Below, piece by piece: positions 1 to 29,796 of a stretch of DNA of 29,796 nucleotides. The notes under the pieces are model-generated. The model was not told the origin of the DNA. It ran no database searches and saw only the letters and a list, made by a program, of their open reading frames with translations. Each line of letters begins with the position of its first letter. Within the stretch, counting starts at the first letter, position 1. The position numbers and the translations under genes are program-made. The DNA comes from a virus, in IMG/VR virus record IMGVR_UViG_3300017605_000505, positions 1 to 29,796 of that record; one strand, 5' to 3'.

Positions 1-48
1 GCAGCACTGATTCTGTTCGTCATCAAATGGGTCGCTGTGACCCACTAG
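1..48 (+). CDS. C-terminal end of a membrane protein (5' truncated by window edge)
   Basis: The first reading frame is open from the window edge to a TAG stop at 46-48 and reads AALILFVIKWVAVTH. This is a strongly hydrophobic stretch of about 12 residues with a lysine in it and a short polar end, as expected for the last transmembrane helix of a small membrane protein. It is followed at once by a strong GC hairpin (54-91), which fits the end of a transcription unit. Only 15 residues are visible, so a holin or any other small membrane protein is possible. The call rests on the hydrophobic composition plus the hairpin. Confidence 0.45.
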   Translation, partial: AALILFVIKWVAVTH

Positions 49-53
49 TTCGT

Positions 54-91
54 CGCGCCCCAGGGTTCTCTCACTCTTTCCCTGGGGCGCG
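54..91 (+). terminator. GC-rich stem-loop, probable terminator
   Basis: CGCGCCCCAGGG (54-65) pairs perfectly with CCCTGGGGCGCG (80-91) around a 14-nt loop. It lies 6 nt after the TAG stop of the upstream partial gene and before the ribosome-binding site of the next gene. No U-tract follows, which is common for terminators in high-GC phages. It could also be an RNA-stabilising or processing stem. Confidence 0.6.
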
Positions 92-118
92 GCACGATCC
101 ACCAAACAAGGAGAAGCA

Positions 119-667
119 ATGAAACCCATCAACCCACTACATGGCGTCGTCGACAAAGCCTTCGACGCCATCGACCAAGCCATGATCACGGCCGTCGACG
201 AGGAAGTCAGCGACAAGTTGCTGGCGACTATCGCCAAGGCCCACGTCGGCGTCACCAAAGTTGAGATGATCATCCATGCGATCGACATCCCGCATGACAC
301 CGAGCGCGTCTACGCCGACGAGTTCAAGCGGCAACTACCGGACGGTGCCAAGCCGAAACCGTTGGACCTGCCGCCATTGAAGAAGCAGCCCGTCAACGCC
401 GAGGGCTACAAGGAACGACCGGGACTCGGCAAGAAGCTGCGCAAGCCGATCGAGTACGACTGCGCGACCTGTCACGCTGTCGCAGGCGAGGGCTGCTTCC
501 AGATGACCGGCGTAGGCGGGCGCGGCAAGCCGAAGGCGGAGCGCAAGAAACCGGGCACGTACCACCAGGCCCGCTACCTGTTGTCGAAGGCAGCCAACAC
601 CAAGCTGCGTCGTGACTACGACCGCCAGCGCTACGGCGAGGCTCACGGCGGACCGGGGGCTGAGTGA
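119..667 (+). CDS. Zinc-finger protein (C-x2-C-x6/7-C...H type)
   Basis: This 182-aa protein starts at an ATG preceded by AAGGAG with 5-6 nt spacing. Residues 1-75 look helical with no recognisable fold. Residues 76-112 are Pro/Lys-rich. A putative metal site follows: C115-x2-C118 then C126, and H149 in YHQAR. That C-x2-C...G-x2-C...H-x-x-R layout is typical of a small DNA-binding zinc finger found in many actinophage and actinobacterial proteins (family knowledge). The tail (155-175) is rich in Lys and Arg. It is the first gene after the terminator at 54-91 and overlaps the next gene by one nucleotide (TGATG). A nucleic-acid-binding role is inferred; the target is unknown. Confidence 0.75.
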   Translation: MKPINPLHGVVDKAFDAIDQAMITAVDEEVSDKLLATIAKAHVGVTKVEMIIHAIDIPHDTERVYADEFKRQLPDGAKPKPLDLPPLKKQPVNAEGYKERPGLGKKLRKPIEYDCATCHAVAGEGCFQMTGVGGRGKPKAERKKPGTYHQARYLLSKAANTKLRRDYDRQRYGEAHGGPGAE

Positions 668-885
668 TGGCCGCTCGACGAGGCGAGAAGACAGAACTGG
701 TGGCACCACGCGGCTCGATCGTGATCGTGATCCGCACGCCGATCGACATGCGCAAGCTGTCACGGATCATGGCCGCGATCGCCACCGGCTTTCCGAAGTC
801 CACGGTGCAAACCTCGCCGCCCTACTCGTCGGTGCAGGTCGATGCCTGGCTGCTCGAAGTCGGAGGCGACGATGCCAGCGCCTGA
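667..885 (+). CDS. Hypothetical protein, 72 aa
   Basis: I do not recognise this protein. The ATG at 667 overlaps the previous TGA by one base (TGATG) and has GGGGG about 8 nt upstream. A GTG at 664 in the same frame would give a GTGA overlap and one extra residue. The sequence has a basic N-terminus (MAARRGEK), a beta-like hydrophobic stretch (GSIVIVIRTPIDM), then an amphipathic helix, ending in acidic GGDDASA. It may be a small two-layer alpha/beta domain. Its last 14 nt are also the start of the next gene, which suggests coupled translation. Confidence 0.65.
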   Translation: MAARRGEKTELVAPRGSIVIVIRTPIDMRKLSRIMAAIATGFPKSTVQTSPPYSSVQVDAWLLEVGGDDASA

Positions 886-1084
886 TGACATTCAGCATTT
901 CAACGGGCCGATACCGCGCATCTTCGAGACCGACGACGCCTACTGCGTAGTCGTCATGAAGCTGCTGCCCGACAACGTGATCGACACCACGATCAGCATC
1001 GACGACGGCTACGAAGTCCCGACCAGCGTGACGGCACAGATGCTGCGCAACCTGGCTGACTCAATCGAGTGTGATCATGCCTGA
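872..1084 (+). CDS. Hypothetical acidic protein, 70 aa
   Basis: I do not recognise this protein. The start was chosen at the ATG at 872 because GGAGG lies 5 nt upstream. The in-frame upstream ATG at 842 has no such site. It overlaps the preceding gene by 14 nt (ATGCCAGCGCCTGA), an overlap length that recurs in this arm. The protein is acidic, with alternating hydrophobic strands (AYCVVVMKLL, DTTISIDDGYEV) and a C-terminal helix (VTAQMLRNLADSIE). It overlaps the next gene by 8 nt. Confidence 0.65.
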   Translation: MPAPDDIQHFNGPIPRIFETDDAYCVVVMKLLPDNVIDTTISIDDGYEVPTSVTAQMLRNLADSIECDHA

Positions 1085-1394
1085 CTGGCATTGGGTCACG
1101 CAGGTCAGTCACACACCATCACCGGGCAGCGTGCTGCCGCCTGTGCAGAACGGGCAGTGGCTCGACTTCGATGGCCTCGACTCGGTGATGCCACTCCCAC
1201 CAGGGCGCTACAACGGCGCCAACACACGACTCGGATGGCTGACCGATCACGGTTGGCACTACGTCTTCGTCGTCGAACAGATCGACCCCACTCGTTGGGG
1301 CGAGCAACAACAACCCACAAGCAATGAAGGAGAAAGTCATGCTCACAGTACGTTGGAACCGGATCACGGATCGGGACTGGACTCGCGCGATTGA
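1077..1394 (+). CDS. Hypothetical Trp-rich protein, 105 aa, reading through the next gene's leader
   Basis: I do not recognise this protein. The ATG at 1077 overlaps the previous gene by 8 nt; a GTG at 1071 is an alternative. The first 80 residues look like a compact beta domain with several tryptophans and the motif TDHGWHYVFVVEQ. After about residue 82 the frame runs through the repeated leader motif at 1311-1320 and 56 nt into the next gene, giving a low-complexity polar tail. The tail may be a by-product of the absence of a stop codon rather than a folded region. The N-terminal domain is the better supported part. Confidence 0.6.
   Translation: MPDWHWVTQVSHTPSPGSVLPPVQNGQWLDFDGLDSVMPLPPGRYNGANTRLGWLTDHGWHYVFVVEQIDPTRWGEQQQPTSNEGESHAHSTLEPDHGSGLDSRD
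1311..1320 (+). promoter_or_regulatory. Leader motif copy 1 (CAACCCACAA)
   Basis: First of five copies of CAACCCACRA found shortly upstream of start codons in the left arm. Here 18 nt separate it from the ATG at 1339, with a GAAGGAGAAAG ribosome-binding site in between. It lies inside the coding frame of the preceding gene. The function is inferred: a translation-leader or start-associated sequence. Confidence 0.5.
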
Positions 1395-1638
1395 GGCCGC
1401 GATGCAAACCGAGAACGCGGTCCAGTTCGTCCAGATGGATGGGCGCTGGTACTCGAAGGTGAGCGTCACCGTGCAAGGCACGCGTGTCGCCAACTTCTAC
1501 TTCGAGGTTCTCGACAACGAGCACACCAACATGCTCAACACCGTCACCAGCCAGAGCCGTGCGGCGTGGCAGCGCGCTGCTGCCGAGCAACTGCAGGCAG
1601 CATCAGCGGTGGTCGCCAACATCGACAACCCCGAGTGA
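1339..1638 (+). CDS. Hypothetical protein, 99 aa
   Basis: I do not recognise this protein. The start is the ATG at 1339, which has an excellent AAGGAG site 6-7 nt upstream. An in-frame ATG at 1324 lies before the ribosome-binding site and is unlikely. The product begins MLTVRWNRITDRDW, continues with an alpha/beta pattern (VQFVQMDGRWYSKVSVTVQ, VANFYFEVLD), and ends with a long Ala/Gln-rich helix (SRAAWQRAAAEQL). It ends 10 nt before the next gene, whose ribosome-binding site (GAAAGGAAGG) overlaps this stop codon. Confidence 0.7.
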   Translation: MLTVRWNRITDRDWTRAIEAAMQTENAVQFVQMDGRWYSKVSVTVQGTRVANFYFEVLDNEHTNMLNTVTSQSRAAWQRAAAEQLQAASAVVANIDNPE

Positions 1639-1648
1639 AAGGAAGGCC

Positions 1649-2080
1649 ATGTTGCAAGTCCAACATCCAGTCGCTGACTGGTACTTGGCGTTCGACGATC
1701 TATGGGAGTTGATGCGCGTCAACTGGCATACCCACAACACGTTCACGCAGAGCGGGATGTGGGATGCCGGTACTTTCAGCGTGCAAGGCATCCTGATGGT
1801 CGTCGATCGTCCGCCGTATCGCGGTGTGCTGCTGCACACCCAGGACGGTGAGAACGACGACTACGCCGTGATCGTCACCTACGGGCCGAAGTGCCACGAG
1901 TGCGGCTATCAGCCGTACAACATGTTGCAGTACGGCGATGACGACGAGCACGGCGTGTTGGCGTGGGCCGCATCGGTGATCACCGAGTTGGTCGACAATG
2001 CCAACGAGAACGGTGTCGAACGCCTGCACGAAGATGGCTGCAGCCACCTGACGTACCCCGACGACGATGACAGCACCTGA
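1649..2080 (+). CDS. Hypothetical acidic protein with possible Cys/His metal site
   Basis: This 143-aa protein starts at the ATG at 1649, 6-7 nt after GGAAGG. The N-terminal half is rich in aromatic residues (HPVADWYLAFDDLWELM). A C-x2-C pair (C82, C85 in KCHECGYQPY) and a later C131-x-H133 could form a zinc site, but the 45-residue gap makes this uncertain. The C-terminus is very acidic (YPDDDDST). It overlaps the next gene by 14 nt (ATGACAGCACCTGA). No family is recognised. Confidence 0.7.
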   Translation: MLQVQHPVADWYLAFDDLWELMRVNWHTHNTFTQSGMWDAGTFSVQGILMVVDRPPYRGVLLHTQDGENDDYAVIVTYGPKCHECGYQPYNMLQYGDDDEHGVLAWAASVITELVDNANENGVERLHEDGCSHLTYPDDDDST

Positions 2081-2384
2081 GCGTCGTCGGCTGCGGACAT
2101 CACCGCTCGGCCAGCAGGTGCTGCCGGTGTCAGGGTTCCGCGACACCGAGTTGAAGATCACGTACCTGCCGTGGTCCGATCCGATCCTGGGGCTCGTCGG
2201 TTGGGAACTGATTCCTGACCGCGGGCACCGTGATCGGGCCCTCCTGGTCTACGTCTACCCTGTCGCAGCAGGGGGGCGTGGCCTGGAAGTTCGTTGTCAT
2301 CTCGCTGACGACGAACCCAATCCCGAGACTGACCAACTGTTGGGTATGGTCACGATTCCTGCCGACTTGCTCGGTAGTGAGTGA
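2067..2384 (+). CDS. Hypothetical protein, 105 aa
   Basis: I do not recognise this protein. The ATG at 2067 lies in the last 14 nt of the preceding gene, the same arrangement seen at 872, 5401, 6040 and 6194. The start MTAPERRRLRTSPLG is basic. The middle has alternating strands (LKITYLPWSDPILGLVGWELIPD, RALLVYVYPVAAGG). The end is acidic (DDEPNPETDQLLG). It closes the first left-arm gene block: a palindrome and a hairpin follow directly. Confidence 0.65.
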   Translation: MTAPERRRLRTSPLGQQVLPVSGFRDTELKITYLPWSDPILGLVGWELIPDRGHRDRALLVYVYPVAAGGRGLEVRCHLADDEPNPETDQLLGMVTIPADLLGSE

Positions 2385-2385
2385 C

Positions 2386-2405
2386 CTTATTCCTGCGGGA
2401 ATAAG
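2386..2405. promoter_or_regulatory. TATTCC palindrome, copy 1
   Basis: CTTATTCC-TGCG-GGAATAAG is a perfect 8-bp inverted repeat with a 4-nt centre. It lies 1 nt after the TGA ending the gene at 2067-2384. Two more copies (4065-4083, 7104-7122) occupy the same position relative to a stop codon. It may be a protein-binding operator or stoperator-like site, or the upper part of a terminator or RNA-processing structure. Sequence alone cannot separate these. Confidence 0.65.
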
Positions 2406-2415
2406 CCTCGGCCGT

Positions 2416-2436
2416 GGCTCGGGTTCCAGCCGAGCC
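2416..2436 (+). terminator. Stem-loop after the first gene block
   Basis: GGCTCGG (2416-2422) pairs with CCGAGCC (2430-2436) around a 7-nt loop, 10 nt after palindrome copy 1. It is shorter than the two later hairpins and no U-tract follows, so it may be a weak terminator or pause. The rest of the 2437-2525 gap shows only the leader motif at 2504. Confidence 0.45.
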
Positions 2437-2503
2437 AGCCTCCGACGTTCACGAAATCTGGACGCCGATGGCCGTTCATCCCGCCCGATGGACGGCACGA
2501 CAA

Positions 2504-2520
2504 CAACCCACAACGAAAGG
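2504..2520 (+). promoter_or_regulatory. Leader motif copy 2 with ribosome-binding site
   Basis: CAACCCACAA (2504-2513) is followed by CGAAAGG and, 5 nt later, the ATG of the AAA+ ATPase gene at 2526. It is the same leader motif as at 1311, 4121, 5372 and 6367. Confidence 0.5.
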
Positions 2521-2525
2521 TCATC

Positions 2526-4058
2526 ATGACTACCACTGAACTCGCCAAGCTCTCATTCGAGGACTTGGTACGCAAGGTTGGCGGCACGCCGGACAACGCC
2601 CGTCCGGTCGTCTTCCCTGCGGGCAACAACCAGTTCAAGTCGCCTGGGTCGTACGCCCAGGACCCGTTGTCCTCGAAGCAGGTCTACTGCGACGAGGTCG
2701 ATGCCATGTACGAGTACATCCAGCAGAGCGAGCAACTGCCGTTCGGATTCAACGACGTGGCCGTGTGCATGACACGCGTGTTGCGCCGTTGCGATGGCGG
2801 CGTTGCGCGGTCGGTCAAGTCCCCGTTCAAGTTGGCGCAGGAACGCGTCGTCGAGACCGGCTACGACCGATCGGGCAAGATGCAGCACGAGACCATCCCC
2901 GGTGATTGGATGACGATCCCCGGTCTCGATGGCAAGTGCCGCGCGATTGCCAACCAGGACGGGACTGGCTCTGTCCAGTTCCAGTTCCGTCGCTTCTGTC
3001 AGGACGCGATCAACGGATTCTTCGCCTTCATCCGAGAGGAACTGGCGGAGCGTTCGATCTATCGCGGACAGATCATCACGTCGAACTACGAGTACGTGAA
3101 TGTCGCCACCTTCGACCGTAACCAGGTCGTGTTCAACGCTGAGTTGCAGGAAGCCGTCAAGGTCGCCTGCATCTCACCGATCATCGACTTGGACGCATTG
3201 ATCCAGGCCGGTGAGCGGCCGAAGCGCTCCGTCTTGCTCGCTGGTCCGCCAGGGACAGGCAAGACGCTGCTGTTCGGCGTGGCGCAGTCGCTCTTGTTCG
3301 AGATGGCGATGACCGGCGTGATCGTGCCGCCCGGTGGCTCCGCCCAGGACATGCAGAACGGGCTGCGAGTCGCCCGCAACTACATGCGCAAGGACGGCAT
3401 CGTCGGGCTGTTCATCGAAGACATCGAGAAGATGGCCGACAAGGATCGGGCGCTCGCGCTCGACAACCTCGACGGCTCCATCTCGAAGTCGGATCGCATC
3501 CTGATCATGATGACGACCAACTTCCCCGAGCAGATCGCTTCGGCGTTCCTGCGCCAAGGGCGAGTCGACGACTACATCGAAGTCGGCCTGCCTGACGAGG
3601 AAGCGTTCACCCGCTTGATCCAACTGCGGTTGAAGGAGAAGTTGGACAAGGTCATCGACTGGAAGCGGGCGTTCGAGGCGTACCAGGACTACACACCGGC
3701 ATGGATCGTCGGCGGCATGAGCAAGGTGATCCGTTCCGTGATCGCCCGCACTCACTCCGCCGACAACATCACCGTCACGACGCAAGACCTCGTGACGGGG
3801 GCAATGCTGATGCGACGCCAGTGGGAGTTGCAGGACACGAGTGCCAAGCGCACACCTGCGGTCCCCACGCTCGACCAGGCGTTCCAGTCGGCGGTCCAGG
3901 CCGCGATCGCGGATGGGGTTCAGGTCACCAGCAACCTCACCCGCGACGACTTGGTCGAAGCGGCTGCCACGGCCGTGGACTACAAGTTGGACGGCGCGCC
4001 GATCAACTTGAAGACCGAGATGGGCAAGCCCATCGAAGGTCAACTCGGGACCAACTGA
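2526..4058 (+). CDS. AAA+ family ATPase, 510 aa
   Basis: The gene starts at an ATG 5 nt after GAAAGG. Residues 1-230 form an N-terminal region I cannot assign. The AAA+ core follows: Walker A GPPGTGKT (240-247), a Walker B strand GLFIEDIEK (294-302), sensor 1 MMTTNFP with N332, and a second region of homology FLRQGRVDDYIEVGLPD (341-357) with arginine-finger candidates R343 and R346. The Walker B acidic pair is E298-D299 rather than the usual D-E. The same E-D order occurs in BCS1-like AAA proteins (family knowledge). A helical lid and a C-terminal tail (430-510) complete it. The gene stands alone between two palindrome/hairpin modules, so it is probably its own transcription unit. It probably remodels a protein or DNA-protein complex; the substrate is unknown. 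Confidence 0.93.
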   Translation: MTTTELAKLSFEDLVRKVGGTPDNARPVVFPAGNNQFKSPGSYAQDPLSSKQVYCDEVDAMYEYIQQSEQLPFGFNDVAVCMTRVLRRCDGGVARSVKSPFKLAQERVVETGYDRSGKMQHETIPGDWMTIPGLDGKCRAIANQDGTGSVQFQFRRFCQDAINGFFAFIREELAERSIYRGQIITSNYEYVNVATFDRNQVVFNAELQEAVKVACISPIIDLDALIQAGERPKRSVLLAGPPGTGKTLLFGVAQSLLFEMAMTGVIVPPGGSAQDMQNGLRVARNYMRKDGIVGLFIEDIEKMADKDRALALDNLDGSISKSDRILIMMTTNFPEQIASAFLRQGRVDDYIEVGLPDEEAFTRLIQLRLKEKLDKVIDWKRAFEAYQDYTPAWIVGGMSKVIRSVIARTHSADNITVTTQDLVTGAMLMRRQWELQDTSAKRTPAVPTLDQAFQSAVQAAIADGVQVTSNLTRDDLVEAAATAVDYKLDGAPINLKTEMGKPIEGQLGTN

Positions 4059-4064
4059 GTTCCA

Positions 4065-4083
4065 CTATTCCCCGAGGAATAAG
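4065..4083. promoter_or_regulatory. TATTCC palindrome, copy 2
   Basis: CTATTCC-CCGA-GGAATAAG has 6-bp arms (TATTCC/GGAATA) and lies 6 nt after the stop of the ATPase gene. It differs from copy 3 at a single base of 19. It runs directly into the large UUCG hairpin at 4083-4116. Confidence 0.65.
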
Positions 4084-4116
4084 CAGCGCCCCCTGGCTTC
4101 GGCCGGGGGGCGCTGC
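4083..4116 (+). terminator. Strong UUCG-capped hairpin terminator after the ATPase gene
   Basis: GCAGCGCCCCC (4083-4093) pairs with GGGGGCGCTGC (4106-4116). The stem continues through a T-G wobble and GGC/GCC to a TTCG tetraloop, giving about 15 bp in all. No U-tract follows, but the stability makes termination likely. The design closely matches the hairpin at 7132-7165, including the wobble below the cap. Confidence 0.8.
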
Positions 4117-4120
4117 CTCG

Positions 4121-4135
4121 CAACCCACGAAAGGA
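4121..4135 (+). promoter_or_regulatory. Leader motif copy 3 with ribosome-binding site
   Basis: CAACCCACGA (4121-4130) runs into AAGGA, 6 nt before the ATG at 4141. It follows the terminator by only 4 nt, so transcription of the next gene must read through the hairpin or start very close by. No clear -10/-35 pair is visible. Confidence 0.5.
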
Positions 4136-4140
4136 ATCCA

Positions 4141-4839
4141 ATGAACGAGGAACACATTCGCAGTCTGCATCAGCAGATGCGCGAGTTGAAGGAGCATTGG
4201 TGGCATCACCATGACGAGCCCGATCCGCCGCCGTACCTGGCGGTGGTCTTCCGGGATATCGGCCCGATCGCGATCGACTGTGCCTTCTACGGCACGATAA
4301 CGATCGCCGCTCACAAGCGGTACCCGAACGCGCCGATCCGCGGCATCACCGTCGAGGCGGGGGAAGACCCACCGGGCGCAATCCTGTTGTGGGTCACGAT
4401 GTCGGCGGTCCACGACCGGGTCGAGTTGCCCGGCGAGCACAAGCTGCCACCGAAGGACGTGCCGATCGAACAGATCATCTTCAACGTCGAGGGTTGGGCG
4501 CGTTCGATCGACACGCCGGGTGCCACGTCGTTGGAGGAAGCGATCGAAGCGGTCGGTGGTCGTGAGGCATTGCCGCCACACGGCGACTTGGAGCAGGACT
4601 TCCGCAACAACCCGGCGTCCGATGTGCGCGAGACCATGACGACCTACTACGTGGTCACGGGCCCGCTGGGCTCGGCCGAGTGGCAGCGGGCAACCAGCCT
4701 GTTCCACAAGGACGACGGCGGCATCATCGTCTGGCAGGAGCCCTACATCGACGACAACGAGAAGTCGCCGGAAGCGGCCAACGAGGACACGCTGATCCAA
4801 GTGATGATCCCGTTCGTCACGCGGGAGGCGTTGTCATGA
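4141..4839 (+). CDS. Hypothetical protein, 232 aa
   Basis: I do not recognise this protein. It starts at an ATG with AAGGA 6 nt upstream. The N-terminus is a helix rich in His and Trp (RELKEHWWHHHDEPDPPP). Strand-rich segments follow (YLAVVFRDIGPIAIDCAFYG, GAILLWVTMSAV), then an acidic linker and a second alpha/beta region (TYYVVTGPLGSAEW, GGIIVWQEPYIDD). It opens the third left-arm block and overlaps the next gene by 4 nt (ATGA), so the two are probably co-translated. The HHH run near the N-terminus could bind metal, but there is no supporting motif. Confidence 0.7.
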   Translation: MNEEHIRSLHQQMRELKEHWWHHHDEPDPPPYLAVVFRDIGPIAIDCAFYGTITIAAHKRYPNAPIRGITVEAGEDPPGAILLWVTMSAVHDRVELPGEHKLPPKDVPIEQIIFNVEGWARSIDTPGATSLEEAIEAVGGREALPPHGDLEQDFRNNPASDVRETMTTYYVVTGPLGSAEWQRATSLFHKDDGGIIVWQEPYIDDNEKSPEAANEDTLIQVMIPFVTREALS

Positions 4840-5414
4840 CGATCGAACGTGAGACCTACACCGAAATCGTCCACTCGATGGTCTATGCGATGGCGATCCG
4901 CGAGATGAACCTGGTGCAGATCACAGCGATCCTGTACGCCTGCGCCCAGGAATCGACGACCGAGGAAGCGTTGGACCTGACACGGCAGGTGCGCGAGCGG
5001 CTGACGGATTGGTCCCAGGAGGATCGGGGCCGGATCATCGCGATCGAGATGATCATCGTCAAGTTCAAGTGCCAGAAGCTGCACGGCCCGTGCAAGAAAG
5101 GCGAGCACGCGATGATGCTGACGCGCATCATCGGCACGCACGATTGGCGACCTGAGCAGGTGTCGTCGTCGGTCGACTTCAACGAGGCCGTGCTGGACGC
5201 GATGCACACCATCCGACCGACCGCCGATGGCGAGACCGCCAAGGTGATCCACAACCGTGGCCTCGGCAACACGCTGTCGAGTCTGTTCGCGGAGATGTTC
5301 GGTGAGGAAGCCGAGACCATCGACGACAAGGTCAAGGACTTCGCATCCGAACTCGATGCCATATTCCCAAGCAACCCACAACCAGGAAAGGAGGAAGGCC
5401 ATGAGTCTTCGTGA
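4836..5414 (+). CDS. Hypothetical mostly helical protein, 192 aa
   Basis: I do not recognise this protein. The start ATG overlaps the previous stop (ATGA). It appears helical throughout, with a mid-protein C-x6-C segment (FKCQKLHGPCKKG, residues ~78-90) and a C-terminal helical acidic region (SLFAEMFGEEAETIDDKVKDF). The last ~13 residues (NPQPGKEEGHESS) are encoded by the leader motif and ribosome-binding site of the next gene, so the tail is probably unstructured. It overlaps the next gene by 14 nt. Confidence 0.7.
   Translation: MTIERETYTEIVHSMVYAMAIREMNLVQITAILYACAQESTTEEALDLTRQVRERLTDWSQEDRGRIIAIEMIIVKFKCQKLHGPCKKGEHAMMLTRIIGTHDWRPEQVSSSVDFNEAVLDAMHTIRPTADGETAKVIHNRGLGNTLSSLFAEMFGEEAETIDDKVKDFASELDAIFPSNPQPGKEEGHESS
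5372..5397 (+). promoter_or_regulatory. Leader motif copy 4 with ribosome-binding site
   Basis: CAACCCACAA (5372-5381) is followed by CCAGGAAAGGAGGAAGG and the ATG at 5401. The purine-rich tract AAAGGAGGAAGG is the strongest ribosome-binding site in the left arm. It lies inside the coding sequence of the preceding gene. Confidence 0.5.
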
Positions 5415-5616
5415 CGAGATTCCACCGGACGAGTTGGCGGTCACGACCAAGGCGCTGGATATCCATCGTCAGTCGTTGATCAACAAACTCGAACGTCCGA
5501 ACACGCCCGAGACCGAGAAGAAGCGCACGATGTTGGAGATTGAATCCTGCTCGCGCGCGGCGACTCGGTTCCGAGCCGAACATGACGGATATCTCGCTGA
5601 TCAAGTCGCATCGTGA
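5401..5616 (+). CDS. Hypothetical helical protein, 71 aa
   Basis: I do not recognise this protein. The ATG at 5401 has a strong GGAGGAAGG site and overlaps the preceding gene by 14 nt. It looks like a two-helix protein (PPDELAVTTKALDIHRQSLINKL; PETEKKRTMLEIESCSRAATRF). It ends in a GTGA overlap with the zinc-finger gene at 5613. Confidence 0.65.
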   Translation: MSLRDEIPPDELAVTTKALDIHRQSLINKLERPNTPETEKKRTMLEIESCSRAATRFRAEHDGYLADQVAS

Positions 5617-6053
5617 ATGAGCACGCGACACCAGTGATCAAAGAGAGCGAGCGAATCAGCGACTCGACGTGGGCGCACCACATGACCAACGACACGATCA
5701 TGTTCGGCTGTTCATGGCCGGGGTGCAACTACACGTCGGAGAACCGTGATTCGATCCCGACTCATTACAAGACTCACGTTGGTCAGGCCGCACAACGGCG
5801 CCGCGCACAGCGACGCCCGCGCTCGGCGGAAGTCACCAACGAAGTCATCGAGGCGGCGCTGGCAACGCTGGACATGGCACAGCTACTCGTCGATCGCGTC
5901 GACTCGTTCGACGCCGAGTTCAACAACCTGAAACGGCAACTCGAAGAAGCCAACATTCTCATCGAGGAACTGCGACAGGGCGACGAGGAACGCGACCGCA
6001 AGGCTGAGGCGTATGACCGCATTCAGCAAGCGATTCGTGATGCCACGGCGTAA
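5613..6053 (+). CDS. C2H2 zinc-finger protein with coiled coil, 146 aa
   Basis: The GTG start overlaps the previous TGA (GTGA). Residues 33-55 form a textbook C2H2 finger: C33-x4-C38-x12-H51-x3-H55, with Y40 and I48 near the usual hydrophobic core positions. A very basic stretch (QRRRAQRRPR, 61-70) follows, then a predicted coiled coil (73-140, LKRQLEEANILIEELRQ). Finger plus basic arm plus coiled coil suggests a dimeric DNA-binding protein (inference). C2H2 fingers are much rarer in bacteria than in eukaryotes but are known in some phage proteins. It ends in a 14-nt overlap with the next ORF. Confidence 0.78.
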   Translation: MNEHATPVIKESERISDSTWAHHMTNDTIMFGCSWPGCNYTSENRDSIPTHYKTHVGQAAQRRRAQRRPRSAEVTNEVIEAALATLDMAQLLVDRVDSFDAEFNNLKRQLEEANILIEELRQGDEERDRKAEAYDRIQQAIRDATA

Positions 6054-6054
6054 G
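6038..6054 (+). repeat. 17-bp direct repeat at a stop/start junction, copy 1
   Basis: TGATGCCACGGCGTAAG occurs here and at 6192-6208, 154 bp apart. Each copy holds the final codons and TAA of one gene and the ATG plus first codons (MPRRK) of the next. The repeat suggests duplication of a gene or of the junction. Confidence 0.7.
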
Positions 6055-6207
6055 CGATGGACCATCCGAGCCTGGAACACGCATCATCCGGCCTACCTGA
6101 AACTTGCTATCCGCGTATGGGGCAAACGCCGCTCCATTCGTGGATTCGAGATACGGGTAGGACGCTTCGGTGTCTTTGTTGACAGGAGTTCTGATGCCAC
6201 GGCGTAA
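6040..6207 (+). CDS. Small basic protein, 55 aa
   Basis: I do not recognise this protein. The ATG at 6040 lies within the 17-bp repeat and overlaps the zinc-finger gene by 14 nt. The ORF then overlaps the next gene by 14 nt in the same way. The product is very basic and aromatic (MPRRKRWTIRAWN; LAIRVWGKRRSIRGFEIRVG) with no acidic stretch, which fits a nucleic-acid-binding peptide. No separate ribosome-binding site is visible, so expression would depend on re-initiation. The conserved junction at both ends argues for a real gene, though a degenerate duplicate is possible. Confidence 0.55.
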   Translation: MPRRKRWTIRAWNTHHPAYLKLAIRVWGKRRSIRGFEIRVGRFGVFVDRSSDATA

Positions 6208-6208
6208 G
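6192..6208 (+). repeat. 17-bp direct repeat at a stop/start junction, copy 2
   Basis: An identical copy of TGATGCCACGGCGTAAG. It ends the 55-aa gene (SSDATA stop) and starts the next (MPRRKK), just as copy 1 ends the gene at 5613 (RDATA stop) and starts the 55-aa gene (MPRRKR). Confidence 0.7.
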
Positions 6209-6391
6209 AAGCCACCGCCCGGTTACCCGACGCCACCGTACGTCCGCCCTCGTGGCCCGAAGCACGAATGCGAACACTGCGGTGGCGACACCCGCGCCGT
6301 CAAGGGCCAGACCCTCGACGACGCGGTTGCAATCCACCTGGCTTCATGTCCGGGTGTCCTACGAATCAACCCACGAAAGAAAGGAACCTAA
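6194..6391 (+). CDS. Small C2HC zinc-finger-like protein, 65 aa
   Basis: The start is the ATG at 6194, 5 nt after AGGAG. The in-frame ATG-like codon further upstream lacks such a site. The basic Pro-rich N-terminus (MPRRKKPPPGYPTPP) precedes a putative metal site C26-x2-C29-x18-H48-x3-C52 and a basic tail (NPRKKGT). The layout fits a small nucleic-acid-binding zinc finger. It overlaps the next gene by 1 nt (TAATG) and carries that gene's leader motif in its 3' end. Confidence 0.7.
   Translation: MPRRKKPPPGYPTPPYVRPRGPKHECEHCGGDTRAVKGQTLDDAVAIHLASCPGVLRINPRKKGT
6367..6386 (+). promoter_or_regulatory. Leader motif copy 5 with ribosome-binding site
   Basis: CAACCCACGA (6367-6376) is followed by AAGAAAGGAA and the ATG at 6391. 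It is located within the 3' end of the preceding gene. Confidence 0.5.
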
Positions 6392-6852
6392 TGCCCGTCA
6401 AGCTGACGGAGAAGGAGCGAAAGGAACTGCTCGCACAGCAGTCCCGAGCACGCGAACTCTCCGACACATTCCTCGACTGCCGATCACTCGGTCACGCCTG
6501 GTCGCAATGCGCGCCAGACCGCAAGCCGCAGTTCGGTGAGTTGCAGGTATTCCAATGCACGCGCTGTCTGTCGATCCGCGATGACCTGGTGTCCGCCAAG
6601 TACGGCGAACTCCTGTCGCGCGGATACCGGATGGCGCCCGGCTACATGATCCCCAAGCCCGAGGATGGGACTCGAACGTTCAGCGCCGCTGCGCTGCGCG
6701 CCGAGCGCCGCCGACGCATGGCCGAGCGTTCATTGCTCCCGGTCATCGACTGGCCCGCCCCACTCGGTGAACAGCCTGAGGTCATCCCCGCCAGGCATCG
6801 CAACCGACCACCAGTGACACGTCCATCCACCAAGAACGGAGCCAACAAGTGA
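6391..6852 (+). CDS. Zinc-binding phage protein (C-x4-H...C-x2-C), 153 aa
   Basis: The ATG has AAAGGAA 6-7 nt upstream. After a charged helix, residues 30-59 hold C30-RSLGHAW with H35, then C56-x2-C59 (FQCTRC), followed by R-rich and aromatic segments (LLSRGYRMAPGYMIP). The same C-x4-H-x-W...C-x2-C arrangement with a trailing Arg is a recognisable small protein type encoded by many actinophages (family knowledge); its exact role is not established. The C-terminal 60 residues are basic and low-complexity (RRRRMAER...RNRPPVTRPSTKNGANK). It overlaps the next gene by GTGA. Confidence 0.78.
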   Translation: MPVKLTEKERKELLAQQSRARELSDTFLDCRSLGHAWSQCAPDRKPQFGELQVFQCTRCLSIRDDLVSAKYGELLSRGYRMAPGYMIPKPEDGTRTFSAAALRAERRRRMAERSLLPVIDWPAPLGEQPEVIPARHRNRPPVTRPSTKNGANK

Positions 6853-7100
6853 GTGCCGATGAATCAACCCCACCACGCCTGCGCGTGCCCTCGCAGGAAC
6901 CCACCGACATCCCGGCCGATCCGTTTCAGATGGTCGTCACCGGCTACGTGATCGGCAGCCTGCTGCACGGCGGGCTCGACCTGTCGCTGATCACGGTGGA
7001 GGCGTCGACCAACGACCGGCGATCAGCATTCGTCGTCGAGTCCAAGACCAGCCGCAAGCGGCTGCGCATCTCCGTCATGGAACAGCGTGACGTGACCTAG
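6849..7100 (+). CDS. Hypothetical protein, 83 aa, last rightward gene
   Basis: I do not recognise this protein. The GTG start overlaps the previous TGA. The N-terminus is Pro-rich (TPPRLRVPSQEPTDIPADP), followed by a hydrophobic stretch (MVVTGYVIGSLLHGG), too short and polar for a confident membrane span, and a basic beta region (SAFVVESKTSRKRLRISVM). It ends 3 nt before palindrome copy 3 and closes the rightward gene array. Confidence 0.65.
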   Translation: MSADESTPPRLRVPSQEPTDIPADPFQMVVTGYVIGSLLHGGLDLSLITVEASTNDRRSAFVVESKTSRKRLRISVMEQRDVT

Positions 7101-7103
7101 TCC

Positions 7104-7122
7104 CTATTCCCTGAGGAATAAG
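7104..7122. promoter_or_regulatory. TATTCC palindrome, copy 3
   Basis: CTATTCC-CTGA-GGAATAAG, with TATTCC/GGAATA arms. It sits in the 25-bp gap between the convergent genes ending at 7100 (+) and 7126 (-), so it is 3 nt from one stop codon and 3 nt from the other. Confidence 0.65.
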
Positions 7123-7125
7123 GAT

Positions 7126-7302
7126 TCACTCAGAGCCCCCGTCAGCTTCGGCTGGCGGGGGCTCTTTCGCGTCCCGGAACCGGTAACGGCTGAACGTCTG
7201 CAACACGGCACGCATGATGCGAATCGTGGCGAACGCTCCCAGCACGGCGCCGAGGACGAACGCACCTGCCAGGTGGACGTTCTCCCATTCGACGCCAAGC
7301 AC
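7126..7302 (-). CDS. Single-span membrane protein, 58 aa (lysis cassette)
   Basis: A GTG start lies 1 nt after the endolysin stop (TGATGTG); stop codon TGA at 7128-7126. The product begins VLGVEWENVHLAGAFVLGAV and has one clear transmembrane segment (residues ~9-28), then a basic amphipathic helix (RIMRAVLQTFSRYRFR) and a polar end (PPPAEADGGSE). As the last gene of the leftward operon, directly after the endolysin, it is a candidate second holin, antiholin or other lysis accessory protein (inference from position and topology). Its last codons coincide with the rightward terminator hairpin at 7132-7165. Confidence 0.7.
   Translation of the reverse strand: MLGVEWENVHLAGAFVLGAVLGAFATIRIMRAVLQTFSRYRFRDAKEPPPAEADGGSE
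7132..7165 (+). terminator. Strong UUCG hairpin terminator between convergent arrays
   Basis: A 15-bp stem (AGAGCCCCCG-T-CAGC against GCTG-G-CGGGGGCTCT, one T-G wobble) is capped by TTCG and followed by TTTCGCG. It ends rightward transcription after the gene at 6849-7100. The hairpin lies inside the coding 3' end of the leftward gene at 7126-7302. Confidence 0.85.
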
Positions 7303-7303
7303 A

Positions 7304-8179
7304 TCACGTCTGACCGAGCGACTCGATCACCCAATCGTCGACTTCGGCCACGTCGGGCCAGCCCTTGACCTGCTTGCCGGACGTGTTCAGGAAGCGACCT
7401 GCCCACACCAGCACGTAGCGATCGAACACGGCGGGATCGCTGAGCGCGATCCGCTTGATGCCGTTGCCGATCCAGGCGGTGCCATTGCTATCGAGTGCGA
7501 CTACGAGCACTTCATCTCCTTCCACGAAGGTGGGTGGTGGCAACGGGTCGGGGGTTGGCGGGACGGTCCCGGCCCGTCGCCGCAACTCGTCTATCACGTC
7601 AGCCTGGTTCCATGTGCCCGACGACGTAGCACGAGCCGGTTGCCACGGTCCCTGCACGGCATCGGCAACAGCCGGGTCGATCTTGCGATCGGGCGCCCAC
7701 ACCTGATGCTCGCAGGCATCGTCTGGACGCAACCCGAGGCGATCCGCGAGCATCAGGCTGAGCACAAAGTAGGCGTCGATCTGCGCCTGCGGCCACCATT
7801 CACCGACGCCGTTGTTGGCTGCCTCGATCGACACCGCGTAGGTGTTCATCGAGTCCTTCGGCACTTGCCCGCGCGACACGTTGTACGGTCCGCCCTTGCC
7901 GTTGGTGTTGGTGGCGCCGCCCGCCATAACCCACACGCCGCCCTCGCGATCGAGCAGTAGGTTGGCGACCGGTGCATCCGGCGAGCCGTAGCACATGTAC
8001 GAGACATCGTTCTCAGGTGACGTGGCGCTGGCGGTGTGGTGCCACATCACTACCCAGGGGCGATCGCCGTCGTAGCCTCCCGAACTCCTGGCACGATGCT
8101 GCCACCCATCGACTTCATGGGTGACGAGACCAGCGGCGCGGCACCAGTCGGCAAGTTCGGTGAGGTACCTAGACCCCAT
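7304..8179 (-). CDS. Endolysin: N-acetylmuramoyl-L-alanine amidase
   Basis: This 291-aa protein carries an Amidase_2/PGRP-type zinc amidase domain. The visible signature is WHHTAS (46-51) with H47/H48, SIEAANNG with E119, H158, and WAPDRKIDP (161-169) with K166 and D168 of the catalytic site. It would cut the bond between MurNAc and the L-Ala stem peptide. A Pro-rich linker (205-218) leads to a C-terminal ~70-residue region (VLVVALDSNGTAWIG...VWAGRFL) that may bind the cell wall. There is no signal peptide, so a holin is required. The ATG at 8179 overlaps the upstream gene by 11 nt. The motif style is that of actinophage amidase endolysins. Confidence 0.92.
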   Translation of the reverse strand: MGSRYLTELADWCRAAGLVTHEVDGWQHRARSSGGYDGDRPWVVMWHHTASATSPENDVSYMCYGSPDAPVANLLLDREGGVWVMAGGATNTNGKGGPYNVSRGQVPKDSMNTYAVSIEAANNGVGEWWPQAQIDAYFVLSLMLADRLGLRPDDACEHQVWAPDRKIDPAVADAVQGPWQPARATSSGTWNQADVIDELRRRAGTVPPTPDPLPPPTFVEGDEVLVVALDSNGTAWIGNGIKRIALSDPAVFDRYVLVWAGRFLNTSGKQVKGWPDVAEVDDWVIESLGQT

Positions 8180-8447
8180 CGTCGTCCCGCTGCCTGACGA
8201 AGATCACATCTTCCTCCAACTGCGTCACTCGCAGCGCGTCCCGCTCGGAGAGTTGTCCGGTGTTGCGCCGCTCGACGAACGGCCGCAACCGGTATTCCAG
8301 ATCAACGAGGCAGCCACGCCAACGACCAGCTGGATCAGGGTTGCCGTCGAGTAGATCAAGTCGCTGCAGCAGGTTGCCAATCTGGATGGCGATCGCGTCG
8401 GTGGCGTCCCACGCATCCTCTGGCTCGAAGTCCCCGAAGTCGCTCAA
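8169..8447 (-). CDS. Hypothetical lysis-cassette protein, 92 aa, TTG start
   Basis: I do not recognise this protein. The frame is open far upstream, but the only sensible start near the upstream stop is TTG at 8447, which overlaps the holin TGA as TTGA, matching the ATGA/GTGA junctions elsewhere in the operon. The product is acidic (LSDFGDFEPEDAWDATDA), then helical (IQIGNLLQRLDLLDG), then has a charged C-terminal helix (RDALRVTQLEEDVIFVRQRDDD). There is no membrane span or signal peptide. It lies between the holin candidate and the endolysin. Confidence 0.65.
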   Translation of the reverse strand: MSDFGDFEPEDAWDATDAIAIQIGNLLQRLDLLDGNPDPAGRWRGCLVDLEYRLRPFVERRNTGQLSERDALRVTQLEEDVIFVRQRDDDGV

Positions 8448-8620
8448 AGCACGAACCAGGCGAGGGCGACGCACGCCAGCCCGGCTGCGATCAGGTCGAC
8501 CCTGGGTGGGATCGGTGTACCCAACAGCTTCAACACGAACACGATCACGAACAGGATGAACGCGACCAGGAACAGTACGTCGGCCAGGTCGGCGTGACCT
8601 GACGAAATGGCTGCAATCAC
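8444..8620 (-). CDS. Putative holin, two transmembrane segments, 58 aa
   Basis: A GTG start at 8620 overlaps the previous TGA (GTGA), and the stop TGA at 8446-8444 overlaps the next TTG. Read from the minus strand, the protein has a polar N-terminus (VIAAISSGHADLAD), a first membrane span (VLFLVAFILFVIVFVL, ~15-30), a short K/R/P turn (KLLGTPIPPRVD), and a second span (LIAAGLACVALAWFVL, ~43-58). Size, two spans and position in the endolysin cassette fit a class II-like holin that would let the amidase reach the wall. It could instead be another small phage membrane protein. Confidence 0.75.
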   Translation of the reverse strand: MIAAISSGHADLADVLFLVAFILFVIVFVLKLLGTPIPPRVDLIAAGLACVALAWFVL

Positions 8621-8751
8621 TTGGGCCTCTTTCCCGACCGAATCTGGCTGAGCCTGATCGCGGTCGCTTGCTTGTTGGCTTGCTTCTTCGTCCTGTAGGT
8701 CTTGCCCACCGTGCCGTACTTGTAGCCACCGCGTGTCTTGTGGACCGGCAT
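8617..8751 (-). CDS. Small very basic protein, 44 aa
   Basis: The ATG at 8751 comes 1 nt after the stop of the giant virion gene (TGAGATG), with a GAGG-like site upstream. The product MPVHKTRGGYKYGTVGKTYR... continues with TKKQANKQATAIRLSQ. The pattern of a short basic hairpin (K-Y-G-x-x-G-K-T-Y) followed by an A/K/Q helix ending in AI-x-x-S is seen in small proteins of many phages, often near structural genes (family knowledge; function unknown). Nearly a third of residues are Lys or Arg. Confidence 0.75.
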   Translation of the reverse strand: MPVHKTRGGYKYGTVGKTYRTKKQANKQATAIRLSQIRSGKRPK

Positions 8752-8752
8752 C

Positions 8753-11700
8753 TCAGCCTCCTGTCGCAGCGATGCGCTGCAGTTCGTCGCGTTGCTGGCG
8801 CGCCCTCGACCGTAGCTCGCTGCGCTGCTGCGCCGGGCTGATGGTTCGCACCGGCAGGCCAGCCCATCGGCCCCACGATTCGAGTTGGCGATCGCCACCC
8901 TGACCGCCTGCAACCTGCGGCAGCAAGCGCAGCACCTTGTCGAGATTGGGATCGAGCGCACGAGCGGCGTTCATTGCCGCGGCGTCGACGTACCACTTGC
9001 CGTCTGCTCCACGTCGGGCCTGACCGAACAGGCTCAGCGCCAGCGCGTAGGGGACGGCAACACCACCGACCTGCACGGTGTCGTTGGGGGCGAACTGCTG
9101 ACCGGTGAAGAAGTCGGTGCGGCTGGCGAACTCGGCAGGCACCGTGATCATCGGATTGAGGTTGGTCGCCATCTGCCCCAGGCCCTGACCCGAGAGCGCG
9201 TTCTGGATGCGCTGCAGGTCGTCGGTGTAGCGGAACTGCGGCAGGTCGGGCTGGGCCACGATCGGCATCCCTGCCGGTGGGCCGACGATCGGAATCTTGC
9301 TCGCCCACTTCGGCGTGCGCGCACCGAAGTAGATACCACCGGCCTGCTCGACGTAGCTGGGGATGACCGGCTTCGGGCCCGCACCGAGTTCGAGGTTGCG
9401 CGCCAGCGTTTGGTACGCCAGGTACATCCGCGGCTTGGTCCACATCTGCGTGAACTGCAGCGGCAGGTTGCGGCTCATGAACGTCCAGAACGGGATGATC
9501 CGCTTCATCTGCTCGTCGAACTTGGAGACCTGGCCGTAGTCGAAGTGGATGCGCGTGATCCGATTGAGCGCCTCCGACACGGTGCCGCCACCCTCGGTCG
9601 TGTGCAGCCCGAGCGCCAGCCGCTGCGGACCTTCGACCCACTCACCGGCCCGCTTGCTCAGTCGCGTCGCCGGGTTGGAGAACACCCGCTCTGCGAATCG
9701 CCCGGCCCCGGCGCGGGCCTCACCGACACCACCTTCGATGAACTGACCACCGGCACCGGAGGCGAACGTCGCCCGGAACGCATCGCGCTGTGCCTGCGGC
9801 AGCCCACGCAGGAACTCGACGGGGTTCTCCGCTGCTCGGTACTGCTTCCACAACCGGATCGCTCGCAGTTGCTCACGGACGCCGACGCCCTCGGTGGCGT
9901 TCATGAAGATCGCGGAGAGCGCGTTGCGAACGTGGAAGCCCGGCGTCAGCGTGGCGTAGGTCTTGAAGAAGTTCGTCCACGTCGTGAACAGGCGACCGAA
10001 CAACTTCGAGTCGAGCACTTCGTCGACGCCGAACATCGCCCGCTCCAAATCCTTGTGGATCAAGATGCCGCCGTCCTGCCCAACCTCGCGGTACACCTCG
10101 CGAATCTGCGCCTTCAACACCGCGGGCAGCTTGCCGTTGTGGGCGTCGCGGAACATGTCGTTGATCGCCCGCGCCGGAAGATCGGTGCCGGTCGTCAGTG
10201 ATGCCAGCGCCTGCTCGTGCGACATCAGCGCCGCCTCGATCCGCTTGCGCGTGCCCTCGGGCAGCACCTGCCCGGCGTTGGTCATCCAGCGGTTGACATC
10301 GTCGACGGCAGCCTGCAGGCCCTGCGCATCCTCGGGGCGCATCTGCCGGTTGGCAACAGCGGTCAGGTCTTTGAGCGTGGGGGCGCCAGCCCGGCGCTGC
10401 TTCTCGACAATGTCGAGCGCTCGCTGCTTGGTCGCCCACTCCTGGATCGACTGGTTGATCTGCTCGTGGATCACCCGCGCCTGGTCGGCGTTGTTGAGCG
10501 CCTGCTGCCAGTCACGCACCGGGTCCGGCATCCGGTTCTGATACAGGTCGGTGATCATCGAGTGGATGCGCTGCTGCTGGAACTGCGTGCTGGCGTTCTC
10601 GGCCTGCAGCCCGGCGATGCGCTCGCTGGCTGCGCCCTGCATCTCGGTACGGATGCCCTCCAACTCGGCAGGCGTGCCACGTCCACCGAGCGCCTCGGTG
10701 CGCTGGCGGGCTTGCTCAATGTTGGGCTCGAACCGCTGACGCACCAGTTCCTCACGAGTCGGCGGGACGATCGGCGGGTACTCGGTCTCACCGAAGCGCG
10801 GCTCACCCGCCGAAGGCGCCCGGTTCTGCTGCAGGGTCTTGCGAGCGTCCTGCACGGTCTTGGCTACGTCGGGCTGGTCACCCATCCGCTCCTGGACGGC
10901 AGCCAAGCGCTCGCGCAACGCTGCCAGTTCGGTGGGGTCGGCCTCGGCCTTGGTGATCCCGAACTGCTCGGCGCGAGCGAACGCCTCCGACATCGTGCCC
11001 CGGAAGGATTCCTCGGCGCCGCGCGACGTGATCCGCCACTCGGCAGGCGTGTTGGCGCCGAGCCCACGCACGCGCTCCAACACGACACGCTTGCCGTTGA
11101 TCGTGGCCCGGAACCTGCGAGCGTTCTCGGTGAAGGCGGGGCGCGGCGGCTGGGGATGCTCGGCCAGCCACGACTCAGCCTTGTCCAGTTCCGCTTGCAA
11201 CTTCTTCAACCGCATCGTCGCGCTGCGCTTGCTGCGAGCAGCGCTGGCACGAGCGGGGCCGTACTCGTCCTTCCACCACACCGGCTTGCCGATGTACTTG
11301 CGCGGCTCGCGCTTGGGCATCCTGATCAGCTTGAAGGGTTCCTCGTTGGGCGGCTTGGTCAGGTAGGTCTCCTGACGCACGCGCTCCATCTCGCCCAGCA
11401 GCCGACGACGCTGGCCGTTGCGCTTGCGCCACTCACGTAGGTCGCGGGGCTCGGTAGCGGGACCCTGGCGACCGACCTCCTGCCAGTCGGCGGGCTGACG
11501 CGGGGCCTCAGCTGGGTTCTCGATTTCGTTGATCCGCCGCTGCAGTTCGCGCTGGACCTGCTCGTCCGCGATGTGGCCCTGCGCCTCAGGTGAGTCGAGC
11601 GCGGTGCGCGCCTGGCTGATCATGCCCTCACGGGTCTGCGACTCGGGCCGAGTGAGGCGATCAATCTCGTCGCGCTTGTTGGTGTTCTCCTTGACGTACT

Positions 11701-14700
11701 GGCTGAGTTGCTCGTGCTCCTGGCGCAGTTCCTCGATGTACGCCCGGCGCGCTTCCTCGCCCTCGCCGGTACGGATCATCTCGCGTCGCAGCGCGGGCCA
11801 GCGTGCCTGGGCTGCCTCACGCGCCATGTACTGCGTGCGGAACACGCGGTCGATCGGCTCGGTCTCACCGGGCAGCGTCAGCCGCCAGCCCTCGGGCGTC
11901 TTGTTGACGCGGAAGCCGGTGTACGGCGGGTTGTTGCGGGTGTAGCCGACGATCGGGCGAGGCTTGCCCTCACCGGCTCGGATCGCCTGCTCGCGCCCAC
12001 GCGGGTCGTAGTCACCCGACCAAATGATGTCGCCGGTCTCGGGATCACGAACGTGGAACGTGCGTCCCCACTGCTCGGGCTGCGTGCTCGCCTGGTACTC
12101 ACCTTCGACGAACTTGCCGCCCTCACGCGGCTGCGACCACGTCAGCTTCGTCGGTGGCTTCTCGCCCGCCAGGTCGGGCAGGCTGCCGAGTTGCTGCAAC
12201 TCCCGGCTGAGTTCATCCAGCCGCTTGGACTTGTCGACGTACTCGGTCAGGTCGGGCCGGTTCATCTGCTCGATCGCGTGCGCCGCTGCGTCGCGTGTCG
12301 GTGTCGGTGGCCGCTGCTCCAACTCGTACTGCTGCATCTCAGTACGGGCCTTGTTGAGCCGCGTCTGCGCTGCCTTCATGTCGATGCCGTGGGTGGCGGC
12401 GTAATCCTCGATCCGGGCCTGCTGCGTGTCGTACTGCTTGACCACGTCCTGGGCCTGCAGCCACGGGTCCTCAGCGATCCGGCGCTCGGCATCACGCAGG
12501 CTCATCCCGAACCCGTTGGCACGCGCGCGGGCAGCGTTGGCGTCACGGCGTAGCTGCTTGACCTGCGCCTCCATCTCGGCGCGGGCGGTCTCGATCCGCT
12601 GCGCCTGGGCCTCGGTACGACCGGGCCGATCACCGAAGGTGGCGAGTCGCTTGTCGATCCGATCGGCCTCGGTCTGCAGGCGCTGCGCTTCCGCCTCTGC
12701 TTCGGCGCGCCCTGCCGTCATCCGCTCCCGACGAGCCAGCAACTCCTGTGCCCGCCCGCTGGCCTCGGCGTTACCGACAACCTCACGCGCCTGGCGCGAC
12801 TCGATCGCACCGATCAGGTGGTCACGACCCTGAGACTCACGCGCGATCCGGCGCTTGACGGCACGCGTCGCCTTGTCGCGCATCTCGCTCATCTCGCGCT
12901 CGGCACGATCCAGGTTCTCGTGCATCGTGGCGAAGCGCTGCAACTGCTCGTCGACCTGGGCCTGCGAGTCGGCCTGCAGCGCCTTCTCCAACCCGGCCTG
13001 CAGGTTCTCCCAGCGACCACGCTCGTGTTCGAGTTGGGCGGCAATCTCACCCAGCCGTTCCTGCTGGGCGCGGGCGATGTTCTTCGGCGTCTGCGAGCGG
13101 ATGCCGTGGATCGTGGATTCCTTGGCCCGCATGACCTGCTCGTTGGCCGACGACTCCTTCAACAGTTCGAGGTACTCGGTCTCCAACTTGTCGACGCGCT
13201 CGCGAGCAGCGGTCAACACCTTCTGCGTCCGCTCCACGTTCTTGGCGCCCAGCGCGCGGGCCTTCTCGAATGCCGCCTCGGTGCGCTGGCGGGTGTCCTC
13301 GATCGCTCTGGCGATGTTCTCGCGCTGCGGCCCGGCAATGTCCTGGAACTCGGTCAGCACCTGCTCGTGTGTCGGCGGGACGCGGGGAATCTTCTCGCCG
13401 TTGGGGCCGACACCGGCCGGGACGGCGCCGCCCTCGGTGATGATCTTGTTGCGGGCCTTGGTTGCCTCGGGGTCTTCGACCCACTCCCACTGGTGCGTCG
13501 ATGCCGGGCGCTGCTCGGTCGTCGGGCCACGCACGTAGCGCGGCTCGGTCGTGCCCTCGCGCGGCTGCATCTTGATGTCGCGACCGAACGGGTCCCACGA
13601 CTTGGGCAACTCCTGCTTGCGCTCCAAGCCTTCCAGCCCGAAGCGAGTGGCGTGCTCGAAGCCGACGTTGCGAGCGACATCCTTCTCGGTCGACTTGATG
13701 TAGCGCCGCCAGGCTTCGACCGGGTCGGTCTCGTAGAGATTGCCAGTGAAGCCGTGCTGGCGCAGCAGCCCGCCCAGCTTGTCTTCCAACTCGGCCAACG
13801 AGCCGGTCGTGATTTCGACTTCGTCCTTGCCGATCTTGAACACCTGCGGTGAACCATCGGGGTTGGGGCGGAACAGGCGGCGCTGCAGGAAGCCGCCTTC
13901 CTCCAACAGATCGCGGTCGGTGACACCCAGGTCACGGCGGATGAAGTCGAGCAGCGGGTTCTGCCCCTTGCGCAGCTTGTTGAAGAACCGGAACGCATCG
14001 CGGCTGAGAACGTGGGGCACCACGTAGCGCGACTGCTGACCGTTGGGCAGCGTCCACGGCCGCAACTCAGGCGGATCGAGCCCGAGCGCCTTCATGGTCT
14101 CGATCATCTGTGGCGCCATCGCCGTGGCCGCATTCTCCACGCCGGTTTCCTCAGCGGTCTGCACCATCTGCGCCCGTTCCTCTTTCGAGAAACCCTTCAA
14201 GTCGTCGGCCAGCTGGTGCAGGTAGGCGACAGCCGGGGCACGGAACTCGCCCTTCGCCAGCCGCATCGCCTCGTTGGCGGCATGGGTGCGCAGCGCTACT
14301 TCGCGGCTGACCGCTCCCTCGCCGGTCAGCAGCCGCTCGGTAGCGGGCCCCAGCTTCTGACCGATCACGCCGGTCGGCGTCCTGACCTTGCGCAACTGCT
14401 CGCCCGCCGTGCGCGTCCACAGTTCCTTGCCAGGCGACAGCACCCGCGAGACACCGCGAGCGAGCGGCTCGGTCATTGCCTCGGTGCGAGCGGCAGCACG
14501 CGCTGCCAGTTCCGGCGAGACACGCGAGAGCGGCCCGTAGACCACGTCCTGGATCGGCACACCGTGCAGCCGGATGGCGTGGCTGTCGATGCCCATCGCC
14601 GCCAACTGCTCGGACGTGGCAGCGTTGACGCCACGCTTGCCGATCACGTCGAGCGCTTCCTTCTTGCCGATCTTGGTCAGCGCTTCCAGTTCCTGATTGG

Positions 14701-15496
14701 CTCGCTCGGCAGCGGTACGTGTGGCAGCCTGCGCTTCCTCAGCGCCCGTCCCGCCCAGGCGCGCCCACTGCGCCGCCACGTCGGCCGCCTGGTTGGCTGC
14801 AGCCGCTTCGCGCTCGGCCACCTTCTGCGCGTCGAGCAGCTTGTTCATGTAGCTGAACCGGGCCTCGGCACCGGTCGCCGCCTTGGTGCCACCACCGAGC
14901 GCCATCAGCGGGTCCGAGCCAATGTCGCCCGCGAAGCCGAGCCCGCGCCGCGCCCAAATGTTCCACGCATCCGAGCCCGGCTCGTGCCCACCGAACTGCG
15001 GCTCGATGATCGACGTGCCGAAGCCCTCGTGCTTCTTGAAGTCACGCCAGACTTCGCCCCAATCGAAGCCTGCCTTGTTGCCCTCGGGGCGGGCGATCGG
15101 CGTGTAGTCGATGCCAGGCAGCTTGGCGACCGCCCGGTTGAGGTCTTCCATCGCCCCCGTTTCGAGGCCCTGGCGGATCAGCCCGGTGACACCGGCACGC
15201 GGATAGTCGAGCACCATCAGCGGCTTCAAGATCGCCTTGCTGACCGGGTTGCCGATCACCCATCCGAGACCGTGGACCGCCGCCTGCTTGATCCCGCCAT
15301 CGTCGGCCGGGCCCATCGGGTTGGGATTGCTGGCGGCGTACTGCTCGACGCGCGCCATCAGGTCGTCGCCGGGATCGGGCAGCGGTGCCACCGGCCGACG
15401 ACGGACAGCAGCGGGGGCGCGCCGCACGGGCGGCATGTAGGTCACACCCGGTCGTGTTGCAGCGACAGCCGCAAGCTGCTGTGCCAGCGTCGCCAC
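8753..15496 (-). CDS. Giant internal virion / ejection protein, 2,247 aa
   Basis: The GTG start lies 3 nt after the upstream TAA. The N-terminal ~700 residues are mixed, with the start Ala/Pro/Arg-rich. Residues ~705-1070 form a very long charged coiled coil. Two short similar beta-alpha segments (~1192-1232 and ~1452-1509) are separated by another coiled coil. The C-terminal ~400 residues contain TPGFHVRNALSAIFMN (~1851) and FDYGQVSKFDEQMKRIIPFW (~1985), a pattern I associate with very large polyvalent or internal virion proteins of podoviruses. Together with its place after the nozzle and fibre genes, this suggests an injected protein that helps move DNA across the envelope. No lysozyme, protease or RNA-polymerase motif was seen. 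A tape-measure role is less likely because the other long-tail genes are absent. Confidence 0.75.
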   Translation of the reverse strand: MATLAQQLAAVAATRPGVTYMPPVRRAPAAVRRRPVAPLPDPGDDLMARVEQYAASNPNPMGPADDGGIKQAAVHGLGWVIGNPVSKAILKPLMVLDYPRAGVTGLIRQGLETGAMEDLNRAVAKLPGIDYTPIARPEGNKAGFDWGEVWRDFKKHEGFGTSIIEPQFGGHEPGSDAWNIWARRGLGFAGDIGSDPLMALGGGTKAATGAEARFSYMNKLLDAQKVAEREAAAANQAADVAAQWARLGGTGAEEAQAATRTAAERANQELEALTKIGKKEALDVIGKRGVNAATSEQLAAMGIDSHAIRLHGVPIQDVVYGPLSRVSPELAARAAARTEAMTEPLARGVSRVLSPGKELWTRTAGEQLRKVRTPTGVIGQKLGPATERLLTGEGAVSREVALRTHAANEAMRLAKGEFRAPAVAYLHQLADDLKGFSKEERAQMVQTAEETGVENAATAMAPQMIETMKALGLDPPELRPWTLPNGQQSRYVVPHVLSRDAFRFFNKLRKGQNPLLDFIRRDLGVTDRDLLEEGGFLQRRLFRPNPDGSPQVFKIGKDEVEITTGSLAELEDKLGGLLRQHGFTGNLYETDPVEAWRRYIKSTEKDVARNVGFEHATRFGLEGLERKQELPKSWDPFGRDIKMQPREGTTEPRYVRGPTTEQRPASTHQWEWVEDPEATKARNKIITEGGAVPAGVGPNGEKIPRVPPTHEQVLTEFQDIAGPQRENIARAIEDTRQRTEAAFEKARALGAKNVERTQKVLTAARERVDKLETEYLELLKESSANEQVMRAKESTIHGIRSQTPKNIARAQQERLGEIAAQLEHERGRWENLQAGLEKALQADSQAQVDEQLQRFATMHENLDRAEREMSEMRDKATRAVKRRIARESQGRDHLIGAIESRQAREVVGNAEASGRAQELLARRERMTAGRAEAEAEAQRLQTEADRIDKRLATFGDRPGRTEAQAQRIETARAEMEAQVKQLRRDANAARARANGFGMSLRDAERRIAEDPWLQAQDVVKQYDTQQARIEDYAATHGIDMKAAQTRLNKARTEMQQYELEQRPPTPTRDAAAHAIEQMNRPDLTEYVDKSKRLDELSRELQQLGSLPDLAGEKPPTKLTWSQPREGGKFVEGEYQASTQPEQWGRTFHVRDPETGDIIWSGDYDPRGREQAIRAGEGKPRPIVGYTRNNPPYTGFRVNKTPEGWRLTLPGETEPIDRVFRTQYMAREAAQARWPALRREMIRTGEGEEARRAYIEELRQEHEQLSQYVKENTNKRDEIDRLTRPESQTREGMISQARTALDSPEAQGHIADEQVQRELQRRINEIENPAEAPRQPADWQEVGRQGPATEPRDLREWRKRNGQRRRLLGEMERVRQETYLTKPPNEEPFKLIRMPKREPRKYIGKPVWWKDEYGPARASAARSKRSATMRLKKLQAELDKAESWLAEHPQPPRPAFTENARRFRATINGKRVVLERVRGLGANTPAEWRITSRGAEESFRGTMSEAFARAEQFGITKAEADPTELAALRERLAAVQERMGDQPDVAKTVQDARKTLQQNRAPSAGEPRFGETEYPPIVPPTREELVRQRFEPNIEQARQRTEALGGRGTPAELEGIRTEMQGAASERIAGLQAENASTQFQQQRIHSMITDLYQNRMPDPVRDWQQALNNADQARVIHEQINQSIQEWATKQRALDIVEKQRRAGAPTLKDLTAVANRQMRPEDAQGLQAAVDDVNRWMTNAGQVLPEGTRKRIEAALMSHEQALASLTTGTDLPARAINDMFRDAHNGKLPAVLKAQIREVYREVGQDGGILIHKDLERAMFGVDEVLDSKLFGRLFTTWTNFFKTYATLTPGFHVRNALSAIFMNATEGVGVREQLRAIRLWKQYRAAENPVEFLRGLPQAQRDAFRATFASGAGGQFIEGGVGEARAGAGRFAERVFSNPATRLSKRAGEWVEGPQRLALGLHTTEGGGTVSEALNRITRIHFDYGQVSKFDEQMKRIIPFWTFMSRNLPLQFTQMWTKPRMYLAYQTLARNLELGAGPKPVIPSYVEQAGGIYFGARTPKWASKIPIVGPPAGMPIVAQPDLPQFRYTDDLQRIQNALSGQGLGQMATNLNPMITVPAEFASRTDFFTGQQFAPNDTVQVGGVAVPYALALSLFGQARRGADGKWYVDAAAMNAARALDPNLDKVLRLLPQVAGGQGGDRQLESWGRWAGLPVRTISPAQQRSELRSRARQQRDELQRIAATGG

Positions 15497-15499
15497 GAG

Positions 15500-17107
15500 T
15501 TATCCCATGCCACCCGCTGCGAACATCGACTGCGCGCGTGCAGCAATCTCGTCCTGGTAGGGAGTGCGCCCTGCCTTGCGTGCCAGGTAGGCAGGCAGCA
15601 TCGCCTGAGCGTAGGCCAACTGCGCGGCATGGGTGCGCTTGTATGCGTCGGTGCGGGCGTTGGCGTCCTGCTGCTTGGTCGTCGACGGCCCGGTAGCGCG
15701 CAGCTTGCCCTGGTTCTCCAACTGCCGACGCTGGGCGGCGGTGAGCCCGATCCCGGTCATGTTGCGCAGGCTGGCGGGCAGCATCGCCGTGATCGCCGCC
15801 AGCTTCTCAGCGTCGGTGTTGGGGTTGCCGTAGGCCGACAGTTGCGGCAGCCCCGGCAGGTTCATCTCGACACCACGCGCGCCGCCACCGACCATCGTGG
15901 CGCCAGGGTGGCCCGGCACAGTCGTCATCGGCTCGCGTAGCGATTGGCTCATGTAGTCCGCCAGCGCCTGCTTGATCGTCGGCTGCACCGCAGTCGAGGG
16001 GTTCTCGCCGCCGTACGCCTCGAACGGACGGATCGCCAGGTTCAGCGCCTGCTCGCGTGCGTCCTGTGTGGCGGTGCGCTGGCCGAGTTGTGGCATCACC
16101 GTGGGATCACCGACGTAGCGACCACCACCCCAGGCGGGCGTCGTCAGCATGTCGCGGTTGATGCCACCGAAGTAGTCCTGCATCCCGCCCTGGACGCCAC
16201 CCGCGAAGCGGTTCATCGCCGCCTGGTCCTGGGCGGTGAACTTGCGCTGCAGGTCAGCCTGACGCAACCGCTCGGCCTCGTTGCCCTGGTACCGCGCCCG
16301 CTGCGAAATCAGATCACCGAAGTTGCCTTGCAATGCCTGCTCGATCCCGGCGAAGTCCGGGTTGTTGTTGCGCACGTAGCTCTCGTCGTACTGCGTGTTG
16401 GGCGTGTCGAGGCCCTGGTCCTGGAAGAACTGCGTCGTCTTCGAGGGGGTCTCGGTGACCTGGAAGAACTTGCCGTCGCGCTCGATCACGCCCGAGTTCG
16501 GCAGCGCCGCGCGCGCCATCACACCCTGCTCGGTGTTGTAGTTGTCGTAGACGCTCGCCGCCATCTTGGTGACCGCATCCCAATCCGGCTGGGTGTCGGT
16601 CCCCGGTGGGTCGTACTGACCGGGTGGCAGCCGTGGCAGTGCCGCCTTCAACGACTGCATCACCGGGTCCTGGTCGGCGCCGGGGGCGGTCACGGCCTGG
16701 CGAATCTTCACCATCGCCTGCGACGGCGAGAGACCCGTCAGCACGTACTTGGCGATCAGGTTCTCCAACCCGGTACCACGCGACTGGATCATCAGCGAGC
16801 CGGTGATCGGGAAGTCCAACTGCTTCTCGGTCTTGATCGGATTGAAGGCGCCGGGCGCGAAGCCACCCGTCAGCGCCGTGTTACGCATATCGAACAACGA
16901 CTGCTGGCGATCCTGCATCGAGTTCTGGAACAGGTTCTGCGTCTGCAAGTTGTACGGGTTGGGCACGCCCTTGCTGCTCGTCGGGTACTGCAGCGACTGC
17001 AGCAACTGCGTGAAGTACGGGTCCATCTCTGGCTGGCCCGCGTTGGGATCGTTGGGATCGGGGAACACCAGCGGCGTTTGGTCGTAGGCGTAGTCGTCGT
17101 TAGACAT
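15500..17107 (-). CDS. Probable internal virion protein, 535 aa
   Basis: The start is the ATG at 17107 (MSNDDYAYDQTPLVFPDP), which overlaps the upstream stop by 8 nt. An upstream in-frame start would add a basic, unrelated-looking segment. The protein is Gln/Asn/Pro-rich and mostly predicted helical, with no recognised domain. Around residues 285-345 it has RFAGGVQGGMQDYFGGINRD, resembling a motif in the two preceding proteins (AMQNY). The C-terminus is helical and Ala/Gln-rich. Position between the nozzle/fibre genes and the 2,247-aa protein suggests an ejection component. Confidence 0.65.
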   Translation of the reverse strand: MSNDDYAYDQTPLVFPDPNDPNAGQPEMDPYFTQLLQSLQYPTSSKGVPNPYNLQTQNLFQNSMQDRQQSLFDMRNTALTGGFAPGAFNPIKTEKQLDFPITGSLMIQSRGTGLENLIAKYVLTGLSPSQAMVKIRQAVTAPGADQDPVMQSLKAALPRLPPGQYDPPGTDTQPDWDAVTKMAASVYDNYNTEQGVMARAALPNSGVIERDGKFFQVTETPSKTTQFFQDQGLDTPNTQYDESYVRNNNPDFAGIEQALQGNFGDLISQRARYQGNEAERLRQADLQRKFTAQDQAAMNRFAGGVQGGMQDYFGGINRDMLTTPAWGGGRYVGDPTVMPQLGQRTATQDAREQALNLAIRPFEAYGGENPSTAVQPTIKQALADYMSQSLREPMTTVPGHPGATMVGGGARGVEMNLPGLPQLSAYGNPNTDAEKLAAITAMLPASLRNMTGIGLTAAQRRQLENQGKLRATGPSTTKQQDANARTDAYKRTHAAQLAYAQAMLPAYLARKAGRTPYQDEIAARAQSMFAAGGMG

Positions 17108-18182
17108 AGAGACCCCAATCCCCGGCCAGGCTCGTGCCCGGCGCCTTGGCACCGGCCAGCTGCAACAGCGTCTGCATGATCCCCTGGTTCCACTGGTTGC
17201 GGTTGCCGACGTTGGTGTCGCCCACGGTGTTGCCGCGCTGCCAGTTCTGCGTCGACTCGGTGTTGGCCGCGTCCAACTGCGCCTGACGCACCATCTGATC
17301 CCACGCCGACTGGCCCTTGGCCTGTGCCATGTTGACGCCGAGGTTCAACATGTTGCCCTCGATCCCGAGGTTCTGTTCGGTCGTCGTGCGGTCGCCCGCC
17401 AAGGCCCGCAGGTTGGCAGCCTGGCGAGCCTGATCGTTGGCTGCCAGCAACGCCTGCACGTTGCCGAAGGCGCGATCGGCCTGAGCGCCCTCGCCCGCCG
17501 TCTGATGCAGTTGCCCGTAGGCGTTGTTGGCCTGGGCCATCGCCCCCATCGAGTCGTACAGGTTGGGGTTGACCTGCTGCAGTCCGCCCCCATAGGGGTT
17601 GATGTAGTTCTGCATCGCCTGCTGAGCGGCGTCGTAGGCCGACGTGGCACGCTGCTGCACGCCCTGCAGCCCGGTCGTGATCCCCTGGCGAGCGGTGTCG
17701 TACTGGCCGGTCTGGAAGTTGCCGTAGTACTGCGCCGGGTCAGGCAGGTCGAGCGGGTTCATCGTCAGGTCTTGCGGCTTGCCACCCTTCATCTGGCCGA
17801 GCAGCCAGTTGAGCGTGTCCTGGTCGAGACCGGTGGGAGCGGCGCCACCGCCACCGCCACCGCCACCGCCACCGCCACCGCCGCTACGGAAGCCGGACAA
17901 CGGGCTGATCGGCGCCTGATTGGGCGCCGTCCCCCGACCAATCTGCATCTGGATCGAGGACTGCTCGGAAGGCGACAGCGTGCGCGACTGGTCGAGCACC
18001 GACTGCCAGGGATACTGCGTGTCGGGTCGAGCGTTGGCGCTCGGGTTCATGTACCACGGCAGGCTGGTGCCAGCCACGGTGGTCGACGTGCCCGCGGGCA
18101 GCTTCGGGCTGACGGTGTAGGGCGTCGGCTTGACCTTGGCCTTGTTGCCAGCCGTGACGTACGGCGTGGTGACGGTCGGCAT
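17100..18182 (-). CDS. Probable virion protein with poly-Gly tract, 360 aa
   Basis: The ATG at 18182 is preferred because AGGAGG lies 6 nt upstream; a GTG at 18185 would add one residue. It overlaps the previous TGA as TGATG. Residues 1-100 are Pro/Ser/Thr-rich and probably disordered. A run of 13 glycines (101-113) follows, then a helical Gln/Asn/Ala-rich part with RATSAYDAAQQAMQNYINPY. No family is recognised. The composition (Q, N, A, Y and G) and position suggest an internal or ejection protein like its two neighbours. Confidence 0.65.
   Translation of the reverse strand: MPTVTTPYVTAGNKAKVKPTPYTVSPKLPAGTSTTVAGTSLPWYMNPSANARPDTQYPWQSVLDQSRTLSPSEQSSIQMQIGRGTAPNQAPISPLSGFRSGGGGGGGGGGGGGAAPTGLDQDTLNWLLGQMKGGKPQDLTMNPLDLPDPAQYYGNFQTGQYDTARQGITTGLQGVQQRATSAYDAAQQAMQNYINPYGGGLQQVNPNLYDSMGAMAQANNAYGQLHQTAGEGAQADRAFGNVQALLAANDQARQAANLRALAGDRTTTEQNLGIEGNMLNLGVNMAQAKGQSAWDQMVRQAQLDAANTESTQNWQRGNTVGDTNVGNRNQWNQGIMQTLLQLAGAKAPGTSLAGDWGLYV
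17845..17880. repeat. (CCACCG)x6 hexanucleotide repeat
   Basis: Six perfect tandem copies of CCACCG. On the coding (minus) strand they read GGT/GGC codons and make most of the 13-glycine run of the gene at 17100-18182. Slippage here would change the linker length by two residues per repeat without a frameshift. Confidence 0.9.
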
Positions 18183-18634
18183 CACAAACCTCCTACGAGT
18201 TGACGCAGATACTCGATCGCCTGGGCATCATTGGCGATCGACTGCGCCTTCTGTGCCTCGATATCGCCCAGCGACTGCTGATGGAAGGCGTCGAGGTTGT
18301 TCTGATTCAAGTCGTACTGCTGCAGCTGCTGGGTCAAGTCCTGGGCCCCGTAGCCGTAGTTGCGGATGTAGTCCCCGGCGTAGTTCTGCATCGCCTGCTG
18401 CTGCACGCCGGACTGGACGCCACCGCCCGCGAGACCACGCTGACCGTACTGCGCCTTGTACGGGGCATAGCCCTGCTGGAAGGTGCGGCTCATGTCGCCC
18501 AGGCCACGCTCGCCACGCTGCTGACTGAGGAAGCGACCATAGGCGTTGGTCGCGGACTGCGTGCCATAGTCGTACTCGACATCACGCTTCTGGCGCTCAT
18601 AGGCGCCCGCGTCGTAGGGAGAGAACGTTGCCAT
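18182..18634 (-). CDS. Gln/Tyr-rich probable virion protein, 150 aa
   Basis: The ATG at 18634 is 1 nt after the fibre gene's stop (TGAGATG). The product is helical and rich in Gln, Tyr, Gly and Ala. It contains GGGVQSGVQQQAMQNYAGDY (~71-90), related to stretches in the next two proteins. The C-terminus is a helix (AQKAQSIANDAQAIEYLRQL). No family is recognised. Small size and position resemble the smallest member of a podovirus ejection-protein set, but this is inference. Confidence 0.65.
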   Translation of the reverse strand: MATFSPYDAGAYERQKRDVEYDYGTQSATNAYGRFLSQQRGERGLGDMSRTFQQGYAPYKAQYGQRGLAGGGVQSGVQQQAMQNYAGDYIRNYGYGAQDLTQQLQQYDLNQNNLDAFHQQSLGDIEAQKAQSIANDAQAIEYLRQLVGGL

Positions 18635-18635
18635 C

Positions 18636-19583
18636 TCAGCCGATTCTGACGATGAAGTTCACGACTTCATAGGGGGCGAGGTTGCCGTTGGCGCCCGACA
18701 CGCCTGCAGCATCGGTCGAAGGGGCAGTCGTTCCGGTGTTGACGGCTGCCGTCATCCCGGCTGAGTTGAAGTTGTTGCCGTCGACGGTGATCGGGTGGGT
18801 GTGGGCGGCGCTGCGACCACCAGTCGTCAGGTTGTGCTGGTGGGCGGGGGCGGCATCGAGCCCGTAGAGGTTCGAGGGCACGCCCGAGTGGCCGGTGCCG
18901 GACTGATCCATGCCGAGCGTGCCGGTGCCACCGAACGCCCAAACGTTGGGGTTGCCCGAGGCGGCGTGGGTGTGGGCGCCCTGCGCATCGCTCGTTCCGC
19001 TGTGGTAGTGGTCGGCGGACTCGGTTCCCGACGAAGCGGTGTGGGCGTGGTTGACGTTGTGCTGGTGATCCCCCATCGCGTGGACGTGAGCGGGCGTCGT
19101 GTGCGAGTGGCTGACGATGATCAGATCACGGGAACCGCCCCTGGCACCGAGCGTGCCGAACAGGGGGTCGCCCTGGAAGCGACCGACGCCAACCCGCCCA
19201 CGTCGGTCAGGCAGGTTGAAGTTGGCACCAGCGCCGCCATAGGCGTAGCCGATCACGGCGAACAGCGCGGCGTAGAGCGGATCGGTCGTCGACTTGCTGG
19301 ACCCGTCGCAGAACGCCCACCCGGCTGGGGCGTTGGGCCCGGCGAACTCCCACACCGTGCCGATCGGCACCACGTTGGAGTCGACGTACGCCTTGGTCGC
19401 AGCGTGCTGGGCAGCGGTCGGCGCGCCTGGCAGCGAGAGCGGCCCGGTCATCGCCACCGAGCCGTCGCGGTTGATCAACTCCTGGCCGACGTGGCCCTCG
19501 ATGACACCGAAGTTGTAGTCAACGTCGACGGCGGTGGCGGGCGTGTTGTTGAGAATGTCGCGCAGTGGCGCCATCGCCGTCAT
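18636..19583 (-). CDS. Tail fibre with phage tail-collar domain and His-rich tip, 315 aa
   Basis: The ATG at 19583 overlaps the nozzle gene's stop as ATGA. Residues 36-70 carry the fibre-type motifs LINRDGSVAMTGPLSLPG and AATKAYVD. Residues ~73-150 match the phage tail-collar domain (IGTVWEFAG...PAGWAFCDGSS...NFNLPDRRGRVGVG). The remainder holds at least eight H-x-H pairs (159/161, 166/168, 173/175, 179/181, 192/194, 204/206, 248/250, 261/263), as in trimeric fibre tips that bind metal ions through HxH. The end NLAPYEVVNFIVRIG is typical of collar-domain proteins. It probably contributes to receptor binding on the virion tail. Confidence 0.88.
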   Translation of the reverse strand: MTAMAPLRDILNNTPATAVDVDYNFGVIEGHVGQELINRDGSVAMTGPLSLPGAPTAAQHAATKAYVDSNVVPIGTVWEFAGPNAPAGWAFCDGSSKSTTDPLYAALFAVIGYAYGGAGANFNLPDRRGRVGVGRFQGDPLFGTLGARGGSRDLIIVSHSHTTPAHVHAMGDHQHNVNHAHTASSGTESADHYHSGTSDAQGAHTHAASGNPNVWAFGGTGTLGMDQSGTGHSGVPSNLYGLDAAPAHQHNLTTGGRSAAHTHPITVDGNNFNSAGMTAAVNTGTTAPSTDAAGVSGANGNLAPYEVVNFIVRIG

Positions 19584-21274
19584 GTCGTGAACCTCCGGGG
19601 ATTGAACTTCAACACGATCGCGTCGACCGACCAGGCCAGCGACTTCGTGTAGTCCTCGGGCAAGAACTCCAACATCACCGCTCGCGCCCATCCGAGCGAT
19701 CCACCACGGGTAGCGACAGAGGGCGCGGTCGGTCGCACGATCACGTCACCCTGCGCGCTGCCACCACCCCACTTCGACCCGTCGCCCCAATCGAAGCCGC
19801 CGCCGAGCGGGTCAGCGCGGCCACCGGCACGCCAGAAGACACCGCCCCCCGCCAGCACGCCGAAGACGTGCGAGCGCTGCGCCACGTCGGAGTCGTAGTT
19901 CCAGTACGTGTTCATGCGCACCGTCACCGCGGCCGGTGGCTTGCGAGCGATCACACGCGGACGCAGCCACGACTTCTGCATCTCGGGATACCCGGCGTGC
20001 TTCCACGACGTGCGGTAGAAGCTGCGAAACCCGACCGTGGCGCTGCCCGGCTTGAACACGTCGCCCGCCAGGCTGGTCCCCACCATCGTGCGCATGATCC
20101 CGGCGTAGCCGGTGCAGCCACAAGTCACGACCATCGGGAACTCGGTCGCCACGTCGGAGCGCTCGACGATGCAGGCGATCGTGCCCAGCGCGGGCTTGTA
20201 GCGAATCCAGGCCCCGTTCCCAATCTCGGGGTCATAGATCATGATCGAGCCGTGGCTGTTGAACTCGGGGTCAGGGTCGTACGGCGTCGAGCACCACAGC
20301 CGACGACTGATCCAGCCCAGCCACACGTCGGTGTCGGTGCTGATCGAGTCCGTCGCCCGCCTGATCGTGTCGCTGATCAACTGCGGATCGCCACCCTGGT
20401 AGCGGTAGATGCCGTTGCGACCCGACGCCGAGTAGAAGTAGACCGAATCCTCGGACTTGGTGACGGCACCGATCTGCGGCGTCCCGATCGAGAGCGAGAC
20501 CTTGATCAACTGCCACGAGTTCTTGTCGTAGCCGTAGAGCGCCCACACGCTGTCGACCTTGAAGATCAGCAGGTGATCGCGGAACGACTTCAAGGCGGTG
20601 ATCTTGGAGCCACCCTGCAGGATGTCGATGTAGTCGGCGGTGGCCCAGTTCTCGGGCGTGTCGGGATGCGACCAGCGCACCCGGTTCGGGTAGGTGACGC
20701 CGTTCTCGATCATGTTGGCGGCGAACATGTAGCCGCCGTGGGCCTCGACCAACTCGCACGCCGGGAAGGTGTTGTTGCCCGCCACGTCGTTGGTGTAGTC
20801 GTCGTCGTAGTTGCCCGTCGCCAGCTTGGTCATCAGCGTCGCCAGGTTGCCGCTGGCGGGAATGCCCGTCACCTTCGCCGCCTGGTTGTTGCGGCCGGTG
20901 GCGAGGTAGACCGTGTCACCCCAACCGGCGATGTCGGCAAGGTGCGGCGTGGCGGTGGCGGTGATCGCCATGTCGACGAAGTTCTGACCCTGCTGGCAGG
21001 TCCAGACCTTGTTGGCGTTGGTCACGAACACCGCCCAAGCGCCCGTCGAGAACAGGTGCATCTCGGCGTTGCGCGGGCGCCAGTTGGTCGTCGGCGTAGC
21101 GACCACGTCGTTGGCGTTCCAGCCCGTCCAGCCCGCCCGCGTCACGATCCCGCCACGCGGGTCCATGTTGATGTTGAGCATCGACGGCGACTCGTTGTCT
21201 TCCAACATGAAGTCGGTCTGGCGAAGGTTGAGCCCCCCCGTGAAGTCGAGAACGTTGAGCGGCTGCGTGGTCAC
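19580..21274 (-). CDS. Nozzle / tail tubular protein B-like, 564 aa
   Basis: The GTG at 21274 overlaps the adaptor stop as GTGA and gives VTTQPLNVLDFTGGLNLRQT. The N-terminus (FTGGLNLRQTDFMLEDNESP, NINMDPRGGIVTRAGW) is a recognisable opening of podovirus nozzle or tail-tube B-type proteins. Repeated strand motifs (LLIFKVDSVWALYGY, VYFYSASGRNGIYRYQGG, RLWCSTPYDP) suggest a beta-propeller core. It would close the short tail below the adaptor. It overlaps the fibre gene by ATGA. Confidence 0.82.
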   Translation of the reverse strand: MTTQPLNVLDFTGGLNLRQTDFMLEDNESPSMLNINMDPRGGIVTRAGWTGWNANDVVATPTTNWRPRNAEMHLFSTGAWAVFVTNANKVWTCQQGQNFVDMAITATATPHLADIAGWGDTVYLATGRNNQAAKVTGIPASGNLATLMTKLATGNYDDDYTNDVAGNNTFPACELVEAHGGYMFAANMIENGVTYPNRVRWSHPDTPENWATADYIDILQGGSKITALKSFRDHLLIFKVDSVWALYGYDKNSWQLIKVSLSIGTPQIGAVTKSEDSVYFYSASGRNGIYRYQGGDPQLISDTIRRATDSISTDTDVWLGWISRRLWCSTPYDPDPEFNSHGSIMIYDPEIGNGAWIRYKPALGTIACIVERSDVATEFPMVVTCGCTGYAGIMRTMVGTSLAGDVFKPGSATVGFRSFYRTSWKHAGYPEMQKSWLRPRVIARKPPAAVTVRMNTYWNYDSDVAQRSHVFGVLAGGGVFWRAGGRADPLGGGFDWGDGSKWGGGSAQGDVIVRPTAPSVATRGGSLGWARAVMLEFLPEDYTKSLAWSVDAIVLKFNPRRFTT

Positions 21275-21951
21275 GGCGGCGTCAGCACCCAACTGCCGCC
21301 ACTGCGCGGGATGCCCAGGATCGAGCCGGTATAGACCAGCGGGCGCTGATGACGCGGGTCCATGATCGCGGAGCGCGCCGCTTCGGCATCTCGCATCCAG
21401 CGATCCATGTAGACCGACTCCAACTGCTCGTCTTCCTGCTGGGCATAGGCCAGCGCGCAGGCGTAGTGCGTGAAGCAGTAGTGCAGCCGGGCATCGCAGT
21501 CGGGCTCGTTGGCGGCATTGAGCCACGTCAGTGGACGCCGATAGCCGCGCAGCACGTACGTGCGTGGGTTTGTCATGTCCCCGTTGCGCGGGTAGGTCGT
21601 GATCTGACCGCCCCACAGTGTGTACTGCGTCGGCAGCATCGTGCCCACCTGCGGCCCGGCGTACCAGCCCTCCGCGAACTCCGGTGCCACCATCTGCAGC
21701 CGGTAGTTATGGGTCTTGTCGGTGAGCGAGATGATCCCTGGCGGGTTCACGTCACCAGGGATCGTGATCATCGAGGCACCAGGAGCGAGCGTCACATCCC
21801 AGGTCTGCTCGTAGAACGGCCACTGAGTCTCGCCGTTGATCGTGCGCTCGAAGCCCTGCTGCAGATAGGCGTCGATCGTCGGGTCGGGCAGATCGGCCGA
21901 CGTGGTCTGCGTCTGCACCCGCACGACGCTGCGAAGATCGGTGAGGTTCAT
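21271..21951 (-). CDS. Head-to-tail adaptor / tail tubular protein A-like, 226 aa
   Basis: The ATG at 21951 overlaps the previous stop as ATGA. The product starts MNLTDLRSVVRVQTQTTSAD with LPDPTIDAYLQQGFERTING, a helical opening typical of podovirus adaptor (tail tubular A-like) proteins. A beta insertion follows (DVTLAPGASMITIPGDV), then helices (LHYCFTHYACALAYAQQEDE). This ring would sit between portal and nozzle. Gene order (capsid, linker, adaptor, nozzle) supports the call. Confidence 0.8.
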   Translation of the reverse strand: MNLTDLRSVVRVQTQTTSADLPDPTIDAYLQQGFERTINGETQWPFYEQTWDVTLAPGASMITIPGDVNPPGIISLTDKTHNYRLQMVAPEFAEGWYAGPQVGTMLPTQYTLWGGQITTYPRNGDMTNPRTYVLRGYRRPLTWLNAANEPDCDARLHYCFTHYACALAYAQQEDEQLESVYMDRWMRDAEAARSAIMDPRHQRPLVYTGSILGIPRSGGSWVLTPP

Positions 21952-22271
21952 CCGAACAGGTCATCCTCTGTGATCGACTTGTCGTCACTTGGTGAAGTCG
22001 CGTCGCTATTTGGTGAAGTCGGCTCTGGACTTGGCGTTGTCTTCGGCGTCCGCTTGGCCTTCGGCTTCGGCTGTGCCTCGTCCGGCCAGGCCGGGACAGC
22101 AGTGACGCCGGACTGGAAACGATTGGCCGGTGCCGACTCTCGCCCGCCCGCAGCGTGGTTGCGCGCCTTGCTCGTGTCGCGCTGGCCGTAGTACTCCCCG
22201 ACCAGCACGGCATCTGGCCGCGTGGCGTTGATCGGTCGGGCGTACGGGTTGTTGGGTCGAGACTCTGGCAT
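21948..22271 (-). CDS. Small Pro/Lys/Ser-rich protein, 107 aa
   Basis: I do not recognise this protein. The ATG at 22271 has GAAAGGAT about 8 nt upstream. The first half (NNPYARPINATRPDAVLVGEYYGQRDTSKARN) may fold; the second half is low-complexity (PKPKAKRTPKTTPSPEPTSP) and ends acidic (ITEDDLFG). Two copies of TTGGTGAAGTCG in the DNA (about 20 bp apart) underlie the repetitive C-terminal part. Position between capsid and adaptor suggests a minor head or head-completion protein. Confidence 0.6.
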   Translation of the reverse strand: MPESRPNNPYARPINATRPDAVLVGEYYGQRDTSKARNHAAGGRESAPANRFQSGVTAVPAWPDEAQPKPKAKRTPKTTPSPEPTSPNSDATSPSDDKSITEDDLFG

Positions 22272-22289
22272 GACGCCATCCTTTCAGGT

Positions 22290-22329
22290 CGCCCGGCTCG
22301 GCCAGCGTGAAACGGGACCGAGCCGGGCG
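22290..22329 (-). terminator. Stem-loop just downstream of the capsid gene
   Basis: CGCCCGGCTCGG (22290-22301) pairs perfectly with CCGAGCCGGGCG (22318-22329) around a 16-nt loop, 7 nt after the capsid stop. No U-tract follows. A partial terminator or mRNA-stabilising stem behind the major capsid gene would help set its high expression relative to downstream genes, as known in T7-like phages (family knowledge). Confidence 0.65.
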
Positions 22330-22336
22330 ATGAAGG

Positions 22337-23371
22337 TCACGGCGCCTTGCTGATCCCCGTCAACTTGAACAGGCGGCGCCGGTTGTTCACGACGGCGTTG
22401 CCGAAGGTCGTGATGAAGGCGACGCGGGCGTCGACGGCGTTGGCGGTGGCGGCGTTGAGACCCGCACCCGAGGCGACCGAGCCGGTCATCGACGGATCGC
22501 TGCTGCCAAGGTTGCCGGTGAAGCCCGAGTGCTTGAAGTTGCGGTCCTTGTGGATCACGAGGCCGACGTAGTCGGAGTTGATCCCGAGCATCACGCCAGC
22601 CGGGCAGTCCGAGTCCCACATGATGGGGACGTTCTCGAACAGCAGGTTGCGGAAGCCGAGGTTGGCCTTGTTGGTGTCGGTGTAGCGAACCTGCGGCGTC
22701 AGCGTCGACTCGTAGAACGAGTACGTCGCCGGGTCGGTGAAGATCGCATCGACCTCATCGCCACCGTTGTCGCTGGTCGTCATCACGGCCGTGCGCATCG
22801 CGGTTTCGAGACCGGCCGCGTCGACGGCGCCGACCGCCGCCACGTACGACTTCCACCACGCCTCGGTCGCGGGGTCGATGCCACCGGCAGGCACCGTGTC
22901 GCTGATCAGGTTGATCAGCGAGTTGAAGTCGTTGGTCGGGGTGGCCGAGGCGTAGGTGCCGTAGAGCATCCCCGACAGCCGCTTGCGCAGCGTCTGCTCG
23001 GACTGCTTGATCTTGGCGTCGAGCACGTTGATGATCTGGCTCTTGCCGCTGTTCTGCGCTTCCTCCAACGCCGAGATGGCGATGGTCGCGAACAACTGCT
23101 TCCAGAAGTACTGCGCCGCCGTCACCGTGTTCTGCGGCTTGACGACGATCGTGTCCCATTCGCCGTAGCTGTCGGCCTGGCCTTCGGCGTACAGCAACTG
23201 CTCGACGATCGAATAGCCGCCATCCTCGATGCGGACGCGGCCGTTGCTCTGCAGATGCTCCAACAGCGGGCGCTTGCGGAAGATGTTGTCGATCAGCTTG
23301 CCGTGCGCGTTGTGCATCGTGGTGGACAGGACTTCGTTCCATACCGATGGAACGTGGGTAGCGAGTGTCAT
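22337..23371 (-). CDS. Major capsid protein, 344 aa
   Basis: The ATG at 23371 has AAAGGG about 9 nt upstream. The product begins MTLATHVPSVWNEVLSTTM and continues with a helical arm and mixed alpha/beta core (RIEDGGYSIVEQLLYAEG; WDTIVVKPQNTVTAAQYFWK; QSEQTLRKRLSGMLYGTYAS). The C-terminal part (DCPAGVMLGINSDYVGLVIH) looks like the end of an HK97-fold capsid protein. It follows the scaffold directly in the order portal, scaffold, capsid, and is followed by a stem-loop. Length fits podovirus capsid proteins. The HK97 fold is assumed from family knowledge. Confidence 0.85.
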   Translation of the reverse strand: MTLATHVPSVWNEVLSTTMHNAHGKLIDNIFRKRPLLEHLQSNGRVRIEDGGYSIVEQLLYAEGQADSYGEWDTIVVKPQNTVTAAQYFWKQLFATIAISALEEAQNSGKSQIINVLDAKIKQSEQTLRKRLSGMLYGTYASATPTNDFNSLINLISDTVPAGGIDPATEAWWKSYVAAVGAVDAAGLETAMRTAVMTTSDNGGDEVDAIFTDPATYSFYESTLTPQVRYTDTNKANLGFRNLLFENVPIMWDSDCPAGVMLGINSDYVGLVIHKDRNFKHSGFTGNLGSSDPSMTGSVASGAGLNAATANAVDARVAFITTFGNAVVNNRRRLFKLTGISKAP

Positions 23372-23398
23372 TGGTCAGACCCTTTGGGCTATGACCGA

Positions 23399-24268
23399 TC
23401 AGCGCTGACGGCGCTCCACTTCGTCGAAGGCCGCTTCGATCGCTTCTCGGTAGGACGAGTATTCGGCGTTCACAGGAGCCGAACCACCCCCGACCACACC
23501 CGTGCCATTGCCAATCACCGCTGCCGCTTGCGCGGCTGCAGCTTGACGCTGTTGTTCCTCTGTCGCCCTCTGCTGCGCTGCCGTTTGCTGCGCGCTGTGC
23601 TGCGCCTGAAACGCCATCGACTGGTACACCAACGGCAGATACTCGATCCCGAGGTTCATCTGCATCGCGGTGCCGACGACAGCACGGAGTTGGTCATCGT
23701 TCAGTCCGTACTGCTGTTGCAACCCGTACACGGCCCGCTGCAGTTGCTCGTCGGCTTCGCGCTGCGTGAATCGACGTTCGAGCGCTTCGCGTGCTTGGCG
23801 CTCTTGGTACAACTCACGTTCGAGGGGATCATCGAACTCGGGCTCTTGCTCAACCTGTTGCTGAGCCGCGGCCTGTGCTCGCTGCAGGCCCAGGTACTGC
23901 TCGACGCTCATCCCCGCGTGGTCAGCGAGGATTTGGACGGTCAGCCCAGGATTGGCCTGCATCGCCTGGTGGAGTCGGATGGCGTCTTCGGCCTGTCTCC
24001 GTTGCTCAGCCAGTTGCTGCGAGTGCTGCGTGAACGCAGCCTGTCGTTGATACCCCTGCAGCGCTTCGTCGAGCGGGACCGAGAGTTCCTCACCATCGAC
24101 CTTGACCCGCACATGCTTGCTGCGCAGATTGTCGTCGAGTTCGAGGTATTCCGGCTCCGCTGCTGGCGGCGGTGTTTCGGGTTGTGACGGCGGAGACTCG
24201 ACTTGTCCGGCCGCTATGCCGGGGTCGCCCTCACCCGCCTGCCCTTGTGGGGCGGGTGCATCTGACAT
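23399..24268 (-). CDS. Scaffold / capsid assembly protein, 289 aa
   Basis: The ATG at 24268 has AAGGAAGG upstream. The first 40 residues are Pro/Gly/Glu-rich and disordered. A small beta motif follows (KHVRVKVDGEELSVPLDEAL, ~50-70), then long Gln/Glu/Arg-rich helices with coiled-coil character. The C-terminus (YREAIEAAFDEVERRQR) is a basic amphipathic helix, as used by scaffolds to bind capsid protein. Place between portal and capsid, and the composition, support the role. It would fill the procapsid interior and be lost on maturation. Confidence 0.85.
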   Translation of the reverse strand: MSDAPAPQGQAGEGDPGIAAGQVESPPSQPETPPPAAEPEYLELDDNLRSKHVRVKVDGEELSVPLDEALQGYQRQAAFTQHSQQLAEQRRQAEDAIRLHQAMQANPGLTVQILADHAGMSVEQYLGLQRAQAAAQQQVEQEPEFDDPLERELYQERQAREALERRFTQREADEQLQRAVYGLQQQYGLNDDQLRAVVGTAMQMNLGIEYLPLVYQSMAFQAQHSAQQTAAQQRATEEQQRQAAAAQAAAVIGNGTGVVGGGSAPVNAEYSSYREAIEAAFDEVERRQR

Positions 24269-24316
24269 TGGAAACCTTCCTTGATGTCGTCGATCGACAT
24301 AATGACAGAACTCGTG

Positions 24317-24322
24317 TACCGT
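24317..24322 (+). promoter_or_regulatory. Possible -10 element for a leaderless transcript
   Basis: TACCGT fits the TANNNT form of actinobacterial -10 elements and lies 8 nt before the ATG at 24331, the spacing expected if transcription starts at the A of ATG. There is no ribosome-binding site before that ATG. The motif is short and common, so this is tentative. Confidence 0.25.
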
Positions 24323-24330
24323 CCGCCACC

Positions 24331-24459
24331 ATGAGTGATACTCCCGCTGAGCCTGAGGTCGAAGTCGGTCCCGATGACAACATCGGCCACGGCGTCGGCA
24401 ACTACCAAGACGACACCGAGCAGACCGGCGAGGCTGCCCCCGCTGGCGACGACGAGTAA
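24331..24459 (+). CDS. Small acidic peptide opposite the virion operon, 42 aa
   Basis: The frame ATG 24331 to TAA 24457-24459 encodes MSDTPAEPEVEVGPDDNIGH followed by GVGNYQDDTEQTGEAAPAGDDE. It has 13 acidic residues and no Lys or Arg. It fills most of the 191-bp gap between portal and scaffold but is on the plus strand; its stop directly abuts the portal stop on the other strand. No ribosome-binding site is visible. The clean fit into the gap and the protein-like composition favour a real gene, but function is unknown and an accidental frame remains possible. The rest of the gap (24269-24330) would hold divergent signals. Confidence 0.5.
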   Translation: MSDTPAEPEVEVGPDDNIGHGVGNYQDDTEQTGEAAPAGDDE

Positions 24460-26403
24460 TCAGTACGGCGCTGGTGCCATCTGCCCATTGGGCGGTGGCG
24501 GCGCCCCACCCTGACCCATCATCGCCGCCAGCATCTCTGGCGTGAGTTCCTGCGGCATTCCTGGCGGCGGGCCAGGTGGCGGACCACCCATTCCTGGCGG
24601 CGGGCCCGGTGGCGGACCCTGCATACCCGGCGCTGCCGCCCCAGGCGGAGGGGCAGCGCCCTCCGGTCCGCCTGGCGGCGGAGGCCCACCTTGCGGCGGC
24701 TGTGGTGCAGGAGCGTTGATGAAGCGCCCGGCGTCCTTGATGCCGAACCCCTTCTGCAGTAGCTCCTGAGCGAACACGGGCATGTTGATCACACCGGCCT
24801 GCATGAACGGCGTCATCGCGTCGACCATCTGCATCGCGGACTGACGCCGGAAGGTCTCGTTGCGAGGCTCGGTGGAACCGCCCTGGACTTCGTAATCGAA
24901 CTGGCCGCGTACCCTGTCGGCATCGAAGTTGACCCAGGCTCGAACGGGCATCGTGACAACACGAGCGACCTGATCGCCGGTCACGTACTGCTGCATGAGC
25001 CCGACGACGCGCTCGGCAATCTCACTCAGCACGCCCTCGATCTTGGCGAGTCGGTCCTGGGCCCGAGAGTTCGACGCGTCCTGGATCATCGCAGCCTCGG
25101 TAGCTGTGCGCTTGATCTGCTGCTGTGGGGCCCCGCGCTGGTAGTCGCTCACGCCGGACACCCGATCCAGATCATTCGCGATCATGGCCGACTGGTCGAA
25201 GAACTCTGGCGGCGTGATCACCACCGGGACGGGCGCCATCGCGTCTGACGGGTTGGCGTCGCCCTGGACCGGGATCATCACGTTGTCCTTCTCGGACTCC
25301 AACGCCTTGGTGCCGTCTTCGTCGAAGCGGTCGCGGGCATACAGCCACGCTCGACGGAACTTCTTGCGGTAGTTGAACATCTGCGTGCGGGTCTCGTTCA
25401 GTTCCAACTGCAACGATTCGATCTGCGCCACGTCGCCAACCGGGTAGAAGTGATCGGGCACTTCGTAGTTGCGCAGCATCACGAACGGATGCCCGAAGGC
25501 GTACGGCATGTCCGTGGGCTTGATCAGGAAGCCACCACCGAGTTCGTCGCTGTCGTTGCTGCCGCTGGCGGCGAACGTCGAGACCTTGTAGCGCTTCAAG
25601 TCGTAGAACTCGATGATTTCCACGAACGTGATCGCACCGGGATCGGGCTTCTCGTCATCCTCGCGGCTGTCACCGGCAGCGTCCGAGCCGGAATCCCAAC
25701 GACTCCACGACGAGCCCGAGACCTTGCGCCGGTTGGTGGCCGAGTAGCGGCTGTCGACCTGCACGTCCTGCACCGGGCGCCACGTCCGCTGAGCGATCCA
25801 GCGCATCTCCTTCGGGTGGCGTGCATCGGGGTCGACGAACATGTCGAAGATCGAGATGCGCTCGATGAAGGGGCGATCCTCGTCCCACTGCAGCATCTCC
25901 GACTCGACGTTGCCGGGCTTGTCCTCACGATCGTCGATGCCCTCGTCGCCGCCCGAGTTGTCGTCGCTGACGGCAGCGCCACTGTCGGCCGACTTGGCTT
26001 CGGGCGGCTTGCTCCACTTGTAGCCGCACTTCACCCAGCCGTGCCCGGCCACGATCCAGTCCACGCACGCCAGCCGGAACTCACGCTGGTAGTCGTAGGC
26101 CCGCCACAGCCAGTTCAGGACTTCCTCGGTGATGATCGCGGTCGCTGCCGACTCCGGGTTGCGGGCATTGACCACGAACCGCGGGTAGTTGATCGCGACC
26201 GCGGGCAGCATCACGTTGACGGTGGCGAAGATCAGATTGACGACCAACTGATCGGTCGAGGGATCGCCGTCGATGTAGCGCCCTTGGTACAACTGGATGT
26301 AGCGCTTCCATTCGTCGTCGTAGTTGGTCGTCGACGACGAGCGCCAGTTCTTCGAGCGCTTCAACTCGTTCTGATAGAAGCGCAGCAGTTGGCCCTGGTT
26401 CAT
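24460..26403 (-). CDS. Portal protein, 647 aa
   Basis: The ATG at 26403 overlaps the previous TGA (ATGA). The protein starts with a helical segment (MNQGQLLRFYQNELKRSKNW), followed by YIQLYQGRYIDGDPSTDQLV and VNLIFATVNVMLPAVAINYP, a typical portal N-terminus. An acidic low-complexity insertion (~135-165) follows the early core. The stem region (IESLQLELNETRTQMFNYRK, ~340) and the clip/crown helices complete it. The C-terminal ~90 residues are a Pro/Gly tail with repeated GPPPGPPPGM, probably disordered. It forms the dodecameric DNA gate at one capsid vertex. Gene order after terminase supports the call. Confidence 0.88.
   Translation of the reverse strand: MNQGQLLRFYQNELKRSKNWRSSSTTNYDDEWKRYIQLYQGRYIDGDPSTDQLVVNLIFATVNVMLPAVAINYPRFVVNARNPESAATAIITEEVLNWLWRAYDYQREFRLACVDWIVAGHGWVKCGYKWSKPPEAKSADSGAAVSDDNSGGDEGIDDREDKPGNVESEMLQWDEDRPFIERISIFDMFVDPDARHPKEMRWIAQRTWRPVQDVQVDSRYSATNRRKVSGSSWSRWDSGSDAAGDSREDDEKPDPGAITFVEIIEFYDLKRYKVSTFAASGSNDSDELGGGFLIKPTDMPYAFGHPFVMLRNYEVPDHFYPVGDVAQIESLQLELNETRTQMFNYRKKFRRAWLYARDRFDEDGTKALESEKDNVMIPVQGDANPSDAMAPVPVVITPPEFFDQSAMIANDLDRVSGVSDYQRGAPQQQIKRTATEAAMIQDASNSRAQDRLAKIEGVLSEIAERVVGLMQQYVTGDQVARVVTMPVRAWVNFDADRVRGQFDYEVQGGSTEPRNETFRRQSAMQMVDAMTPFMQAGVINMPVFAQELLQKGFGIKDAGRFINAPAPQPPQGGPPPPGGPEGAAPPPGAAAPGMQGPPPGPPPGMGGPPPGPPPGMPQELTPEMLAAMMGQGGAPPPPNGQMAPAPY
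24556..24618. repeat. 33-bp tandem repeat in the portal 3' end
   Basis: Two 30-bp copies (24556-24585 and 24589-24618) differ at one base and are 33 bp apart start to start. On the minus strand each encodes an 11-residue unit containing GPPPGPPPGM in the portal tail. The flanking DNA is also GC-rich and Pro/Gly-coding, consistent with expansion by slippage. Confidence 0.85.
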
Positions 26404-26618
26404 AGCGGATCAGCCCTCGACACGTTCGGGTTGCGAGCCAACTCCTTCTCGTTGTCGACTCGCATCACTTCTCTCAGATAGTCAGTGCGCGTGCGGTGGA
26501 AGTTGCTGTGGCCCTCGCGCGCACCCCCGCGCCACGAGAAACCGACAGACGACACGCGGCAACGGAAGCACTCGGTGCGTCCTGTCTCCACGGGCTTGCC
26601 GCACGCGCACTGGTTCAC
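26400..26618 (-). CDS. Zinc-ribbon miniprotein, 72 aa
   Basis: A GTG start at 26618 overlaps the previous TGA (GTGA), and the stop overlaps the portal start (ATGA). The N-terminus MNQCACGKPVETGRTECFRC holds a putative zinc ribbon C4-x-C6-x10-C17-x2-C20, like small rubredoxin-knuckle proteins. The rest is basic and helical (REGHSNFHRTRTDYLREVMR). It lies between two virion genes and ahead of the portal, so a role in packaging or head assembly is possible, but no function is established. Confidence 0.75.
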   Translation of the reverse strand: MNQCACGKPVETGRTECFRCRVSSVGFSWRGGAREGHSNFHRTRTDYLREVMRVDNEKELARNPNVSRADPL

Positions 26619-27313
26619 ACAACCCCCGTCTGCTGATCGAGCCAGGTTTCGAGTGTCGAGCGATGCTTGCCTGCACGCTCACGATCGAGGATCGTCTGCA
26701 CCTTGCTGACGAACGTGTCGTCATGCGGCCACGCTTCGACCTCCGCTTCGACCTCCGCGATCGTCATCGCGCCGGGATCGAACAGGTCGTCGCCTGGCGG
26801 CGTCGGTGACGTTGGGTCAGCACCGGGGACGGTCGTGCGCTCGATCAGCGTGACCTGCGTGGCGTCGGGCGGCGTGATGAAGCCACCGCTGTTGGCGGTG
26901 TAGGTCACGGTGTAGTCCCAATATCCGGTCTGGCTGGTGATCGCCGTGATCTTGAACTCGATCCACATGCTGGTGTCGTTCAGGTAGTACAGCCGCAGCG
27001 GATCGTTGACGACCCATGACGCAGTCGGGTCAGTACCACTGGCGGGGGTCTTGCTCACGAACACATGCGTCACGAGTGAGCCCTGCACGTTGTTGTACCG
27101 AACCTCGCCCGCGAGGATGCCAGCCCCGGCCGTGGCGACATCGAACACCCACTGAGCGAACGGCGTCGCGGTCCCGGCACCGCTACCGGGCCAGACCTTG
27201 GAGCCCCAGTTGATCCCCAGTGGCGGGTTCTCGCGCGTCGACCAGCGACGGCTCTGGCGTTGGTGCTTGCCCTTGGCGACCGGCCGCTGATTCTGGATTC
27301 TCGTCTTGCTCAT
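26615..27313 (-). CDS. Probable virion (fibre/decoration-like) protein, 232 aa
   Basis: The ATG at 27313 has GAGAGGAA about 5-6 nt upstream; the upstream in-frame ATG at 27370 lies inside the terminase gene and is not preferred. The N-terminus is basic (MSKTRIQNQRPVAKGKHQRQ). Residues ~50-150 are beta-rich (VTHVFVSKTP, MWIEFKITAIT, WDYTVTYTANSG). A Pro-rich linker leads to a short helical module (TIAEVEAEVEAWP...VQTILDRERAGKHRSTLETW). Similar helical modules occur at the ends of various phage virion proteins, to my knowledge. Decoration or head-fibre protein is a guess. Confidence 0.65.
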   Translation of the reverse strand: MSKTRIQNQRPVAKGKHQRQSRRWSTRENPPLGINWGSKVWPGSGAGTATPFAQWVFDVATAGAGILAGEVRYNNVQGSLVTHVFVSKTPASGTDPTASWVVNDPLRLYYLNDTSMWIEFKITAITSQTGYWDYTVTYTANSGGFITPPDATQVTLIERTTVPGADPTSPTPPGDDLFDPGAMTIAEVEAEVEAWPHDDTFVSKVQTILDRERAGKHRSTLETWLDQQTGVV

Positions 27314-27323
27314 GATGTTCCTC

Positions 27324-28964
27324 TCATTGGCGACGCACCGCGAAGGCGCCGATCTTGGGGCGATCTTCAATGATCGCAGTCTTTCGCTTGCCGTTCATCA
27401 AATCATCGAGTGAGTTGCCGTAGAGCGTGCGCTGATACCACCCGACCGTGCCAGGGCCCGGCTCCACCTTGGGCTGGAACTCGGAGAACCACACGAACTT
27501 CAACATCTGATTGGCGATCGCCAGGCTGATCACACGGTCGTCGTAGGGCGAGCCCTGCATCTTGCCCTTGTCGGTGCGCACGAACGTCCGCAACTCCGCC
27601 AGGGTCTCGGCACACCACAAGGTCAGCTTGCCGTCACCACGCAACTCTTTGCCGAGTTCGTCGATCATCAGCGGCTTGGTGACCTGGTCGGTGCGGAACC
27701 CCATCACGTCGGTCGGCACGGACTTCTTGTACTTGGGCGACCGTTGGTAGTAGAGCGGGAAGTACTTCACCCGACGAAGGGCAGTGAGGGTGGTGAGCCC
27801 GTGCATGTTCGACTCGACGCCGATCAGCGCCTGGTTGTACCAGCGTCCGATTCGGGCGAGCACGTCGCTGCCGAGCAGGTCGGGGTCGATCAGCCCACAC
27901 CAGGTGGCGACGACCTGACCATTACGTGCGTTGATGACGTGGACCGATGCACGGTCGCTGTGTTCGAGGCCCTGCGACGGGTCGGCTCCGATGACGTACT
28001 TGCCGTCCTTCTCGGGGGGCTCCCACACATGCAGCGCGCCGCCATCTGTGACGAACTCACCGCGCTCATCGAGGTAGCCCATCAACTGCGGGTCGCGTGG
28101 TTCGATTTCACGCAGGCGGCGCAGATCGAACACCGGGCGACCTGATTTCAGAAAGGCGTCCTCGGGGTTGTCCGGGTACTCCTGGGCCATCTGCCAGTCC
28201 GGCAGTTCCGCCGCGCGAGCGTCGTACCAGGCTTGGTCACGGCCGTTGGCGGACCACGGGAAGAACAGCGGCTCGAACCGGTTGTGGCCGACGATCGCCT
28301 GTTGCCACAGCGCGTGGAACAGGTTGCCCTCGCCGTTGGCGGTCGACATCATGATGATCCGGCCACCGACATCAGCAACCGGCTCGATCGCGCCCCAGGC
28401 TTCCTCGGAGTTGGGCAGGAACGCCAACTCATCGACGACCACGAGGTAGGCCGACTCACCACGAGCGGGGTCGCTCGCTGACGGCAGCGACTCGATGTAG
28501 CTGTTGTTGGTGAACGTGAACGTCGTCAGCGTCTGATTGACGGGCCCGCCCTTGAACTTCATCCACTCGGGCAGGAACTGGTAGCCGTACTTCGACTTGC
28601 TCAGCAGCTTGATCGCCTCCCGCTCGGTGCGGCTCAGCATCAGCACGGCACGGTCGGGGTAGAAGAACGTGAGCCAGAAGGCGTAGGTCGCGATCAGCGT
28701 CGAGAACCCGATCTGGCGTGCCTTCAAGATCAGCACATGGCGATGGTTGAGCCAGGTGAACACGGTCTCGACCTGGCTCTCGAACGGCTGGAAGATGATG
28801 CGACCGCGCTCGGGGTGGCGGATGTACCAGTAGTGCTCACAGAAGTACATGAACCCGGCCAACAGCTTGTCGGGATCGTCGGTCTGCGGGCAGCACAGTC
28901 GCCACTGCTGCTCGCGCCAGACTTCCTCGAACGAATACTCGCTCGGGTTCAGATCGGCGCTCAT
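27324..28964 (-). CDS. terL: Terminase large subunit, 546 aa
   Basis: The ATG at 28964 overlaps the preceding stop as ATGA; a longer in-frame start at 29084 is not supported. The packaging ATPase domain shows a Walker A-like LKARQIGFST (80-89), Walker B YLVVVDE (173-179, D178/E179) and motif III MMSTANG (205-211). The nuclease domain shows GADPSQG with D328, GVESN with E384, and SPYDDRV with D475/D476, the acidic residues of the RNase H-like fold. It cuts concatemeric DNA and pumps it into the procapsid through the portal. No small terminase gene was recognised in this window. Confidence 0.95.
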   Translation of the reverse strand: MSADLNPSEYSFEEVWREQQWRLCCPQTDDPDKLLAGFMYFCEHYWYIRHPERGRIIFQPFESQVETVFTWLNHRHVLILKARQIGFSTLIATYAFWLTFFYPDRAVLMLSRTEREAIKLLSKSKYGYQFLPEWMKFKGGPVNQTLTTFTFTNNSYIESLPSASDPARGESAYLVVVDELAFLPNSEEAWGAIEPVADVGGRIIMMSTANGEGNLFHALWQQAIVGHNRFEPLFFPWSANGRDQAWYDARAAELPDWQMAQEYPDNPEDAFLKSGRPVFDLRRLREIEPRDPQLMGYLDERGEFVTDGGALHVWEPPEKDGKYVIGADPSQGLEHSDRASVHVINARNGQVVATWCGLIDPDLLGSDVLARIGRWYNQALIGVESNMHGLTTLTALRRVKYFPLYYQRSPKYKKSVPTDVMGFRTDQVTKPLMIDELGKELRGDGKLTLWCAETLAELRTFVRTDKGKMQGSPYDDRVISLAIANQMLKFVWFSEFQPKVEPGPGTVGWYQRTLYGNSLDDLMNGKRKTAIIEDRPKIGAFAVRRQ

Positions 28965-29796
28965 GCCGGTGAAGCGGTCACGTCGAGTTTGGAGAACGAC
29001 GAGTCGTTGATAGTCGTGAAGGTCCCGGCTTGCATGTTCTGCGCCTGCAAGAGCACGACCAGCGGCCCGGCCGCAACGGTCCAACCCTCATTGAGTTCCA
29101 TCGACTCGGTGACGTTGGCGGCAAAGTTCTGCTGATTCTGCTTGATGGTGACACCGTTGAACGCGAGATTCATCCGCACTAACGCGAGGGCTGGCGCCGA
29201 ACCGATGACCGACCCATGAACCTGAACTCGACGCGGATACGCAGCCGTCCCGAAGTCCGTCGTGGCGAGCGCGGCCCAACCACTGTTGGTGATGCTGGTG
29301 GCAGGGATATTGATGGTTCTGCCATCGGACTGAACCTGGTACGGACCGGGCAGGACGGTCGTAATGTCCTCGACGATGATGATGGCGGTCGTCGTAGCCG
29401 CGTAGACCGTCAGCGTTCCGGCCGAGGTATTGATCTGCCCCTTGCGCGTCTGCGGACCCGACAAGCCGGTCTCGACGGCGACGACAACTATGTCGGCGTA
29501 GTAGTTCGCTGTCGGAACCGTCGCGAACGCACGCCGGACCAGCGTGCCGGAAGCGTTCGCGATCTGAGCGACGATCGACGCTGGGCCCACCGATGGATAA
29601 CACGTCAGGATCATCGTCGTCATGTAGCGACGAGTCGGGTCGGCGGTCCACGTCACCGACATGTTCGTAATGTCGGTCGAGCCTTGAACAATGTCTCCGG
29701 TCGCGGTGATCGGCCGGTCCAGATTGACGATGTGTTCTCCGGACAAACAGGTCCAGTCGCGCGAGCGGTAAAGCTCGTTGCCGTCGCGGTTGATCA
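28961..29796 (-). CDS. Fibre-like or structural protein, N-terminus beyond window
   Basis: The frame stays open through the right edge. The last in-window codons read INRDGNELYRSRDW, preceded at the very edge by an incomplete codon ending in TG that could be ATG. A TTG at 29746 is a possible but weak internal start. The INRDG motif resembles LINRDGSVAM in the collar/fibre protein at 18636-19583. The rest is beta-rich and Thr/Ala-rich (TLTVYAATTTAIIIVEDI; VVLLQAQNMQAGTF) with no recognised domain. It is translationally coupled to terL (ATGA). A fibre or decoration protein is the best guess. Confidence 0.6.
   Translation of the reverse strand, partial: INRDGNELYRSRDWTCLSGEHIVNLDRPITATGDIVQGSTDITNMSVTWTADPTRRYMTTMILTCYPSVGPASIVAQIANASGTLVRRAFATVPTANYYADIVVVAVETGLSGPQTRKGQINTSAGTLTVYAATTTAIIIVEDITTVLPGPYQVQSDGRTINIPATSITNSGWAALATTDFGTAAYPRRVQVHGSVIGSAPALALVRMNLAFNGVTIKQNQQNFAANVTESMELNEGWTVAAGPLVVLLQAQNMQAGTFTTINDSSFSKLDVTASPA

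Follow-up and report, generated by a model that had tools for sequence, protein, structure and literature searches.

The conserved inverted repeats (CIR) of phage phiC31, which are bound by the c repressor, are palindromes scattered between early genes and close to promoters. The stoperators of cluster A mycobacteriophages (e.g. L5 and Bxb1, with the repressor Rep/gp71) are many copies of one phage-specific word across the genome, some serving as operators at promoters but most lying elsewhere, and word and repressor diverge together between related phages (PMC6550527, PMC9283540). L5-type stoperators are 13 bp long, asymmetric and oriented with transcription, and number 20-30 (PMC6550527, PMC9283540). 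In Bacillus phage SPbeta, the 15-bp promoter-region motif SPBRE is bound by MrpR, a protein with a tyrosine-recombinase fold, and was predicted from sequence long before this phage-encoded master repressor was found (PMC10516654). Ribbon-helix-helix (RHH) viral regulators have been described in archaea, i.e. SvtR, AvtR, and F55 (PMC5569661).

The window, by which we mean the whole 29,796-nucleotide stretch of viral DNA analyzed, contains three palindromes with the following surroundings:

2386 to 2405, no strand: palindromic site 1, CTTATTCC-TGCG-GGAATAAG, 1 nt past the stop codon of ORF 2067-2384 and upstream of the AAA ATPase gene
2415 to 2437, plus strand: hairpin after site 1 with an 8-pair stem, a weak terminator candidate
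2526 to 4058, plus strand: AAA ATPase gene, with site 1 before it and site 2 after it, 79-88% identical in relatives L004-L007
4065 to 4083, no strand: palindromic site 2, CTATTCC-CCGA-GGAATAAG, 6 nt past the ATPase stop codon (ORF end 4058)
4083 to 4116, plus strand: GC-rich hairpin directly after site 2 with a CUUCGG loop, terminator-like
7104 to 7122, no strand: palindromic site 3, CTATTCC-CTGA-GGAATAAG, 3 nt past the last early stop codon (ORF end 7100), at the convergent early/late junction
7132 to 7165, no strand: GC-rich hairpin after site 3 with a CUUCGG loop and a short T run, a probable bidirectional terminator for the early (plus) and late (minus) genes

The original prediction had placed the palindromes at these positions, 1, 6, and 3 nt past stop codons (ORF ends 2384, 4058, and 7100), with a single-base difference in 19 between sites 2 and 3 and no copy in the late (virion) half, all of which proved accurate. 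A search with CTATTCCNNNNGGAATAAG, allowing up to 3 mismatches on both strands, matched only the three sites (0.08 expected), and TATTCCNNNNGGAATA, with up to 2 mismatches, matched at 2388, 4066, and 7105 and nowhere else in the window. The scan for TATTCC-N4-GGAATA that the prediction had proposed gave three exact copies in the whole record at the same three positions, all early or at the boundary, with no scattered extras. Because the word was picked after the fact, the statistic for the window by itself is weakened: when the window was simulated 200 times with a first-order Markov model, some 6-mer palindrome family with at least 3 copies arose twice. The copy numbers found in relatives (10, 6, 5, 5, and 5) were reached in none of 200 simulations, and the case grows strong only once the relatives are added.

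Directly beyond every palindrome in the window lies a second, longer GC-rich hairpin, strong at sites 2 and 3 and weaker at site 1. The hairpins at these three sites were absent from the original prediction. The palindrome, with its TATTCC arms and no T run, lacks the GC-rich stem and T run of an intrinsic terminator and, since a separate GC-rich hairpin follows each copy, is not itself the terminator. The suggestion that the palindromes act in termination was thus right only indirectly: a terminator-like element is present, but it is the neighboring hairpin. That the palindromes are the first of two tandem terminator hairpins, alike through duplication, is highly improbable, for although hairpins adjoin all three window sites, no U tract follows the palindrome, the stems are only 6-8 bp, the word is replaced rather than drifting at homologous positions, relative L007 keeps the terminator without the palindrome, and the occurrence of copies at promoters led us to reject a reading as terminators only.

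The window phage had no megablast match among named phages, the closest named TerL being 44.5% identical (MW202803.1), and the 72 matches of an exact-pattern scan of IMG/VR with the window word included none encoding proteins of the family. A profile search of the genome contigs with the ATPase returned distant ATPases only. Relatives, taken from IMG/VR records (G and L series), carry palindromes with arms of 6-9 nt and a centre of N3-N5, in 3-10 copies per contig, at promoters and gene ends. The copies in any one genome share their word, with up to 10 of them exact, whereas between genomes the word is swapped wholesale; at homologous positions we found TATTCC (window), CTAACGG, CCACTCA, CATTCC, CYATTCGA, CCTACAT, and CAGCCCC. 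G001 has 10 exact copies of CTAACGG-N4-CCGTTAG, and in the L004 part 9 of 9 CTAACGG half-sites sit within palindromes. CACTCA-N5 palindromes occur in G002, G003, G007, and G008, CYATTCGA-N3 in G009, CCTACAT-N3 in G011, and CAGCCCC-GATC in G005/G006. Five different words follow the ATPase stop codon and four precede the ATPase gene: equivalents of site 1 with other words lie in G001 (21361), G002/L005 (5507), and G005 (40054), and the position of site 2 is occupied by CTAACGG (G001), CACTCA (G002/G003), CATTCC (L007), or CAGCCCC (G005). At the position of site 3, CACTCA is found in G002 (10638) and G007 (1908). Loss of the palindrome in relatives with the same gene order, which the original prediction had named as evidence against a function, was seen only in part: the palindrome is kept with a changed sequence, and L007 retains the copy after the ATPase gene and lacks the one at the convergent end. 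Between L019 and L020, a C-G arm pair has become G-C on both sides, with conserved flanks. Some sites lie inside coding sequence (G008, 23225), and there are copies in late genes in G003/G007/G008, G005, and L007 (6128).

Sites are also found at promoters, as the larger relatives show. The divergent region between TerS and the early genes carries sites in L018, L019, L020, L035, L024, G001, G007/G008, and G011 (1 mismatch); in L019, which matches 7 kb of the window at 89% identity, the site is CCATTCCCCGAGGAATAAG, 18/19 identical to site 2. The genome's word was absent from the divergent TerS/early regions of L022, G009, and G005. The early promoter of a gene for a protein that we term P2 is flanked by pairs of sites 74-79 bp apart in G001, G005/G006, G009, and G011, and the first site is 0-4 nt before the -35 box in G001, G008, and G009.

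A word that is fixed within a genome and replaced between relatives implies a trans-acting recognizer, and its replacement between groups of relatives suggests a viral DNA-binding regulator that evolves fast. The palindromes are probably control sites kept at the same genome places, i.e. at promoters and at gene ends directly upstream of terminators, in this bacterial virus and its relatives. The best explanation, to which we give a probability of about 0.7, is that they serve as operators and stoperator-like sites for a dimeric regulator which the phage encodes, which recognizes a specific DNA sequence, and which would mark transcription-unit boundaries. Copies next to promoters would control initiation, whereas those between stop codon and terminator (3/3 in the window) would be stoperator-like, the bound protein blocking or insulating elongating RNA polymerase. 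The operator or stoperator-like function put forward in the original prediction gains support from the recurrence of the sites at gene boundaries and promoters of relatives, including beside the -35 box. Standing against the explanation are the copies inside coding sequence, the sites that are transcribed and would fold, and the divergent regions without the word. From sequence we infer that a protein binds the palindromes, that it has a repression or roadblock effect, and which protein it is.

As with cluster A stoperators, there is one word per genome, in several copies inside and outside promoters; unlike those of the L5 type, the palindromes are about 16-22 bp long, number 3-10 per known part, and are concentrated at stop/terminator boundaries. 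They resemble the CIR of phiC31 in being inverted repeats that lie between early genes and close to promoters, but from one relative to the next the word at a homologous position is entirely replaced. As with SPBRE, an intergenic element that recurs was recognized from sequence ahead of its binder, but SPBRE is 15 bp, occupies promoter regions, and is bound by a protein with a tyrosine-recombinase fold.

P2 is most likely the binder, on the strength of site placement and sequence divergence. It is an orphan protein of 250-314 aa in the relatives, and its gene, which is the one enclosed by the sites, lies outside the window, the window phage's own P2 not being in the record. In relatives the gene has 1-2 sites at its promoter and a site plus a terminator after its stop codon, an arrangement that suggests a putative autoregulation. 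P2 can hardly be aligned between genomes with different words: its normalized score is 0.33 in the same-word pair (n = 1), compared with at most 0.12 in 14 different-word pairs, and in this pairwise comparison the similarity of other genes is unrelated to word sharing. In the comparison with cluster A, the word is seen to be replaced between relatives, while a parallel divergence of P2 is suggested by a single same-word pair. P2 has no significant match to a known family in Pfam or PHROG, and its structural model is of low confidence (pLDDT 48) with no usable fold match. The proposal of small zinc-finger proteins as binders was not borne out, as the sites enclose the P2 gene, whose divergence follows the word. 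The genes of the small zinc-type proteins (that at 119-667 matches Phage_zn_bind_8) are not flanked by sites in the way that P2 is, and we rejected this candidate.

The second candidate, behind P2, is an RHH (Arc/Mnt-like) protein encoded by the first gene of the early operon beside TerS, which would bind the same operator network and regulate itself through the divergent-promoter palindrome; we regard this as unlikely. Its gene adjoins TerS in nearly every relative with a contig that extends this far, its model matches Arc, AmrZ, and CopG (sequence matches to Arc/Mnt are weak), and its promoter is adjoined by the palindrome in all the genomes listed above with sites in the divergent region. 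A small RHH protein with an early promoter, a palindromic or repeated site, and putative autoregulation recalls P22 Arc/Mnt and SvtR, AvtR, and F55, and an RHH protein next to a palindromic site, as in Arc/Mnt-type operators, was indeed found in the relatives. A K-type RHH beta strand also accompanies YATTC words in most genomes with a palindrome beside the RHH promoter; a K/R switch in this strand as determinant of the word nevertheless fails, since R-type genomes hold several words. Unlike in Arc/Mnt-type regulators, changes of the word are not mirrored in the contact strand: G009 and G005 have the same RHH DNA-contact region (VTVQMNLRVPYFYREQLIAEARKRG) and unrelated words. RHH similarity (0.43-0.70) is independent of word sharing. 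We demoted the RHH protein because of these shared contact residues and the three divergent regions without a word.

An RNA function, in which the palindromes would be hairpins acting as phage-specific antiterminator (N/nut-like) sites or as 3'-end protection or processing elements before each terminator, is improbable. All window copies, and many in relatives, are transcribed, foldable, and between stop codon and terminator, some palindromes form the core of longer stems (G001, 19520; G005, 38429), and an RNA-binding protein is also compatible with a fixed word that is replaced between phages. However, sites next to the -35 box or in divergent promoters fall outside the transcript to be controlled, which makes an RNA role hard to see. 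The dyad symmetry extends into the would-be loop positions (14/23, p = 0.0004), the loop letters are unconserved, and both orientations are present (CTGG and CCAG in G001). The downstream hairpin stems vary freely, whereas the palindrome arms do not. No match to curated RNA families was found in the window at the Rfam gathering threshold.

A role in replicating, partitioning, or compacting the genome rather than in transcription is quite improbable; P2, encoded next to the Prim-Pol gene and iteron-like repeats, would then be a binder of the centromere or nucleoid type. In favor, the P2 gene comes directly after that for Prim-Pol and after short direct repeats, the sites are dispersed, and in MW202803.1, a distant relative, GTTTC-N3-6-GAAAC palindromes number 39, about 1 per kb; the sites studied here are nevertheless not evenly spaced but cluster at early-half promoters and stop/terminator boundaries. 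No tyrosine or serine integrase was found in 10 records, so that a role in lysogeny is unproven.

In summary, operators and stoperator-like sites of a phage-encoded regulator would extend the stoperator principle from the L5-type phages to a second system, unrelated to theirs, with palindromes placed before terminators. More tentatively, in this uncultivated podovirus-like lineage the orphan, unusually fast-evolving P2 and the dispersed palindromes may switch specificity together, P2 representing a new repressor family that would act on both initiation and elongation. Homologous promoters and terminators would in this way have come to carry wholly different words in close relatives. With about seven specificities occurring naturally at homologous positions, and with a named candidate protein, the joint change in specificity of a regulator and its many sites would be testable with few proteins and synthetic DNA.

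Three copies of TATTCC-N4-GGAATA were confirmed in the window, at 2388, 4066 and 7105, lying 1, 6 and 3 nt after a stop codon as in the original prediction. With two mismatches allowed, the 29,796-bp record holds no others, and the late half, whose genes (endolysin, tail fibre, major head protein, scaffold, portal, terminase) are all on the minus strand, is indeed free of them. A second hairpin directly follows every palindrome (3/3); the palindrome arms are identical at all three sites and the downstream hairpins differ.

Features around the window palindromes
2067-2384, ORF upstream of copy 1, stop 1 nt before the palindrome
2415-2437, hairpin after site 1, weaker
2526-4058, AAA ATPase ORF upstream of copy 2, stop 6 nt before the palindrome
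4083-4116, hairpin after site 2, 15-bp arms, CUUCGG loop
6849-7100, ORF upstream of copy 3, stop 3 nt before the palindrome
7132-7165, hairpin after site 3, 15-bp arms, CUUCGG loop

An Rfam search of the window gave no match. A further palindrome and GC-hairpin pair at 28-91 (TGGGTC-N5-GACCCA, then CGCGCCCCAGGG...CCCTGGGGCGCG) sits where the relative G001 has its site 19520, but the word differs; it is possibly a terminator without operator.

A protein search with the ATPase retrieved four relatives (79-88% identity). TATTCC-N4-GGAATA is absent from all four, and each carries a palindrome at the same places as the window, with its own word. Additional relatives were gathered by profile scans with TerS and RHH, the ribbon-helix-helix protein encoded first in the early operon beside TerS, and by a Prim-Pol protein scan; all are IMG/VR contigs, i.e. 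fragments, with gene boundaries taken from ORF scans rather than a gene caller.

Words in relatives (the last five lines are from the added relatives)
G001 (contig of L004), CTAACGG-N4-CCGTTAG, ten exact copies
G002/G003 (L005/L006), CACTCA-N5-TGAGTG, five times
L007, CATTCC-N4-GGAATG, after the ATPase gene
G007/G008, CACTCA word, as in G002/G003
G009, ATTCGA-N3
G010/G011, CTACAT-N3
L022, CTAACGG
G005/G006, CAGCCCC-GATC-GGGGCTG

No two of the five genomes compared share a word after the ATPase stop codon, and the same holds for the four compared upstream of the ATPase gene. All nine occurrences of CTAACGG in the L004 part fall within palindromes. Each contig was simulated 200 times with a first-order Markov model, and no run reached the observed copy number for G001, G002, G003, G007, G008, G009 or G011; L022 (2 copies) was weaker, and the three window copies, taken alone, were reached in 2/200, weaker than most relatives.

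The larger relatives place the sites around a promoter, P2 (TTGCGC-N16-TACGAT in G001), which drives the gene for a 250-314 aa protein. A pair of sites spaced 74-79 bp flanks it in G001, G005/G006, G009 and G011 (L022 has the downstream site only), the first ending 0-4 nt ahead of the -35 box in G001, G008 and G009. The stop codon of the P2 gene is followed or overlapped by a site and then a terminator-like hairpin in G001, G008, G009, L022 and G006, and in G011 the site lies 60 nt past the stop. Other sites occur between terminator and next gene start, before and after the ATPase gene, and at the convergent early/late junction. The genome's word is also present in coding sequence (G008 23225; G005 25873 and 31237; L007 6128), and CACTCACCGGCTGAGTG lies within the late gene adjoining the major capsid gene (G003 23951, G007 15883, G008 4204), where the copies may be true sites or coding coincidence.

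In the stretch that separates the late TerS gene from the divergently transcribed RHH gene, the genome's word is found in G001, in G007/G008 and, with one mismatch, in G011. L018 (TATTCC-GATC-GGAATA), L019, L020, L035 and L024 carry a comparable palindrome, and L022, G009 and G005 have no word copy there. The palindrome of L019, which shares 89% identity with the window across 7 kb of late genes, is CCATTCCCCGAGGAATAAG, one base off window site 2. In L054-L058, L061 and L062, TerS is separated from the early promoter region by inserted genes (a longer ORF and one for a small membrane protein), and the palindrome remains with the RHH promoter. The RHH promoters of L018-L020 read TTGAC-N17-TA...T, with the -10 a few bases from the ATG, a spacing that suggests leaderless mRNA. 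A second dyad, TAAC-N3-GTTATA, conserved in most of these regions (e.g. G001 about 7509, L024, L025, L051, L059), may supply the leftward promoter's -10 (TATAAC).

Because copies adjoin the -35 box and lie between divergent promoters, the sequences argue for DNA operators. Centres in G001 occur as both CTGG and its reverse complement CCAG, dyad symmetry extends into would-be loop positions in 14 of 23 centres (binomial p=0.0004), and comparison of L019 with L020 shows a C-G arm pair replaced by G-C on either side, the flanks being conserved. Counting against this, G001 19520 and G005 38429 are embedded in long stems, as would suit a terminator built around a site, so that the palindromes may instead act as RNA, though less probably.

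As binder of such operators, the P2 protein appears to fit better than RHH. Its gene is enclosed by sites. The protein has no significant match in Pfam or PHROG, its structure model is poor and the fold search was uninformative. Neither the P2 nor the RHH gene of this phage falls within the record; the comparison uses those of relatives. For P2, G001/L022 reaches a normalised alignment score of 0.33 (45% identity), against 0.03-0.12 in 14 different-word pairs; with G001/L022 as the sole same-word pair, this co-divergence is no more than suggestive. When TerS or the nuclease is compared, G001/L022 instead ranks with the most distant pairs, and similarity of RHH, p156 and Prim-Pol does not track word sharing. 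RHH is the less likely binder: it has a predicted Arc-like fold, weak matches to Arc/HicB/Mnt and often a palindrome in its own promoter, yet its whole contact region (VTVQMNLRVPYFYREQLIAEARKRG) is common to G009 and G005, whose words are unrelated. In archaea, RHH regulators of viruses can have several sites (PMC5569661).

The window-family palindromes are not assigned to cluster A stoperators, phiC31 CIRs or SPBRE/MrpR. They are similar to the phiC31 CIRs. Similarity extends to SPBRE/MrpR (PMC10516654); cluster A stoperators share phage-specific words in promoters and outside them, whereas symmetry, orientation and placement differ (PMC6550527).

Other repeats were seen nearby and elsewhere. 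The closest named relative, MW202803.1 (complete circular, 42,055 bp, Manatee Spring; TerL 44.5% to the window), has 39 NGTTTC-N3-6-GAAACN palindromes, about one per kb, which lie in both genome halves and in 25 cases inside genes; a regular expression found no RHH protein in it. Short direct repeats directly after the Prim-Pol gene (G005 about 540-760, GGTTTCCGCCCC; G001 about 13,500-13,620, GGTTCCC; L061 about 1,550-1,700, CAGACAGGT), different in each genome, look like origin iterons. An unrelated phage (IMGVR_UViG_3300048538_000149, 49% GC) carries CTATTCCCATGGGAATAAG twice on the minus strand (3571-3589 and 6952-6970), each copy lying between a stop codon and the following ATG.

The positions, words and symmetry of the sites, the replacement of words and the divergence of P2 are seen in the sequence; from these we infer binding, its direction of effect and a roadblock. 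P2 (or, less likely, RHH) would bind the palindromes as a dimer, controlling initiation at the P2 and divergent promoters and acting at gene ends as a roadblock or insulator ahead of the terminator hairpin, in the fashion of stoperators. Ten records, several being large fragments, yielded no integrase, so the role may as well be an early-to-late shut-off in a lytic phage as repression in lysogeny.
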